DNA from: Spirochaetota bacterium
GTDB taxonomy: Bacteria > Spirochaetota > UBA4802 > UBA5550
NCBI GenBank assembly: GCA_003246895.1
Contig: QKCL01000066.1
Span: 1-64,000 of the forward strand
Direction of reading: 5' to 3'
DNA: 64,000 nt
Shown: piece after piece, positions 1 through 64,000 of the stretch
Layout: each line of letters begins with the position of its first letter
How positions within the stretch are numbered: position 1 is the first letter of the stretch
Notes under the pieces: generated by a model
Databases searched by the model: none
Told to the model about the DNA's origin: nothing
The model's input: only the letters and a program-made list of their open reading frames with translations
Made by a program: the position numbers and the translations under genes

Positions 1-959
1 TCTACTTATGTATGTCCAACTTTCCAATATCATTATTAAGATGCTTCTTAATGTATTGTTTCATGATAATTCAGATGCTATTATACAGAGGCAAAGATAC
101 ACTAAATATCCTTTTTTTAACAGGTTCAGTATTACTAATTATGTGCCCATGGGAACTATTCAATATATCTTTTCAGCTCAGTTTCGGCGCAACAGCTGGA
201 ATCATACTATTCTACAGATTATATAAAAATACTTTTGCATTAAAGAATGAATACTTAAAATCAAGTATTGCTATCTCCATGGCAGCGCAATTATTTACAG
301 CTCCCATACTATGGTTCCATTTGAATGAAATATGTACTGCTGGGATCATTACAAACATATTAGCAATACCTATAGTAACGGCAGTCATGATTTCAGCGAT
401 AATATCTGCAGCCCTCTTCCCGATTTCTTCTTTCATTGCACATGGACTATCATTAATAACTGGCCATTTATTAGATATGCTTATATTTATTGCCAAATGT
501 ATTTCAAAGGCAAATATATACCTCTATACAGAAAATCCTCTTGTGATAATAATGATGACGATACTTTTGCTGCTTACTCTTCTGAAATCCAGGGTCAGAT
601 ACCTGAATTTTATCATTATAGTTATCATAATCATGACACCACTTGTTTTAAAACAATTTTTAAACAGAACAATAGAGAAGGAACATATTTCAGAAATATA
701 CAGAGGGAATTCAATCTTCCTGAACAAAAGTCTTCATGCTTCAAGAGAAGAGATTCTGAAAACTTTAAACATGATTAATATTACTATCGACTCCGTAGTA
801 CTCAATCCGCAGTTAAAAGAAAATCTTTACATCGCCAGGTTTATTATGAACCATTACAGAATTAAGGAACTTATTTTCACCCAATATACAGACAGGTACG
901 CCCTGAAAGATCTGATATATATGGCGGAGAGGGATAAAATAAAAATTGTTGTAAAATAG
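1..959 (+). CDS. comEC: ComEC/Rec2 family DNA-uptake channel, C-terminal part
   Basis: The 3' part of a ComEC/Rec2 gene; the reading frame is open to the left edge, so the true start lies outside. The visible ~318 residues are very hydrophobic with repeated membrane segments. The stretch around LLRCFLMYC and the FQLSFGATAGIILF block match the conserved Competence domain (family FQLSFxAT motif). ComEC forms the inner-membrane channel for single-stranded DNA in natural transformation. After the last membrane segments there is only a short soluble tail of about 100 residues, shorter than the full metallo-beta-lactamase-like domain of long ComEC proteins, so this is a short or diverged C-terminus. 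A GHKL/HDOD gene follows 58 bases downstream on the same strand. Confidence 0.85.
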   Translation, partial: YLCMSNFPISLLRCFLMYCFMIIQMLLYRGKDTLNILFLTGSVLLIMCPWELFNISFQLSFGATAGIILFYRLYKNTFALKNEYLKSSIAISMAAQLFTAPILWFHLNEICTAGIITNILAIPIVTAVMISAIISAALFPISSFIAHGLSLITGHLLDMLIFIAKCISKANIYLYTENPLVIIMMTILLLLTLLKSRVRYLNFIIIVIIIMTPLVLKQFLNRTIEKEHISEIYRGNSIFLNKSLHASREEILKTLNMINITIDSVVLNPQLKENLYIARFIMNHYRIKELIFTQYTDRYALKDLIYMAERDKIKIVVK

Positions 960-1017
960 TAGACTTAAAAACCAAATGATTGTCCGATAATAAAAAAAAA
1001 ATGAAGAGACAACAGTA

Positions 1018-2505
1018 ATGAAATTAACAGATGACAGCAACTACGCAGAGCAGATTCTTAATGGGGAACCTGTTACCCTGACATTTAACTATATTGACGA
1101 AAAATCTCTGACAACAATAAATGCGATATTCCTGAAAATTCTTTCCAGAACAGGGAATGTGTTTCTCCTTGAAACATTAATTACGATAATACGAGAAATT
1201 ATATTTAATGCATTTAAAGCCAATTTAAAAAGGCTGTATTTTTCACAAAACGGCATAGATATCAATGATAAAGAACAGTACCAGAATGTTATGGAAAATT
1301 TTAAAGAAGATTTTCTTTATAATCTGGAAGATGTAAAACCACTCATTACTAAAAGCAGTTTTTTTATTAAAGTTACCTTCAAATCTGACAACAACACAAT
1401 TGACTTTTCTGTATATAACAACGTATCATTAATTGATGAAGAATTCTCCCGTATAAAAAACAGGATTGAACAGTCAAAGAAATATGAAACACTCACCGAT
1501 GCCTATGAGGAGGTTTATGACCCAACCGAAGGTGCCGGTCTTGGCCTCATCCTCATGATATTTCTCCTGAAAAACTCAGGCATAGGAGCGAACAACCTGA
1601 AAATCAAGCCTGACAAAACAGGTGTAAATGTCAGCATATCAGTACCGGAGCTGGTTCGGGAAAAAAAGATAGTCACTGAAGTTACGAACAGGGTACTTGA
1701 GAATGTGGAAAGTCTGCCTACTTTTCCAGAGAACATCCTTGAACTGCAGAGTCTCTGCAACAACGAAGAATCCACTCTGGATCAGATCTCTGAAAAAATT
1801 CAGCATGACCCATCAATAACAGCAGATGTTTTAAAACTGTCAAATTCTGCGGGATTTGTACCGGGAAAGAAAATTACAACGATCAAGGAAGCCCTGAAAA
1901 TAATAGGCATAAAAAATCTCAGTCTCATACTGACAGCAGCTGCGGCAAAAAAAATATTGAGCGAACGATACAAAAAATTTGAGCTTATATGGGATCATTG
2001 TACCCGTGTTGCATATTATGCCAGAGTAATTGCCAAGAAGAAAAAACTTGTAAACATGCTTGATTCGGCTTTCATAGCTGGAATGCTGCATGATATTGGC
2101 AAAATAATACTCCTGTCCACAGACGAAAAGATTATAAATACAATCTCAGAGATTACCAAGGACAAACAGATGAGATCGTCATCAATCCTGGAGGAGATAT
2201 CTATCGGAATAAGTCATGCAGAGCTTGGAGGAATGATTGCCACCAAGTGGAATTTCCCTGATACTCTTAATGCAGCCATCTCCAACCACCACTCTCCCAT
2301 GAATTCAGCTCAGGAATACAGAGATATAACAAATACTGTTTATCTGGCCAATATGCTGAGCGGAATAGAAACAAGAAAATACAGTTACTACTACATTGAA
2401 GGTGATGTGCTGGAATGGATCAAACTGGAAACATTTAATGAAATTGAAAATTTCCATAAAGATCTAAAAAATGAATTTAATACGCACCTGTCACAACTGG
2501 GGTAG
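1018..2505 (+). CDS. GHKL ATPase-like domain fused to HDOD domain
   Basis: 495 residues. The first ~215 look like a GHKL/histidine-kinase-type ATPase fold: an N-box-like stretch (REIIFNAFKAN, ~60-70) and a glycine-rich G2-like stretch (GAGLGLILM, ~175-185). There is no phosphoacceptor-His box before it. From ~220 to ~425 it is an HDOD domain, with DPSITADVLKLSNSA and a helix ending MLHDIGKI. HDOD is an HD-related signalling output domain that usually lacks phosphodiesterase activity, but this copy keeps an HD pair in MLHDIGK. It is probably a cytoplasmic regulator. The 3' end overlaps the DUF115 gene, suggesting translational coupling. Family calls are firm; the fused function is inference. 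Confidence 0.8.
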   Translation: MKLTDDSNYAEQILNGEPVTLTFNYIDEKSLTTINAIFLKILSRTGNVFLLETLITIIREIIFNAFKANLKRLYFSQNGIDINDKEQYQNVMENFKEDFLYNLEDVKPLITKSSFFIKVTFKSDNNTIDFSVYNNVSLIDEEFSRIKNRIEQSKKYETLTDAYEEVYDPTEGAGLGLILMIFLLKNSGIGANNLKIKPDKTGVNVSISVPELVREKKIVTEVTNRVLENVESLPTFPENILELQSLCNNEESTLDQISEKIQHDPSITADVLKLSNSAGFVPGKKITTIKEALKIIGIKNLSLILTAAAAKKILSERYKKFELIWDHCTRVAYYARVIAKKKKLVNMLDSAFIAGMLHDIGKIILLSTDEKIINTISEITKDKQMRSSSILEEISIGISHAELGGMIATKWNFPDTLNAAISNHHSPMNSAQEYRDITNTVYLANMLSGIETRKYSYYYIEGDVLEWIKLETFNEIENFHKDLKNEFNTHLSQLG

Positions 2506-4237
2506 TCCTTTGACTTATAGTTATACTCTGGCTGATACACGCACAAAATTTAAAACACTTATTCTGAAATCAAATGATTCCGGAAGAGATATAAGGCTTC
2601 ATTCGGCATATGATCCGGTCAAAGAAGCCACAAGATCAGTTGAGCAATTTGATCCTGGAAGATCAGATATTATTCTTGTATCCGGGCTGGCACTTGCCTA
2701 TCATGTTGATGAATTAAAAAAAAAATTCAGCAATAAAGACATTGTAGTCATAGAACCTGATAAAAATGTAATTTTTAAGTGCCGCGAGAACAATGCCTCT
2801 ATTCTTAAGAATCTGAGTATAATTAACTTGCAAGACGATATTGAGAGAATATTTGACACACTTGACCTCTCGTCATTCAGAGGTATAGCTCATTACACCC
2901 ATCGACCGTCTTATCAGATAAACAGTGAATTTTATGATGCCATAATTGATAACATTAAACTATATATTTCTTCCAGGGTCAGTGATCTACTTACACGTTT
3001 TGAATTTGAAAAAAAATGGATAAAAAATATTTTTAAAAATATTCAGCTCATTCATGAAACCATCGGTGTATCAAATTTTTTTAACAGGTTTAGAGGTAAA
3101 CCAGGAATTATAGTATCAGCAGGGCCCTCTCTGAGAAAAAACATCGAATTATTAAGATCAGACGCAATTCAAAATGGTGCTGTTATAATAGCCGTTGACA
3201 CAGCCATAAAGGTCATGTCAAAATATGGAATTGAGCCACATTTTGTTATGAGTCTTGATGCTCAAAAATACAGTCAGAAACACTTCAACGGAATCTGCAA
3301 CAAGAATACAGTTTTAATCGGTGATATAGTATGCTGTCACTCTGTATTAAAAACTTTCAATGGGAGAAAAACAGTCAGTACAACCGCCAAGTATTACCAG
3401 AATTTACAGAATGAAACAATAAGAGAAACGACTCCATCCATTGACTGGTTTGAAGAATTCCTTGAACCATTTGGTGATATCCAGTCCGGTGGTTCCGTAG
3501 CAACCAGCGCATTTGATTTTCTTCTAAACTGCGGTTGTAGTAAAATAATTTTACTTGGGCAGGACCTTGCCTACACTGGCAGGGAAATACATTGCAGCGG
3601 AACCTATCACAACGACGACTGGCTTCCGGGAACTTCAAGAATTAAAAATCTTGATACCATAAACCAGAATATAATAAGAAGGAGAAAAACCAGACATATT
3701 ACGGCATATGGAGGAGAAACTGTTATCTCAGATTTCGTTTTCGATTTGTACAAATCCTGGTTTGAGGATTCTTCCAAAAAAGTCTCCATCGATATTATTA
3801 ATAGCACAGAAGGCGGATGCAGGATACAAAATACCTATGAAGAGGAATTGTCATACGCCTTGAAGGATCTGGCCACAGGAGAATCCACATGGTCAATAAT
3901 AGAAAACACCTTTTTAAAAATAAAAAACATATCAAAAAACAAGATCGATGATATTTTCCGGGAAACACTTAACAGTTTTAATAAAATAAAAATGACAGCC
4001 CAATCAACGAGTGACGCTGAAGAGATAATGGTGGAAATAAATAAACTCATAGAAGACCACTCTATCTCAAAACTGGTTGATCCTCTGTTAAGAAAGACGA
4101 ATATATATATAGCACGAAATGAAATAAATACAGCTTCAGCGGCAAAACTCATTATTGATGAATTAAAAATTATTTCCGATTTTTATATTAATTTACTGAA
4201 AGATCAAAACATTACAGCAACCGAAATGACTAATTAA
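2471..4237 (+). CDS. DUF115 / motility-associated factor (Maf-like) protein
   Basis: 588 residues with the DUF115 signature: the glycine-rich GKPGIIVSAGPSLRKNI segment near residue 215 and the later GGSVATSAFDFLL and LGQDLAYTG segments. DUF115 proteins (6-hydroxymethylpterin pyrophosphokinase MptE-like fold) include the Maf flagellin glycosyltransferases of Campylobacter and Helicobacter, so modification of flagellin with nonulosonic acid or a similar sugar is plausible but unproven here. The ATG at 2471 overlaps the HDOD gene by 35 bases. An alternative TTG at 2510 (residue 14) has a GGGG stretch about 7 bases upstream and may be the real start. The gene lies about 9 kb from the flagellar operon, not in it. 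Confidence 0.8.
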   Translation: MNLIRTCHNWGSPLTYSYTLADTRTKFKTLILKSNDSGRDIRLHSAYDPVKEATRSVEQFDPGRSDIILVSGLALAYHVDELKKKFSNKDIVVIEPDKNVIFKCRENNASILKNLSIINLQDDIERIFDTLDLSSFRGIAHYTHRPSYQINSEFYDAIIDNIKLYISSRVSDLLTRFEFEKKWIKNIFKNIQLIHETIGVSNFFNRFRGKPGIIVSAGPSLRKNIELLRSDAIQNGAVIIAVDTAIKVMSKYGIEPHFVMSLDAQKYSQKHFNGICNKNTVLIGDIVCCHSVLKTFNGRKTVSTTAKYYQNLQNETIRETTPSIDWFEEFLEPFGDIQSGGSVATSAFDFLLNCGCSKIILLGQDLAYTGREIHCSGTYHNDDWLPGTSRIKNLDTINQNIIRRRKTRHITAYGGETVISDFVFDLYKSWFEDSSKKVSIDIINSTEGGCRIQNTYEEELSYALKDLATGESTWSIIENTFLKIKNISKNKIDDIFRETLNSFNKIKMTAQSTSDAEEIMVEINKLIEDHSISKLVDPLLRKTNIYIARNEINTASAAKLIIDELKIISDFYINLLKDQNITATEMTN

Positions 4238-4285
4238 TAGAAACAAAAAATCCGATTATTTAAAATATATTAAACAGTGAACATT

Positions 4286-5113
4286 ATGAAAAAATATTTA
4301 ATTACTATTCTAATTCTTACCGGCATCCCTGCCGTATCAGCAAACTCATCAAGCAGATCAAATATTGACTGGGCAAAAGGTAAAATCATAGCATGGGGGG
4401 AGAGCAAAGCAATCTATACTCCCGAAGGGTATCCTGTAGGATTACTTGATAACAAACCAGTCTCCATTAATAAGGCGCGTATGGATCAGTATGTGAGATC
4501 ACGTGACAATGCGATGAGGAACGCAATTGAAACATTGAAAAATGTAAAACTCAATTACAACAAAAGTATTTTTGATATTATAAAAAATAATGATGCTTTT
4601 AAAGTAAGTATATCAAGGCTTTTCGATAAAAGAACACAAATATCAGACAGTCCTGAAAATCTTACTGAAAGCAGATGCAGGATTGAAATAAAAACAGGTG
4701 ATATAATAAAAGCACTTGGTATAACATTTCCTGTCGACAACTTCCCGGAGGTCACAGAAAACCATGTAAAAACAGAATACACTTCACTTATTATTGACAC
4801 AAGGGGGCTTTCTGTTGACCCTATGCTGCTCCCTGTAATATATAATGAATATGGTTTGGAGATATATGGCAAAAATTTTGTTTTGCCCGACTTTGCAATA
4901 AACAGGAATATGGTTACGTACGTAAATACACAAAATGAGGCTTTGAACAATGAAAAAACCGGGAAAAGACCGTATTTCTGCACTGCATTAGATGCATTAA
5001 ATGGTTCTCCTGTAATATCCAATGAGGATATAAAAAAGTTTTACAATCACAAGACAAATTTAAATAATCTGCGAAAGTGCAGAGTTATTTTTATAATAAA
5101 CAGGCATTCATAA
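4286..5113 (+). CDS. Secreted protein, LPP20/FlgT-N-like
   Basis: About 275 residues from the ATG at 4286; an in-frame GTG lies at 4277, but the ATG directly begins a Lys-rich signal peptide (MKKYLITILILTG...). Cleavage probably falls after VSA near residue 20. The body has a stretch with ARMDQYVRSRDNAMRNAIE, then a beta-rich C-terminus with SLIIDTRGL and LLPVIYNEYGLEIYG. That layout resembles LPP20 and FlgT-N-type envelope proteins, in which a helix is followed by a conserved final-strand domain. I assign no function; periplasmic or outer-membrane location is inferred. The stop overlaps the next start (TAATG at 5111-5115), so the two are probably co-translated. Confidence 0.7.
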   Translation: MKKYLITILILTGIPAVSANSSSRSNIDWAKGKIIAWGESKAIYTPEGYPVGLLDNKPVSINKARMDQYVRSRDNAMRNAIETLKNVKLNYNKSIFDIIKNNDAFKVSISRLFDKRTQISDSPENLTESRCRIEIKTGDIIKALGITFPVDNFPEVTENHVKTEYTSLIIDTRGLSVDPMLLPVIYNEYGLEIYGKNFVLPDFAINRNMVTYVNTQNEALNNEKTGKRPYFCTALDALNGSPVISNEDIKKFYNHKTNLNNLRKCRVIFIINRHS

Positions 5114-5721
5114 TGATACAGATCTCAAATATATTAAATGGCCTCATAAAAGGCATCAATAATCTGATCAATTCCATTGATCTACGCACTCAGGAAACGA
5201 TAAAACGGGCTTTTATGTTTCTGATTTTCATACTATGTATTGCTGGCATTGCAATCGGTTATAATATGGGGGTCGATTCAGCAAAAATTAAAAGCAGACC
5301 AGTGGCTGAGTATGTAAATGACACATTCAAAATTGACATGAGCAGAGAGAAAAAGAATGCAGATTTTTCTTCTGTACTTGAAAGCAAAATAGTAAGCGAA
5401 TCTGCAGTTAATAATTTTAAAAAATACGATTTCCCCATAAAGGAATCTAACGAAAACAGTTTCAAAGAAAATCAGATAATGGAAAATCAAAATAATCCGA
5501 TTAAATCAAAAGAGAATCAAGAGACTGGAATACCTCTGGATCCTGCATTAAAACCAAAAACCGATAGCACAATTGTAAGACCTATCGAAAAATTGAACAA
5601 GGAAAAAAATGACAATATAATAATTCAGAAGGACAAAGTACCCGGCACGGATGTGAGATCTGTGAAAGAACCAGGACAAGTAACTCCAAAAATTTACCAG
5701 GAAAATGATACCGTAAAATGA
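5113..5721 (+). CDS. Single-pass membrane protein, unknown
   Basis: About 202 residues from the ATG at 5113, which overlaps the preceding stop as TAATG; an earlier in-frame start at 5077 lies inside the upstream gene and is less likely. The N-terminal ~30 residues are amphipathic, followed by one membrane helix (AFMFLIFILCIAGIAIGY). The rest is a low-complexity, Lys/Glu/Asn/Pro-rich tail expected to be periplasmic and disordered. I recognise no domain. Its last codons overlap the next gene as ATGA (5718-5721). The position between a secreted LPP20-like protein and a TPR protein suggests an envelope complex, which is inference from order only. Confidence 0.6.
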   Translation: MIQISNILNGLIKGINNLINSIDLRTQETIKRAFMFLIFILCIAGIAIGYNMGVDSAKIKSRPVAEYVNDTFKIDMSREKKNADFSSVLESKIVSESAVNNFKKYDFPIKESNENSFKENQIMENQNNPIKSKENQETGIPLDPALKPKTDSTIVRPIEKLNKEKNDNIIIQKDKVPGTDVRSVKEPGQVTPKIYQENDTVK

Positions 5722-6575
5722 CTGATTATAAATTAATTTATCTGCTGGCAGCAGCACTTATTTTTTTATCACCTCCCCTATTATCAAAGGATTATCAAAA
5801 ATCTGAAAAAATGATAAGTGATATTCTTAAAAACAACAATGTCACAAAAGACACAAAAGAACCTTCAAAAAATACTTCCGACACAGATTCAAAAGATAAA
5901 GAAGAAAACAAATCACAACAAAAAACTTCACCAACAGAAGACGAAGTACTTCATAAAACAGGGATTGAACTTTTTGAGGGAGGTTATAACGACCATTCGG
6001 CTTCAAATTTCAAACAGCTCATTGAACGATTTCCCGGCAGTATATATACAGACAATGCCTGCATCTATCTTGGAAAAATTGAACTTAAAAAATATAACTA
6101 CAAAGACGCAGTTAAATATTTTCAAAAAATCAAAAAGGATTCAGGAGAGTACCCTGCCTCTCTATACTACACCGCTGAAGCACTCAACTATGACAAGCAG
6201 TATATAAAATCCATTGAATTATACAAGAAGGTATCTGCATCATTTCCTGATCATGAAGTTGCAGATAATGCCCTGCTGAATCTTAGTAAGCTTTACATAA
6301 AAGTCGGCAACGGACAAAAGTCACTGGAAGCACTTATTGAAATCCTGAAAAGCTACAGGGACCGTGAGACCATTGACGATGCATATTATCTCCTTGGAAC
6401 TATTTACCTCAGGGATAAAAAATTGAGAGATATTGAAACTACAAGAAAAATATATAAAAGTTTTATTTTGAAGAGTGATAAGGGAGAAAAATACTTTAAG
6501 GACTCACCGCTTCTTCCAGTTGTAAAAAAAGAACTAAATGATCTAGAAAAAATTTTCTTCAACAAATACAAGTAG
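5718..6575 (+). CDS. Secreted tetratricopeptide-repeat protein
   Basis: 285 residues. There is an N-terminal signal peptide (LIYLLAAALIFLSPPLLS), then a charged Lys/Ser/Thr linker to ~70, then repeated ~34-37-residue TPR helices: GIELFEGGYNDHSASNF, AVKYFQKIKK, SIELYKKVSASFPDHEVADNALLNLSKL and others. The arrangement of TPRs with FPGS/FPDHEVADNA turns resembles YbgF/CpoB and BamD-type periplasmic scaffolds. It probably mediates protein contacts in the envelope; no enzyme motif is visible. The start overlaps the previous stop (ATGA). The gene ends exactly where the converging mscS-like gene ends, with no intervening terminator. Confidence 0.8.
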   Translation: MTDYKLIYLLAAALIFLSPPLLSKDYQKSEKMISDILKNNNVTKDTKEPSKNTSDTDSKDKEENKSQQKTSPTEDEVLHKTGIELFEGGYNDHSASNFKQLIERFPGSIYTDNACIYLGKIELKKYNYKDAVKYFQKIKKDSGEYPASLYYTAEALNYDKQYIKSIELYKKVSASFPDHEVADNALLNLSKLYIKVGNGQKSLEALIEILKSYRDRETIDDAYYLLGTIYLRDKKLRDIETTRKIYKSFILKSDKGEKYFKDSPLLPVVKKELNDLEKIFFNKYK

Positions 6576-8192
6576 TCATCTTTCAATATGTACAGTCTGA
6601 GTCGGAAATGGAATATCTATTCCATTGGCATTCAGGGCATTATAGATAAGTTTAGTTGCCTCTAGTTTTTTTATATACTGATCTCCATATGCAGGAACCC
6701 AGAATTTTGCTGCGAAGTTCAATGAAAAATCACCCATTTCGATAAAATCAACAGCAGGAGCCGGATCAATACAGATATTTTCAATACTACTGATAACATT
6801 CAGTATTATCTCTGATACCTTTTCAACATCTGAACCGTAAGCCACACCAAAATTTACCATAACCCTGATTTTAGGATCCGGAAGAACATAGTTTTTAAAC
6901 TTCATGTTCATAAGTTCACCATTAGGAATAACAATAATTTCATTATCATATGTCTGGAGTTTTGTATTGCGCAAGCCAACTTCTTTAATAATACCGGTGT
7001 CTCCATCAATAGTAACTTTATCACCCACAACAAATGAATTATCTAAAATAAGTATTATGCCTCCGATTATATTTGAAAGTGTATCTTTTACTGCAAAACC
7101 TATGGCGAAACCGGCAATACCCAATGAAGCAATGAGAGGAGCAATATTAATACTGAATCTTGAAAGTATCATGATCACAGCTACGGCATATATAACAACT
7201 CTTAAAATTTTATTAAAAAGAGGAATCAAATCATCATCCACTCTGGTATCAATTTTTTCCGCAACACTGCTCCCCCAGGAATGAACTAAAATATTAAGAG
7301 CTCTGGCAATAAGGTTTGCTGTGACAATAATAATAAGTGCTGTGATGACTTTGTCTGAAATCAGTGCAATCCATGAACTGGTTTCGAGAGAATATATGGA
7401 TATTTTTATGCCGAAAAAAATAACAAGATAAGAAGAAGGTTTCTTGGAACATTCAAGTATTTTCTGATCAACATCAGTTTTTGTACGCCTGGCAATTCTT
7501 AAAAAAACCTTTTCAATTAAATAAACAATCAATCTCGATGTCAGAAAAAATACAATAAAAATAGCAAGAAAACGAAACCACCTGTTTTTTACGATATTAC
7601 CTGCAGATGAATTTTCTATTTTAACAAACAAATCCTTTAAAAAACCATTTCTGTTAACCAGAAGTTCCGTGCCAATGGACTGCTTGAGTATATTTATTTT
7701 TATCCAATTATCCGCAGTAATTGAATAATCCGAAATATAAGACAGCATGCTGCTGTCAATTGCGGATGAAAAATCACCCCCAGAAGAGACCTTACCTCCA
7801 TTTAATTCAAAAACAGACCAGTTGATGGTGATGTTCTTATCATGTATTATATAACGACCGGCAACTGCATATGAAGCTCCCGCGGAATTCATAATTTTAA
7901 AAACTTCATTATTTCCAGATCCACCGTAGGTATATTCAAATTTCAAATTTAAAGATTTGAGGTCCCTGTAGTCTAATCTCTCAATATCATTTTCAGTTTT
8001 AAAATTATCCTTTAACTGTTCAGAAATATATTTCGATAAAAATCTAATACCTGACTCACTATAATTTTCAAACGGAAGAAATATAATTTTTAATTTTCCT
8101 CTATCTGAATTAGTATTCTTTTTTTCTGCAGCATTAATATTTATGTTTGCAATTATAAAAAATGACAGCAATATACACTTCAAATAAAACAT
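6576..8192 (-). CDS. MscS-family mechanosensitive channel with periplasmic N-terminal domain
   Basis: 538 residues. The C-terminal half is a typical MscS core: the Gly/Ala-rich pore helix (SLGIAGFAIGFAVKDTLSNI), then the beta domain (LDNSFVVGDKVTIDGDTGIIKEVGLRNT), then the C-terminal alpha/beta domain ending IPFPTQTVHI. Before it are a signal peptide (1-22), a soluble domain at ~30-200 and about four membrane helices. The soluble domain has an IIFLPFENYS strand and a GASYAVAGRYIIHD segment, resembling TolB-N/CsgG-like periplasmic folds; that likeness is tentative. The channel relieves osmotic pressure, and the extra domain could sense an envelope ligand. A strong GGGAAGG Shine-Dalgarno precedes the ATG. 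Confidence 0.85.
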   Translation of the reverse strand: MFYLKCILLSFFIIANININAAEKKNTNSDRGKLKIIFLPFENYSESGIRFLSKYISEQLKDNFKTENDIERLDYRDLKSLNLKFEYTYGGSGNNEVFKIMNSAGASYAVAGRYIIHDKNITINWSVFELNGGKVSSGGDFSSAIDSSMLSYISDYSITADNWIKINILKQSIGTELLVNRNGFLKDLFVKIENSSAGNIVKNRWFRFLAIFIVFFLTSRLIVYLIEKVFLRIARRTKTDVDQKILECSKKPSSYLVIFFGIKISIYSLETSSWIALISDKVITALIIIVTANLIARALNILVHSWGSSVAEKIDTRVDDDLIPLFNKILRVVIYAVAVIMILSRFSINIAPLIASLGIAGFAIGFAVKDTLSNIIGGIILILDNSFVVGDKVTIDGDTGIIKEVGLRNTKLQTYDNEIIVIPNGELMNMKFKNYVLPDPKIRVMVNFGVAYGSDVEKVSEIILNVISSIENICIDPAPAVDFIEMGDFSLNFAAKFWVPAYGDQYIKKLEATKLIYNALNANGIDIPFPTQTVHIER

Positions 8193-8269
8193 TATAACCT
8201 TCCCTTTTTACCTTAAAAAACTATAAAAATATTAGAGCCAAGTCAAACAGTTTTAATCATGTTTTTTCA

Positions 8270-8298
8270 TTGACACACCTTTAAAACAGTAGTTAAAT
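8270..8298 (+). promoter_or_regulatory. Sigma-70 type promoter for the DtxR-family gene
   Basis: TTGACA at 8270-8275, a 17-base spacer and TTAAAT at 8293-8298, 30 bases upstream of the ATG at 8328. The -35 is a full consensus match and the -10 is weaker. TTTTCATT at 8264-8271 and AATGAAAA at 8299-8306 form an 8-bp inverted repeat flanking the promoter, a possible autoregulatory operator (inference). Confidence 0.5.
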
Positions 8299-8327
8299 AA
8301 TGAAAATCTGCGTAAATGGTTTATTAA

Positions 8328-8798
8328 ATGATCGATATATATAATATTAAAATTGATGAATTATATGGTTCCACTGATCTTTCCCCTCATATGGAAGATT
8401 ATATGGAAGCCATTGCAAATATTTCTGAAAAGAACAAAGTTGTCAGAGTAAAGGACATTGCTGCTGAACTGAAAATCAAAATGCCCAGTGTAACGTCTGC
8501 ACTAAACAAACTCAAAGAGATGGGGCTTATCGAATATGAGAAATATGGATATATTGAACTGACTCCGGAAGGTGAAATTGCGGCAAAACGCGTTATAAGC
8601 AAACACATATGCCTGAAAGAATTCTTTTCAAAGATTTTACAGCTTAAGGAAATTGATGCAGAGGATGAAGCCTGTAAAATCGAACATCATATAAGCGGAG
8701 AAACCTGCAAAAAACTTCACAAATTACTAATCTACTATAAATCTGAAGGTGCAGCAGACAAGCCATGGGTAAATGAGATCATTGATATACTCAAATAG
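8328..8798 (+). CDS. DtxR/MntR-family metal-dependent transcriptional regulator
   Basis: 156 residues. An N-terminal winged helix-turn-helix (VRVKDIAAELKIKMPSVTSALNKLKEMGLI, residues ~35-65) is followed by the wing YGYIELTPEG and a helical dimerisation/metal-binding domain with CKIEHHISGETC. Asp24 and Glu27 in HMEDYMEAI and the downstream His/Glu residues correspond to MntR-type metal ligands. There is no C-terminal SH3-like domain, so the length fits the short MntR/TroR type rather than DtxR proper. It probably represses manganese or iron uptake genes, none of which are in this window. It is monocistronic with its own promoter and a strong terminator. Confidence 0.85.
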   Translation: MIDIYNIKIDELYGSTDLSPHMEDYMEAIANISEKNKVVRVKDIAAELKIKMPSVTSALNKLKEMGLIEYEKYGYIELTPEGEIAAKRVISKHICLKEFFSKILQLKEIDAEDEACKIEHHISGETCKKLHKLLIYYKSEGAADKPWVNEIIDILK

Positions 8799-8827
8799 TA
8801 TAACTTAAAAGAACTTTAAAATTCACT

Positions 8828-8857
8828 AAAAAAGCCCCTTCAAAAAGGGGCTTTTTT
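8828..8857. terminator. Bidirectional rho-independent terminator
   Basis: A-tract, GCCCC, eight-base loop, GGGGC and T-tract (AAAAAAGCCCC at 8828-8838 with GGGGCTTTTTT at 8847-8857). It lies between the converging DtxR-family gene and fusA and has T-runs in both directions, so it can end both transcripts. Confidence 0.9.
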
Positions 8858-8881
8858 AATTTAATTATATTCAACAATTCA

Positions 8882-10957
8882 TTATTTATCTTTATTCTTC
8901 TTCGCCTGAATATCTTTTATTACCTTTTCCTGTGTGTCTCTTGGAATAGGTACATATTTAAAGAATTCCATGGAATAGTTAGCTCTACCACTTGATATAC
9001 TTCTAAGTTGTGTCGCATAACCGAACATCTCCATAAGAGGAACATATCCGTTAAGTTTCTGAGACCCCTTTCTATGCCTTCTCATCGAGTCTATTCTACC
9101 ACGTCTTTTGTTTATATCTCCAACAACATCACCAATGTAGTCGTCAGGAGTGTTAACTTCAATCTTCATTAAAGGCTCAAGAAGGATTGGATCAGCATTC
9201 ATGAAAGCCTGCTTGAATGCTACAGAAGCACATATCCTAAATGCCATATCAGATGAGTCAACCTGGTGAAATGAACCATCAAGAAGTGTGGCCTTCACAC
9301 CAACGATTGGGAATCCTGCAAGAATACCTTCCTCAAGGGTTGCCTGAATACCTTTCTGGACAGAAGGAATAAATTCCGTAGGAATAGCTCCTCCCTTGAT
9401 CTCATCTGTAAATTCAAAACCTTCATCTTCAATTGGTTCAATTCTGATAACAGTATGAGCATACTGACCCTTACCACCTGTCTGTTTCTGGTGCTTGTAG
9501 TTGACCTCTGCACTTCTTGTAATTGCCTCTCTGTAAGCAACAGATGGCTCTCCAACTTCCGCTTCAACACCGAACTCATGCTTAAGCCTGTCTATAATAA
9601 TCTCAAGGTGAAGCTCACCCATACCTGAAATTATAGTCTCATTTGTTTCTTCGTCATATCTTACATTGAAGGACGGATCCTCGTTTGCAAGTTTCCTGAG
9701 AGCAGCACCGAGTTTCTCTTCCTCTTTTTTTGTAGGAGGTGAAACCTTAAGCTCAATAACAGTAGGCGGAATAAATATTGACTCAAGAAGAAGCGGGTGA
9801 GTAGGGTCACATAGAGTATCCCCTGTTTTTGTGTGCTTCATACCTATAAGCGCAATGATGTCACCTGTTTTTGCCTCTTCAACCTCGACTCTTTCCTTGG
9901 CATGAACCCTGAGGAGTCGTCCGATTCTCTCAGGCTTCCCTTTAGTAGAGTTCTGTACCTGCATACCGCTTTTTAGAACTCCTGAGTAAACCCTGATAAA
10001 TGTCTGCTGACCAACATATGGGTCATTTATAAGTTTAAATGCAAGGGCACTGAATGGCTCATTATCAGCAGGATTCCTTGAAATTGTCTTTTCAGGATCA
10101 TCAACATCAATACCGTGTGTAGCTCCAATATCAATTGGTGATGGCAGATAATCAACGATCGCATCAAGAAGCAGTCTTACTCCCTTATTCTTGTATGCAG
10201 AACCGCAGAAAACCGGAGTAATCATGAGTTTAATTACTGCTTCTCGTGCTGCCTTCATGAGCAGTTCGGCAGGAACTTCCTTCTCATCAAGAAAAAGTTC
10301 CATTACTTCTTCGTTAAAATCAGCAACTTTCTCTACAATATGATTCCTCGCCTCAATTGCCTGATCCATATATTCAGCAGGAATTGAGATTTCTTCTCTA
10401 TCGAGTTCATGAAATTCATATGCCTTCATTTTTATGACATCTACAATTCCAATAAAGTCCTCTTCCGCTCCCATTGGGATCTGGAATGGTACAGGTTTTG
10501 CGTCAAGATATTCATCCATCTGATTACATACATCCTTGAAATCAGCTCCTACCCTGTCCATTTTGTTTACAAATGCGATTCTCGGTACTTTATATCTTTC
10601 AGCCTGGTTCCATACTGTTTCACTCTGCGGCTCTACCCCTGATACTGCGCAGAACAGTGCAACAACACCATCAATTACACGAAGAGATCTCTCAACCTCA
10701 ATTGTAAAATCCACGTGCCCTGGTGTGTCTATAATGTTTACCTGATGATTATTCCACTCTGTCGAAATAGCAGCTGAAGCGATTGTAATACCACGCTCCT
10801 GTTCCTGTTTCATAAAGTCCATTGTTGCTTCACCGTCATGAACTTCTCCCAGTTTTCTTGTAACACCAGTAAAAAAGAGCATTCTTTCTGTACAGGTTGT
10901 CTTTCCCGCATCAATGTGTGCGGCGATTCCGATATTTCTCAATCTCTGGATGGGCAT
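8882..10957 (-). CDS. fusA: Elongation factor G
   Basis: 691 residues, normal EF-G length. The GTPase domain has P-loop AHIDAGKT (13-20), switch II DTPGH, NKMD and the RGITI motif. Domains II to V follow, with domain IV and the C-terminal GDINKRRG segment. It drives ribosomal translocation in the cytoplasm. The form AHIDAGKT with [12 protein letters not shown] resembles the spd/mitochondrial-type EF-G1 group reported from spirochaetes, planctomycetes and deltaproteobacteria rather than the classic bacterial GHIDAGKTT form; that subgroup call is inference. It stands alone, not next to rpsL, rpsG or tuf. GAGG precedes the ATG. Confidence 0.95.
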
Positions 10958-11114
10958 ATATTCCTCACTTTTTATAGTTCTTTTCTGATTTAAGTACAGT
11001 TTTTTATATCAATAGAAAATTATTGAATAGTTATAAGTTTTGCCATCACGGAAAAGTGCCAAAAACACTTCCGAAGGCATCTTCGAATATGTTCCGGATT
11101 TGTCAAATTTTTTT

Positions 11115-11600
11115 TTACTTGATAGGCAGCTTTAGGAGCTCGATCTGAATTTCAGAATTTACTGCAGCTTTTGTCCCGGGATGACTGGACATTATGTAAT
11201 TAAACACATCCCTGGCTTGATTTTCATAACCCATTTTCAGATAGCATATGCCTTTGCTGTAACAGGCATTTACACCTGATTCATCATTGCTGAATTCCCT
11301 GAACATTCTGTCATAGATATCTATGGCATCCAGGTATCTGAATTTCTGCAAGTAGATTTCTGCAATGTATCTGTAGGCGTCACTTCTGTAATTGCCATTA
11401 TAATAGACTTCAAGATATTCGTTAAAGTGCTTTAAGGCTTCTTCATATTTTTTCAGGTTATAGAACTGGAGTGCATTATCAAATCTCATTCTATCGGAGG
11501 CCTTTCTCAGACCGGATTCTTCAGAATTTTCCTGGGCAACGAGCTGTAGTGACAGACTGATTATTATGATACAAAAGAATAATTTTCTGAAAAAATACAC
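11115..11600 (-). CDS. Small secreted TPR protein
   Basis: 161 residues from a GTG start (GGGAG six bases upstream). The signal peptide (FFRKLFFCIIIISLSLQLVAQ) probably ends near residue 22. At least three TPR-like units follow: NALQFYNLKKYEEALKHF, SDAYRYIAEIYLQKFRYLDAI and KGICYLKMGYENQARDVF. It is a likely periplasmic binding scaffold similar to YbgF/BamD repeats. It lies upstream of and co-directional with fusA, 157 bases away, but that gap and the different role argue against a functional operon. Confidence 0.75.
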   Translation of the reverse strand: MYFFRKLFFCIIIISLSLQLVAQENSEESGLRKASDRMRFDNALQFYNLKKYEEALKHFNEYLEVYYNGNYRSDAYRYIAEIYLQKFRYLDAIDIYDRMFREFSNDESGVNACYSKGICYLKMGYENQARDVFNYIMSSHPGTKAAVNSEIQIELLKLPIK

Positions 11601-11680
11601 TTTATTCTCCCGATATTATATTTTATAGATACATTATCGGCAAAAGTAAAAATATCAGTATTTTTTTTAGACAGTAGTGC

Positions 11681-11709
11681 TTGACATAATATATATTTTA
11701 GTAATAAAT
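11681..11709 (+). promoter_or_regulatory. Candidate sigma-70 promoter for receiver gene
   Basis: TTGACA at 11681-11686 is followed by an AT-rich spacer and ATAAAT at 11704-11709 (17-base spacing), 30 bases before the ATG at 11739. The -35 is exact; the -10 is imperfect and alternatives lie one or two bases away. Confidence 0.45.
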
Positions 11710-11738
11710 TTATTCATTAAGAAAAGGCGAGTAATTTA

Positions 11739-12110
11739 ATGCAAAAAATTATTATTATAGAAGATGATTACGCAATAAGGGAAAGCCTGAGCGAAATACT
11801 GTCAATGAAGGGATATGAAGTTCTTGCTGCGGAAAGTGGTCTAGATCTTCAGAACAGACTGCAGGATTTCAAACCGGATCTGCTTATTACTGATATAATT
11901 ATGCCGGACAAGGACGGCATTGAAGTTATCATAGAAATGAAGAAAACCCATAATGATATAAGACTGATTGCAATTTCAGGCGGTGGAAGAATAGATTCAG
12001 AAAGCTACCTGAATACTGCAAAATATCTTGGCGCAGATGCAACATTAAAAAAACCATTTACCCATGATCAGCTGATTCAGGTTATTGAAAATCTTCTTCC
12101 AAACAAATAA
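11739..12110 (+). CDS. Stand-alone response-regulator receiver (CheY-like)
   Basis: 123 residues, a single receiver domain. The acidic pair is at EDD (8-10), the phosphoacceptor is Asp52 in LLITDIIMPDKDG, the conserved Ser is in AISGG, and Lys is in LKKPF. There is no output domain, so it signals by protein contact as CheY, CheY-like or Spo0F-type proteins do. No histidine kinase is adjacent. It is followed 9 bases later by a rimI-like gene, probably on one transcript with engB. Confidence 0.9.
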   Translation: MQKIIIIEDDYAIRESLSEILSMKGYEVLAAESGLDLQNRLQDFKPDLLITDIIMPDKDGIEVIIEMKKTHNDIRLIAISGGGRIDSESYLNTAKYLGADATLKKPFTHDQLIQVIENLLPNK

Positions 12111-12119
12111 TTTTCCGCA

Positions 12120-12566
12120 ATGAATATCCCTGCGACAAGAAAGGCATGTGAAAAAGATATACCTTCCGTTTTAAAAATTGAAAAAGAAACTATCAATTCA
12201 TGGACTGCAAACCAGTTTGCTGATGAAATAAATAACAATAATTCTTTTTTTTATGTTCTGGAAAGAGATGAGACCATAATAGGCTATATTGTTGTATGGA
12301 AAGTTTACGATGAGATCCACCTAAACAGCATAGCAATAACCGAAAAGGAAAGGGGAAATTCCCTTGGAAATTTATTGATTGACTCTGTCATCAATGAAAT
12401 AAAACCTGATTGTATCACAAGGATCATACTGGAAGTGCGCAGCAGGAATAAATCTGCCATCTCCTTCTATGATAAACTCGGATTCAGAAATATCGGAACT
12501 AGAAAAAAATATTATGATGATGACGATGCCATAATAATGGAGAAGCTGTTAAATGAAAAACAATAA
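12120..12566 (+). CDS. rimI: GNAT N-acetyltransferase, RimI-like
   Basis: 148 residues with a GNAT fold: strand LNSIAITEKERGNSLGNLLID carries an acetyl-CoA pyrophosphate-binding loop (ERGNSLG in place of the usual RGxGxG), then LEVRSRNKSAISFYDKLGFRNIGTRKKYY. The LEVRxxNxxAIxFYxKxGF pattern is typical of RimI, which acetylates the N-terminus of ribosomal protein S18 and often other N-termini. The degenerate acetyl-CoA loop leaves some doubt over substrate. The stop overlaps the engB start by 14 bases. Confidence 0.75.
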   Translation: MNIPATRKACEKDIPSVLKIEKETINSWTANQFADEINNNNSFFYVLERDETIIGYIVVWKVYDEIHLNSIAITEKERGNSLGNLLIDSVINEIKPDCITRIILEVRSRNKSAISFYDKLGFRNIGTRKKYYDDDDAIIMEKLLNEKQ

Positions 12567-13137
12567 TGCATATTTCCTCAAGAGCTGTACTAAGAAAAAC
12601 CAATTCCCGGTTTTCCCATACCCTGAATTTGCTTTCATGGGACGTTCGAATGTCGGCAAATCGTCACTGCTTAATACAATACTCGGACAGAAGGATCTCG
12701 TAAAAACAGGCTCCAAACCGGGCGTAACAAAAACAATAAATTTCTTTATTGTAAATGATAACAAATCCTTTGTTGACCTTCCAGGCTTCGGATACGCCAA
12801 ACTGCCGTCAGATATGAGAAAAAAATTCATGCCCATGATAAAGGAGTATGCAGGTGCCAGAGATAATCTGAAACTTGTGTTTCTTCTTATAGATATAAGG
12901 AGAATTCCGGGTGATTTTGAAAAAGAAATTATAAACTACCTTGCGTCATTAAAAATTCCAACAGCAATAACACTTACAAAAAGCGACAAGCTCTCAAACA
13001 ATGAAATCGCTAACAGTATAAAAAAAATTGAGGCTGCTCTTGAAATAAGCAGAGATTCAATTTTCATAACTTCAGCAAAGGATAAAAAGGGAAAGAAGGA
13101 ACTCCTCTCACTCATTGAGGAGTTCTCTAAAAGATGA
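12553..13137 (+). CDS. engB: Ribosome-biogenesis GTPase EngB/YsxC
   Basis: 194 residues. GTPase motifs are clear: P-loop GRSNVGKSSLL (~30-40), switch region GVTKTINFF, DLPGFGYAK (G3), TLTKSDKL (G4) and a C-terminal SAKDKKG (G5). The FPEFAFMGRSNVGKSSL context is diagnostic for EngB, which assists 50S subunit assembly. It overlaps the upstream rimI-like gene. Its stop at 13137 directly abuts the stop of the converging flagellar gene flbB at 13138, and a hairpin sits in its 3' end. Confidence 0.93.
   Translation: MKNNNAYFLKSCTKKNQFPVFPYPEFAFMGRSNVGKSSLLNTILGQKDLVKTGSKPGVTKTINFFIVNDNKSFVDLPGFGYAKLPSDMRKKFMPMIKEYAGARDNLKLVFLLIDIRRIPGDFEKEIINYLASLKIPTAITLTKSDKLSNNEIANSIKKIEAALEISRDSIFITSAKDKKGKKELLSLIEEFSKR
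13099..13125 (-). terminator. Hairpin in 3' end of engB, possible terminator of the flagellar operon
   Basis: GAACTCCTC (13099-13107) and GAGGAGTTC (13117-13125) form a perfect 9-bp stem with a 9-base loop. Read on the minus strand it is followed by a T-rich run (CTTCTTTCCCTTTTT), so it could end flbB transcription inside the antisense of engB. On the plus strand no T-run follows. Confidence 0.45.
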
Positions 13138-13734
13138 CTATATCTGTGTCATGAGGTACATGATCCGGCTTGCCTTATCTTTCGGAAAAAGAGTTATCAG
13201 GTAGGATGTTATACTTGTCTGCCCCAGTGTCTGTGCATTTGTATCCATTTGCCTAAGCACATCAATAATCAGAGGATCCTCCCATTTTTCCATAATCTTA
13301 ACTGAATCCTCCGGAGGCATGTTTGACATTTTATCAGCCAGCACCTCAACATTCTTTTTATATCCGCTGTACTGTTTTTTTTCATCCTCAAACTTCTTTT
13401 TTTCAAGTTCAAGTCCCTTACGAATATCTTCCACTTTCGTTTTTTCTGAATCAAGTTCCTTTTCTTTTTCGGAAATAAGAGCCTCCCTCTTGTCCAGCCC
13501 TTCTATTCTCTCCTGAAGTTTATCCTTCTCCTTTTCAAACTCCTCTTTTTCAATGAGGCTTGGGTCATCACCTGAAGCTTTTGTTACGAATTCCTCTTCT
13601 CCCTTTATACTGGTGACCATTTTCCCCATATTAACCAATCCTATATAGTCGAGCCAGAAAAGCCCGATTCCCGAAAGAAAAATTATCAGTACGACCAGAT
13701 ATATAATTTTGGATCTGTCGGATACTCCTCTCAT
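13138..13734 (-). CDS. flbB: FlbB, spirochaete flagellar collar protein (MotE-like)
   Basis: 198 residues: a short cytoplasmic N-terminus, one membrane helix (KIIYLVVLIIFLSGIGLFWL, ~9-28), a long Glu/Lys coiled coil (~65-130), and a C-terminal domain with MSNMPPEDSVKIMEKWEDP. That last part is the MgtE-N-like fold shared by MotE and FlbB. In Borrelia FlbB is a base protein of the periplasmic collar needed for motor assembly and flagellar orientation. Position after fliJ, with only one orphan gene between, supports the call. In Borrelia and Treponema fliK, flgD and flgE follow; here the operon ends. AGGAG precedes the ATG. Confidence 0.82.
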   Translation of the reverse strand: MRGVSDRSKIIYLVVLIIFLSGIGLFWLDYIGLVNMGKMVTSIKGEEEFVTKASGDDPSLIEKEEFEKEKDKLQERIEGLDKREALISEKEKELDSEKTKVEDIRKGLELEKKKFEDEKKQYSGYKKNVEVLADKMSNMPPEDSVKIMEKWEDPLIIDVLRQMDTNAQTLGQTSITSYLITLFPKDKASRIMYLMTQI

Positions 13735-13781
13735 GATTATCTCCTGATAAAATATTTTTCAGACAGCATGTCTGTCCCTGT

Positions 13782-14255
13782 TTATTTTTTATCTCCGGCC
13801 ACAGTCTTGTTTTCACTGTATGCCCTGATTATCTGGCTCCGGGGCAACCCTGTTGATATGCCTTTTGAGTCCCCTGTAATGGTTTCTATTATTTTTTCGG
13901 GAGAGAGTTTTTTACCTCCCAGAAAACCGGAAAGTCCTGTATCGGTTTCCTCAGTACCAGTGAGTTTTCCCGAGACATTTGTATTCAGTACTGATTTAAG
14001 TAAAGATGCGGAAATTCTATTCTTCTCAGAATAGAGTTCCGACGGATTAAGAGACTTAACGCCTGAAACTGTCTTTGTAATACTGTTTTTTTCAACACCG
14101 CTTTTCAGACTGGAGATTGCATCATTCTTCATCTTTTCAAAACTGATTTTTGAATCTGTACCTGTGACTTTTCCGGAAACATTTTTGCTTCCGAGACCGA
14201 AACGGTTTCTGATCTCATTTATTCTCTTCATTATTGAATACATATCACTTATCAT
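13782..14255 (-). CDS. Unknown protein between fliJ and flbB
   Basis: 157 residues with no recognised enzyme domain. The N-terminus (MYSIMKRINEIRNRFGL) has the RIxEIxxRF pattern that I associate with the N-termini of flagellar-cluster wall hydrolases (SLT or NlpC/P60 proteins beside fliJ); no SLT or NlpC catalytic residues follow. The rest is Ser/Thr/Gly/Lys-rich with a weak internal repeat (NVSGKVTGTDSK near 25 and NVSGKLTGTEETD near 95). It may be a rod- or hook-related helper or a hydrolase relative that lost its catalytic domain; both are speculation. A good GGAGGG Shine-Dalgarno and tight spacing behind fliJ show it is a real gene of the operon. Confidence 0.75.
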   Translation of the reverse strand: MISDMYSIMKRINEIRNRFGLGSKNVSGKVTGTDSKISFEKMKNDAISSLKSGVEKNSITKTVSGVKSLNPSELYSEKNRISASLLKSVLNTNVSGKLTGTEETDTGLSGFLGGKKLSPEKIIETITGDSKGISTGLPRSQIIRAYSENKTVAGDKK

Positions 14256-14256
14256 T

Positions 14257-14712
14257 CTAACCCTCCATGAGTTTTCTCATGTAAATTTTCTGATTCATGT
14301 CGTCATTCTCTTTGGCAATTTCTCTGGCAAGTTCATAGTTGAACTCATCAATTTTTTTCTCTCTGAGCTTTTCAACAACCTTCTTTTCCCTGGAGGCTTC
14401 AACGAGTTTCAGCCTGATTCTGTTTATTTCTGGTTCCATATCCTGAATCCTGATCTCTGCATCACTGATTGCCCGTCTTGATGCATCAACGTATTTCAGA
14501 AGCATCATTGTCTCATCAGAAGAGAATTTGCCTTTCTTTAAATTATCTCTGTATCTGCCTTCATAAAGATTTATTTTCTGCTTCAGTTCATCCTGAAGAG
14601 CTCTTTCCTTATTCTGCTCCCCAAGAACTTTCATGAGTTCATTTTTTACCTCGTTTTCCCTTGCTTCCCGCATATCGAGAAGTTTCTGCAGTTTAAAATG
14701 AAATTTTTTCAT
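14257..14712 (-). CDS. fliJ: Flagellar export chaperone FliJ
   Basis: 151 residues, almost entirely alpha-helical coiled coil rich in Lys/Glu/Arg. It opens with FHFKLQKLLDMREARENEVK, the typical FliJ start (F.fxLqklLdlRe). FliJ sits at the cytoplasmic face of the type III export gate and couples the FliI ATPase ring to FlhA. Its place directly after fliI, with 6 bases between, fits. The homologue is called FlbA in Borrelia. Confidence 0.88.
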   Translation of the reverse strand: MKKFHFKLQKLLDMREARENEVKNELMKVLGEQNKERALQDELKQKINLYEGRYRDNLKKGKFSSDETMMLLKYVDASRRAISDAEIRIQDMEPEINRIRLKLVEASREKKVVEKLREKKIDEFNYELAREIAKENDDMNQKIYMRKLMEG

Positions 14713-14718
14713 TCCTCA

Positions 14719-16116
14719 CTACCTCGTGAGTCCGGGAAATAAAGGTCTTTCACCGCCGCCAAGAGTCTTTTTCTCCTCTTTCGGCAGCATCATGCCAACA
14801 AGCCTCTTCCTTATGTTTTCAAGTGTATCCTCTTCATATATTCCCTGCTTAAGAAAATCATTTATTTCCTCAATCATACTGATAGCAAGATCCACCCTGG
14901 GATTCGCTCCGCGCACATATCCGCCAAGATTAATGAGATCCTCTGCATCTGTGTATGCAGCAAGCAGCTCGCGCATCAAATTTGCCGCCTTCTGGTGTTC
15001 AGAATCCACAACATCTTTCATACAACGTGAAACAGACGCAAGAACATTGATGGCCGGGTAATGCCCTTTGTTGGCAAACTTTCTGTCCAGTACAATGTGT
15101 CCGTCAAGGATCCCCCTGGCAGCATCACCAATGGGCTCATTCATATCATCTCCTTCAACAAGAACAGAATAGAAACCGGTTATACTTCCACCATTGCTGC
15201 TTGTACCGGCCCTTTCAAGAAGTCTGGGCATCATTGTAAATACAGAAGGCGGATATCCTCTTGTAGCTGAAGGTTCCCCTGCAGCAAGGCCCACTTCCCT
15301 CTGTGCCATTGCAAAACGTGTTACTGAATCCATAAGCAGGTTCACGGCCTTCCCCTGATCCCTGAAATATTCGGCAACTGCATGAGCAAGGAATGCCCCT
15401 CTTAATCTCAGCATTGGAGGCTGGTCAGATGTTGCGGCAATGACAACCGATTTCTTAAGTCCATCCCTCCCAAGCTCCTTCTCAACGAAGTCCTTTACCT
15501 CTCGCCCCCTCTCACCGATGAGTGCAATTACGTTTACATCGGCATCTGTATAACGGGCTATCATGCCAATTATAGTTGATTTACCCACACCGGAACCGGC
15601 GAAGATGCCTATTCTCTGTCCACGGCCTACGGTAATCAGCCCATCTATGGCCCTGATGCCCACAGAGAGGGGTTCATCTATTACTGTTCTTTCCAGCGGG
15701 TTTATAACCTTACCCTCAACAGGATATTTTTCTCTTGTATATATCTCACCCTTGCCGTCAAGAGGCTTGCCTATACCTGAGATTACGCGTCCGAGGAGCT
15801 CGTTCCCGACCGAAACCATGAGACTGGTACCCACAGCATAAACTTCCGCACCTGGTACAACCCCCTTCATATCGCCTATTGGCATGAGAATTACCCTGTT
15901 CCTGTTGAAACCGACCACTTCGGCATAGAGATACTGGCTTTCACCGGTCTTTATACGGCAAAGATCACCATACTTCACAGCAGGCCCCACAGACTCAATA
16001 GTGAGTCCCACAATTCTCTCAACCTTCCCTGAAAACTTAATTACTTCAACATCATCAATAATATCCCTGTACTTGGAAAGTATGTCGATCTTTTCGTGTG
16101 GAAGTATGTTAATCAA
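14719..16116 (-). CDS. fliI: Flagellum-specific ATPase FliI
   Basis: 465 residues, full length. Walker A is AGSGVGKST (~173-181), the Walker B region is VNLLMDSVTRFAMAQREVGLA, and the export-ATPase segment GEPSATRGYPPSVF is present. FliI is the hexameric ATPase of the flagellar type III export apparatus. The start is a TTG at 16116 with AAGGAG eight bases upstream; no better ATG is in frame. A terminator-like hairpin lies between fliH and this gene. Confidence 0.95.
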   Translation of the reverse strand: MINILPHEKIDILSKYRDIIDDVEVIKFSGKVERIVGLTIESVGPAVKYGDLCRIKTGESQYLYAEVVGFNRNRVILMPIGDMKGVVPGAEVYAVGTSLMVSVGNELLGRVISGIGKPLDGKGEIYTREKYPVEGKVINPLERTVIDEPLSVGIRAIDGLITVGRGQRIGIFAGSGVGKSTIIGMIARYTDADVNVIALIGERGREVKDFVEKELGRDGLKKSVVIAATSDQPPMLRLRGAFLAHAVAEYFRDQGKAVNLLMDSVTRFAMAQREVGLAAGEPSATRGYPPSVFTMMPRLLERAGTSSNGGSITGFYSVLVEGDDMNEPIGDAARGILDGHIVLDRKFANKGHYPAINVLASVSRCMKDVVDSEHQKAANLMRELLAAYTDAEDLINLGGYVRGANPRVDLAISMIEEINDFLKQGIYEEDTLENIRKRLVGMMLPKEEKKTLGGGERPLFPGLTR

Positions 16117-16141
16117 TATTATGTCTCCTTAAAATCTAATA

Positions 16142-16172
16142 AAATTCCCGGTAATGGAATATCCGGGAATTT
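16142..16172 (-). terminator. Terminator-like hairpin between fliH and fliI
   Basis: AAATTCCCGG (16142-16151) and CCGGGAATTT (16163-16172) form a perfect 10-bp stem with an 11-base loop. On the minus (coding) strand the stem is followed by TATTAGATTTT, then AAGGAG and the fliI start. It looks like a partial terminator or an mRNA processing or stability signal inside the flagellar operon. Confidence 0.6.
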
Positions 16173-16176
16173 CCTG

Positions 16177-17103
16177 TCAAAGCGTTGTTGTATTTCTGAT
16201 TGCTTCTTCTATTGCATCAAGCTGAGTCGAGATTCTTGCATCTATTGCACCAACATCTGTCTCAATGATACAACCTCCGCGCTCAACCCTTGAATCTTCA
16301 TAGATGTTGACTTTTTTAAGTGACTCCATCATTTTTATGAGCTCATCCTTATGAGCAGTGGTCATGTCAAGGTCTGCAAAGTTGACCCTGATATCGATTC
16401 TGTCCCTGTCCTTGACCCTTTTAATTGCTTCTTTGATATTGTTTATTACAACTTCACGCCTTTCCACAATCTCGTCTTTAATTACCTTTCTGGCAATCAT
16501 GAGAATCATCTCACTCATAAGTCTTTCTGATGATTTTATAATCTCATCCCTGATATCTACAGCAGTGGAGACTATTGTGCCGAGCCTGTCTATGAGACGC
16601 ATTACTTCAGCCTGACCCTCTTTGTACCCTTCCTCACGACCGGCCTCATGCCCCTTCATATAGGCATCGTGTTCGATTTCTGAAACTTTTTTTTCAGCTT
16701 CAAGGATTATTTTTTCAGCCTCAAACTTGCTCTTTTCAATTTCCCTTTCGGCTTCAGCAGTATGACGCTCCTTCTCTATCTTGATGTCTTCCCTTACCTT
16801 TTCAAGTTCAGCAAAGGCAAGGGCCTTACCCTCTTCCTCAATATGTCGGGCCCTTTCCCGGGCCTGTTCGAGCATCTGGTTGACTTCCTCTTCGGTTTCA
16901 CGTCTGTACCTTTCGAGTTCAGCCTCCATCTCCTCTATGGATGGTCCCTGATACACATCAATGGGGTTGCCGTCCTCATCCATCTCGAATTCCTGATATT
17001 CATCGGTTTCAAGAAGGTTCTTCTGATACTTTGACGGCAGTTCAACCTGTTTTATTACAGTGAGCTGTTTTATCTCCCCGGATTTAAAAACTAGCTTAGA
17101 CAA
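16177..17103 (-). CDS. fliH: Flagellar export stator FliH
   Basis: About 308 residues from a TTG start at 17103, chosen because AGGAGAGGAGG ends 6 bases upstream and the next residues (LSKLVFKSGEI) match a usual FliH beginning; a longer frame could begin at 17124 inside fliG. The middle (~60-170) is a long Glu-rich coiled coil. The C-terminal third (SERLMSEMILMIARKVIKDEI, then VNFADLDMTT and GGCIIETDVGAIDARI) is the FliH/VATPase-E-like domain. FliH holds FliI as a dimer and docks it to the C-ring. It overlaps or abuts the fliG stop at 17096. Confidence 0.9.
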   Translation of the reverse strand: MSKLVFKSGEIKQLTVIKQVELPSKYQKNLLETDEYQEFEMDEDGNPIDVYQGPSIEEMEAELERYRRETEEEVNQMLEQARERARHIEEEGKALAFAELEKVREDIKIEKERHTAEAEREIEKSKFEAEKIILEAEKKVSEIEHDAYMKGHEAGREEGYKEGQAEVMRLIDRLGTIVSTAVDIRDEIIKSSERLMSEMILMIARKVIKDEIVERREVVINNIKEAIKRVKDRDRIDIRVNFADLDMTTAHKDELIKMMESLKKVNIYEDSRVERGGCIIETDVGAIDARISTQLDAIEEAIRNTTTL

Positions 17104-18112
17104 CCAGTTCCTCCTCTCCTGCACGTGCGACTACAATGTCACCGGCATCTTCAAGTTTTCTGATTATATTAACAATTTTCTGCTGTGACTCCTCAACATC
17201 ACGCAGCCTGATTGGCCCCATGAAATCCATATCTTCTCTGAGGAGTGACGCAGCACGTTTTGACATGTTTCTGAATATTTTCTCCTGAACCTCTGCATCA
17301 ACACCCTTGAGGGCCTTGGCAAGTTCCTGTGTATCAACCTCGCGGAGCACCTTCTGGATTGACCTGTCATCAAGCAGCACGATATCCTCGAAAACAAACA
17401 TCCTCTTCTTGATCTCCTCTGCAAGTTCCGGGTCTTCCTCCTCCAGAGCCTCTATGATAATCTTTTCAGTACCACGGTCAACATTGTTAAGTACCTCAAC
17501 TATGGTGTCAATACCGCCGGCCTGTGTAAAGTCCTCACTGGCAAGTGTGGAAAGTTTACGCTCAAGAACCCGCTCAACCTCACGGAGTACGTCAGGAGAT
17601 GTCCTCTTCATCTCGGCAATACGCCTAGCAACGTCTGCCTGAACATTATGCGGAAGTTCCGCAAGAATCGCAGCAGCCTTCTGCGGATCAAGGTATGCAA
17701 GAATAAGTGCAATGGTCTGGGGGTGCTCCCCCTGAATAAAGTTCAGCAGGTGAGAAGGGTCTGTTCTTCTTATAAAATCAAAGGGCCTTACCTGAAGTGA
17801 CGAGGTAAGCCTGTTTACAATATCAATGGCTTTCTGTGTTCCAAGAGCCCTCTCCAGTACATCCCTGGCATAATCGATACCACCGGTAGAGATAAACTCC
17901 TGGGCCATCATCATTTCCTGGAACTCCTGAAGAACCCTGTCCTTTTCATCAGGCTCGATCTTGTCAAGCCTTGCAATTTCAAAGGTGAGCTGTTCAATCT
18001 CATCCTCTCTCAGGTGTTTGAATATATCTGATGATACATCGGACCCAAGGGAAACAAGAAATATTGCCGCCTTCTGCCTTCCAGTCAGTTGTGATTTTTT
18101 GGACTGAAGCAT
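17096..18112 (-). CDS. fliG: Flagellar motor switch protein FliG
   Basis: 338 residues, full length. The N-terminal domain begins GRQKAAIFLVSLG; the middle carries HPQTIALILAYLDPQKAAAILAELP (the EHPQ-type motif contacting FliM); the C-terminal domain has the charged torque helix DIVLLDDRSIQKVLREVDTQELAKALKG. FliG couples ion flow through MotAB to rotor rotation and binds the FliF C-terminus. A GCGGAG Shine-Dalgarno lies 6 bases before the ATG. The 99-base gap to fliF contains a structured RNA candidate. Confidence 0.95.
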   Translation of the reverse strand: MLQSKKSQLTGRQKAAIFLVSLGSDVSSDIFKHLREDEIEQLTFEIARLDKIEPDEKDRVLQEFQEMMMAQEFISTGGIDYARDVLERALGTQKAIDIVNRLTSSLQVRPFDFIRRTDPSHLLNFIQGEHPQTIALILAYLDPQKAAAILAELPHNVQADVARRIAEMKRTSPDVLREVERVLERKLSTLASEDFTQAGGIDTIVEVLNNVDRGTEKIIIEALEEEDPELAEEIKKRMFVFEDIVLLDDRSIQKVLREVDTQELAKALKGVDAEVQEKIFRNMSKRAASLLREDMDFMGPIRLRDVEESQQKIVNIIRKLEDAGDIVVARAGEEELVV

Positions 18113-18134
18113 CTAAAACTCCGCAAAAAAGTTA

Positions 18135-18195
18135 TGCCGATTATTTCAAATCGGCAATATAGACATGTTATTACTTATATATCGGCTTTATTGCC
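18135..18195 (-). promoter_or_regulatory. Possible attenuator between fliF and fliG
   Basis: TGCCGATT (18135-18142) and AATCGGCA (18149-18156) form a perfect 8-bp stem, followed on the minus strand by TAACTTTTTT, a terminator-like end. Upstream in the transcript, the plus-strand blocks ATCGGC (18181-18186) and TATTGCC (18189-18195) correspond to RNA GCCGAT and GGCAATA. GGCAATA is complementary to the RNA from 18153-18159, and GCCGAT is complementary to the other terminator arm, so two folds could compete. Seen in sequence; regulatory role is inference. Confidence 0.45.
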
Positions 18196-18211
18196 AAAAA
18201 ACAATTATTTT

Positions 18212-19912
18212 TTATTCCTCTGCCAGCCATGTTCTCAGAAGCTGTGCAACATCGTCCGGTCTTTCCCTTGCAAGCTGCAGTGCGCTCTCCTGAAGCTCAA
18301 GCCTTGCCCTTTCTTCCAGAGAAAGCTCAACATCGATGCCCTCCTCTTCAGCAGCTTTAAGAGCAGCCTCACGCATCCTCTGCTGTTCCAGGGCAAGCGC
18401 CTCTTCCCTGGCTCTTCTTCTTCTCTCGAATTCTTTCTGTATGGCTCTGAACAGGATAAATCCTACGAAAAGGGCCACAACGCCGATGAGTGCCGCAAGA
18501 AGCAGTTTCTTCATCTGTTCCTTTCTTCTGTATTCTTCACGCAGTGAATTCCAGTATTCACTTCTGTCGAACATAATATTTTCAACAGCCACCTGGTCGC
18601 CCCTGCCGTCGTCGAAATTTATGGCCTTTTTAACTATATTCTCAGCCTTTTTCAGATCCTCGGGAGCAAGCGTCTTCTGAATAGGTTTCTTTGCCGGATC
18701 AAGATCGTACTCACCGCTCTCAAGACGGGGAAGATCCTGAATGCCGTCAATGGCAATGGCAACAGAAACCTTAGTTATATCAAATGGATCACGCTTTATT
18801 TTCCTTGTAGTCTTGTTTACAGCATGATTTTTTATATTTTCCTGTTTGTTGTACTTAGCAAACTGATCATCGCTTGCCTTGTATCCTGGAGGTTTGTTCC
18901 CCTCTGTCCCGGATGGCCCCTCAGGATTAAAACCATGGCCCTGGAAATCCTCTTTTGTTGACTTCTCGGAAACGATTAGAGAATCCTGAATTTTTCTTTC
19001 GGAATATGGCGTTTTGGGATTGTCCGGAGTCATAATAATGGGAGTATGCTCAACCTGTTCCTCCTCCTTCTTGTCCCAGTTAAAGTCCATATTGAGCCTT
19101 ACAATCTGGATTCTGTCGGAGGTGTAGATTCTCTCAAGACCCTCACGGATATCCTTGAGCATCTTTACCCGGGCTTTCTCTTCTATTTTTCTTCGGTATT
19201 CGAGAATAGTATATTCTTTCTTTTCGTTCTCAAAATCATCGTCAAAGTTTGAAATAATTTTGCCGTATTCATCTGTAACAGTAACATCTTCAGGCTTGAG
19301 TCTGTTCCCAACAGCACGTGCAACAAGATATGTTATACCATTGATCTCTTTCTTGCTGAGTTTATCATATCCCGGAGCAAGATGTACTGTTACAGCAGCA
19401 GTATAAGGAACAGATTTGGTTGAATAGAGGCTGTCCTCGGACATGGCAATCTCTACAGATGCCTTGCTTATATTTGAAAGTGATTCAATATGCTTCTGTA
19501 TTTCACCCCGGAGAGCACGCATGTACTTGACATCGAGCTCCTTGTCGGTTTCAGTCCATTTGGAAATATCGAAAAGCTGAAACCCTGGAATTCCCTTTGG
19601 GAGGAGATTATCCTGCGCGAGTTTTGTTACGATTACTGCCCTGTCTTTGGGTTTTACAAGAATAGTTGAGGTACCGCTAGTCTCATAGTGATACCCCAAT
19701 TCATCCAGCTTCTTTGTAACAAGCCCGAAGTCACTGACGGAGAGTTCAGGGAAAAGCGCCACATTAGGTTCACTGCTTGAGACACTGAAAAGAAGAACAA
19801 AGGACACTACAACCACCCCGGCTACAACACCGATAATGATCTTCTTGGTTTTATCAAGTTTATTGAGAACTTCCTTAACCTGTCCTGCCAGTTTTTTAAA
19901 CAGATCTCCCAT
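18212..19912 (-). CDS. fliF: Flagellar MS-ring protein FliF
   Basis: 566 residues, normal length. One membrane helix lies near residues 26-44 (IIIGVVAGVVVVSFVLL) and a second near 475-495 (LLLAALIGVVALFVGFILF). The periplasmic ring-building domains between them have the YscJ/FliF motif LRGEIQKHIESLSNISKASVEIA. The C-terminal tail (ALQLARERPDDVAQLLRTWL) is the FliG-binding motif. FliF forms the MS-ring that nucleates motor assembly. GGAGG lies five bases before the ATG. Confidence 0.95.
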   Translation of the reverse strand: MGDLFKKLAGQVKEVLNKLDKTKKIIIGVVAGVVVVSFVLLFSVSSSEPNVALFPELSVSDFGLVTKKLDELGYHYETSGTSTILVKPKDRAVIVTKLAQDNLLPKGIPGFQLFDISKWTETDKELDVKYMRALRGEIQKHIESLSNISKASVEIAMSEDSLYSTKSVPYTAAVTVHLAPGYDKLSKKEINGITYLVARAVGNRLKPEDVTVTDEYGKIISNFDDDFENEKKEYTILEYRRKIEEKARVKMLKDIREGLERIYTSDRIQIVRLNMDFNWDKKEEEQVEHTPIIMTPDNPKTPYSERKIQDSLIVSEKSTKEDFQGHGFNPEGPSGTEGNKPPGYKASDDQFAKYNKQENIKNHAVNKTTRKIKRDPFDITKVSVAIAIDGIQDLPRLESGEYDLDPAKKPIQKTLAPEDLKKAENIVKKAINFDDGRGDQVAVENIMFDRSEYWNSLREEYRRKEQMKKLLLAALIGVVALFVGFILFRAIQKEFERRRRAREEALALEQQRMREAALKAAEEEGIDVELSLEERARLELQESALQLARERPDDVAQLLRTWLAEE

Positions 19913-20019
19913 GGGCCCCTCCGGTAAATGTGGACAAATCTAATGAGACATAATACAAATACAGGATATGGGCATAAATGTCAATTAATTTCCTAAAAAA
20001 ACACGCTTTTATACAAGAA

Positions 20020-20343
20020 TTATCTCAGATTCATCAGTTCGCGATAGGCATTAATGGCTCCGTCCCGTATGGCCTTTGTAAAGGCAAGGGAAATCTCGGC
20101 CTTCTGGTTGGCAATCATGACCTGGTGAATATCAACTTTTTCAGGCTCATAAATCATCTGCTGAACCTGATCCTGCGCATCAACCTGCAGGTCATTTACT
20201 TTTTTCACTGCATTATTAAGAACATCCGCAAAAGTGCCGGAGACATCGTCTCCCTCCCTCTTTACACGCGGCTCTCCGCTGTAATGAAGAGGATCAGAAA
20301 CATTCATTTTTACAATATGCCCGTTGGTAATTCCATCAATCAT
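20020..20343 (-). CDS. fliE: Flagellar hook-basal body protein FliE
   Basis: 107 residues, typical FliE size. The C-terminal helix pair (DVLNNAVKKVNDLQVDAQDQVQQ, then VMIANQKAEISLAFTKAIRDGAINAYRELM) matches the FliE family, including the terminal NAYREIMNM-like motif. FliE joins the MS-ring to the proximal rod. GGGGGTG precedes the ATG. It follows a small 47-codon ORF and flgC. Confidence 0.92.
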   Translation of the reverse strand: MIDGITNGHIVKMNVSDPLHYSGEPRVKREGDDVSGTFADVLNNAVKKVNDLQVDAQDQVQQMIYEPEKVDIHQVMIANQKAEISLAFTKAIRDGAINAYRELMNLR

Positions 20344-20361
20344 TTTACACCCCCTGGATCT

Positions 20362-20505
20362 TTAGAAGAATCTCAATTCAACCTTGGAATCAGCCAGAAA
20401 TTCATTCTTCAGTATGTTAAATTTTTCATCTTTTTTTATATTTATCTTTCCGGAAATTCCGTCAACAACCTTCATTTCTTCAACTGCACTGTATCCTCTG
20501 CACAT
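20362..20505 (-). CDS. Small 47-aa protein between flgC and fliE
   Basis: An ORF of 47 codons, with the ATG at 20505-20503 and TAA at 20364-20362. It begins MCRGYSAVEEMKVVDGISGK and ends KVELRFF. AAGGAGG lies 8 bases upstream of the ATG, an excellent Shine-Dalgarno. It occupies most of the otherwise unexplained 181-base gap in an operon whose other genes are closely packed, and ends 19 bases before the fliE start. It is charged, has no signal peptide or membrane helix, and no family is recognised. A rod or MS-ring assembly helper is conceivable from position, nothing more. Confidence 0.65.
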   Translation of the reverse strand: MCRGYSAVEEMKVVDGISGKINIKKDEKFNILKNEFLADSKVELRFF

Positions 20506-20524
20506 ATTAAAACCTCCTTATGGC

Positions 20525-20992
20525 TTAAGCGCCGTTTCTGCCTATTTCGAGAGCCTTGCTAAACATCGTCTTTGCATTGTTTACCATCATGACATTTGCT
20601 TCGTATGATCTCGATGCGGAGATCAGGTCTGTCATTTCTGTGACAACATTGACATTAGGCATTCTCACATAACCCTTTTCAGGACCTGTTGCGATTGCAT
20701 CGGGATGTGTGGGATCATAAACCAGCCTGAAAGGCTTTTTGTCATCCTCAATCTTTACAACCCGTACACCTTTGCCCTCGCCATGGTCTATTCTGTCCGG
20801 GACAAGCGGCGACTTGTAATTAGGCCTTATGTTCACGGGTGCAAAGATTGCCCTTTTACGCTTATAGGGCCCGTCCCCTTCGGGAGTACGCGTGGTTGTT
20901 GCATTTGCAATATTGCTGCTTATAAGGTCCATACGGAGCCTCTGGGCAGTAAGTCCTGTTGATGCTATATTAAAACTGTCGAACATTCCCAT
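20525..20992 (-). CDS. flgC: Flagellar proximal rod protein FlgC
   Basis: 155 residues, normal length. The N-terminus (MGMFDSFNIASTGLTAQRLRMDLISSNIANA) is the Flg_bb_rod motif; the C-terminus (SASRSYEANVMMVNNAKTMFSKALEIG) is the matching Flg_bbr_C motif. It polymerises into the proximal rod with FlgB and FlgF after export. AGGAGG lies six bases before the ATG. Confidence 0.95.
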   Translation of the reverse strand: MGMFDSFNIASTGLTAQRLRMDLISSNIANATTTRTPEGDGPYKRKRAIFAPVNIRPNYKSPLVPDRIDHGEGKGVRVVKIEDDKKPFRLVYDPTHPDAIATGPEKGYVRMPNVNVVTEMTDLISASRSYEANVMMVNNAKTMFSKALEIGRNGA

Positions 20993-21010
20993 TATAAACC
21001 TCCTCTAGCC

Positions 21011-21445
21011 CTATGATGCTCTCATGGCCATTTTAAGCATTTTATAGTTTTGATTCAGGGAGGAGACAAATGCATTGTACCGCATGAGGTTCTTTGATGC
21101 GTCCACCATCTCCTTCTCAATATCAACATTATTTCCGTCATTTCTGTAGGAGGTTGAATAATCAAGGTTAACTCTCGGCTGGACACCCTTAATATCTCTT
21201 TCAATGAAAAATGGAATGTGTTTTTTGTCTGTAAGTATTGAAGGGAGCTTCTGTGAATTCAGGGCATCTTCACGCTGATTAATGGCCCTTTTAAGTTCAC
21301 TTTCAAAATTAACTTCGCTCCTCTTGAAATGAGGGACGTCAACATTGGTTATGTTGTTTGTAATAACCTTTCTTCTGAGAGTCTCAACATCAAGAGACTT
21401 CTCCAGAAGGTAGTTTGTTGTCATCATACCGCTTCTGTCGAACAT
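21011..21445 (-). CDS. flgB: Flagellar proximal rod protein FlgB
   Basis: 144 residues. The FlgB N-terminal motif is present (LLEKSLDVETLRRKVITNNITNVDVPHFKRSEVNFE), and a C-terminal helix NLMRYNAFVSSLNQNYKMLKMAM pairs with it in the rod. It is the first gene of the operon. AAGGAG precedes the ATG. The 141 bases upstream are AT-rich and show no convincing sigma-28 or sigma-54 promoter. Confidence 0.94.
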   Translation of the reverse strand: MFDRSGMMTTNYLLEKSLDVETLRRKVITNNITNVDVPHFKRSEVNFESELKRAINQREDALNSQKLPSILTDKKHIPFFIERDIKGVQPRVNLDYSTSYRNDGNNVDIEKEMVDASKNLMRYNAFVSSLNQNYKMLKMAMRAS

Positions 21446-21586
21446 ACAAAACTCCTTATAAACCCCTATGTATTTCTGTTCGGCATTTCAGTAAAATGTA
21501 TAAGTCTTTTTTTAAAGAGACATAATTTTTTTTTAAAACAGCTCATTTTTAATATTTACACACAAGAACCAGTGGAAAGAATAATT

Positions 21587-22492
21587 CTACCCTATTATCT
21601 GAATAGGGTCACCAGTAACTGCCTTCCCGCCGTAAATTACCTCAGCAAAGACCACCTCACCGGGCATTACGCAGTCACCGGCAAAAGGCTGTTTTTCTTC
21701 TCCGCTGCGGCAGGTTTTCCCTGTCTGGCTCAGTCTGAGAAAGACATTCCCAATTTTAAAAATGGTTCCCAAAGGAAGTGTATGAAAAGAAAGACCTCCT
21801 GTAGTGATATTTTCTCCGAAACTCCCCCATTCGAGGGAATGCCCAGGTTTTGCATCAACTTCAGCATAGCTCTCCCTGGCAAGAAGGCTCACCTGCCGTT
21901 TTCCGGAACCAAAATGTGCATCATTCTCTATCCCTTTCCCTGAAATAAAACTGCACTCCGAAACCGGTTTCTTAACAGACCCCTTCCCGGAACCGACATT
22001 GAGGCTCACGACCTCTCCTGCTGCCCCCTTATCCCTGACATAGTCTGACTTTCCGCCCTCCTTGTAGAGAAGGGATATATTCCCCATGGACATTCCGTAA
22101 CCTGTGGATTTGCACATGTCATATATTGAAAGGAGAGCAATCGACACAGCAGTGAGAGCCTCCATTTCCACACCGGTTTTTCCTTCGCACGTGACAACAG
22201 ATACAGCGTCAATTGAATCATCATTCACTGAAAACTGGATATCCACACCGCTCAGAAAAAGAGGATGACACATGGGAATTATGCGGGATGTTTCCTTTGC
22301 TGCCATAATCCCAGCAACCTGTGACACAGCAAGCACATCCCCCTTTTTCACCCTGCCGCCATTAATTAGCTCAATCAGTTCAGGAGACACGAAGATTCTC
22401 CCCGAGGCAAGAGCAAGCCGTTTTGAAACATTCTTGTCTCCAACATTTACCATACGAGCCCTGTTCTGTTCATTGAAATGTGTAAATTCCAT
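21587..22492 (-). CDS. moaC: MoaC-MOSC fusion, molybdenum cofactor protein
   Basis: 301 residues. Residues 1-155 are MoaC (cyclic pyranopterin monophosphate synthase): VSQVAGIMAAKETSRIIPMCHPL with MCHP at 74-77, and GKTGVEMEALTAVSIALLSIYDMCK. From ~158 to the end is a MOSC domain with SLLARESY, FGENITTGG, a Cys in QTGKTC and the GDCVMPGEVVFAEV motif. MoaC makes cPMP from the MoaA product in molybdopterin synthesis; MOSC domains bind or transfer sulfur or molybdopterin. The fusion should join early and late Moco steps. No other moa or moe genes are in the window. AGGCGG precedes the ATG. Confidence 0.88.
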   Translation of the reverse strand: MEFTHFNEQNRARMVNVGDKNVSKRLALASGRIFVSPELIELINGGRVKKGDVLAVSQVAGIMAAKETSRIIPMCHPLFLSGVDIQFSVNDDSIDAVSVVTCEGKTGVEMEALTAVSIALLSIYDMCKSTGYGMSMGNISLLYKEGGKSDYVRDKGAAGEVVSLNVGSGKGSVKKPVSECSFISGKGIENDAHFGSGKRQVSLLARESYAEVDAKPGHSLEWGSFGENITTGGLSFHTLPLGTIFKIGNVFLRLSQTGKTCRSGEEKQPFAGDCVMPGEVVFAEVIYGGKAVTGDPIQIIG

Positions 22493-22671
22493 TCTAACCG
22501 CCTATTGTGTATATGTACTCTGTTCTGAGGCAGCTCTCTCCGCCAGAAAAAGGATTGTTGCAGTTTAGTTATCCGCAGTGTACATCTTTCATTGATAAAA
22601 CAATATTATTAATGCTTCAAATCTGCAACATGTTTTAATATAATATCATAATCAGATATCGAAAAGCGCCA

Positions 22672-23328
22672 TTATGCATGAGACAATATATGGCCTATTT
22701 CATCTACTGAATTTGCCATATATGTGGGGTTCTCCCCTGACAGCTCATAACTGTCTCCATAACCGTATGTCACAGCAATGCTGTCCATTGAGTTTTCCCT
22801 TGCACCGATTATATCATATTTCCTGTCACCTATCATTACCGCCTGAACAGGGCTTGCACCTGAATCCTCCATGACCCTGGCGATTATATCCCTCTTTTCA
22901 AGATTAGCCACCTCCAGTATATTACCTGAAATGTGGTCAAAATACTGTATAATTCCGAAGTGTTCCAGTATCTTCACTGCAAAGGGTTCCGGCTTCAGCG
23001 TGGCAAGAGATACAGTGAAGCCCTGATTTTTAAGTCCACCCAGAAGTTCAGGAATTCCTCCATAGACCTCATTCTCGAACATTCCCTTTTCCACAAAGTA
23101 CTCCCTGTAGAGCTTCACTGCCTTTTCCACATCATCAGGTGAAAAGCAAAAATGATCCCTGAAGGAATCGCGCAGCGGAGGTCCTATGAATTTAAGCAAA
23201 TTCTCCCTCTTCGCCTGGATGCCGAATTTTTCAAGTGCGTACATTATTGAATTAGTAATACCCTCTGCAGGGTCTGTAACTGTACCGTCAAGGTCAAAGA
23301 GCACATGTTTATATTTCCTTTCTGTCAT
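22672..23328 (-). CDS. HAD-family phosphatase, phosphoglycolate-phosphatase-like
   Basis: 218 residues. HAD motif I is FDLDGTVTD (near residue 10), then the cap-domain start EGITNSIMYALEKFG, motif III lysine in LEKRD or nearby, and motif IV IGDRKYDIIGARENS. The Gph-like layout suggests a cytoplasmic phosphatase acting on 2-phosphoglycolate or another small phosphoester; substrate is uncertain. The start overlaps nothing once the diverging methyltransferase is started at 23413. Confidence 0.85.
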   Translation of the reverse strand: MTERKYKHVLFDLDGTVTDPAEGITNSIMYALEKFGIQAKRENLLKFIGPPLRDSFRDHFCFSPDDVEKAVKLYREYFVEKGMFENEVYGGIPELLGGLKNQGFTVSLATLKPEPFAVKILEHFGIIQYFDHISGNILEVANLEKRDIIARVMEDSGASPVQAVMIGDRKYDIIGARENSMDSIAVTYGYGDSYELSGENPTYMANSVDEIGHILSHA

Positions 23329-23412
23329 GATCTGTCATCCGTAAATATTATTCTTGCCTTTATTGGCCACCCATATAAAAATCAGGTCAACCAATTATTA
23401 GGACAGAATTTT

Positions 23413-24297
23413 ATGTATAAGGTTAAAAAAGAAAAATGCCCTCTCTGCGGTTCCGGTGAAATTGAGGGTCACTACAGAATAACTTCATACATTGAGCACT
23501 TTGACACGGAAAGATGCAGAAGATGCGGATTTATTTTCATGAACCCTCCATTTGACGATGAGACCCTGAACTCTTTCTACAGCAGGGAATACTATGAAGG
23601 GGAAGCGGATTATTCATATATAGACGAAAGACAACTGGGAGAGTTTGCAGATTATGTATACAGGGCACGAATCAGAAAGATAAAGAAGTATGTGCAGGAG
23701 GGGAACTTCCTCGACGTGGGCTGTTCCTTCGGCGGGCTTCTGGGCGCCGCAGCAAAACAGGGATTCTCGCCATACGGCATAGAACTTTCCGCATTCTCCC
23801 ATGAACATTCCTCAGAGCTGTTTCCGGGAAACATTCACAACGGAACACTCGGCGATCACCCATTTAGTGAGGACTTTTTCTCGGTCATAACAATGGTTGA
23901 ACTCATAGAGCACCTTGAGGACCCGGCAGAAGCAATTGCTGAATGCTACAAATTACTCAAGAAGGATGGGCTCCTTCTCATACAGACAGCTAACATGGAG
24001 GGGAACCAGGCCAGGCGTGAAGGAGAAAACTATGCCTACTACATGCCGGGGCACCTGTCCTATTTTACAAAAGGAAACCTCACAGAACGCCTGAAAACGG
24101 CCGGATTCAATAAAATAAAGGTCTATCAGCCCGTGGACTTCGGACTGCTCCCAAAACTAAAAAAATCAAGGGGTTCTTTCAAAACATTAAAGGACTACAT
24201 GGCATGGTACAGAATTTCAAAATACCACATGCTAAGTAAAATACACTTCGGCAACTTCGCCATGACAAGTTCCATGGTTGTCTATGCGGTGAAGTGA
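23413..24297 (+). CDS. Class I SAM-dependent methyltransferase with zinc ribbon
   Basis: About 294 residues from the ATG at 23413; the frame is open earlier (to 23305), but that would overlap the diverging HAD gene and precedes the conserved start. A N-terminal CPLCGS...CRRCGFIF zinc-ribbon is followed by FLDVGCSFGGLLGAAAKQGF (SAM-binding motif I), GIELS, and the post-I region SVITMVELIEHLEDP typical of methyltransferase type 11/12. The zinc-ribbon plus methyltransferase layout is common in enzymes near surface sugar and cobalamin genes; substrate unknown. Confidence 0.82.
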   Translation: MYKVKKEKCPLCGSGEIEGHYRITSYIEHFDTERCRRCGFIFMNPPFDDETLNSFYSREYYEGEADYSYIDERQLGEFADYVYRARIRKIKKYVQEGNFLDVGCSFGGLLGAAAKQGFSPYGIELSAFSHEHSSELFPGNIHNGTLGDHPFSEDFFSVITMVELIEHLEDPAEAIAECYKLLKKDGLLLIQTANMEGNQARREGENYAYYMPGHLSYFTKGNLTERLKTAGFNKIKVYQPVDFGLLPKLKKSRGSFKTLKDYMAWYRISKYHMLSKIHFGNFAMTSSMVVYAVK

Positions 24298-24365
24298 AAG
24301 TGATAAAAACCGAACGCCCACAGCCATTTCAGACTTAAATGAAGCCCTTCAGAATAAAATTAAAT

Positions 24366-24752
24366 TTACTTCTTCATTCCAAAACATCTTACATTCCAGT
24401 ATGTTTTCACTTCATTTTTTTTCTTTGAAGAAAAAGCCTTTCCCATATCGTCAAAAAATTTAGGGGCATACTCCCATTTCTTTCTGGATTCAAAGAGCAT
24501 ACAGAGATTATCCTCTCCATTGATTACAAAATCTCCGCTTTCCCTGTCAAGGTTAAAGAGATCCTTTTCTTTATTCGGTATAATTACCCTTTTCAGAGTA
24601 ACCCTGTTTCCCTTAGAAGCAAGCCAGTCACTGAATTCATGGATATTCTGGAACCTCATGGTGTATTCCTCCATATTCTCAACACTCCTGCATGAGATTA
24701 AAAGAAGTAATATTGATGTAACTTTTACGAAAATGATCAGTTTCTTTAACAT
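24366..24752 (-). CDS. Small lipoprotein, unknown
   Basis: 128 residues with a lipoprotein signal (ILLLLISC, Cys21 as the likely lipidated residue). The mature part is ~107 residues with no recognised domain, beginning RSVENMEEYTMRFQ and containing NIHEFSDWLASKGNRVTL. AAGGAG precedes the ATG. Divergent from rtcB; a surface or periplasmic anchored protein is all that can be said. Confidence 0.65.
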   Translation of the reverse strand: MLKKLIIFVKVTSILLLLISCRSVENMEEYTMRFQNIHEFSDWLASKGNRVTLKRVIIPNKEKDLFNLDRESGDFVINGEDNLCMLFESRKKWEYAPKFFDDMGKAFSSKKKNEVKTYWNVRCFGMKK

Positions 24753-24982
24753 TCCTGTCTCCTTTAATTATAGCAAACCTCAATGAAATCTATCGAGTCT
24801 GACTGTATAAATGTGGATTTAGTTCTAGTTATTTATATCGTATCTAAAATAATAGTTCTGAAATTTTTTAAAACATCACCGCCTTCATTGACATTTTTTA
24901 TTCCTTATCTTTAAGTAAATTATAAAAACAGAATTATTTTCATAAACCTGAAACTGTCAAAGGCACTCAGGGGGAGAAAAAC

Positions 24983-26200
24983 ATGAAGTGGATAGAAACA
25001 GAGAATACAATACTTCCGGTAAAATCATGGTGTGAAACTATAGAAGATGATGCTCTTAAACAGGCCAGAAACCTCGCAAACCACCCGGCGCTGTTTCATC
25101 ACGTGGCACTCATGCCGGACTGCCACGTAGGCTACGGCATGCCAATCGGCGGAGTCATAGCATGCGAAAATGCGGTAATACCAAATGCAGTCGGCGTGGA
25201 CATAGGATGCGGAATGGGCGCCATTGAAACCGGCCTCTCCTTCGAAAACATCAAAGAAAGAAAACAGATACGCAGATTCCTTGACCTGATAAAATCAGCA
25301 GTCCCCGTTGGAGAGGGTAATTCACACGCCGGGAAACAGAAGTGGGAAGGGTTCAGCAGGTTCTATGACACAATAAAGGGCATCATGCCCGGATGGTACA
25401 GCGAAAAAAGCGCCGTACTTGACGCAAAGAATCTCGGCTCACTTGGCGGAGGGAACCACTTCATGGAACTCCAGAAATCCGACACCGGAAAAGTCTGGCT
25501 CATGCTACATTCCGGTTCCAGAAATCTTGGCTACAGAATTGCCTCATACTACCACGGCCTTGCGGTAAAATTAAACGAAAGTGACCGAATTAAAATTCCG
25601 GACCGCGACCTGTCATTCCTTGATGCTGACAAGGAAGGGAAAGACTACATCAGGGACATGAACTTTGCACTTGACTATGCCCGTGAAAACAGACGAAGGA
25701 TGATGGCAGTGTTTAAAGATGCGTTCACCGAAGTTTTCGGCAGCGTCAGTTTTATGGAGGAGATAAATATCCACCACAACTATGCGGTATATGAAGAACA
25801 CTTTGAAAGAAAAGTCTGGGTCCACAGAAAAGGAGCCACCTCTGCACACAAAAACCAGCCGGGCATAATACCGGGATCCATGGGCACATCATCATACATT
25901 GTCAGAGGACTGGGCAATCCTGAATCCTTCATGTCATGCTCTCACGGTGCAGTCAGGGTCATGGGGAGAAAAGACGCATGCAGGAGATTAAGCATCCACG
26001 ACTGCGATATGGCCATGGAAGGCATTGTCTTTGACCGGTGGAAGAGATACAAGGGCCATGGAAAAAAAGGAGAGAACAGACTCCTTGACCTCAGTGAGGC
26101 TCCGCTTGCATACAAAAATATTGACCAGGTCATTGAAGCTGAAATGGACCTCATCGAACCGGTTGTGAGACTTTCACCACTAGGTGTGGTAAAGGGGTAA
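24983..26200 (+). CDS. rtcB: RNA-splicing ligase RtcB
   Basis: 405 residues, the short RtcB form. Metal- and GMP-binding motifs are intact: HVALMPDCHVGYG, DIGCGMGAIET, LGGGNHFMEL, LMLHSGSRNLG, EINIHHNYA, HRKGATSA, PGSMGTSSYIV and SCSHGAVRVMGR (catalytic His). RtcB joins RNA 2',3'-cyclic phosphate or 3'-phosphate ends to 5'-OH ends with GTP. A GGGGGAG Shine-Dalgarno precedes the ATG. No archease or rtcA gene is adjacent, so it acts alone or with a distant partner. Confidence 0.95.
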   Translation: MKWIETENTILPVKSWCETIEDDALKQARNLANHPALFHHVALMPDCHVGYGMPIGGVIACENAVIPNAVGVDIGCGMGAIETGLSFENIKERKQIRRFLDLIKSAVPVGEGNSHAGKQKWEGFSRFYDTIKGIMPGWYSEKSAVLDAKNLGSLGGGNHFMELQKSDTGKVWLMLHSGSRNLGYRIASYYHGLAVKLNESDRIKIPDRDLSFLDADKEGKDYIRDMNFALDYARENRRRMMAVFKDAFTEVFGSVSFMEEINIHHNYAVYEEHFERKVWVHRKGATSAHKNQPGIIPGSMGTSSYIVRGLGNPESFMSCSHGAVRVMGRKDACRRLSIHDCDMAMEGIVFDRWKRYKGHGKKGENRLLDLSEAPLAYKNIDQVIEAEMDLIEPVVRLSPLGVVKG

Positions 26201-26240
26201 TAACCAGAACAGCCAAGGGTCCGAACGCTGAACCTTCCAC

Positions 26241-27509
26241 TTACACCAGCCCCTCAAGTCCCCATGGCGCCAGAACCTTCTTTAAAGCCTGCGGACCATT
26301 CACATAGGAAAGAAATACTCCGTAGTTTGTGTACGGAACACCAACTGAATCAAGGTCCCTTATGCGGGCCTCCATCTTCTGGTCACTTACCATGCATCCG
26401 CCGCAATGTATAATCAGGTCATACTTTTCAAGGTCAGGGTTCTCATAGAATTCCCTTCCAAAATTGTGTTCTATGGAAATACCAGGATCTATTTTGTTAA
26501 GAATCCGCGGAATCTGTACAATCCCAATATCCTCACCGATTCTGGAATGATTGCAGGCCTCGACTATGAGTACCCTGCTCCCCTTCTGTAGTTTATCGAG
26601 GGTCTTTATCCCATTCACAAATTCAGGAAGCCTTCCTCCCGATGTGTGGTTTATCATTACGATGGAAAATGTTGTAAGCATTATATCTTCGGGACACCAT
26701 TTACCCATGATGTCCATTGCCTGTGAATCTGTTATGATTGCCTTGGGCCGAATAGATAAACTGTCAAGAAACCTGTTGAAACGCTCAATTTCTGGTTCAG
26801 GGTTTTCACTTCTGGCTGTACCAAGGTCCATCCTGAATGATACAGGATAGGCCCATTTACGGGTAATGTACTCCTCAACCATGGCCTGGGGCCGAAGAAA
26901 CCTGCCCTGGGGAGTTTCATCATCCATGGGAATTATAAGTACATAAAAATTATCCCTTTCAATAAATGGCAAAAGTTCCGGAGCTGACTTTCTCCTGTCA
27001 TAGTTGTTTAATATAAATTCAATTAGCCTTGCCCTTTCCGGAAAATCAAGGGCATTTATTTCAATTGACCGGCACATTTTAAGTACCGGGAAGGATGCCT
27101 CCATCTCCTTCACTGAATCACTGCCCTTTTCACTGAAAAGGTTATAGATAACCATTGCCTGTTTCCCAAGCTCCCTGGCCTCATCAAGTATTTCACTCTC
27201 AAGGCCAAAACCCTCATTCTCGGGATTCACAACAAGAAGTACCAGGTCACACTCCTTGATCTCACTCTTTACTTTCTGCTTCTTCTTCTCTCCAAGAACG
27301 CCGCTCTCATCTGCACCTGCAGTATCGCTTATTCTCACAGGGCCTATGCCGTGTATCTCGAAAAGGGCAACCTTTGAATCCGCCGTGGTGCCTGGAGTTT
27401 CATCTACAATTGAAGTATTCTGTTCAGTGATAAGATTCATGATAGTGCTTTTGCCCACATTCATTCTTCCGAAGATTCCCACATTATCCCTTTTCACAAT
27501 TACTGACAT
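26241..27509 (-). CDS. hydF: [FeFe]-hydrogenase maturation GTPase HydF
   Basis: 422 residues. An Era-like GTPase domain comes first: P-loop GRMNVGKSTIMN, PGTTADSKV, ISDTAGADE. The C-terminal scaffold contains the cluster ligands CNHSR (CxH) and IIHCGGC (HCxxC), the HydF [4Fe-4S] signature. HydF carries the 2Fe subcluster precursor made by HydE and HydG and delivers it to apo-HydA. AGGAG precedes the ATG. Third gene of hydG-hydE-hydF with overlapping ends. Confidence 0.95.
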   Translation of the reverse strand: MSVIVKRDNVGIFGRMNVGKSTIMNLITEQNTSIVDETPGTTADSKVALFEIHGIGPVRISDTAGADESGVLGEKKKQKVKSEIKECDLVLLVVNPENEGFGLESEILDEARELGKQAMVIYNLFSEKGSDSVKEMEASFPVLKMCRSIEINALDFPERARLIEFILNNYDRRKSAPELLPFIERDNFYVLIIPMDDETPQGRFLRPQAMVEEYITRKWAYPVSFRMDLGTARSENPEPEIERFNRFLDSLSIRPKAIITDSQAMDIMGKWCPEDIMLTTFSIVMINHTSGGRLPEFVNGIKTLDKLQKGSRVLIVEACNHSRIGEDIGIVQIPRILNKIDPGISIEHNFGREFYENPDLEKYDLIIHCGGCMVSDQKMEARIRDLDSVGVPYTNYGVFLSYVNGPQALKKVLAPWGLEGLV

Positions 27510-28531
27510 GATTTTCTCCTTTTGTAATGGGCTGATGTCCCTGTGCTCTCAAGCCTTACTTCCATGCCTATACTCCTCATCTCTTCAACAATATCCGAAG
27601 AAAGAGGGCACCTTTCAGGTTTCCCCTCATATAATTTATAGTTTCCCCTGTTTTTCTCAGGAGAGAACTGGGGCATTATGACATTTGCGCCGGCCAGAAC
27701 TCCCAGTTTTCTACCGCCGGGACTGATTGTTTCAAGGGCTGTTGTTGCCGCTATGTTTATAAAAGGCATGGCAATACGCAGGGCCGAAATCATGTTAAGG
27801 GAAAGCGCAAGTCTCTCCTGCTCATCTATTAACGCGCCGCCCATGGGTGTATGACCGTGGGGAATAAAAGGCCCCATGCCGCACATGTCTATGTCCATGT
27901 TCCTGAAAAAAAGAATATCATCGGCAAGGTCTTCAGCTCTCTGCCCGGGCAGGCCGATCATTACGCCTGTCCCAACCTGATATCCCGCTTCTCTCAAAGA
28001 TTCAAGACACCTGACCCGGTTTTCGTAACTCATTTCTTCGGGATGTATCTTTTCATATAACTTTTTACTAGATGTTTCTATTCTGAGAAGGTACCTTCCG
28101 GCTCCGGCCTCAAAGAATCTCCGGTACACTTCAGGACTCTGCTCTCCCAGAGAAAGTGTTATTGCCATCTCCGGATAGACTGCTTTTATCCCCTTCAGCA
28201 TATCCTCAATGAACTCTGTAAAATTTTTATCCCTTCTCTCTCCTGACTGAATGACCATGGACCTGATACCGCAGTTCCATACATTAGCCGCAACTTCAAT
28301 TATCTCCACCACAGATGTATCATATCTTTCCATGGAGGAGTTGGACTTTCTGATGCCGCAGTAGAGGCAGTCATTTACGCATATATTGGAAATTTCAAGA
28401 AGCCCCCTGAGATAGACACTTCCAGGGTCAACCTCTCTGTATGCATCCCTTGCCCTTTGAAAAAACTCTTCCTGCTCCTGTCCACGGGACTTCAGTATAT
28501 CAGCAATTTCATTCCTAGAAATAGATGTCAC
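27500..28531 (-). CDS. hydE: [FeFe]-hydrogenase maturation radical-SAM protein HydE
   Basis: 343 residues. The radical-SAM cluster motif is NICVNDCLYCGIRKSN (Cx3Cx2C). Further family signatures are GVMIGLPGQRAEDLADDI and GMGPFIPHGHTP, placing it in the HydE/PylB/BioB group. HydE processes the dithiolate-bridge precursor of the hydrogenase 2Fe subcluster. It starts with GTG at 28531 behind a GGGG stretch, and overlaps both hydG (17 bases) and hydF (10 bases), so the three are almost certainly one operon. Confidence 0.93.
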   Translation of the reverse strand: MTSISRNEIADILKSRGQEQEEFFQRARDAYREVDPGSVYLRGLLEISNICVNDCLYCGIRKSNSSMERYDTSVVEIIEVAANVWNCGIRSMVIQSGERRDKNFTEFIEDMLKGIKAVYPEMAITLSLGEQSPEVYRRFFEAGAGRYLLRIETSSKKLYEKIHPEEMSYENRVRCLESLREAGYQVGTGVMIGLPGQRAEDLADDILFFRNMDIDMCGMGPFIPHGHTPMGGALIDEQERLALSLNMISALRIAMPFINIAATTALETISPGGRKLGVLAGANVIMPQFSPEKNRGNYKLYEGKPERCPLSSDIVEEMRSIGMEVRLESTGTSAHYKRRKSCQ

Positions 28532-29918
28532 GTTCCCCGCTCTCTATTTTTTTCAGGTTCTCCATGAGTTCCTGCTTTCTTTTGACGTTCTCCATGCCGG
28601 AAACAGTAGAGGCAATAAGTTTTTCACCGAGCGTCCTTGTCTCCTCATCCGCATAATCAAGGAGATACTCCTTCAGCGTCATGAGGCCGTTTGGTTCACA
28701 GTGAAGTTTAATGAGCCCCGGCTTTGCAAGGTCCATGAAGTCCGCCCCGACTCTCCCTTTACGGTAACAGCCTGTGCAGAAAGAAGGTATGTATCCGTCC
28801 TCTATAATAGCTCTAATTACCTCGCCGGTGCTTCTTGTGTCGTTTAATGAGAACTGCCCCGAACTGTCATGGTCCATGTCCTCCTCTCCTCCATAACCGC
28901 CGGGATCTGTTTTTGAACCTGCGCTGACCTGGGAAACACCTATGGACATGAGTTCACGGCGCATGGCCGCAGTCTCACGTGTTGAAAGAATTATACCGGT
29001 ATAGGGAAGAGAACACCTGAGAACCGCCACAATCTTTCTGAAATCCCTGTCCGAAACCGGGTAAGGAATAGTTTCAGCAACAGGCGCGCCCAGTGCTGGT
29101 TCAATCCTGGGCACGGAAAGTGTGTGGGGTCCCACACCATACTTTCTGTCGAGGTGATGGCCGTGAGCAAGCATGGCAATGGTATCGAATTTGTAATCAT
29201 AAAGGCCGTAGAGAACCCCGAGTCCCACGTCATTGAGCCCGTTCTGGAGAGCCCTGTCCATAACCTCCACTCTCCATGAGAAGTCAGCCTTTTTCCCCGA
29301 TGGGTGCATCAGTTCATAGGTCTCCCTGTGATAGGTTTCCTGAAATACAACATAGGTCCCGATTGGAAACTCACTGAGCCTTCTGAACTCCTCTGAAGAA
29401 AGAGGAGCAATTTCTATATTTATTCTTCTTATTGAACTTCCGTGTGAATCCTTAACGGAATAGGCCCTTTCCATGAGCTCAAAGAAATGATCAAGGGACG
29501 CCTTTCCGCCCTCCTCCCCCATGAGCATGAGCAGTCGTTTGTGTCCCTGTTCCAGAATCTCCCTTACCTGACTTTCAAGCTCCTGGGGAGTCAGTGACTT
29601 TCTGTGGAGCTTATCATTATCCTTCCGGAAAGCGCAGTAGAGGCAGTTATTTGAACATTCGTTTGATGTGTAAAGGGGAGCGAAGAGAACCATTCGCCTG
29701 CCGTAGATCTCCTCCTTGACATGCCTTGCGGCCTGAAAAAGTTTCTGCAGCTTTTCATCATCCTCTATGGAAAGGAGTTTCGCAGATTCCTCAAGGCTGA
29801 GTCCCTTGAGTTCATATATCTTCGAAATAATCTCATCGAACTCGACTGTGCTGATATTTTTACTGGTATTTAATATTTCATCAATGCCGGAAATGGCATC
29901 ATATAACTCCGAAGACAT
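28515..29918 (-). CDS. hydG: [FeFe]-hydrogenase maturation tyrosine lyase HydG
   Basis: 467 residues. N-terminal radical-SAM motif ECSNNCLYCAFRKDN, then the ThiH-like barrel, and a C-terminal second cluster: CTGC, 22 residues, then C (the CX2CX22C dangler-cluster motif of HydG). HydG cleaves tyrosine to p-cresol and supplies CO and CN- on an Fe(CO)2(CN) synthon. GGGG lies before the ATG, and it is the first gene of the set. No hydA structural gene is in the window. Confidence 0.95.
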   Translation of the reverse strand: MSSELYDAISGIDEILNTSKNISTVEFDEIISKIYELKGLSLEESAKLLSIEDDEKLQKLFQAARHVKEEIYGRRMVLFAPLYTSNECSNNCLYCAFRKDNDKLHRKSLTPQELESQVREILEQGHKRLLMLMGEEGGKASLDHFFELMERAYSVKDSHGSSIRRINIEIAPLSSEEFRRLSEFPIGTYVVFQETYHRETYELMHPSGKKADFSWRVEVMDRALQNGLNDVGLGVLYGLYDYKFDTIAMLAHGHHLDRKYGVGPHTLSVPRIEPALGAPVAETIPYPVSDRDFRKIVAVLRCSLPYTGIILSTRETAAMRRELMSIGVSQVSAGSKTDPGGYGGEEDMDHDSSGQFSLNDTRSTGEVIRAIIEDGYIPSFCTGCYRKGRVGADFMDLAKPGLIKLHCEPNGLMTLKEYLLDYADEETRTLGEKLIASTVSGMENVKRKQELMENLKKIESGERDIYF

Positions 29919-29958
29919 AACTGTTCCCCTGTTAATTTTTCGTTATTTCAATATAATA

Positions 29959-29987
29959 ATGCTAAGAAATAAGCCCGTACTTGTAAA
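29959..29987 (-). promoter_or_regulatory. Candidate sigma-70 promoter of hydGEF
   Basis: On the minus strand TTTACA (29987-29982), 17-base spacer and TAGCAT (29964-29959), about 40 bases before the hydG ATG. Five of six -35 bases match and four of six -10 bases match the consensus. Confidence 0.35.
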
Positions 29988-30064
29988 GCACAGAAAATAA
30001 AAAAAGGCATAATAATTCTTGACCTTTTACGACGCTGTATAGACTTGAAGGATCAGGAGTTTAT

Positions 30065-32029
30065 ATGATGTTCAACCGCATAAAAGACAAATTATATACA
30101 ATACCATCTGCCGGAACCCTTCTGGCATTGCTGATAATATTCTTCTACCGCACAGATGTTACAGTTGCAGTAAGAGCGATATACCCATCCCTAGAGGGGG
30201 TTTCCACTCCGGAACTTCTTTCATACTCCATGGGAGACGATATGTCCGCATTTATCCTCTCAGTGATAATGCTGTCTGCAATATATCTTCTTCCGCTTTC
30301 AGGGAAAATACGTTCTGTGCTTTCCGCAATTTTTCTTGTGCTTCTTCATGTTTTTTACTCAATGGCGGGTAATTTTTTCAAAACATATGAAACAGCATTT
30401 TCAACAAAGTACCTGTCTGATGAAATTGCAACAGGCATGGGGGAGATGATACAGTCCGCTCTTTCAGAAACACCTCTTTCAGTGTATATAAAAATTGTTG
30501 CCGGAATACTTGTCATTTCAGCAGTATTCCGCCTTTCAGGTAAACTGCACCGAAGCGGCACCACCACGAGAGGAATGAAGGTAAAAGTTATAGCTGCGCT
30601 TGCTGTGCTATTTTTCCTGTCACCATACATTTTCAGGCTCCAGGCTCTTTCCGGTTTCAGGAAAGAGAACAGTTCTGAAAAGGCAACAGTGAAGGAGATC
30701 ACCAGAAACCCGGCAATAAACATTCTATTCAGGGGAAGCGGTACTGTTAATCAGCCCGATTCATCAATTGCGGCAGGAGAGTTTTCATTCCGTTTCAACA
30801 CAGACTCCATTGTAAACAAGGGCATTGTGCCGAAGATAAGGGAAATTCCCCGCGGCAAAAAATACAATATAATCTTCTACTTCTTTGAATCTACTCCTGT
30901 AAAATATTTCAACCTGAAATTCAACGGAAAGGATGTAATGCCCAGATGGCATGGGCTCATGAAAAATTCCATGAGCGCAAAAAACCACTATGCCAATTAT
31001 CCGCTTTCGGCAAATGCCATGCTTTCGCTGCTCACATCCGCCTACAGTCTCAATACAAAGGATCTTGTGGTACAGAAGCATTCATCTGTGAAACTGAAGT
31101 CACTGCCGGAAATACTGAAAAAAAACGGGTACAGGACTGCAGTAATACACACCGGAGACCTCAGATATGCCGGACAGAGAAGGTTCCTGAGCTACAGGTC
31201 AATTGACAGAATAATAGACCTCCCGGAACTTGAAAAAATTCCTCCATATAACTTCAAGGTCGGCTGGGGAGTTGATGAGAGGGCCATGATTGAACCTTCA
31301 GTGAACTTCATGAAAAAAAGCAAAGAACCGTTCTTTATTACATATATGCCCTGCAACCCCCATCACCCATATGCCATACCCGATGACATAAAACCGATAG
31401 TTGACCCCTCCACAGGCAAAACCGGGAGGGAAAGGATGTTTCTCAGATACATAAACTCCCTGCACTACGCGGACCATGTTCTGGGCATGCTCATGGACAG
31501 GCTCGAAAAAGAGGGGCTAATGGAAAACACAATACTTTTTCTCATGGCTGATCACGGTGAGGCATTTTACCAGCACAGCCAGAACTACAACCATCCATTC
31601 TTTCTATACGAGGAGAATGTTCATGTGCCCATGCTCATATACAACAGGCGCCTCATAGATTCTCCAATAGAAATAGAGAGCATTACACGGCATGTTGATA
31701 TACCGGCCACGGTTCTTGACCTTCTTGGAATAAAGGATGATGAAAAGTACGAAGGCACATCGGTTCTCTCTGCAAGAAGGGAGAAGCTCGCCCTCCTTCA
31801 CACATCCTACAAGGACGATATACTTGGAGTAAGGGACGGCAACTGGAAATACACAAGAAACATGGCAACCGGCATTGAAGAGCTCTTTGATCTGGGCAGC
31901 GACCCCGACGAAAGGGTTAACCTTGTTTCCCAGAATGCAGTTCTGGCAAAAAAATTCAGGGACTATGTTCTAAGATCAAGGGTCCACACAATTGAATACT
32001 ACAGAAGACTGCTGCCGGAAAAGAAATAA
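30065..32029 (+). CDS. Membrane sulfatase / phosphoglycerol-transferase-like protein
   Basis: 654 residues. The first ~220 hold about five membrane helices. From ~255 is an alkaline-phosphatase-superfamily domain like LTA synthase, EptA and sulfatases: the NIIFYFFESTPVKYF start, a Ser-containing nucleophile-region segment YPLSANAMLSLLTS, PHHPYAIP and the metal-binding LFLMADHGEAF. It faces the periplasm and probably transfers or removes phosphoglycerol, phosphoethanolamine or sulfate groups on envelope glycans; substrate cannot be read. The N-terminal MMF leaves 30065 or 30068 as start. Confidence 0.8.
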   Translation: MMFNRIKDKLYTIPSAGTLLALLIIFFYRTDVTVAVRAIYPSLEGVSTPELLSYSMGDDMSAFILSVIMLSAIYLLPLSGKIRSVLSAIFLVLLHVFYSMAGNFFKTYETAFSTKYLSDEIATGMGEMIQSALSETPLSVYIKIVAGILVISAVFRLSGKLHRSGTTTRGMKVKVIAALAVLFFLSPYIFRLQALSGFRKENSSEKATVKEITRNPAINILFRGSGTVNQPDSSIAAGEFSFRFNTDSIVNKGIVPKIREIPRGKKYNIIFYFFESTPVKYFNLKFNGKDVMPRWHGLMKNSMSAKNHYANYPLSANAMLSLLTSAYSLNTKDLVVQKHSSVKLKSLPEILKKNGYRTAVIHTGDLRYAGQRRFLSYRSIDRIIDLPELEKIPPYNFKVGWGVDERAMIEPSVNFMKKSKEPFFITYMPCNPHHPYAIPDDIKPIVDPSTGKTGRERMFLRYINSLHYADHVLGMLMDRLEKEGLMENTILFLMADHGEAFYQHSQNYNHPFFLYEENVHVPMLIYNRRLIDSPIEIESITRHVDIPATVLDLLGIKDDEKYEGTSVLSARREKLALLHTSYKDDILGVRDGNWKYTRNMATGIEELFDLGSDPDERVNLVSQNAVLAKKFRDYVLRSRVHTIEYYRRLLPEKK

Positions 32030-32030
32030 A

Positions 32031-32149
32031 AAAAAGATGCACCTCCCGCTCTCAGTGTTCGCTGGAGACACAGTGAAAGAATGGAGGAGAGATTTTTTTA
32101 AAAAATAAAAGCTCTTTCTTTTCTCCGTGACTCTGTGGTGCATCCTTTT
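32031..32149. repeat. Short inverted-repeat element (cacagag family)
   Basis: Outer arms AAAAAGATGCACC (32031-32043) and GGTGCATCCTTTT (32137-32149) pair over 12 of 13 bases. The inner part contains GGAGACACAGTGAAAGAATGG on the left and CTTTTCTCCGTGACTCTGTGG on the right, as degenerate mirror copies of the accacagag-cacggagaaa motif. Sequences of this type recur between genes in many bacteria. It is likely a non-autonomous or REP-like element; it starts directly after the sulfatase-like gene stop. Confidence 0.6.
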
Positions 32150-32172
32150 ATCTTTTATCAGTAAAAATATAA

Positions 32173-32190
32173 AAGGCCCTTACGGGCCTT
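32173..32190 (-). terminator. Rho-independent terminator of the activase gene
   Basis: AAGGCCC (32173-32179), TTAC loop, GGGCCTT (32184-32190); on the minus strand it is followed by TTATATTTTT, and sits just after the stop of the 1411-residue gene at 32197. Confidence 0.8.
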
Positions 32191-32196
32191 CATAGT

Positions 32197-35100
32197 TTAT
32201 ACCGCCTTTTCATCACCAGCCTTGCCTTTCCGTTTCCTCGGGAATTTCAGGTACGGAATAATATCATCATTTTTCGGAGCGCCGGTTCCGTCATATTCTA
32301 TGGTTATGATAGGCACGCCTGTAACCTCCTCTATCCTTGAAGCCATTGCCTCAGTCACAAGCGACGGGCAGCAGAATGCCGGATTGGTCTGCACAAAAAG
32401 TGATATTTCAGGATATGCCTCAACAAGATGATGAATTTTCAGAATATTATCCATAGACTCACCGGTATGATTTGTCCGCATGTTGTATTTTTTAAGAATC
32501 TTGTCAAAGGGCTCACCCTTTCTGAACTTCGGTTCTCCGAGAAATTTGTTGAACATGTCGGTATATTTCTTTTCAAGGAACAGAATCATGTTCTTCAATA
32601 TCTTTGCAGAGGCAACATCAAGATACTTACCTTCAGTAAACCATCGGTGAAGGTAGGGGTCAGCAATGAGCTTCATGTAGTCGCTGTATGGAGTAGTAAG
32701 AACTTCCCCTCCGTTTGCCTCTATGACCCTTATGAGGTTCTGGTTCATTATATCATTGTCTCGTGCATAGAGATCTCCAAAAAGCGCCACTAGTGGGCGT
32801 TCGGTTTTTTCAGTCTCGATTTCACCGAACATTTCCAGAATGGCAGCAAGAGTCTTCTCGCCGTCCTTCCGCACGGTTCCGTTTAAGAAGACCCTGTAGA
32901 GCATTTCAAGAGATTTATTCACAACAATTTCTGTCTCTCCGGCATGAACCTCGTATGGGCGTATTCTGCAGGAGATTTTTCTCAGCATGCCCGCAAACAT
33001 GTATGCGAAATACCCGTTTATCGCCGCCCTGTATGAAATGTCGGAGAAAGTGATTTCTCCAACATAGAGCGAGACATTTTCCATTCCGTGACCATGCCGT
33101 TCTAGCAGGCTCTTGATAAACCTGGGATACATTGCAACGTTACATGAAATGCATGAATCGAAAAACCACATTGCAGTTTTATCAGGATCAAGACTGTTGT
33201 TCTTTATATATTCAATGCCCGACTGTGCAACAGCATTCAGCGGTATACACTGGCCGGTGTTCATTGTCATGCTTCTTCTGATTGAATCCTCTGTTTCAAC
33301 AAGGAGCCTGGCGTCGTATCCTTCAGCCCTGAGGTTTGCCTCCAGAAGTTTTCCTGTAATTCTGTCCCAGTTAGGCAGAAGAAGGGTCTTCTCCTTCAGA
33401 AGCTCCCTGTCTTTTATAATTCCAGGATCGGCAATGCCGCTCTTTCTGCCCATCCTCTCCTTAACTGAAGCAAAGTCATTTCGAAAGGCCCTTACCCCTG
33501 CCTCAATTCTTGTTTCATAACCCACATTTGAATCCAGCTCATCCAGCTGCAGAATAAGATATGGCTTGCCCTTTGCGTCCATTATCTCCTTGAAATACTC
33601 CATTACAAATGAATCAGGAGAACACTTGAATGATGTAACAAGAACCGGATAAACACCATCAGTGTCTGCAACACGGTTTGTTACTGCTATCATCCTGGAG
33701 GCATATTCCCAATGGAAGGTATCCAGAAGCGGGCCCACAAATGAACTGTCATGGCCATCCAGCGGCACCATGTCCTGATAGAATGCCTTTACTCCGAGTT
33801 TTCCGAAGATTCCGGGTATTCCGCTGTTCATATTTTCAGAAAGTACCGTATAGGGCCTTCCGAGAATTACAACGTCAATATCTTTGCCGCTGCCGGATTC
33901 ATTGAGGTATACATCCTGAAGTGCGGTGTTGCAGTTACTGAAAAATTCAAGTGCCTTGTCATAGGCTGATGAAATCTGAAAGAAATTCAGCTTCCCTTTG
34001 CATATGCGGTTCATCATTCTGTGAAGTTCAACTTTCAGATAGAAGTCACCGATTACCGACCTTATCATAGGAGAGAGAACCCTGTCTTCAATATCCAGGT
34101 CTTTGCATATTGAAATAATTGATGAAGCATACTGGCTGTAATAGCAGTAGTGCCTGTTTTTGTATTTATCCTTCTGTTTGTTCTGGAGATAGATCGGCAG
34201 AAATATGTAGTCAGCCTTGTCTTTAAGGTATTCCACGTGGCCGTGCATTGCCGCCATGGGAGCGCAGAACTCCGCCCCTGTCACCTGTTTTCCGCGGCTC
34301 AGAGCTGTTTTGCACCCAGCACTTGAAACGGTTTTTATGCCCAGATTGCTGAAAAAATTCTCCCAGAGAGGAAGCTCCTCGTGCAGATAAAGGCCAGAAG
34401 GTATTCCGATAATTCCGTCAAGAACAGGTTCGTTTCTTTTAAATGCAAAGGCCTTTCTCCTCTCCTTCAGCAGATCAAAACCGGATATATTTTTATTCAC
34501 GAATGATTTCGTATCATAATCGCGCCCGCAGAGAAAGCCGAATGCGCTGATCTCTCCGTTAACGTTTGCGATCTTTATCTTGCAGTTATTTCCGCAAAGT
34601 TCACATACTTCCGATTCAATTTTTATCTTCTCATACGCAAGTGAAATACCCCTGAATCCGGTACTGCGCACTCCGTCATCTATCATCTGAAGGGCAACAC
34701 CAAGAGCGCCTGTAAGGTGACAGTAGGGAGAAACCATTATCTCCCTGCCCAGCCTCTGTTCAAAGGCTGCCACAAGGGCCCTGTTCTTCGCAGTAGCTCC
34801 CTGGAAAAATATCTTTCTGCCGATGCTCCCCTCAACAGCAACCTTTGAAAGGTAGTTCTCCCTCACAGAATGGAGAACAGAAGCAAGTACCTGATCCACG
34901 CTGTAGCCCTCTGTGAGGAGATTGTTTATATCCCTCTCCATGAAAACAGTACACCTGTCGCTTGCCATGGGAGCCTGTACTGATGAAGCCCTTTCAGCGT
35001 ATTCTGAGAGGGCACAGTTAAGCTTCTTGGCCTGTTCCTCTATGAAGCTTCCTGTACCTGCAGCGCAGACATTGTTCATGTATGAGAATGTCACCATTCC

Positions 35101-36432
35101 GTTTTTCATTGTGGTGAACTTGGCATCCTGGCCGCCGATCTCTATGATGGTATCGACATCATTGTCAAGTTCATAGGCTGCCCTTGCATGGGACGAGATC
35201 TCATCAAGTGCAAGGTTTCCGTTTATTATTCCGCCGATGAATTTCCTGCCGGAACCGGTTGTGCCGGCCCCCAGGAACTCATATTTCACCTGATACTTTT
35301 TCTCTATGTTGCCTATTGTCTCGAGAATTGTCTGGGTCGCCTCAACTGGCCTTCCAGAAGTTCTTGTATAGAAACCGGCCAGAACCTGTTTTTCCCCGTC
35401 AACGAGAACCGCCTTTGTGCTCGTTGAACCTATGTCTATACCAAGGTATACACTGCATATTGAACCTTTATCCGGTTCTCTGTATATATCAACCTCCACT
35501 TCCGTTGCCGAGGAGTATATTTCTGATTTATATCTGTACTTCTCAAAACTTGTAAAATCCGGATACTGTGACAGTACAAGCTGAAGCGGTTCATAGCTGC
35601 ATTTCAGGTCTTGTTTTGCCGAGGCAAATTCAAATACGCTGCCTGAATCTCCAGACGTATTTTCTTCGTTTTCATTTAATGTAAGAAGCGCCGCCCCGTA
35701 TGAGCCGTAGATATGGCCGAACTCATCGGTTTCCATATCCCTTCCTGTTATTTTTTCAAGGTGTCTCTTCACAGCCTCGTTCTTTGAAACACCTCCTGAA
35801 AAGACAAGTTTTCCATTAATCTCAGTGTTGCCCATGAGGGTATCTGCAATATTTTTGGCAAGCCCGTATGAGAGCCCGTCACATATTTCTTCAGTAGTAT
35901 ACCCCTCCTGCTGGGCATGAATGAGGTCTGTCTTTGCAAAAACAGAACACCTTGATGCTATCTGCGGAATGGGGCCCCGGTTGGCAAGTGCAAGGGATGA
36001 GAATTCTCCGATCCCTGAAAGGTTCAGCCTCTTTGACTGCTGATCCAGAAAACTTCCTGTCCCTGCCGCACATGATGAGTTGGACCTGTAGTTCAGGTAC
36101 TCCCCCTGGTCATCAAAGAGGTATAGGCCGAATTTTTCTCCCCCCACATAGAGGACAGCTCCGGGCCTGTCATGTATTTCCCTTGAAGCTGTGACTATTG
36201 CCACTCTTGTATCATGAACTGCCGCATTCTTTAAAATTCCGGGAGTGGATGACGTTATGCCGATGGAGGAGATGTCATATGCTGAAACGTCATTGAAAAA
36301 CCCTTTCAGTGTCCCTTCAATATCTCCGTTATGGAATGAGTAGTCTGAATAGACTATGCTTTTTTTATCGTCAATAAGTACAATGGAAGCTGTAATTGAC
36401 CCTGCGTCAATACCTGCTGTTACCTTTCCCAT
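32197..36432 (-). CDS. Giant 2-hydroxyacyl-CoA dehydratase activase (BadF/BcrA-type, duplicated, fused)
   Basis: 1411 residues. Two ASKHA ATPase modules of the BadF/BadG/BcrA/BcrD family come first: one starting AGIDAGSITASIVL with CAAGTGSFLDQQ (~1-270), a second starting LGIDIGSTSTKAVL with IEIGGQDAKF and CAAGTGSFIEEQ (~325-600). Then a short Cys block CELCGNNCKI (~630), a DUF2229 region (~690-900) and a C-terminal part resembling the dehydratase alpha/beta subunit (HgdB-type) with further Cys. Activases drive ATP-dependent electron transfer to dehydratases. In this fused form the physiological reaction is unknown. GAGG precedes the ATG; the terminator is downstream. Confidence 0.88.
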   Translation of the reverse strand: MGKVTAGIDAGSITASIVLIDDKKSIVYSDYSFHNGDIEGTLKGFFNDVSAYDISSIGITSSTPGILKNAAVHDTRVAIVTASREIHDRPGAVLYVGGEKFGLYLFDDQGEYLNYRSNSSCAAGTGSFLDQQSKRLNLSGIGEFSSLALANRGPIPQIASRCSVFAKTDLIHAQQEGYTTEEICDGLSYGLAKNIADTLMGNTEINGKLVFSGGVSKNEAVKRHLEKITGRDMETDEFGHIYGSYGAALLTLNENEENTSGDSGSVFEFASAKQDLKCSYEPLQLVLSQYPDFTSFEKYRYKSEIYSSATEVEVDIYREPDKGSICSVYLGIDIGSTSTKAVLVDGEKQVLAGFYTRTSGRPVEATQTILETIGNIEKKYQVKYEFLGAGTTGSGRKFIGGIINGNLALDEISSHARAAYELDNDVDTIIEIGGQDAKFTTMKNGMVTFSYMNNVCAAGTGSFIEEQAKKLNCALSEYAERASSVQAPMASDRCTVFMERDINNLLTEGYSVDQVLASVLHSVRENYLSKVAVEGSIGRKIFFQGATAKNRALVAAFEQRLGREIMVSPYCHLTGALGVALQMIDDGVRSTGFRGISLAYEKIKIESEVCELCGNNCKIKIANVNGEISAFGFLCGRDYDTKSFVNKNISGFDLLKERRKAFAFKRNEPVLDGIIGIPSGLYLHEELPLWENFFSNLGIKTVSSAGCKTALSRGKQVTGAEFCAPMAAMHGHVEYLKDKADYIFLPIYLQNKQKDKYKNRHYCYYSQYASSIISICKDLDIEDRVLSPMIRSVIGDFYLKVELHRMMNRICKGKLNFFQISSAYDKALEFFSNCNTALQDVYLNESGSGKDIDVVILGRPYTVLSENMNSGIPGIFGKLGVKAFYQDMVPLDGHDSSFVGPLLDTFHWEYASRMIAVTNRVADTDGVYPVLVTSFKCSPDSFVMEYFKEIMDAKGKPYLILQLDELDSNVGYETRIEAGVRAFRNDFASVKERMGRKSGIADPGIIKDRELLKEKTLLLPNWDRITGKLLEANLRAEGYDARLLVETEDSIRRSMTMNTGQCIPLNAVAQSGIEYIKNNSLDPDKTAMWFFDSCISCNVAMYPRFIKSLLERHGHGMENVSLYVGEITFSDISYRAAINGYFAYMFAGMLRKISCRIRPYEVHAGETEIVVNKSLEMLYRVFLNGTVRKDGEKTLAAILEMFGEIETEKTERPLVALFGDLYARDNDIMNQNLIRVIEANGGEVLTTPYSDYMKLIADPYLHRWFTEGKYLDVASAKILKNMILFLEKKYTDMFNKFLGEPKFRKGEPFDKILKKYNMRTNHTGESMDNILKIHHLVEAYPEISLFVQTNPAFCCPSLVTEAMASRIEEVTGVPIITIEYDGTGAPKNDDIIPYLKFPRKRKGKAGDEKAV

Positions 36433-36517
36433 AAATAAACCTCACAAAATTCTATATTTCAGAATATTTCACCCCGACAAAAAGACAAGAAAAATATATT
36501 AAAATTTTTTTAACAAA

Positions 36518-37024
36518 CTAACCCCTCAGTGTAGCTATAAGGCTCTCCGTGCACAGGAACAGGTTGAGCCCGTGAGTTATGGAATATACTGTAATATCTG
36601 ACGCCCGAACTGTTTCAGTAAAAGCCCCTTCATGCCCTATTACCCCTATTCCAAGGGCAGCTCTTTTAAGCATGAGAATGTCGTTTCTCCCGTTGCCCAT
36701 GGCTGCAGTAATATCAGCACCGAGAGTTTCAACAAACTCCTCCTTCTGGCGTGCCTGATTATCCCTGCCTATTATATGAAGTCTGCAGTCTATGCCCTGA
36801 AGTTCCCGTTCCACGGTACCGAATGTATCTGCAGTTATTACAAAAAGCCTGTAGTCAGCTGACAGTTTCTTCAGCATTGGGACAGATTCTTCTATTATTC
36901 TCCCCCCTGAAGCGAGTGTCCCGTTGTAATCAAGGACAATATTCTCAATTTTAAGATCTCCGTAACCCGGAATAGAAATATCCACATCTCCTCCTGATAT
37001 GCGTATTTCGGACAATTTATACAT
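36518..37024 (-). CDS. Soluble HAD ATPase-like protein
   Basis: About 168 residues from the ATG at 37024; the frame extends to 37093 without a better start. Motif I is IVLDYNGTLA (DxNGT, as in soluble P-type-ATPase-like HAD proteins), motif II is in VITADTFGT, the lysine region is DNQARQK, and motif III is GNGRNDILML. These small HAD proteins (COG4087) have unassigned substrates; phosphatase activity is likely. It is followed by the activase gene on the same strand, 86 bases downstream. Confidence 0.78.
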   Translation of the reverse strand: MYKLSEIRISGGDVDISIPGYGDLKIENIVLDYNGTLASGGRIIEESVPMLKKLSADYRLFVITADTFGTVERELQGIDCRLHIIGRDNQARQKEEFVETLGADITAAMGNGRNDILMLKRAALGIGVIGHEGAFTETVRASDITVYSITHGLNLFLCTESLIATLRG

Positions 37025-37299
37025 TATAATCAGCACCTGCAACAAAAATTGACCGCTATCTCTGTATTGTTCATTAATTTTAAAAAAATCCATAATCCCC
37101 GGTGAAGATTAACCTAAGAAACACTTTTAATTTGTTTCCGGTAACATTTTCCGTTATTTAATAAGGGAACCTCTATAAATTACATTTTGGATGTTCCCTT
37201 GTTGGCACTCTCATTGATTAAATCGGGTCTTACTATTTTTCAAATAATGAAAAACCTGACTTTTTAAAGTGCCCATAATAAAATACCAGGGGGGAGACC

Positions 37300-37719
37300 A
37301 TGTACTATGTGCACCCGTTTATTCAGTCTGCTGCACTTCTTTTCATGGCAGGAGCATTCTACGGCGGTTTCAAACGTATCCTGAACCGGCACCTCGGCAT
37401 TCAGACAAGATTCAACAGAAAGATGCACATGACACTTGGAGGAATCTCAATAATTCTGATGCTTGCGGGAACAACAGGCGGAGCGTTTATTACTGGAATC
37501 CTGTGGCAAAAGCTCCTTGTAACGGGTACACACGGTTATGTCGGCATAATTATGATCCCGCTCATGCTTTCGGGAATTTCAAGCGGCATCTACATAAAAA
37601 AAAGAGTAATAATTCCGCACATAATTGCAGTCATGCACGGGGGTACAAACATCCTGGTATTCATTCTGGCAATATACCAGATCTGGTCTGGAATCAGTGT
37701 GTACAGAAACTTCTTCTGA
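37300..37719 (+). CDS. DUF4079-like four-helix membrane protein, possible haem b
   Basis: 139 residues. About four membrane helices begin right at the N-terminus (VHPFIQSAALLFMAGAFYGG, then TLGGISIILMLAGTTGGAFI, then GYVGIIMIPLMLSGISSGIYI, then IIAVMHGGTNILVFILAIYQ). Histidines at or near the helix ends (HP at 5, KMHM near 43, GTHG near 78, PHIIAVMH near 107 and 113) could bind haem, as in b561-type and DUF4079 proteins. Redox role is inference. GGGGGGAG precedes the ATG. Confidence 0.65.
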   Translation: MYYVHPFIQSAALLFMAGAFYGGFKRILNRHLGIQTRFNRKMHMTLGGISIILMLAGTTGGAFITGILWQKLLVTGTHGYVGIIMIPLMLSGISSGIYIKKRVIIPHIIAVMHGGTNILVFILAIYQIWSGISVYRNFF

Positions 37720-37724
37720 AAAAA

Positions 37725-37751
37725 ACAGCATCTGCTGTCTATGATTTTTTT
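37725..37751 (+). terminator. Probable terminator after the DUF4079-like gene
   Basis: ACAGCA (37725-37730), a TC loop-side pair and TGCTGT (37733-37738) form a short stem followed shortly by a T-run (ATTTTTTT). The small loop makes it weak. Confidence 0.4.
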
Positions 37752-37830
37752 GCAAATCCCGCTTTTCAGGGATACTCATAATTTAAATTTTATTTATTCA
37801 TAAATACACCGGACTGTGCTATAAATAGCC

Positions 37831-38523
37831 ATGGAACTACTTCTGACATGCGAACACGGCGGAAATCTCATCCCTGAAAACCTCGAGGTGTATTTTAAAA
37901 ATGCCGAAGCAGACCTGCGGTCACATTTGGGATTCGATGCCGGGGCACTTGATCTAATGAATTATTTGCAGGAGATTGCAGCAGCCTCATTCTCCAGCAT
38001 ATACACAAGACTTGCCATAGACATGAACAGGTCCATTTCAAGCAGAAACCTTTTCTCAAAATACACGGGAGGCCTGGAGCCTGAACTTAAGCGGGAACTC
38101 ATTGAAAGATACCACATGCCCTTCCGCAGTGCGGTAAGAGAATACTGCATGAAGTCCCTGAGAAACAATAAAAAACTGCTGCACCTGTCAATACACACAT
38201 TCACCCCCGAACTCCGCGGGGAAAAAAGAAACGCCCATATGGGCATACTCTACGACCCGTCAAGGCCGGATGAAAAAAAGACTGCAGCAATGCTTAAAAG
38301 ACTCATGAATGAAGATGACAGAACCCTGAAAATCCGTTATAACTACCCCTACAGAGGGACATCAAATTCACATATCAGGGACCTCCGCAGGGAATTTCCT
38401 TCATCATATTCCGGAATTATGATCGAAGTGAACCAGAGCCTTGTGGATGAAAACAAAATGAACGAAGAAATAAAAACAATACTGCTCTCTTCCGTAATAA
38501 ATATTCTGAAAACCTTACCCTGA
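37831..38523 (+). CDS. N-formylglutamate amidohydrolase family protein
   Basis: 230 residues. The N-terminal metal motif LLLTCEHGGNLIPE, then SIHTFTP and the closing IMIEVNQSLV fit the FGase family (zinc-dependent hydrolases with CEHGG and HTF). Members include HutG2 in histidine degradation and many proteins of unknown substrate; no hut genes are near, so an amide hydrolase of unclear target is the safest reading. Confidence 0.78.
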   Translation: MELLLTCEHGGNLIPENLEVYFKNAEADLRSHLGFDAGALDLMNYLQEIAAASFSSIYTRLAIDMNRSISSRNLFSKYTGGLEPELKRELIERYHMPFRSAVREYCMKSLRNNKKLLHLSIHTFTPELRGEKRNAHMGILYDPSRPDEKKTAAMLKRLMNEDDRTLKIRYNYPYRGTSNSHIRDLRREFPSSYSGIMIEVNQSLVDENKMNEEIKTILLSSVINILKTLP

Positions 38524-38672
38524 CCTGATAAAACTGCCTTTACAAAAGAGTCTTCATCATGATTATCGTCCCTGAACACACCTGACATCCCGGGAACTGC
38601 ACCGGAGATAAGTTCTTGCTTAATCGGTAATTTTTTATTACATTTTATTTACAGAAAGGGGGTTTTGTCGAT

Positions 38673-39302
38673 ATGACCGGACGAAAAAACTACATTATCA
38701 ACAAAAAATTTCAGCTCAAGAAGACCTTTACCGTACTCTCCCTTGCCGCAGCCACAATGTTTATCATATCATTTATCATGGGCTCAGTAATACTTTTGAA
38801 CAAAAGCGCAATAGAAAAAAACAATCACATAATAAACAGCACAAACAATGAACTGAAGATCATATTAAAGACACAGGAGGAGCTCCTGAAACTCTGTTCC
38901 GCAGAGTTGAGAAATGAAAAAAATCCGTCCAAAAGGGCTCTCATAAAGAAAGTAATGGATGACTATGAAGCCTCAAAGGAAAAAATTCAGAGAAACATCA
39001 GGTTCAACGACCATAGTATCACCATGAACAGCGCCTCAATCAGAAACAGCATATCTTCCATACTGATTTCAATTGCAGTTGCCATAGCCGGAATTGCAGT
39101 GCTTTACCTGAGAATGATCAGGGAAACCCACCGCATTTCGGGACCTATTTATCTCATGTCCAGGCACATAAGGGAGATACAGAAGGGAAAATATCCTGAC
39201 ATGAGGGACCTGCGCCAGGATGATGAATTCCACGAATTCTACAATCTCTTCAGGGAACTTGCTGAAAGAATAATTAAGCTTGAAAACAGAAAGGAGAAAT
39301 AG
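38673..39302 (+). CDS. HAMP-domain membrane protein without output domain
   Basis: 209 residues. TM1 lies at ~18-41 (TFTVLSLAAATMFIISFIMGSVI), a periplasmic helical bundle at ~45-125 and TM2 at ~126-148 (SISSILISIAVAIAGIAVLY). A HAMP-like helix pair follows (RISGPIYLMSRHIREIQKGKY, then DEFHEFYNLFRELAERI). There is no kinase, methyl-accepting or cyclase domain, and the protein ends right after HAMP. It may regulate another protein by contact. GAAAGGGGG lies ahead of the ATG. Confidence 0.72.
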   Translation: MTGRKNYIINKKFQLKKTFTVLSLAAATMFIISFIMGSVILLNKSAIEKNNHIINSTNNELKIILKTQEELLKLCSAELRNEKNPSKRALIKKVMDDYEASKEKIQRNIRFNDHSITMNSASIRNSISSILISIAVAIAGIAVLYLRMIRETHRISGPIYLMSRHIREIQKGKYPDMRDLRQDDEFHEFYNLFRELAERIIKLENRKEK

Positions 39303-39337
39303 ATAATTGGATTAATTCCAATTTCAGGAGGTCTCAC

Positions 39338-39595
39338 ATGGAGCATTACAAATGGCATCAGAACCGTGAATGCGAATACTTTCCCTGCCACAAGGGCGTA
39401 CCGGAAGATGAATTCAACTGCCTTTTCTGCTACTGTCCCCTCTATGCGCTGAAGGACAAATGCGGCGGAAATTTTATCAAGAAATACGGAGTAAAGGACT
39501 GCACAGGCTGCACAAAGCCGCACAAAGAAGACAGCTATGACTTTGTTATTTCAAAAATAAGTGAAATTATAGACCTGGGTTCCACATTCGACTGA
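39338..39595 (+). CDS. Cysteine-rich small domain protein
   Basis: 85 residues with nine cysteines arranged as CEYFPCHKG, CLFCYCPLY, KCGG and CTGCTKPH. This matches the cysteine-rich small domain (CRSD) found in anaerobes, often near cobalamin genes. It probably binds a metal or an Fe-S cluster; the role is unknown. AGGAGG precedes the ATG. It follows the HAMP-only gene by 35 bases and probably shares its transcript. Confidence 0.8.
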   Translation: MEHYKWHQNRECEYFPCHKGVPEDEFNCLFCYCPLYALKDKCGGNFIKKYGVKDCTGCTKPHKEDSYDFVISKISEIIDLGSTFD

Positions 39596-39611
39596 TTCAG
39601 ATTTCAGTTTA

Positions 39612-39649
39612 CTGTACTGCCATTTTCAGGATTCAGAATGACAGTACAG
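39612..39649. terminator. Hairpin between converging genes
   Basis: CTGTACTGCCATT (39612-39624) pairs with AATGACAGTACAG (39637-39649) over 12 of 13 positions around a short loop. It lies between the stops of the Cys-rich gene and pfp and may end either transcript; no clear T-run. Confidence 0.5.
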
Positions 39650-39652
39650 GCA

Positions 39653-40981
39653 TCACTCTTCACCGCCGTTATTTACCGAATCATCCTTTATCTCTCCAAT
39701 TTCATCAAATTTTTCCTTTTCTTCGATATCATCCGAGACAAGATACTGGAAATCAGATTTGAACTGATCGAGCGAAATATTTGCAGTGGAGGCGAACTTG
39801 GCAAGTTCATGGGCATCTTCAAAATCTTCAGCCTTGAGCCTGATCATGTACCTGTCCGCTATAAAGTAACTCTCTGAACAGATATCAACCATGCGCACCT
39901 TCATCTTCTGTGTGACAGGGTCAATTATATCCTTGAAATAAATCGGCACAAAGTTGCCCCCCTGAATTGAGATGAGAGCTCCGCTGCCTCCGTCGAAGAG
40001 AAATTTTGAAGCCATAAATCCCAGGTCCCGGCAGTATTCCATGTCAAAGGGGATAGGATCAGCACATCTCAGCTCGTATCCGATATTCTTGTGAACGATA
40101 GTTGTCTTGAGTTTATACTTCTTCAGCTTCTCCTGCACCATTTTTTTAAGTATTTCACCGAAGTTTATTTCGTCATAGCGCATGTTACCGTGGTCGTCCC
40201 GTTCAATCTTCATGATCTTTTCAAAATCCTCAGGCTCAATCTTTTCAATTAGTCCCTCGGCAAGAATGGCCACGCCGTCCATGCGTCCGTAGCTGAGCCT
40301 TTTGATTATTGCCCCCACAAGAATATCTATGAGCCTGTGGAGCCTGATCTTTTTGTCGCCGAACTCTTCCGGGATAATGGTAAGCGTTGCACCCGATGCC
40401 TTGCCTATGCCCACAGCAAGATGGCCGGCCTTTCTGCCCATGGTTATGACAAAATACCACCTCGAAGTGGTCTTGCCGTCGGTCATGAGATTTTTAACGA
40501 TATCAACACCTATATGCCTGGCGGTCTGGAAACCGAATGTTGGTATATTGGCCGGAAGGTCAAGGTCATTGTCGATGGTCTTCGGCACATGCGCCACCCT
40601 TACCCTGCCGTCAGCCACCTCTTCGATCTTGTAGGCGGAATAGGCCGTGTCATCCCCTCCGATTGTAATGAGCTGGTTCACATTGAGCCTGAGAAGGGAC
40701 GATACAGCATTTTCAAGATGCTTTCTGTTCTTTGTGGGATTTTCCCTTGCAATGCCTATCTGTGACCCTCCCCTGAAATGGATACGGCTAACACTGTCAA
40801 TGGTCAGGGGGGTCACATGGGAAATATCACCCTGCATGATCCATTTGAAACCGTCACGAAGGCCTATTACCTCCGCCCCCGAAAGTATGGATCGTATTGT
40901 GGCAGCGCCGATTACGGTATTTATTCCCGGAGCGGGCCCTCCTCCAACGAGAATTGCGGTTTTCTTCGGAAAGTTTGACAT
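39653..40981 (-). CDS. PPi-dependent 6-phosphofructokinase
   Basis: 442 residues. The phosphofructokinase fold is clear: ILVGGGPAPGINTVI, FRGGSQIG and a substrate motif TMGRKAGHLA. The donor motif is GGDDT (~108-112) and the active-site motif is PKTIDND (~133-139). Asp after GGD and Lys in PKTIDND are the residues known to mark PPi-dependent enzymes, where ATP enzymes have Gly at both places. It phosphorylates fructose 6-phosphate with pyrophosphate, reversibly, saving ATP in fermentation. GGAGG precedes the ATG. Confidence 0.9.
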   Translation of the reverse strand: MSNFPKKTAILVGGGPAPGINTVIGAATIRSILSGAEVIGLRDGFKWIMQGDISHVTPLTIDSVSRIHFRGGSQIGIARENPTKNRKHLENAVSSLLRLNVNQLITIGGDDTAYSAYKIEEVADGRVRVAHVPKTIDNDLDLPANIPTFGFQTARHIGVDIVKNLMTDGKTTSRWYFVITMGRKAGHLAVGIGKASGATLTIIPEEFGDKKIRLHRLIDILVGAIIKRLSYGRMDGVAILAEGLIEKIEPEDFEKIMKIERDDHGNMRYDEINFGEILKKMVQEKLKKYKLKTTIVHKNIGYELRCADPIPFDMEYCRDLGFMASKFLFDGGSGALISIQGGNFVPIYFKDIIDPVTQKMKVRMVDICSESYFIADRYMIRLKAEDFEDAHELAKFASTANISLDQFKSDFQYLVSDDIEEKEKFDEIGEIKDDSVNNGGEE

Positions 40982-41085
40982 AGGAGCCTCCGGAAATTTT
41001 TCTAAACTTCATCTTTTTAAAAAATAATTACTCTGAAGGAGATTTCAAATTAATACGCGGAATTCCCCCCTCTGGATTTTTATGA

Positions 41086-41977
41086 AAAGTTTCCCTTATT
41101 CTACAGTCTGGAATGTCACATACAACACTGACCCTTGCGGAAAATGCCGCAAAACAGTCTACCATGGAAATGAAAATCAGTGAAGGCAGTTCTGAGAACA
41201 GTGAAGTAGTATCCCGTATTTCTGAAAATACCAGACGCCAGTCTGAAACATTTGCTCAGCTTTCGGCCGGAGTAAAGGAACTGTCAGAGTCAATCGATGA
41301 CCTTTCTGTTCAGGCAGAAAAGGCAAATACCATGACTGAATCAATTCAGAGCAGTATTTCCGAGAGTGTCAATGCTCTTGAGCATTCGGGAAAAATAATG
41401 GACTCTGAAAAAAGGTTTCCGTTGACAAGACAAAGATCATGACGCAGATAGATGATATCTCCGACAAAATAAACCTGCTTTCCTAAATGCAGCAATAGAA
41501 CCAGCAAGAGCCGGAGATGCTGTAAAAGGATTTGCTGTTGCTTCCGATGAAATTTCAAAACTCGCAGACCACACCACACAGAACATAAAGGAAACAGTAG
41601 GGCTGATACAGTCCAACAACAATGGAATACAAAACGGTGTTGAAAGCATAAATCTTGCCAACAGCCTCATTGAAAAAATCTTAATTGAAACAGTAACCAT
41701 CGGAGAGATGATCCGGAACATTGCACAATATATGCATGTCCGGAAAAAATACAATGCAGGAATCATCGATGAATCAGAGGCAATGAGGTCAATTTCTGTT
41801 GAGATATCAGACTCAATTAATTCATGCAGGAGGTCATCGTCACTGATCGCAGATTCTCTTGAAGCACTCTCAACAGTTGGCCAAGATAACTCCAGCGCAT
41901 CGGAAGAACTTGCTGCATCGGCCGAGGAAATTGCAGGCATTGCTGATTCCATGAAGAAACTTACCGAAAACTTCTAG
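41086..41977 (+). pseudogene. Frameshifted methyl-accepting chemotaxis protein remnant
   Basis: The reading shows a cytoplasmic MCP signalling domain split by two frameshifts: one near 41407-41415 in a run of six A (one base short of keeping frame) and one near 41472-41478 in a CC run (one base short), just at the hairpin-tip motif NLLSLNAAIEPARAG. After correction the tip GFAVASDEISKLADHT and the C-terminal helix EELAASAEEIAGI follow, ending at 41977. There is no N-terminal sensor or membrane segment, and a stop lies just before 41086. It is a truncated, inactive gene or one with sequencing errors; the lost N-terminus favours decay. Confidence 0.8.
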
Positions 41978-42038
41978 ATAGAGGCAATGCCAAAAGCAGA
42001 TATCTGATCCATATGCAATCACTGTGAAGAATACACGA

Positions 42039-43049
42039 TCAATCAGGAGAAAAACCTTCGGGTTCCCTCAATCCCTTATACCTGTAATATATTGATCTGC
42101 TGTTGCCGTCGCGTATGAGATATGATGCAATGGATGCCTTCAGGGACATGCCGTATGTGCTGTCAAAAATACCCTTTTCCTTTTCTGTTTCCACCTCTTT
42201 GAGAATTCTGTCCCTGTCCTCCCCCTCAAGGGAACTGTTTATAAAATCCCCGAGGTTTTCGCTCACGTATTTTTTCAGTGCCACGGCAGGGTTGGTAAAG
42301 AGATTTGTGTGTGAGAGAATCATCAGAGTATTTGAAAGAAACTTGTCCCATGAAAGGGTGGAGCTGTGTTTGCCCACAACCATCATGGTGCTCATTGTTG
42401 TGAGAAACTTTACATCAGGGCTGTTGTAATGTATTTCAAAGGTGTTATACTTTGCCTCCTGTGACACATGCAGCACCCCGGTCTGAAGCTCAGACTTCTT
42501 TTTATACCATACAGGACTGGTGTCAAGGACCTTACCGTCACTGAGTGTGACCTTCACATTGCGGTCAATGCTTTGCCAGGTTATGAAGGCGTCTTCACCG
42601 GGAACAGCCAATGGCGCCTTTGTTATGACATATCCCAGCCTGAAATTTGAATAGGCACGCTTAACGTTCCCGTCCATGTCAAGGACCAGCCTCCTTATTT
42701 CCGGTATCATTCTGACTGTTGGCCTCATGAATCCCGACTTCATTTTCAGGACCTTATATTTTTTTATAACCTCGTTTTCCTTTATGAATATTTCACCGTT
42801 TTCTATTTTTTCGATCCAGTATACCTTCTCTCCCTCAAAGGAAATGTCAGCATCCACAGTTCCCCTCCACCTGAGCATGCCGAGAATCCTGTAGCGTGCA
42901 AAATCACCCTGTTTGGGATTTTTATGGAGGAGATATTTCCCCCCGATTGCATTGAAGCTCTGTGACTGCTTCATCATTTTACTGATTCCGCAGCCCGATA
43001 AAAACAGCATGCACGAAATCGGCACAAGCGCCAGTAGTCCTTTTCTCAT
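42039..43049 (-). CDS. Lipoprotein of unknown function
   Basis: About 336 residues from the ATG at 43049, with GAGAGG six bases upstream; a TTG one codon earlier is less likely. The signal peptide ends in the lipobox LFLSGC. The mature part is beta-rich with GKYLLHKNPKQGDFARYRI and VYWIEKIENGEIFIKENEV, and a helical tail. No family recognised. Envelope anchoring is predicted from the lipobox only. Confidence 0.68.
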   Translation of the reverse strand: MRKGLLALVPISCMLFLSGCGISKMMKQSQSFNAIGGKYLLHKNPKQGDFARYRILGMLRWRGTVDADISFEGEKVYWIEKIENGEIFIKENEVIKKYKVLKMKSGFMRPTVRMIPEIRRLVLDMDGNVKRAYSNFRLGYVITKAPLAVPGEDAFITWQSIDRNVKVTLSDGKVLDTSPVWYKKKSELQTGVLHVSQEAKYNTFEIHYNSPDVKFLTTMSTMMVVGKHSSTLSWDKFLSNTLMILSHTNLFTNPAVALKKYVSENLGDFINSSLEGEDRDRILKEVETEKEKGIFDSTYGMSLKASIASYLIRDGNSRSIYYRYKGLREPEGFSPD

Positions 43050-43290
43050 CAAATACCTCTCAAGCTCAAATTGTCAATGGTCAGGTCATAAAGGGATTGC
43101 GGTGACCGGCTTCAGGATCTGCACAGTCTCACGATGAAACCTGTACCTTTACCATAACAGCATGACATAGAGAAATCAAGCTATTTTAATAGACATTTAT
43201 GACACTCTGTTCAATTATATTTTATACAGAATAACCGGCAGAAATACTGGACCGGGGGACATCACGGAGTTCAGCCCTGACCGAAGGGCC

Positions 43291-43998
43291 TCACTTTTCA
43301 TTGTATGACCATCCATTGTCCCCATGATAGATCATGAGTCTTGTCATGCCGCCGTCGATGCATATATTTTCACCTGTGATAAAACCTGCACGATCCGAAC
43401 AGAGGAACAGAACCATTTCCGAAATATCCTTTGGGTGTCCCACACGTCCAGCTGGATGCTGGGCCCCATCGGGGCCGTCATGTTCCCGGAACGCAGTGTC
43501 TATCCACCCAGGTGAAATTGAATTAACCCTTACCCTCCCCGACAGGCTCACTGCCATGGAATGGGTCAGGGCGGAGATTCCCCCCTTGGCAGCACTGTAG
43601 CTTTCAGTACATGCCTGGCTCATGCGGTCTCTTGAAGAGGAAATATTTATGATCGAACCGCCTTCGTTGAAATAGGGCAGGAGAAGCTTACTCAGATAAA
43701 ATGGAGCAGTCACTCCGACCCGCAGTGCATAGTTGAACTCATCGTAGGTGCATGAATCAATCCCCTTCATTATTGGGAGAGCATTGTTAATGAGATAGTC
43801 AACACTCCCGTAATCGGAGATAACTTTTTCCGTAAACTCAGAGAGTGTCTTCTCACAGGCAATATCTCCCACAAAATAGGGATTATCAGATTTATCGATA
43901 ATACAGACCGAAGCGCCATTGCGGGCAAATTCATCTGCAATGGTCTTGCCTATTCCGCCTGCCCCGCCTGTAATAACTGCAATTTTTCCGCTGAACAT
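43291..43998 (-). CDS. Short-chain dehydrogenase/reductase
   Basis: 235 residues, classical SDR. NAD(P)-binding TGGAGGIGK near residue 10, NNAL (in the NNAG position), catalytic Ser in IINISSSRDRMSQ and YSAAKGG (Tyr-x-x-x-Lys), then SPGWIDT. The order and length match the FabG-like group; substrate unknown. GGAG lies before the ATG. Unrelated neighbours. Confidence 0.88.
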   Translation of the reverse strand: MFSGKIAVITGGAGGIGKTIADEFARNGASVCIIDKSDNPYFVGDIACEKTLSEFTEKVISDYGSVDYLINNALPIMKGIDSCTYDEFNYALRVGVTAPFYLSKLLLPYFNEGGSIINISSSRDRMSQACTESYSAAKGGISALTHSMAVSLSGRVRVNSISPGWIDTAFREHDGPDGAQHPAGRVGHPKDISEMVLFLCSDRAGFITGENICIDGGMTRLMIYHGDNGWSYNEK

Positions 43999-44313
43999 AA
44001 TCCACTCTCCAAGTATTAAATAGAAGCCGGTTTTCCGAATATGCCCTCATACTGGAACACCTGGAAACAGCATGATAAATTTTAAATATGATTTAGCGTG
44101 AAGTAAATAAAAATTTTTCTTCATAGCCATTGTCGGGGCAGCATATACTCTCCTATTTTACCCTGATGACAGAATAGCATTCCCTCCATTCATTGTTGAC
44201 TTTGCAGCTTAACATGCTTACTTAATAGAGAACAGCTGCACATTCATTGCCTTTAATAACACAGAACATTCAGACCGGACCTCATGTGAGCCTGAAGCTA
44301 AAAGGGGAAAAAA
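43999..44313. other. Intergenic, mostly unremarkable
   Basis: A 315-base region between the diverging SDR and HAMP genes. It shows a weak promoter candidate, TTGACT at 44196-44201 with TACTTA at 44219-44224 (17-base spacing), toward the plus strand. No small gene, repeat or strong hairpin was seen. Confidence 0.3.
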
Positions 44314-45819
44314 ATGGAATATGAAAAAAATAATTATTCAACGAATAAATCCATAAACCTGAAAACTTTTATTATTTCAACGTTGATCACTGTCCTTTTT
44401 CTCCACTTCATTTCAATCATAGGACATATTATGAACTCCGTAGACAATTACAGACAGGCCAAACATGTTTTCATGCTCAATGAAACAAGCGATGACCTCT
44501 ACAAGGCAGTTGGCAACTTCTGCTTTGAAAGAGGCAGGGTCAACGTTGTACTTAATGATGCAGGCCCTGTTAAAAAAATGGAGGGGAACAGGGCATTCAT
44601 CATTGCCAGGCGAGCTGAAGGAGAAAGGGCACTTGCAAGGGCACTCTCGTCACTACGTGCAGCAAAAAAAATGGTTATATCAGAAGCAATCAGCAGAATT
44701 ACAGATCAGATGCCTGAAATTAACAGACTTCGTTCCATAGTCTCTGCTGACCTTGCGGTCCACCTGAATAAACGCCGGAGAGACCTTCCCAGAGCATGGT
44801 TCATGGAAATGACAAAATATATTGACAGCATAGAATCTTTGCTTGGGACAATTTCACAGGACATCAACGACAGGGATGGTATAATCAGCCGTTATTCGGC
44901 ACTTAAGCGAAGAACCCTGTCTCTGCGCGACGCCGCAGGTCCGGAAATGTCAATCCTCTCCGCAACAATTCTGTCCAGAGCTCCACTGAAACCTGAACTT
45001 GCAGATAAAATCACCGGACTTCAAACAGTAATTCAGAACCAATTCAATGAACTGAAATTTTTAAGCAGGCCCCTTGGAAATACTCAAATTCCCCGGGCAC
45101 TGAAGGAACTGGAAAGAAAATACTATAAGCAATACATTCCATACATGAAAAAGATATATTCTCTCAGCCTCCGAGGCGGACCCTATCCCTACGGCCAGCC
45201 AGAATTTCTGGAACATGGTGTAAAGGCACTCGAAGAGATAGCATCATTTATGGATACAGTTGTTGAAGTTACCAGAAATTATGCAGAAAGCAAACTGTCT
45301 GAAAGCCGGAGAAATATAATACTCCAGGCCTCACTTGCAGCCGGTTCATCAGCCATGATACTGCTTATCTTTCTCTTTATAAATTACCGTGTAGTAAACC
45401 CCATTTCACAGGTTACCTCTGCAGTGTTCCGCCTCGCCCGTAAGGAACACGATGTTGAGGTTCCCAACATTAACGAAGAGAATGAAATCGGAGAAATGGC
45501 CAGGGCTGTTGACGTGTTCAGAGAGACTGCACTTGAGCTGGACAAAAATGTAATTGCCCTTGAAAAGGCATCTGCCGAACGCGAAGAACTGATAAAGGAA
45601 CTTCAAGAGACACTCAATGAAATTGAAACACTCAGGGGGATTCTGCCCATATGCTCCTTCTGCAAGAATATACGAAATGATGAAGGGTACTATGAGGAGA
45701 TTGAATCATACATAAAGCACCACTCAAAAGCCGATTTCAGCCATACCATCTGCCCTGTATGTATGAAGAAGCATTATCCTGAAGAATATAAAATACTCAA
45801 GAAAAAGGGAAAGATATAA
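44314..45819 (+). CDS. HAMP signalling protein with C-terminal four-Cys module
   Basis: 501 residues. TM1 lies at ~18-40 and TM2 at ~335-358; a ~295-residue periplasmic helical sensor lies between. HAMP follows TM2 (NYRVVNPISQVTSAVFRLARKEHD), then a coiled coil (AVDVFRETALELDKNVIALEK). The last ~55 residues carry ILPICSFCKNIRNDEGYYEEIESYI and HTICPVCMKKHYPEEYK, with Cys pairs CxxC and CxxC. This C-terminal module recurs at the ends of other two-component proteins and may bind zinc or act as a redox switch. There is no kinase or cyclase domain. Output partner unknown. Confidence 0.75.
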   Translation: MEYEKNNYSTNKSINLKTFIISTLITVLFLHFISIIGHIMNSVDNYRQAKHVFMLNETSDDLYKAVGNFCFERGRVNVVLNDAGPVKKMEGNRAFIIARRAEGERALARALSSLRAAKKMVISEAISRITDQMPEINRLRSIVSADLAVHLNKRRRDLPRAWFMEMTKYIDSIESLLGTISQDINDRDGIISRYSALKRRTLSLRDAAGPEMSILSATILSRAPLKPELADKITGLQTVIQNQFNELKFLSRPLGNTQIPRALKELERKYYKQYIPYMKKIYSLSLRGGPYPYGQPEFLEHGVKALEEIASFMDTVVEVTRNYAESKLSESRRNIILQASLAAGSSAMILLIFLFINYRVVNPISQVTSAVFRLARKEHDVEVPNINEENEIGEMARAVDVFRETALELDKNVIALEKASAEREELIKELQETLNEIETLRGILPICSFCKNIRNDEGYYEEIESYIKHHSKADFSHTICPVCMKKHYPEEYKILKKKGKI

Positions 45820-45859
45820 GAGGCTTCAGGTTCAGGAAAAGCTGCACCACTGGTTTGAG

Positions 45860-46792
45860 TTATTTTTTGAAACTGTTTTCAATCTCCCTGATTCTCCGGT
45901 AGAGTTCATCATTCACAGGCGTGCCAACACCGTATTCTCTGCCCAGTTTTATTACGGTACCGGCAAAGAGTTCCACTTCGGTTTCCCTTCCCGCCTCAAG
46001 GTCCTGCCGGAGAGAAGGCTTTCCCGCGGGATTAAGGCTTCCAAGGACCGGCATCCAGTAGTCAACATCATCTCCGGTAAGGTTTATTCCTGCATGTTCC
46101 GAGATGGTCTTCACCTCCTCCATTGCCGCAATCATCATATCCCTTGCCTCTCCCGGGTTCTGCACTGTGGAATAATCTCCTTCATAATAGCCCACAACCT
46201 GATTGACACCCACGTTAAGCATGAACTTGTTCCACAGCTTCCTGTTCATTCTGCAGTCTACCTCATATGGGACTTCACAGGCATCAAAGAACTCAGTGAC
46301 ACGTTTAACCTTGTCCGAAGGCTCCTCACTGTCCCAGTCGCCGATTACAAGGACACCTGTATTATGAAATTCAAGTCTGTTGCCATGACGGCAGGCGTCC
46401 ATCCCCTGTGCAACGCATGGTATGACCCGGTCCATGCCGTATCTTTCTCCAATCTTCTCTTCGCTGCTTATGCCGTTGAGCATGGATATGATCAGGGTAT
46501 GGGGCCCCACAAAATTTTCAATACTCTCTATTGCTGAATCAAGTCCCTTCTCCTTGACACCAACAAGAATCAGGTCAGCGGTGAAGCCCTTCTCCTGTGG
46601 TTCCATATATTCGAAGTCACAGAGACTGCCGTTGCTATAGATACCCTGTGAGGTGTAGCGCCCGATTCTCTCTCCGTCCGCAATGACCCTGAATGCACCG
46701 TTTCTGATTTTATTTTCCATATTGATTTTGATTCTCTCACCGAAGAGAATGCCGAGGGCTCCCAGGCCTATGAGTGCTGCTTTTTCTATCAT
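45860..46792 (-). CDS. panE: Ketopantoate reductase-like protein (PanE/ApbA)
   Basis: 310 residues. N-terminal NAD(P)-binding IGLGALGILFGERI, then the ILVGVKEKGLDSAIESI segment and ISMLNGISSEEKI, and the C-terminal domain with RMNRKLWNKFMLNVGVNQVVGYY and PSLRQDLEAGRETEVELFAGTVI. Both halves match ApbA/PanE. The usual reaction is NADPH reduction of 2-dehydropantoate in pantothenate synthesis, but many paralogues reduce other 2-keto acids, and no panB or panC is nearby. The gene call is firm; the substrate is less so. Confidence 0.82.
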   Translation of the reverse strand: MIEKAALIGLGALGILFGERIKINMENKIRNGAFRVIADGERIGRYTSQGIYSNGSLCDFEYMEPQEKGFTADLILVGVKEKGLDSAIESIENFVGPHTLIISMLNGISSEEKIGERYGMDRVIPCVAQGMDACRHGNRLEFHNTGVLVIGDWDSEEPSDKVKRVTEFFDACEVPYEVDCRMNRKLWNKFMLNVGVNQVVGYYEGDYSTVQNPGEARDMMIAAMEEVKTISEHAGINLTGDDVDYWMPVLGSLNPAGKPSLRQDLEAGRETEVELFAGTVIKLGREYGVGTPVNDELYRRIREIENSFKK

Positions 46793-46909
46793 TGATTTAC
46801 TCCATTTTCAAATTTATATCAGTTACTCCCGGACACCTGTAAAAACCGGCATCGGCAATATTCAAAGAAACATCACCTTAGGCCGGATATAAAATTCCTG
46901 AAACAAGGT

Positions 46910-47167
46910 CTACCCTATGGCCTTCATCCCCCTGATTTTCATTTCAAGGAACCGGATATTTTCCACTGCACTGTTTACTTCCGCGGCTGAAGTCCCGGAG
47001 GCAGACAAAAGAGAAACCGCTCTTTCAAGTTCTTCAACCCTATAGCTGTATAGGGAAAGAAGGGATTCAATTTCATCCTTTGTGCCGCCCCATTGACAGG
47101 CGGCCATGAGTTTCATAACATGATCAGCGGGAGATTGCGGAATCTGTTTCTTTCTCATTTTAGCCAT
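46910..47167 (-). CDS. Small helical protein, unknown
   Basis: 85 residues: MAKMRKKQIPQSPADHVMKL then an amphipathic helical part with VEELERAVSLLSA and VENIRFLEMKIRGM. It has normal codon use for the region and no signal peptide or membrane helix. The Shine-Dalgarno is weak, and the start could be the ATG nine bases downstream. Unknown function; probably cytoplasmic. Confidence 0.55.
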   Translation of the reverse strand: MAKMRKKQIPQSPADHVMKLMAACQWGGTKDEIESLLSLYSYRVEELERAVSLLSASGTSAAEVNSAVENIRFLEMKIRGMKAIG

Positions 47168-47246
47168 TGGGAACCACCCTGTATTTCGTCAGACTCATGG
47201 CCATGCAAAAAAAACAGATCATCATACTGCGGCAATATTTCAGGCA

Positions 47247-47630
47247 CTATTTCTTTCTGTATGTCAGGGTATTACCCCTTGACAGGTATATGAGGGATAT
47301 TTTTTTATCATCCCATATGAGTATCCGGTACTCCATTGTGTCATCTGCATTTTTCAGTCTCAGGTATTTACCGTCAGAAAGAACTCTCCCCCCAAGACTA
47401 ACCTTATCTGTGATTTCAATATTGTAGATGCTGTCTGCCCCGGTTTTCATTCCCCTGTAATGCATGTAGTACTTATTGTCTTTGATTTCGATGGATGCCT
47501 TTGGGTCATCTGTGCTTACATAAACACCCGAAGCGGTTCCGGTACCGACACAGAACTTTTCTTTAATATTTCCATTGCAGGAGAAGGTTGCGGCACACAT
47601 GGCCAGAAGGACAACAACTTTAACTCTCAT
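47247..47630 (-). CDS. Small lipoprotein, unknown
   Basis: About 127 residues from the ATG at 47630, with AAAGGAA nearby; an earlier TTG/ATG would precede the signal peptide. The signal RVKVVVLLAMCAATFSC has a lipobox-like end at Cys. The mature part is beta-rich: GVYVSTDDPKASIEIKDNKYYMHY, then VSLGGRVLSDGKYLRLKNADDTMEYRIL. No family recognised; envelope-located by inference. Confidence 0.65.
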   Translation of the reverse strand: MRVKVVVLLAMCAATFSCNGNIKEKFCVGTGTASGVYVSTDDPKASIEIKDNKYYMHYRGMKTGADSIYNIEITDKVSLGGRVLSDGKYLRLKNADDTMEYRILIWDDKKISLIYLSRGNTLTYRKK

Positions 47631-47983
47631 AATGATTCCTTTTTTTAAAAAATAGATTTCCGCATCAATATCAATTAACATGACAGCAATGGCGGTTGAT
47701 TTATTCCAGTAAATATAGGGGGCAGTAAACTCTCCTGAAAATCAAGACTTTTTCAGATACATGGAAAACCTGAGTACTGGCCCAGTCACTTCCAGAGCCC
47801 TGCCCTCATCCACCTTGCATGGATATATGACTTTCTGAAAAGCGGGACGTTTTTTAAATTAAGAGGGATTGTCTCCGTCAACATGCAGAAAAGATGCGGG
47901 GCTGCCGGCATAGAAAAAGAAGGTAAACATAAACAGTAAAACGGAAAAATTTTTACCATGTCTCAGACCCCTGGAGCACAGTT
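47631..47983. other. Intergenic, no gene seen
   Basis: About 353 bases between two minus-strand genes. Both strands were read and no ORF with a Shine-Dalgarno, no strong hairpin and no tRNA-like fold was found. Confidence 0.35.
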
Positions 47984-49159
47984 CTATTCATATATTACGG
48001 CAAGTTCCACCCTTCTGTTCATATGACGCCCTTCAGTAGTAATATTTGAAGAGACAGGATTTGCCCTGCCAAGGCCCATGGTCTTTATTTTTTCAGCACT
48101 GATCCCCCTGGAGATCAGATATTTCCGGACACCTTCCGCTCTCCTCCCTGACAGCATAAGATTGAATTCTCCTGTTCCTGTGCTGTCTGTATAACCTGTT
48201 ACCTGAATATAACCTTTCTTCTCATTTTTTAAACCTTCAATGAAACGGTCAATCCCGGACTTCATCACGGCCGTAAGTTCAGACCTGCCTGAATCAAAGA
48301 GAAGTTCCCTTACTTCAATGGGCCTGCCGCTTCTTACAAGTATACCTTCAATGCTTTCAGTTGAACTGCTCATGCTGCCTACAAGGAACATTCTTTTGAG
48401 GCTTATGGATGCAATCTCCTTTTTTATCCGTGCGATCTCGCCCTTTGTCATAGCCTTCACGTCAACTTTGCCTGAACCGTCAGCCTTCCCGGTTTTCTGG
48501 TTCTCACCTATAAAAGCACTTCCATTTCCTGAGGTGACCTCAACTTTTCCGTCAATACAGTAACCGGTTGCGGAATTCCTGTCAATGTCGATAGAGTATT
48601 CTGTTCCCCTAACAGCAACAACTGCCGTGGGAGTCTTAACCCTGAAATCCTGGCCCCTGTAAAGTTTGTGAAGTTTGCCGAAGAACTGCCCGCCCGGCAT
48701 CTTCAGACTCACAGTTCCTGAATCCATCTCTTCTGCAGAAATAGTGCTGTTCTCCTTGATTCTCAAGGCCGAACCATCCTGAACCAGAATATCCATAATT
48801 GAGGATTTCCCTGTTTTGAAAAGATATCCTTTCGATACTTTCAACCCCACAAAGGCCCTCTCCCAGTTGACTGCGGACGAAGTTCTGTATCTGCAGTCTC
48901 CTGCAATAAAATTAACCTGGGGATTTATAACTGCACTTTCACGTTTCAGGGGGTCAGTTTCTTTTGAAGAAAATTCACTCTTGTTTTCTCCGTTTCCGGA
49001 AAAATGCGGCAGGGATATCCGCAGATCTTTTACAAAAAATATAAATATTGCCGCAGATGACAGAACAATAACAGGAATGAGAACCGCGAGAATTTTTTTT
49101 CTTCTCTCAATTCTGTCTTCTTTTAAAGTTTTGGTTCTCTTCTTATCCATAGGTTTCAT
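47984..49159 (-). CDS. FecR-OmpA fusion envelope protein
   Basis: About 391 residues from the ATG at 49159, chosen because GGGAG lies 8 bases upstream; a longer frame to 49207 adds residues unlikely to be coding. A basic cytoplasmic head (KKRTKTLKEDRIERRKK) precedes one membrane helix (ILAVLIPVIVLSSAAIFIFFV). Then a FecR-type beta domain (FKTGKSSIMDILVQDGSALRI, then KTPTAVVAVRGTEYSIDI), and a C-terminal OmpA domain (LLFDSGRSELT, GYTDSTGTGEFNLMLSGRRAE) expected to bind peptidoglycan. It probably anchors a ligand-binding FecR domain to the wall. Function otherwise unknown. Confidence 0.82.
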   Translation of the reverse strand: MKPMDKKRTKTLKEDRIERRKKILAVLIPVIVLSSAAIFIFFVKDLRISLPHFSGNGENKSEFSSKETDPLKRESAVINPQVNFIAGDCRYRTSSAVNWERAFVGLKVSKGYLFKTGKSSIMDILVQDGSALRIKENSTISAEEMDSGTVSLKMPGGQFFGKLHKLYRGQDFRVKTPTAVVAVRGTEYSIDIDRNSATGYCIDGKVEVTSGNGSAFIGENQKTGKADGSGKVDVKAMTKGEIARIKKEIASISLKRMFLVGSMSSSTESIEGILVRSGRPIEVRELLFDSGRSELTAVMKSGIDRFIEGLKNEKKGYIQVTGYTDSTGTGEFNLMLSGRRAEGVRKYLISRGISAEKIKTMGLGRANPVSSNITTEGRHMNRRVELAVIYE

Positions 49160-49628
49160 AGGTTTTTCTCCCAACTTTTCACAGGAAAAATAAAAAACAT
49201 GACACAATAATGAAGTCGTCCGTGAATAGAGTTCAGGGCAGTTTCAGGATTGGTACTAAACTCTTTTATAATACATCAATATGTCTTTCGGGTCAATAAA
49301 TTAAATACCTTAAGCGGCTTCTCCCGGGATGTTGGGAACGTTATTTTACCATATGGAAACAGTCACGTTCATTCATTGCAGGGAGAATATTAAATAATCT
49401 AAACAGTTATACGAGACTGTAATATTTATTGCCTCTCCTTTGAGGATCTGATGCAGAACATGTGGTTGTGGTAATCAGTAAAATGTATCATAAAAGCTGT
49501 TTTCTCATAGGGCGATATGAATAGTAATTCTTTACTTGACATTATATGAAAAAACAATACAATCTACAAGAAAAAGTCGGTAATCAATTTCATATAATAC
49601 CTCCTGACTTCAATTTTAAGGTTTATAC
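49160..49628 (+). promoter_or_regulatory. Long intergenic region with promoter and inverted repeat for the response-regulator gene
   Basis: About 470 bases between diverging genes. TTGACA (49536-49541), 16-base spacer and TACAAT (49558-49563) form a strong sigma-70 promoter. ATTATATGAAA (49541-49551) and TTTCATATAAT (49588-49598) are a perfect 11-bp inverted repeat 36 bases apart that brackets the likely start site. No gene was seen in the rest of the gap. Confidence 0.6.
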
Positions 49629-50018
49629 ATGAACAAAGCCATACTATGCGTCGATGATGAAGCAATTATTCTGAGCGTGATGCAGAAAAAACTTCAGAAA
49701 TACTTTACTGACCGGGTAAAGATATACAGTGCCCTGAATGCTGAATCGGCACTTGAACTGATTAATGATCTCCATGCCAAGGAAATACAACTTATGGTGG
49801 TCATAGCAGACTATCTCATGCCTGGAATGCGCGGGGATGAATTTCTGCTGAAGGTTGGAAACAACTATCCATGGATAAAATCAATAATGGTAACAGGTAT
49901 GGCTGAAAAGGAAATTATTGAAGACCTCAGGTCACGAAAAATTGTAAAAGCTGTTTTTTACAAACCATGGCTGGATGATGAACTGTTCAGCACAGTAGAA
50001 GAATGTATGGATTTCTAG
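49629..50018 (+). CDS. Response-regulator receiver protein
   Basis: 129 residues. Acidic pair near CVDDEA, phosphoacceptor Asp61 in VIADYLMPGMRGDEF, Thr in VTGMAE and Lys in FYKPW. There is no output domain within the ORF, so it is a single-domain regulator with unusual bulky residues near the active site (DYLMPGMRG). It sits 12 bases upstream of a kinase-like gene, the obvious partner. Confidence 0.88.
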   Translation: MNKAILCVDDEAIILSVMQKKLQKYFTDRVKIYSALNAESALELINDLHAKEIQLMVVIADYLMPGMRGDEFLLKVGNNYPWIKSIMVTGMAEKEIIEDLRSRKIVKAVFYKPWLDDELFSTVEECMDF

Positions 50019-50030
50019 AACACTATAAAT

Positions 50031-51155
50031 ATGACTGAGAATGTCTACAGAAATAATTCCAGGGGAATACAGCAGAGGGTAAAATATATTAATATTTTTC
50101 TGGCTGTATTTTTAGTCCTTGTTCTGGTTAACATTCTCTACCGCATTATTTTTCTCGGCAGACTTTTTCTCCCCGGTTATTATTTTGCTTTTCCTGTAAT
50201 TATTATACTCCTCCTACTGAATCGAAAAGGCTATTATAAAGCCGTGGCGATGCTGACGCCGATGAGTGTACTTGCGGGCATTTTCATAGCCATAACGGCG
50301 AAAACACTTACAGAGATAAGTTTCGCGTACGGTACAACTGTTCTCATTTTCACGCTGTTCTTTTCGTCCATCCGCAATACAATGATTATTGCATTCCTGA
50401 GCATTATTGTTTTACCACTGTATTATATATTTTCATATTCCCCGGAGAATGTTAATTTCATGCTCCTCTTTGAAGTACTGTCTGCAAATATCCTGATTTT
50501 CATCATTGCCCTGCTCTTTGCAAGAACCGTACAGGTTGACATGGATGACAAGACAACTCTCATTGGAGAGATCCAGCACCGGGTAAACAATACCCTGGAA
50601 ACATTCAGAGGGCTCGTGGAGATGCATGATTTTCATAATGATAATCCGGAAATAAAAGACACATTCAAACATCTCAATACACTCGTTCTGTGCATGGGCT
50701 CTGTTCACAAAAATATAGACAGCAAACTGAACTACCATACAGTCAACTTTTCAAATACTGCAGCAGCGCTCATTGAAATATGCTCACTTAATAATCCCGG
50801 ATTTTCAATGAGCTTCACAATGGAAAAACAGAAGCAGATATATCTTCGTATTGAAAAATCTCTTCCACTTGCAATAATCCTCGCTGAACTTATGCAGGAA
50901 CTGTCACAGTGCCATGCCGACGGGATGTCTCTTGAAATAAAAAAGAACCAGGAAGCGGTTGAGATCTTTATAAATGGAGAGGATACCCAAAACATGATAT
51001 CCGAAAAATCGATAACCAATGAAGACTCACTGTCCGGAGAACTTGTACAGATGCTGCTCATGCAGATTGATGCAGATATAAAGGTGAAGGATACGGCAGG
51101 AAATCTCTTTCACATTTCCTTTGAAGATCTGAAGCAGAACATGAAGTTCAGGTAA
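50031..51155 (+). CDS. Membrane HisKA_2-type protein with degenerate ATPase, probable phosphotransfer partner
   Basis: 374 residues. About six membrane helices occupy ~18-165. Then IGEIQHRVNNTLETFRGLVEM (~178-198) is a clear HisKA_2 phosphoacceptor box with His183. The ATPase part that should follow lacks the usual N box (here AELMQELSQCHADG, with the Asn replaced), the G1 box (INGEDTQN in place of DNG.G) and G2 (LSGELVQML in place of GLGL). It therefore likely cannot bind ATP and could act as a phosphotransfer protein, as Spo0B-like proteins do. The adjacent receiver is the natural partner. Confidence 0.75.
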   Translation: MTENVYRNNSRGIQQRVKYINIFLAVFLVLVLVNILYRIIFLGRLFLPGYYFAFPVIIILLLLNRKGYYKAVAMLTPMSVLAGIFIAITAKTLTEISFAYGTTVLIFTLFFSSIRNTMIIAFLSIIVLPLYYIFSYSPENVNFMLLFEVLSANILIFIIALLFARTVQVDMDDKTTLIGEIQHRVNNTLETFRGLVEMHDFHNDNPEIKDTFKHLNTLVLCMGSVHKNIDSKLNYHTVNFSNTAAALIEICSLNNPGFSMSFTMEKQKQIYLRIEKSLPLAIILAELMQELSQCHADGMSLEIKKNQEAVEIFINGEDTQNMISEKSITNEDSLSGELVQMLLMQIDADIKVKDTAGNLFHISFEDLKQNMKFR

Positions 51156-51204
51156 ATGGAATAATATATCTCCGGCTGTTTTATGATTTTTACAGGTGAA
51201 TCAT

Positions 51205-51234
51205 CCCCGGAGGAACAATCCAAATCCACCGGGG
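51205..51234. terminator. Hairpin between converging genes
   Basis: CCCCGGAGGA (51205-51214) pairs with TCCACCGGGG (51225-51234), nine of ten bases, around a 10-base loop. It lies between the kinase-like gene and the DUF1508 gene. No strong T-run follows either arm. Confidence 0.45.
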
Positions 51235-51244
51235 AAAATCAGTC

Positions 51245-51424
51245 TTAATCAAGTTCAACTATTTCAGCATTTGGAGCATTTTTCTTTATGGATTCAATGC
51301 CCTTGAGGCATCCTGCTTTCTGTGCATATCCCTCACCTGTTGCAATAACTTCACCGTTTCCAGCCTTCAGTCTGAATCTGTATTCACCCTTCTTGTCTTT
51401 ATATACCTCAAATTTGGCTGCCAT
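51245..51424 (-). CDS. DUF1508 (YegP) protein
   Basis: 59 residues, a single DUF1508 unit (FEVYKDKKGEYRFRLKAGN, then GEVIATGEGYAQKAGCLKGI and AEIVELD). Often found in tandem pairs; here it is alone. GGGGAGG lies before the ATG. DUF1508/YegP function is not established; small cytoplasmic proteins, sometimes stress-linked. Confidence 0.85.
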   Translation of the reverse strand: MAAKFEVYKDKKGEYRFRLKAGNGEVIATGEGYAQKAGCLKGIESIKKNAPNAEIVELD

Positions 51425-51524
51425 TTACGGACCTCCCCTTTTTTGTATTTTATATATTATTATAATTATACAGGATTCCGGATGAGTCAAATTATTATTT
51501 AAGCAGGTATCAGGGAATTGCTCT

Positions 51525-51642
51525 ACTCCCCCTTAATCCCCCTCTTGAGAATAGGGAGAAAAATTCTTCAACTACACCCTCTTTGCAATATTGGGAAAAG
51601 TTATTCAACACCCCCTCTTTGCAAGAGGGGGCCGGGGGGAGT
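51525..51642. repeat. Inverted-repeat element with internal direct repeats
   Basis: Outer arms: ACTCCCCCTTAATCCCCCTC (51525-51544, continuing to 51547) and CAAGAGGGGGCCGGGGGGAG (51622-51641) are near-complementary. Inside are two imperfect direct repeats of about 36 bases (from ~51539 and ~51577), each with a CCCTCTT block and a TTCTTCAAC or TTATTCAAC end. This layout is typical of a REP/MITE-like element. It ends two bases before the stop of the adjacent minus-strand gene. Confidence 0.6.
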
Positions 51643-51643
51643 C

Positions 51644-52258
51644 CTACACTACAGTAATCTCTCCCGAAACTGATTCAGAGAGAGTCTCTGCATCTTCATA
51701 GGCTGCATTTGTCACTATCGCATACACATGATAATCTGCACCGCTTTCAAGCCCTGCAATGGGGCATGGCACGGATGGGTCTGCCCCGAGGTCATGCCTT
51801 GTCATTTCAAAATGTTTCCCCTCTTCCGCCTGTTTTGAAACAAAGACCGTCACATGGCTTCCTTCTGCCGGAGAATCAAAGGTACAGTGTATCTCGCCTG
51901 CATTGGTGCCTGCCTCAACGGTGAAATTCTCCAACGGCCTTTCACCAAACCCCTTGCTTATTACAATTGGCATTCCCGAACGCCTGCGGGGAACATTTTC
52001 TCCGATAAAGGCATTCAGCCCCAACATCCTCTCTCCTTCAACATACATTTTCCATGAACTCTGAACAGCCCCTCTCAGGCATTTCCAGTCGTTTGCCAGT
52101 GTGCTGAAGGCATTCCTTACCTCCTGCTGTTTCTCTGTTATGTTTTCACGCTTTTTGTAATGCCTCATGTAGGTCTGCCCCTTCCATTGAAACATCACCG
52201 CATCTTCCATGCGTCCCCTTCCATCTTTGATATATGATGGTAATGTTACTTTAGCCAT
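51644..52258 (-). CDS. Unknown 204-aa protein with C-terminal FN3-like domain
   Basis: 204 residues from the ATG at 52258 (AGGAGG-like GGAGG upstream); a longer frame to 52504 has low-complexity, non-coding-looking sequence. The N-terminal half is basic (SYIKDGRGRMEDAVMFQWKG) and helical to ~110. The C-terminal ~95 residues are beta-rich with an FN3-like pattern (GEIHCTFDSPAEGSHVTVFV, then GLESGADYHVYAIVTNAAY). No function assigned. Its stop sits directly at the end of a repeat element. Confidence 0.6.
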   Translation of the reverse strand: MAKVTLPSYIKDGRGRMEDAVMFQWKGQTYMRHYKKRENITEKQQEVRNAFSTLANDWKCLRGAVQSSWKMYVEGERMLGLNAFIGENVPRRRSGMPIVISKGFGERPLENFTVEAGTNAGEIHCTFDSPAEGSHVTVFVSKQAEEGKHFEMTRHDLGADPSVPCPIAGLESGADYHVYAIVTNAAYEDAETLSESVSGEITVV

Positions 52259-52773
52259 AATAGGCCTCCTTTTTTTGTAGTTACCCCTTAAACGAAGGGC
52301 GAAGCAGGAAAATGAAAAAAAATTGAACTTTTTTTGCTTTTTTTTGAACTTTTTTTTATTGGAGAAGACTGGAGAAGACTGGGCAGGACTGGAGAAATCC
52401 GAAGCATCTCCGGAGCCCTCTTTTGAAGTTTTGGCACAGAAAATGCTTATGTTTTTTGGCGCACGTAAGGACCACAGATCTGCATCCACGGCATAACCGG
52501 TCATCGGGTCAGTCGTCGCGTGCTGAACAAATCAGTGTTCCGAGACACCAACTAAGCCGGCACCCTTCACCCTGAAACATCTGTTTGCATCCAATCCTTT
52601 ATCTGCATCTATCTGTGATGGTCCTTCCAATACTCCAGATCAATGCCGGGTATGACCGATCGGTCATAGAGTGCAGGCACCTCGAAACCGCAGAAGCGCC
52701 TGATTCAATGAAAAGTTTAATATTTTGTTTTTCCTGATATTTACTGTAACTTACACTTAACGATGCATAATAA
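52259..52773. other. 515-base intergenic region: runs, tandem repeat, palindrome
   Basis: Two TTGAACTTTTTTT runs (52323-52335 and 52344-52357) precede a 10-bp tandem repeat GGAGAAGACT (52361-52370, 52371-52380, then two degenerate units to 52397). The perfect 18-bp palindrome TATGACCGATCGGTCATA lies at 52651-52668, about 105 bases before the kinase start. No ORF with a Shine-Dalgarno was seen in the rest. Confidence 0.55.
52651..52668. promoter_or_regulatory. Perfect palindrome, possible operator
   Basis: TATGACCGATCGGTCATA is an exact 18-bp palindrome. The core TGACCGATCGGTCA looks like a TetR-type operator. It lies ~105 bases upstream of the hybrid kinase gene. Binding protein unknown. Confidence 0.4.
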
Positions 52774-55176
52774 ATGGCTGGTGTGAGGTATAACCTGATT
52801 TCACTCACAAACGAAAAAGTATACAAAATAACTGTGTCCATAGCTTTCGGACTCATGGGCTTCTTCACAAATTTTCATACAATAATATTCCCCTTCGGAG
52901 AATACACAATTGCCATACTCTTCGGGCTCCTGTTTCCTCTTCTGGTTTCTCTCAGCTGGGGATGGAAATACGGCCTCCTTTCCGCTCTGGCAGGCGGTAC
53001 ACAGACCATGTGGTGGCTCTGGGGTCCCTCAAACGGTTATGCAGTATTTTTTGTGGTACCCCCGTTTACGCTGTGGATTGCCTGGCACGGATATATTGCA
53101 GAGAAAAGAAGAGCGGCAGGCCGCAGGTGGCGGCTTAATATCTACCTGGTTGAGATTCCATTCAGGCTGCTCAATACCGTCAATTTACTCACAATAACAA
53201 GACTGGCAATACAGCATAATCCTCCGGACTGGCCATGGGCTTCCGGCGCTCCCGGTTTTGTACCTCTGAAGGTTTCATTGTTTGTGGCAATGAAACAGGT
53301 CATTGTAGCCTATCTCCTGCTTCTGGCTGCCGATGTGCTTATGAACCTGCCTGCAGTAAGAAAATTCTTCAGGATTGACCCACTATCAGACAGGGAACAT
53401 ACAGGCCCTGTAATAAGCATTGCCCTGCTCATCGGCGCCTTTTACTGGTTTCTCGACAGCATTCTCTACACATTTCTGGGAAAAGGCGACCTGACATTCA
53501 TTGACTATCTGGCACGTGATATACCGCGGACAAACCTCTCCACCAGAATAATATTCATTATATGCTGCCTCATAGCAGGATTCATCACTTCCAAACTGCT
53601 GAACCTCCAGAGAAAAAATGAACTGACCCTGCAGAAAGTCCGGAAGGAATCAACAGACAGGGAAGCGCTGCTCTCTTCACTGATCAGGGCCATCCCCGAT
53701 CTGGTATGGCTTAAGGATAAAGACGGTGTATACCTTGCCTGCAACACCCGCTTTGAAGATTTCTTCGGAGCAAAGGAAGGAGAGATCGTGGGAAAAACCG
53801 ATTATGATTTTGTATCAAGGGAACTTGCCGACTTCTTCAGAATGCATGACCGAAATGCAATGATGAGTTCAATTGCCTGCAGAAATGAGGAGGAGATATC
53901 CTTCGCAAGCGACGGCCACCGTGAACTTCTTGAAACGACTAAAACTCCCATGTACAGCAACGGTGAACTGATCGGCATACTGGGTATCGGACATAACATC
54001 ACGGAACGGAAAATGCTTCAGGAACAGCTTGCACAGTCCCAGAGACTGGAATCTGTGGGCCGTCTGGCCGGCGGTGTTGCCCATGACTTTAACAACATGC
54101 TCAGCATTATTCTCGGCAATTCAGAGATTATTCTTCACGGAATACCCGGGGACTTTAAGTTCAGGGACCGCCTGGTTGAGATACGTGATGCCGCGGACCG
54201 TTCAGGCGTGCTGACCAGGCAGCTTCTTGCCTTTGCCCGGAAGCAGAACATATCACCCCGGAAAATGAACCTTAACGACACTATCGATGGAATTCTCAAA
54301 ATGCTCCGACGCCTCATAGGAGAAGATATCGAGTTGATCTGGAAACCTGGCAGAAAACTCTGGTCCATAAACATGGACCCGGGGCAGATCGATCAGATCA
54401 TGGCAAACATGTGCGTAAATGCCCGTGATTCAATGAACGATGTCGGGACAATCACGATTGAAACAAGGAACATTACCATTGACGAAGACTACTGTGCTGA
54501 ACACAGCTACGTAAAGCCACAGGACTATGTCATGATGGCGATAAGTGATACCGGATGCGGCATGACCCGAGAGACCCTTGAACATATCTTTGAACCCTTT
54601 TACACTACCAAGGATTCCGGCAAGGGAACAGGCCTGGGCCTTGCCACTGTATACGGCATAATGAAACAGAATCAGGGATTCGTAAATGTATACAGCGAAC
54701 CGGGGAAAGGCAGTGTTTTCAAACTGTACTTCCCGAAGTCTGCAGCCCATGAAGGCACTGAAGCACCGACAGAGGAGGAACAGTATACCCCTTCAGGCAA
54801 TGAGACCATAGTGCTTGTGGAAGATGAATCCGTAATCCTGAGAATCACAAAAATAAAACTTGAGCAGCTGGGATACACCGTACATGCCTTTTCAAACCCG
54901 GTTGAAGCAGTCTCCGCATGCGGTGAAATCAGCCGCATAGACCTTCTCATTACAGATGTTATAATGCCTGAGATGAACGGAAGGGATCTGGCCATTAAAA
55001 TTACATCTCTACATCCGGAAGTAAAAACACTCTTCATGTCAGGCTATACAGCCGATGTTATCGCCCATAGAGGAATTCTCGACAGGGGGCTCAACTTCAT
55101 CGGCAAGCCCTTTACACTCAAAGATTTTTCAGTGAAAATCCGTGATATTCTGGAATCTGAAACCGGAAATAGCTGA
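52774..55176 (+). CDS. Hybrid sensor histidine kinase (MASE-like membrane sensor, PAS, HisKA, HATPase, REC)
   Basis: 800 residues. About seven to eight membrane helices fill ~20-275. A PAS domain lies at ~300-415 (RAIPDLVWLKDKDGVYLACN). The dimerisation/phosphoacceptor box is VAHDFNNML (His437). HATPase motifs follow: N box IMANMCVNARDSM, G1 ISDTGCGM and G2 GKGTGLGLATVYGI. A C-terminal receiver starts at ~677 (IVLVEDES) with Asp728 in ITDVIMPEMNG. It is a complete hybrid kinase; ligand unknown. No clear Shine-Dalgarno before the ATG. The palindrome lies upstream. Confidence 0.9.
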   Translation: MAGVRYNLISLTNEKVYKITVSIAFGLMGFFTNFHTIIFPFGEYTIAILFGLLFPLLVSLSWGWKYGLLSALAGGTQTMWWLWGPSNGYAVFFVVPPFTLWIAWHGYIAEKRRAAGRRWRLNIYLVEIPFRLLNTVNLLTITRLAIQHNPPDWPWASGAPGFVPLKVSLFVAMKQVIVAYLLLLAADVLMNLPAVRKFFRIDPLSDREHTGPVISIALLIGAFYWFLDSILYTFLGKGDLTFIDYLARDIPRTNLSTRIIFIICCLIAGFITSKLLNLQRKNELTLQKVRKESTDREALLSSLIRAIPDLVWLKDKDGVYLACNTRFEDFFGAKEGEIVGKTDYDFVSRELADFFRMHDRNAMMSSIACRNEEEISFASDGHRELLETTKTPMYSNGELIGILGIGHNITERKMLQEQLAQSQRLESVGRLAGGVAHDFNNMLSIILGNSEIILHGIPGDFKFRDRLVEIRDAADRSGVLTRQLLAFARKQNISPRKMNLNDTIDGILKMLRRLIGEDIELIWKPGRKLWSINMDPGQIDQIMANMCVNARDSMNDVGTITIETRNITIDEDYCAEHSYVKPQDYVMMAISDTGCGMTRETLEHIFEPFYTTKDSGKGTGLGLATVYGIMKQNQGFVNVYSEPGKGSVFKLYFPKSAAHEGTEAPTEEEQYTPSGNETIVLVEDESVILRITKIKLEQLGYTVHAFSNPVEAVSACGEISRIDLLITDVIMPEMNGRDLAIKITSLHPEVKTLFMSGYTADVIAHRGILDRGLNFIGKPFTLKDFSVKIRDILESETGNS

Positions 55177-55203
55177 GTATAACACATGCATCAGAATTAG
55201 GGC

Positions 55204-55288
55204 GGTTCCCCCTGCGTTTCACGGAGATCCACCTCTCCTGAAGGCAGGAAATTCCAATCTCTAAAACGATTCTGAACGCAGGGAAACC
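55204..55288. repeat. Inverted-repeat element between converging genes
   Basis: GGTTCCCCCTGCGTTTC (55204-55220) and GAACGCAGGGAAACC (55274-55288) are near-complementary, and a small inner stem TCCTG-AAGG-CAGGA lies at 55236-55249. It fills the intergenic gap after the hybrid kinase. Possible terminator or REP-like element. Confidence 0.45.
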
Positions 55289-55310
55289 GAAGGTTTAATC
55301 ACCCCATCTG

Positions 55311-56336
55311 TCACTTATAAATAATTCCGCTGTTAACAGAAGCCATATCCCTGCACCCGGTGAGTACCATGGCCTGTGCAAGCTGGCCCTTCAGGGTATC
55401 TATGTATGCCTCAACCCCCTCCTGCAGTCCGCCAACTGCCGCAACAGAGAAGGGCCTGCCGATCATCACAGCATCAGCGCCCAGTGCTGTCATTTTGAGC
55501 ACATCAACTCCGTCCCTTACTCCGCCATCAACGATAATGCACACTTTACCTTTCACTGCATCTGCTATGGAAGGCAGCACCTCTGCAGTTCCCGGAGTAT
55601 AATCAAGCACACGGCCGCCGTGGTTTGAAACAACTATGCCGTCAGCGCCTGCTTCGGCAGCCTCATATGCTTCATCTGCTGTCATTACACCCTTGAGAAT
55701 GAACTTCCCTCCATTTGAATGGACCATGTCTATAATCTTCCTGATCTGGTCAGGGGTCTTGGGTGCCACAGGCCGTCCCATCTTGCGAAGCGTAATGAGC
55801 CCGGCTGCGTCAATATCCATTCCGTAGACTGAAGCGCCTGTTTCAAATGCCATGGCAAACTTCTCGTTTATCTCGTCGCTCTCCCATGGTTTTATAAAGG
55901 GTATACCATGGCCCTTTACCTTTTTAATTCCACCCACTGCCGCATCTATTATAAACGGAGGCACTCCGTCACCTGTTGCGCCTATGATGCCCCGTGAAAG
56001 GCAACCCCCAAGAACAGCATCAACATACGCCTCCTCACTGACACCTCCACCCATGTTGAAAGAAACACCGCCTATGGGTGCGGCTATTACAGGAATATCC
56101 AGTCTCATTCCAAGTACAGTCACCGATGTGTCGGGCTGTGATGCATCATGTATCAGGCGCATATTAAGCCTGACGTCTCTCAGGGCCTCCACATTGCTGC
56201 GGAAAGATGAAGCTGTTCCCAGGCCTCCCATACCGGGAACCTCTCCTGCACATGCGCGTCCGTCACATATGGGGCATACACGGCAGAATCCCTTCATCAG
56301 TTCTCTTGCATTTGTTCTGACATCTTTCAGTTCCAT
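55311..56336 (-). CDS. FMN-dependent alpha-hydroxy-acid oxidase/dehydrogenase-like
   Basis: About 341 residues from the ATG at 56336 (GGAG six bases upstream; an earlier ATG at 56348 lacks a Shine-Dalgarno). A CRVCPICDGRAC cysteine cluster opens the protein, then the FMN barrel: PVIAAPIGG, KFILKGVMTADEA, SNHGGRVLDYTPGT (His-Gly-Gly-Arg active site) and IIVDGGVRDGVDVLK. The fold is that of lactate/glycolate oxidases. The N-terminal Cys set is not in the classic enzyme and may bind an Fe-S cluster or zinc. Substrate unknown. Confidence 0.8.
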   Translation of the reverse strand: MELKDVRTNARELMKGFCRVCPICDGRACAGEVPGMGGLGTASSFRSNVEALRDVRLNMRLIHDASQPDTSVTVLGMRLDIPVIAAPIGGVSFNMGGGVSEEAYVDAVLGGCLSRGIIGATGDGVPPFIIDAAVGGIKKVKGHGIPFIKPWESDEINEKFAMAFETGASVYGMDIDAAGLITLRKMGRPVAPKTPDQIRKIIDMVHSNGGKFILKGVMTADEAYEAAEAGADGIVVSNHGGRVLDYTPGTAEVLPSIADAVKGKVCIIVDGGVRDGVDVLKMTALGADAVMIGRPFSVAAVGGLQEGVEAYIDTLKGQLAQAMVLTGCRDMASVNSGIIYK

Positions 56337-56524
56337 AAGTGTCTCCATGGGTTATTTTATTGTTTAATATATTACTGGTTTATCACGGAGAGGCTCATCA
56401 ACCTTTTTTCCGGATAATATACTGGGCCACCTTTTACTATTCATTGCAATAACTATATTGTCCGGTTCCAGTCTTTTTCAAATAAAAACTGGACATAAAG
56501 CTTTGGTAACTCTTTTATTGGCAT

Positions 56525-57001
56525 ATGAAGAAACAGCATAAGACAAATGCAGTGCGTATACTGGACAGTCTCAGTATAAGATATACCCTCCACAGCTATG
56601 ATCCTGATGAGAATGACCTTTCAGCCATTCACCTGGCCGAGACATCGGGACTTGACATAGACCGGATATTCAAGACCCTGGTTCTGGCGGGAGATAAAAG
56701 CGGCCCCATTGTGGCAGTAATCCCCGGTGCTGAAAATGTTTCCCTAAAGAAACTGGCAGCATCCAGCGGGAACAAACGTGTTGAAATGATTCACCTCAAG
56801 GAACTGCAGCCTCTTACCGGCTACATCCGCGGAGGATGCTCACCTGTGGGAATGAAAAAGGATTTTCCCACATACATAGATGAAAGCGCCCTGCTCTATG
56901 CAACAATTTACGTCAGCGCCGGGGTGAGGGGGACACAGATGGAACTTGCGCCGCAGGATCTTGTGAATGCAGTTAAAGGCATTATCTGCGACATAGTCTG
57001 A
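56525..57001 (+). CDS. ybaK: Cys-tRNA(Pro) deacylase YbaK/EbsC
   Basis: 158 residues, a complete YbaK domain: SLKKLAASSGNKRV with catalytic-site surroundings, then GYIRGGCSPVGMKKDFPTY. YbaK hydrolyses Cys misloaded onto tRNA-Pro after ProRS. The motif GGCSPVGMKK is typical. A perfect 20-bp hairpin starts 5 bases after the stop. Confidence 0.88.
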   Translation: MKKQHKTNAVRILDSLSIRYTLHSYDPDENDLSAIHLAETSGLDIDRIFKTLVLAGDKSGPIVAVIPGAENVSLKKLAASSGNKRVEMIHLKELQPLTGYIRGGCSPVGMKKDFPTYIDESALLYATIYVSAGVRGTQMELAPQDLVNAVKGIICDIV

Positions 57002-57005
57002 CCGG

Positions 57006-57049
57006 GTACATTTGCAGGGAACAGTCACGACTGTTCCCTGCAAATGTAC
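57006..57049. terminator. Perfect 20-bp hairpin after ybaK
   Basis: Bases 57006-57025 and 57030-57049 form a perfect 20-bp inverted repeat (GTACATTTGCAGGGAACAGT on the left arm) with a 4-base loop CACG. It is much longer than normal terminators, and no T-run directly follows on either strand. It may act as a terminator, an RNase III site or a structured RNA; classified by position. Confidence 0.6.
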
Positions 57050-57150
57050 TCTCCTCCCGAAAACATAAAAATTATAAGAACTTTTTTTAACTCTTTTCAG
57101 TCAACACTGCATAAACATTTATAAAAGGCCGCAGTGTTCATGGAGGTTTT

Positions 57151-58197
57151 ATGAAAAAAATTACTTATAGGTTAACAGCGAAACTCCTCACCGCAGCATG
57201 GCTCATGTTTCTGATCACCGGCCCCCTTTCATCGGAGGAGAAAAAAATTGAGATAGTTGAGAAGGTTTTCTTTACCGGCACACACTTCATTGTCCTTGGA
57301 AGTACCGGAGGAACATGGATTGGCAATAAAACCGGTTCAGGTGCCGCATACATCTCCGGTGATGGAAAAGTTTTCTCAAAACTTCCTTTGAAGGCGGAGA
57401 ATGTGCCATTTAGAACAGGGACTTCCGGAAAGGGCAAAATTCTAGTTGCCGGGGACTCCATCAGGACCGGCAGCACCATTACACATAATTCAGTAATGTT
57501 TCTGTCAGAGGACAACGGCAGAACATGGAAGGAGGTCCCCGGCATTTACGGTAAAAAACTGGTCAATGTTCCCGCCTTCAGTTCAACCTACCTTATTGAA
57601 CATCTTGAGTTCCAGAACGGCTACTTCACTGCCATCACAACAGAAGGCGCCATATATATTTCAAAAAACGGAATTTCATGGAAAAGGTCAGCATCACTCG
57701 GTCATGAGCCTGGCGGAGCCCTTGTCCATGACAACCGCATTATAGTATGGGGTGATGGAAACTCAATTTCCATCGGCAGGGGTAGCAGATGGAAGTCAGT
57801 TGAGATAGGAAACCTGACATCTGTATCCTCTGTTTTCCATGAAAATGGAAAGTACATCGGCTACGGCGACTTTGACTGCTGCTACGGAGAGATTTCTGGA
57901 GCCATAAGGCATTACAGGTTTGAATCAACGGACCTGATATCCTGGAAACTCTACAGGATAGAGTCACTACCGAAGGTTCCCCATCTCATCAGAAATGAGA
58001 ACAGGTCATTCATAGGTATTTCTGGCATGAATATTATGTCCGGCAAGTCCCCGGATTCCCTGGAAATAACCGGAACAGAAAGGGAAAGTTTGATTGATAT
58101 ATGCAGCGGCATGGGAATATATTTGATTGCCGGAAGCCGTGGCCTTCTGCTCCGAAGCACTGACGGAAAAAAATGGACTCAATCAGATATTAAATAA
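57151..58197 (+). CDS. Secreted Asp-box beta-propeller-like protein
   Basis: 348 residues. Signal peptide (LLTAAWLMFLITGPLSS) cleaved near 28. At least three Asp-box/BNR-type repeats: SEDNGRTWK, SKNGISWKR and STDGKKWTQ, spaced as in sialidase-like propellers. There is no catalytic motif of a sialidase visible. Likely an extracellular or periplasmic binding protein. GGAGG lies before the ATG. Confidence 0.72.
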   Translation: MKKITYRLTAKLLTAAWLMFLITGPLSSEEKKIEIVEKVFFTGTHFIVLGSTGGTWIGNKTGSGAAYISGDGKVFSKLPLKAENVPFRTGTSGKGKILVAGDSIRTGSTITHNSVMFLSEDNGRTWKEVPGIYGKKLVNVPAFSSTYLIEHLEFQNGYFTAITTEGAIYISKNGISWKRSASLGHEPGGALVHDNRIIVWGDGNSISIGRGSRWKSVEIGNLTSVSSVFHENGKYIGYGDFDCCYGEISGAIRHYRFESTDLISWKLYRIESLPKVPHLIRNENRSFIGISGMNIMSGKSPDSLEITGTERESLIDICSGMGIYLIAGSRGLLLRSTDGKKWTQSDIK

Positions 58198-58223
58198 AGA
58201 TACTTTTTACTGGAGATTCAGGC

Positions 58224-58337
58224 ATGGAACGAATAATATTCATGTTTATGATATTACTCGTTCCGGCATCAATTTCAGGTTTTGCGGACAATAAACTGCT
58301 TGATGATGCAATAAAGAATAATGGTCTGTTAGGATGA
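58224..58337 (+). pseudogene. Truncated secreted protein start, ankyrin-like
   Basis: 37 codons: a signal peptide (MERIIFMFMILLVPASISGF) then ADNKLLDDAIKNNGLLG and a stop. DAIKNN..LLG resembles the start of an ankyrin repeat protein, which should continue with VKxLLKKGADxN. The frame ends early, so this is a broken gene, or a genuinely tiny protein. GGAG is near the ATG. Confidence 0.5.
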
Positions 58338-58365
58338 AAATAGTTATAGCACCGAAATGAAATTT

Positions 58366-58779
58366 TTATGCAACAGAGGATCTGGCTTTCAGGTATTCAC
58401 GGTAAAAGTCCCTGTCTGTATGCATCAGGTGCCCCACAACCCAGCTGTTCAGAAAATAGAACAGTTCCTCGTATGGGCTGAAAATTACAGATTCAGTTGT
58501 CTTTGAAAAGTCAACCATTCGTTCATGGAAGGCCGAATGTTCACTGCGGTGAAGGTCTGCTTTGCCGTAGTCAATCTCTCTCATCATTAACTCTTCTATT
58601 GAGAAATGCTCATGGGAATAGTCGATGAGAAACTGAATGAGAAGGTCGATTCCGGATTTCTCCTTATTCAGCATGATTGACGTATAGAGTGTATTTATTG
58701 AATCGACAAGTTCCCTGTGCTGCCTGTCTATGAGTTCAATACCCATTTCATATTTTCCAGACCATTCAATGAAAATCAT
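58366..58779 (-). CDS. Bacteriohemerythrin
   Basis: 137 residues. Diiron ligands follow the hemerythrin pattern: His21 in DRQHREL, His58 and Glu62 in YSHEHFSIEE, His77 and His81 in HRSEHSAFH and the final HLMHTD pair. The protein is a four-helix bundle that reversibly binds O2. In an anaerobe it may sense or scavenge oxygen. Common in microaerophiles and spirochaetes, sometimes in chemotaxis proteins, but free here. Confidence 0.92.
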   Translation of the reverse strand: MIFIEWSGKYEMGIELIDRQHRELVDSINTLYTSIMLNKEKSGIDLLIQFLIDYSHEHFSIEELMMREIDYGKADLHRSEHSAFHERMVDFSKTTESVIFSPYEELFYFLNSWVVGHLMHTDRDFYREYLKARSSVA

Positions 58780-59023
58780 AAATCCAATCCTATAACAAGA
58801 ATTTCACAAACTCCCGGACACTAAAATTATGGGCCATGTGCGTCAAGCAAAAATACAAAAATTTATAATCATCCTTAGTAAAACAGCACAGCATAAACCG
58901 GTATATGTTTATCCTTCCGGCAAATTTACCATGAAACGGCCGGGCCTGCGCTGAAGTATAGACTCACAGAAATATCCCGGCATGAATCAATCTCTCCTTC
59001 ATCAATCAAAAAAGAATAAACAC

Positions 59024-61156
59024 CTATGACTGTACCTGCTTCATTGACAGAGAAATCCTTTTCCGCTGAACATCCACTTCCAGAACCTTTACCATAACTG
59101 ACTGCCCCACTGACACAACAGAATTCGGATCCTTAACAAACTTGTCAGCCATTTCACTGACATGAACAAGGCCGTCCTGATGCACCCCGACATCAACAAA
59201 GGCACCGAATGCTGTTACATTTGTCACAACTCCCGGAAGGACCATGCCCTCTTCAAGATCCGATATTTCATTTATACTGTCGCTGAACCTGACGTACTCA
59301 AAACTGTCTCTGGGGTCGCGCCCGGGTTTTTCGAGTTCGGAAAGTATGTCTATGACAGTGGGAAGTCCTGTTTTTTCTGTAACATATAGCTTTGGATTAA
59401 TCTTTCCGACAAGTTCCCTGTTGCCGATGAGATCCCCCACGGAAACACCAAGGTCTTCAGCCATGGATTTTACAGCACCATAGCTCTCCGGATGCACTGC
59501 GCTGCTGTCCAGAGGATTGTCCCCTTCCCTTATACGGAGAAATCCCGCACTCTGTTCAAAGGCTTTTTTACCCATACCGGTTATTTTTTTAAGTTCGCTT
59601 CTGCCTGTAATTTTACCTGCTGCAGTTCTGTATGCCACAATCTCCAGTGCAAGTTTTTCAGAAAGGCCGGATACATATTTCAGAAGTTCAGGGCTTGCGG
59701 TGTTGAGGTCGACTCCCACGGAATTTACACAGGATATAACAACATCGTCAAGGGCGGATTTAAGTTTCTTCTGGTCCACATCGTGCTGATACTGGCCTAC
59801 TCCTATTGACTTTGCATCAATCTTGACAAGTTCCGAAAGAGGGTCCATGAGTCTCCTGCCGATGGACACCGCTCCCCGTACAGTAATGTCATGGTTCGGA
59901 AACTCTCTCCTGGCAACCTCAGATGCGGAATAAATTGAAGCGCCGCTTTCATTTACCATTGTCACAACAATACCCGAGTCAACTATGGAGCTGCAGAAGG
60001 AGAGGGCCTCTTTGCCGCCGGTGCCGTTGCCCACCGCAACTGCACTGACTCCATGTTTTTTACAGAGGGAGAGAATAATCTTCTCAGCCTCGCCGGTTTT
60101 TTTATGCGGTTCAAGTGGATATACTGTTGCATGTTCAAGGAGGTCACCAGAAGGAGACAGAACCGCTATCTTACAGCCTGTTCGCAGCCCCGGATCAACG
60201 GCCAAAATGGCCTTCTCTCCAAGCGGAGGAGCAAGGAGGAGCTCTCTAAGATTCCGCGCAAATATCCTGATGGCCTCATCATGTGCTTTCTCCAGGAGCC
60301 TGTTTCTTATCTCAGTCTCCATGGAACTTTTTAAAAGCCTTCTGTAGGAATCCCACACAGCCCTCTTCACATATTCAGTTCCATGTCCCTTTTTCTTTAC
60401 ATATATTTTTTCAATAATATCAATACAGCTTTCATCATCCGGGGCGATTTCAATTTTAAGGAGACCTTCATTTGCACCCCTGAGCATTGCAAGTACCCTG
60501 TGGGATGGAGCATTTACTGCCTTTTCAGACCAGTTGAAATAATCCCTGAACTTAGCTGCTTCAGACTCCTTTTTCTTCACAAGCGTTGAAGTAACATCCG
60601 CCCCACTTGCAAATTTCTCCCTGACCCTTTCCCTTACTACAGGATCCTCATTTATTATCTCGGCAATTATATCACATGCACCGGAAATTGCATCTTCTGC
60701 GCTATTTACTCCCAGTTCCCCACTTATAAATTCTGAAGCTTTCTTCTCTATTTCTACGCTGTTCTGGGAAAGAATTATTTTCGACAGCGGCTCAAGTCCC
60801 ATTTCCCTTGCACGGGCTGCGCGGGTTTTTCTTTTGGGCTTATATGGAAGATAGAGGTCTTCTATTTCATCAAGGGTTGCCGCAGACTTTACCTTTGCCT
60901 CAAGGTCTCTGTCCAGTACCTCAAGTTCAGCGAGTTTTTTCAGGACATAGTCCCTTCTCTTCTCCCTTTCCTGGAATATCTCAATTTCATTTCTTATTGC
61001 AAGAATGGCAACCTCATCAAGTGATCCGGTTGCTTCTTTTCTATATCTGGCAATGAAAGGTACTGTTGCCCCGTCACTTAGAAGCCTGTGCACAGCCTCT
61101 ATCTGCTGAGGCGAAACTGCGAGTAATACTGAAAGCTGCCTGTAATCTACGGTCAT
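59024..61156 (-). CDS. tex: Transcription accessory protein Tex
   Basis: About 710 residues from the ATG at 61156 (GGAG at -6; a TTG at 61171 is unlikely). Order: N-terminal helical region; YqgF/RuvC-like fold (ILAVDPGLRTGCKIAVL); HhH regions (LNTASPELLKYVSGL); and a C-terminal S1 domain (GVVTNVTAFGAFVDVGVHQDG). Tex binds nucleic acid and affects transcription and stress tolerance. All domains are intact. Monocistronic. Confidence 0.93.
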   Translation of the reverse strand: MTVDYRQLSVLLAVSPQQIEAVHRLLSDGATVPFIARYRKEATGSLDEVAILAIRNEIEIFQEREKRRDYVLKKLAELEVLDRDLEAKVKSAATLDEIEDLYLPYKPKRKTRAARAREMGLEPLSKIILSQNSVEIEKKASEFISGELGVNSAEDAISGACDIIAEIINEDPVVRERVREKFASGADVTSTLVKKKESEAAKFRDYFNWSEKAVNAPSHRVLAMLRGANEGLLKIEIAPDDESCIDIIEKIYVKKKGHGTEYVKRAVWDSYRRLLKSSMETEIRNRLLEKAHDEAIRIFARNLRELLLAPPLGEKAILAVDPGLRTGCKIAVLSPSGDLLEHATVYPLEPHKKTGEAEKIILSLCKKHGVSAVAVGNGTGGKEALSFCSSIVDSGIVVTMVNESGASIYSASEVARREFPNHDITVRGAVSIGRRLMDPLSELVKIDAKSIGVGQYQHDVDQKKLKSALDDVVISCVNSVGVDLNTASPELLKYVSGLSEKLALEIVAYRTAAGKITGRSELKKITGMGKKAFEQSAGFLRIREGDNPLDSSAVHPESYGAVKSMAEDLGVSVGDLIGNRELVGKINPKLYVTEKTGLPTVIDILSELEKPGRDPRDSFEYVRFSDSINEISDLEEGMVLPGVVTNVTAFGAFVDVGVHQDGLVHVSEMADKFVKDPNSVVSVGQSVMVKVLEVDVQRKRISLSMKQVQS

Positions 61157-61386
61157 ATACTGCTCCTTCAAAAAAGCGACATAATAAAGAGTTGTTTGAT
61201 TTCTGAAAAGAATTTTTTACGATGAAAACCATTTATTAAAGGATTAGCAGTTATTAACAACATAAAAATTTCCCTGTCTGAAAAGTGTACCTTCAAACAA
61301 CGCTTTTATACAGGAAACAATTGTATATTTCTAAATTTTACCTGACCTCCGCATTCCGACATTACAATCAGAATTTTAAATTATTT

Positions 61387-62625
61387 TTATGAGGAGATGA
61401 CAACCATGTTCCTTCCGTTATTTTTTGCAATATACAGCATTTTGTCTGTTTCCCTAAATATCTCCTCTAAGATGACAGTACTGCCAGATTCAATGGCTAC
61501 TCCCCCGATACTTGCAGTAACAGCTATTGTGCAGTTTTCAACATGAAAATCACAGGTAGAAATTGACTCCCTGAGCCGCTCTCCGGCCCGCCTGCCCTGT
61601 TCAGCATCTGTAGCAGGAAGGAATAAAACAAACTCCTCTCCTCCCCATCTGGCAGCAATATCAATACTGCGGATTTCCATATTGATGATATCAGCTGTTT
61701 TTTTCAAAACCATATCACCTGCCAGATGGCCATATCTGTCATTGATATTCTTGAAATGATCTATATCCAGAAGCATAAGAAAGGCGCCATGTTTATTTCG
61801 TTTAATCATACCCATTTCCCGAATCATCTCCTTCTCAAAAAACCTGCGGTTGGGCAGTTCCGTAAGTGTATCGTGTGTGGCAAGATGGTTTAATTTATGA
61901 TTTGCTTCGCTTAGCATTATGTTTTTTAGACGATGAAGATAAAAATTCCTGTAAAGTACTGTAGATAAAAAAACACACATTATATATACAACAGAGCAGT
62001 TTATTATGGAATAGACTTTTGATTCAATTGTTATAGGTAAAAATACCTGACATATTACAAATAACGCCATGGGAATACCAAATATAACCATATTCCATGG
62101 AAACCTCGCCAGCAATATCACGCTGGTAATGATGAAACCATAGATAAATACTACCATTTTTCCGGTTACAGTAAGATCAACCAGTGTTGTCAGGACAAGC
62201 AGAATAATTACGACAAAAACATACAATCCCGGCAGGGGCCTCTCAAATACTGAAACACCGGATCTTTTTCTGTTCTTTGTGAAAAGAAAATACAAAATGA
62301 AAAGAACAGATGCAGTTAGCATTCCAGCATGCAGAAACAGATATGCCCTCTTCAGAGCATTTCCGTAATTATCAGATCGGCCCATATAACGGATATCGAA
62401 GAGAACAATAATCAGAAGCTCAAGAGCTGCAATGATCAAACTCAGTGTAAAGACTCTGGAATAATTTGTCCTGCAGATGGAACGAAGTATTCTCTCATTC
62501 TGTTCAGCTGTATGCCCCAACCTGCCGCTGGAGGGAAGTGAAAAAATCATTTTGAACCACTTTCCTGGGCCCTTTGCTTCGTCCGGAGGAGACTCACCTG
62601 TCATGATATCATTTTTCTCTGTCAT
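61387..62625 (-). CDS. Membrane diguanylate cyclase (GGDEF)
   Basis: 412 residues. About six membrane helices occupy ~50-230. The GGDEF domain follows with NRRFFEKEM, DIDHFKNINDRYGHLAGD and the active site RWGGEEFVLFLP. An RSID sequence five residues before the active site is the RxxD inhibitory site, so feedback by c-di-GMP is likely. It makes c-di-GMP from GTP. No EAL domain. Confidence 0.92.
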   Translation of the reverse strand: MTEKNDIMTGESPPDEAKGPGKWFKMIFSLPSSGRLGHTAEQNERILRSICRTNYSRVFTLSLIIAALELLIIVLFDIRYMGRSDNYGNALKRAYLFLHAGMLTASVLFILYFLFTKNRKRSGVSVFERPLPGLYVFVVIILLVLTTLVDLTVTGKMVVFIYGFIITSVILLARFPWNMVIFGIPMALFVICQVFLPITIESKVYSIINCSVVYIMCVFLSTVLYRNFYLHRLKNIMLSEANHKLNHLATHDTLTELPNRRFFEKEMIREMGMIKRNKHGAFLMLLDIDHFKNINDRYGHLAGDMVLKKTADIINMEIRSIDIAARWGGEEFVLFLPATDAEQGRRAGERLRESISTCDFHVENCTIAVTASIGGVAIESGSTVILEEIFRETDKMLYIAKNNGRNMVVISS

Positions 62626-62893
62626 ATTTGAATCCGTTCAGGCAGCATGCGCAGACAAATATCTAATTACCTGCAGCACTACCATATTCGTCTTTTTATA
62701 CACATAACACAACAGATTGTAACAATTATTGTCATGGAGTCAAACAAAATCCTGATACGTTTTGGAAAACTCCATTCATGACCGGGGACTTCATGAACAT
62801 AATTTCTGTATATCCGGAGAAACAGCTACTAAAGTGCAGTTTTATACAGGGACGGGAGACGAATAATACTCCCTCAACCTCCCGTATTATCGC

Positions 62894-64000
62894 CTATCTA
62901 AGATTATCTGGATTAAGGCTCTGAAGTTCAGGAATAACAAAGAGCCCATCCTTCCTGACAAGGACATCATCAAAGTATATCTCCCCTCCGCCGTATTGGG
63001 GAGTCTGAATGCAGACCAGGTCCCAGTGTATTGCAGACCGGTTGCCGTTGAAGGCCTCATCATAGCTTGCTCCCGGAGTGAAGTGGAAGCTTCCCTTTAT
63101 TTTTTCATCAAAGAGTGTATCTTTCATGGGCTTTATAATGTACGGGTTCACGCCAATGGCGAACTCTCCCACATAACGGGCACCATCGTCCGTGTCAAAT
63201 ACCCTGTTTATCCTCTCTGTATCATTACTTACTGCATTGACTATCCTGCCGTCTTTGAACTCCAGTTCGATCTGTTCGTATGTGACTCCCTGATATACTG
63301 CCGGACAGTTATAGCTTATTTTCCCGTTAACGGAATCCTTCACTGGAGCAGTGAAAACCTCTCCATCAGGTATATTCATCTCACCGTCACACTTAATGAC
63401 CGGAATGCCCTTTATTGAGAATGACAAATCCGTCCCTCTTCCCTTTATATGAACCCGGTCAGTTCTGCTCATGAGTTCGACAAGAGGGTCCATTGCCCGG
63501 GACATTTTCCCGTAGTCCAGATTGCACACATCAAAGTAGAAATCTTCAAATGCATCGAGGCTTGTGTTTGCAAGCTGTGCCATGGAATAATTCGGATACC
63601 GTAGAACAACCCATTTCGTATTTTTAACCCTCTCGTCCGTAACCGGCCTCTGATAGTGTTCTGTATATATTTTCATCTGGTCCGGGTCCACATCACCCAT
63701 TTCGCTTACATTATCCGCACCGCGGATTCCGATATAGGCATCCATGGCCTTCATCTCCTCAAGTTCCGTATGGGCCCTGAGTTTCAGCTGATCTGTATTA
63801 GCCTTGAGAACAAGTTCCCTTTCCAGGCGCGTATCGACAAACCTCAGAAAGGGATTACCTCCTGCTGCGTAGACTTCCTTCACAATGGCCTTGACCAGCA
63901 AACGTGGAGAATCTCCCACGCACTGAATGAGAACATTCTCCCCCTTCTGTATGCGGGTTGAATAGTTAACCAGATTTCCGGCCAGATCTTCTATACGTTT
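62894..64000 (-). CDS. M29 aminopeptidase (AmpS/PepS-like), start outside window
   Basis: Runs off the right edge; the frame is open through base 64000 (visible part ~368 residues). The visible N-terminal part LVNYSTRIQKGENVLI matches the M29 start pattern. Family features include VKAIVKEVYAAGGNPFLRF and the later metal-site regions DLSFSIKG, IPDGEVFTAPV and EFAIGVNPYI, and NRSAIHWDLV near the C-terminus. M29 enzymes are metal-dependent cytoplasmic aminopeptidases. The window ends within the first ~30 residues. Confidence 0.88.
   Translation of the reverse strand, partial: KRIEDLAGNLVNYSTRIQKGENVLIQCVGDSPRLLVKAIVKEVYAAGGNPFLRFVDTRLERELVLKANTDQLKLRAHTELEEMKAMDAYIGIRGADNVSEMGDVDPDQMKIYTEHYQRPVTDERVKNTKWVVLRYPNYSMAQLANTSLDAFEDFYFDVCNLDYGKMSRAMDPLVELMSRTDRVHIKGRGTDLSFSIKGIPVIKCDGEMNIPDGEVFTAPVKDSVNGKISYNCPAVYQGVTYEQIELEFKDGRIVNAVSNDTERINRVFDTDDGARYVGEFAIGVNPYIIKPMKDTLFDEKIKGSFHFTPGASYDEAFNGNRSAIHWDLVCIQTPQYGGGEIYFDDVLVRKDGLFVIPELQSLNPDNLR

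Follow-up and report, generated by a model that had tools for sequence, protein, structure and literature searches.

FliE is the first axial protein to be exported, and through it the rod is anchored on the MS ring (PMC8546590); genetic interactions connect it with FlgB, FlgC, FliF and FliR (PMC8546590), and six copies of FliE open the FliPQR gate (PMC12403130). Few parts of the flagellar gene set are as conserved as the flgB-flgC-fliE-fliF block. Small proteins encoded among flagellar genes are also known: FlgV (BB0268 of Borrelia, and Helicobacter FlgV), long unrecognised or misassigned, is an accessory of flagellar assembly (PMC11607428), and the same paper mentions the uncharacterised YjfB-like small proteins. 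We found no literature on a small protein encoded between flgC and fliE in spirochaetes; here we describe a microprotein gene in that position.

The window (the whole 64,000-nucleotide stretch analysed here) carries a flagellar operon whose genes all lie on the minus strand in the order flgB, flgC, microprotein ORF, fliE, fliF, fliG, fliH, fliI and fliJ. The first two, flgB (21011..21445; TIGR01396, E=3.8e-32) and flgC (20525..20992; TIGR01395, E=1.8e-50), encode proximal rod proteins, fliE (20020..20343; PF02049, E=2.8e-22) encodes the MS-ring/rod adaptor and fliF (18212..19912; TIGR00206, E=3.8e-89) the MS ring; fliG, fliH, fliI and fliJ were named by position and sequence, without a profile. 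Direct reading of the window gives a 47-codon ORF on the minus strand from 20505 to 20362, with the translation MCRGYSAVEEMKVVDGISGKINIKKDEKFNILKNEFLADSKVELRFF, and a Shine-Dalgarno sequence, AAGGAGG (20512..20518, minus strand), about 7 bases 5' of its ATG. Between the end of flgC at 20525 and the start of fliE at 20343 there are 181 bases, 144 of which the ORF takes up, and 18 bases separate its stop from the fliE ATG. The preliminary description of this DNA had already noted the ORF, its ribosome-binding site and its filling of most of the gap, all of which our reading bears out; it had left the strand (minus) unstated. Adjoining the flagellar operon is a 301-aa ORF (21587-22492, minus strand) in which MoaC (PF01967) and MOSC (PF03473) are fused.

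We found fliE in 57 related genomes and read the flgC-fliE gap wherever one contig held both genes; for wider searches the order set comprised 46 genomes (families f1-f7) and the phylum set 393, of which 347 lie outside the order. The order's named records among the loci fetched are MAGs only (for example HGW-Spirochaetae-5, RBG_13_51_14, RBG_16_49_21, UBA5763 and UBA5550), and we take them to correspond to the GTDB class/order UBA4802. UBA4802 has been termed an uncultured class of the Spirochaetota (PMC7382037). The microprotein gene is present, on the same strand and in the same position, in all 44 order genomes that have any of the gap assembled, and these span all seven families. In 39 of them the ORF is intact and 46-58 aa long; the other five copies are damaged or partial: that of G005 is partial at a contig end, the contig of G045 starts with the 3' end of the ORF, those of G016 and G041 are interrupted by runs of N, and that of G007 has an intact frame and motif with no in-frame ATG, GTG or TTG start ahead of the motif. 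The G007 frame can be followed back to an ATT shortly after a Shine-Dalgarno-like GGAAGG; this ATT may be a rare start codon, or the MAG may be in error here. In the remaining two order genomes (G032 and G043) the contigs start within fliF. Among the damaged or missing copies there is no clear gene loss, and the lack of conservation or broken frames in relatives that the preliminary description had named as evidence against a gene were not seen, the defects being one ATG-less MAG, assembly Ns and contig ends.

A profile built from the 39 intact members matched 43 of the 46 order genomes (all except G045, G032 and G043), with one strong match in each, always in the flgC-fliE gap. The same search gave no credible match in the 347 Spirochaetota genomes outside the order; the two marginal matches there have an E of 0.005, within a 563-residue open frame, and of 0.007, with two stops. 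The gap itself follows the same division. In the window's order it is always about 160-280 bases long and always holds the microprotein gene, whereas in other spirochaete orders, as in other phyla, it is mostly 2-75 bases long, and otherwise contains AT-rich or unrelated sequence that lacks the motif, some spirochaete gaps of 130-650 bases having no related ORF. The earlier remark that spirochaetes usually leave no room here is thus correct for most gaps of other orders; it does not cover their longer gaps or those of the window's own order. Two relatives outside the order (G058 and G046) have AT-rich gaps of about 156-167 bases that lack the microprotein ORF and are perhaps internal promoters. 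Distances among the microproteins track those of Rho, a non-flagellar species marker (rank correlation 0.56), as expected under vertical inheritance.

When the gap was resampled 20,000 times under a first-order Markov model, an ORF that began with ATG and ran to at least 47 codons arose in 1.3% of cases (0.07% with a Shine-Dalgarno sequence), so a single genome is insufficient to settle whether the frame is coding. Over 1024 codon comparisons in gapless within-genus pairs, pN/pS is 0.30 in the proposed frame and 1.15 and 1.29 in the other two; over independent pairs the value in the proposed frame is 0.28 (Fisher p=2e-22). Third codon positions are about twice as changeable as the others in the within-genus pairs (385 against 199 and 158). 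Ka/Ks across relatives, which the preliminary description had proposed as a check, was calculated within genera, where pairwise dN/dS of the microprotein lies between 0.06 and 0.35; this constraint is weaker than that on flgC and in several pairs of the same order as that on fliE. As judged from these comparisons, purifying selection acts on the family at the protein level. Selection was measured in relatives, all from genera other than the window's, and the window copy has as its own support an intact frame and homology to other members (best pairwise E=1.7e-5 to G013 and 2.0e-5 to G004), together with an E of 4.7e-12 in its own genome against the family profile, which includes the window copy.

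The supposition that the ORF arose by chance in spacer sequence can draw on the resampling frequency just given and on the fact that antisense frames are open in the window copy as well, but conservation across the order and selection specific to one frame already refute it, and of 39 relatives just 10 have an open frame opposite the microprotein; we give it next to no probability. In the window a 194-codon antisense frame (19978-20562, plus strand) spans both the microprotein gene and fliE and looks like a by-product. Because of the conservation, the frame-specific purifying selection, the fixed synteny and the unique location, the ORF is almost certainly a real protein-coding gene that had been missed, as the preliminary description supposed, and it represents a formerly unclassified family that is order-wide, order-specific and locked in position. 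It is a clean case of a conserved gene that lies outside all curated family models and is short enough to escape notice, and the family can now be defined by position, motif and 39 sequences.

The translation signals vary little among the 39 orthologues. An SD-like motif is present in 37 and the start lies 5-30 bases past the flgC stop in 38, while in 21 the end of the ORF overlaps the fliE start codon. From this start spacing, the SD-like motifs and the stop/start overlaps, the gene appears to be translationally woven into the operon.

Members of the family are short, soluble and mostly basic, and have no transmembrane segment (the top 19-residue Kyte-Doolittle mean of any member is 0.86). 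Alignment of all 39 gives a consensus of M-x-R-E, followed by the core E-[IV]-[NH]-[IVT]-[ST]-H-[DEN]-[LM]-S, a K/R-rich stretch and a variable linker, with a conserved [ST]-x-[IV]-[ED]-[LM]-R near the C-terminus; E4, H15 and S18 are almost invariant. The window copy deviates, with G at E4 and D at H15, and its core region (residues 10-19, EMKVVDGISG; 20449..20478, minus strand) is degenerate. It occupies the same position as the other copies and scores with the family profile, although the SH pair of the core is absent. The [ST]H pair is missing in only two of the 39 members, the window copy (EEMKVVDGIS) and that of G003 (ELNISDDMS), both of which have D in place of H.

No model in Pfam or NCBIfam matches the microprotein, the best match in a PDB profile search is at chance level (E=0.49) and Rfam finds no RNA family in the region, so the earlier statement that no family is recognised stands. 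AlphaFold2, run with two alignments (the second of 4 rows), predicted low-confidence single helices (pTM 0.19 and 0.29). FliE, FlgB and FlgC, the operon neighbours, show no profile similarity to the microprotein above shuffled controls. The N-termini of spirochaete FliE proteins carry a T-[HND]-P-L-H motif that is vaguely like the microprotein core; FliE proteins of this order (window 20020-20343, minus strand) and of many other spirochaetes have in common an N-terminal stretch, roughly G-[HN]-x-V-x-[ML]-x-[TS]-[TS]-[HND]-P-L-H-[YF], that precedes the conserved FliE core. A partial duplication of the FliE N-terminus, suggested by eye from TTHPLHY and SHDLS, was rejected, since hhalign gives it a probability of 0.3% and ungapped profile windows score at the shuffled level; nor does the microprotein belong to the FliE family (PF02049), having no Pfam match and no meaningful hhalign alignment. 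A likeness to the FlgB N-terminus was also discarded (p about 0.07-0.15 at best, and unmatched genome by genome).

A further resemblance is to the RNA-binding domain of Rho (PF07497), against which 3 of the 39 members, all from genus g3, score with a best E of 2.6e-5. The likeness pairs their residues 6-41 with profile positions 22-57 (EIHVSHNMSKRFQLKRGDRIWG); the best score is 24.4 bits against a curated cut-off of 27 and covers those positions only, of 73. Two of the g3 proteins also surface as sub-cut-off PF07497 matches in a whole-genome search, and a genuine Rho has its gene at another place in the genome. Rho itself has, in the first half of the domain, the RNA-contact strand with GFGFLR, which is absent from the likeness. 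We rejected identity with this domain, as profile-profile similarity is weak family-wide, other members align in a conflicting register and the scores are below the cut-off; the comparison suggests that the g3 resemblance to half of PF07497 is convergent or due to chance. FlgV was formerly taken to be the RNA chaperone Hfq (PMC11607428), a mix-up that counsels caution in deducing RNA binding from weak likeness.

What the protein does can be approached from its position. Since FliE is exported first and links the MS ring to the rod, an accessory encoded beside fliE would fit, and the location of the gene between flgC and fliE, and that alone, leads us to propose, at about even odds, an order-restricted accessory of early flagellar assembly that is made with FlgC and FliE and acts as an adaptor or export escort. 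Under this proposal the microprotein would be translated from its own Shine-Dalgarno sequence, in many species coupled to fliE, and would be produced together with FlgC and FliE, its site being the cytoplasm or the export gate/MS-ring base. The E-I-N-I-[ST]-H-x-L-S and [ST]-x-[IV]-E-[LM]-R segments, with the basic variable linker between them, would make contact with one flagellar partner or two, and the protein, an adaptor or escort and not an enzyme, would assist or time FliE export or the rod anchoring step. A rod or MS-ring assembly factor, the role suggested in the preliminary description, is plausible by position, but searches of homology, fold, motif and co-evolution found no tie of the microprotein to FliE, FlgB, FlgC or FliF. 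In mirror-tree comparisons its distances do not co-vary with those of FliE, and do so little with those of FlgB and FlgC, beyond shared phylogeny; an apparent signal with the FliE N-terminus (23 genomes) was gone once a species-tree marker was added.

Of the other roles considered, a translated regulatory peptide is rather unlikely. Such a peptide would set FliE output relative to FlgC, either through translational coupling or as a small regulator acting on RNA or the ribosome, and the coupling of its start and stop to both neighbours (including the frequent overlap with the fliE ATG), its basic middle segment and the Rho-like scores of the three g3 members would suit it. A pure coupling ORF, however, needs neither a conserved amino-acid motif nor a low pN/pS, the region has no RNA family, and the Rho likeness is confined to one genus, where it falls short of the cut-off and lacks the GFGFLR half, with another register elsewhere. 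We regard as quite unlikely a minor exported axial component, a rod-type subunit or plug that would be a flagellar type III substrate: two exported rod proteins do flank the gene, but similarity to FlgB, FlgC and FliE does not exceed controls, AlphaFold2 gave no confident rod-like fold, and strings like the FxxxPhi gate motif occur in 11 of the 39 members, no enrichment over the 13.2 expected after shuffling.

It is also quite unlikely that the gene is a non-flagellar passenger that sits in the operon by happenstance. Our searches matched it to no known family and found no independent functional tie to flagella, as might be so for a passenger, but in no genome of the seven families does it occur outside the flgC-fliE position, and over such divergence passenger genes usually relocate or are lost. 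A bolder form of the assembly-accessory proposal, in which the protein is specific to the order, essential to early assembly and substitutes for or alters a step at the FliE/export-gate stage, is a tentative proposal that we hold somewhat doubtful; if true, the microproteins would form a flagellar component family not described before, found throughout a single deep lineage of spirochaetes and nowhere else. Against an assembly role in either form, other spirochaetes make flagella without the microprotein; either fliE or fliF is kept in every order genome checked. That a new gene is fixed order-wide inside so conserved a block points to a difference in early rod assembly, or in the way it is controlled, in this lineage.

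Of the small flagellar proteins already described, the YjfB-like ones have a different position, and no Pfam match joins them to the microprotein. FlgV has two N-terminal transmembrane helices, is broadly distributed and is encoded near flhG, fapA and sigma28, whereas the microprotein has no such helices, is restricted to one order and is encoded between flgC and fliE; what it shares with FlgV is that each is a small protein of a flagellar operon that long went unrecognised.
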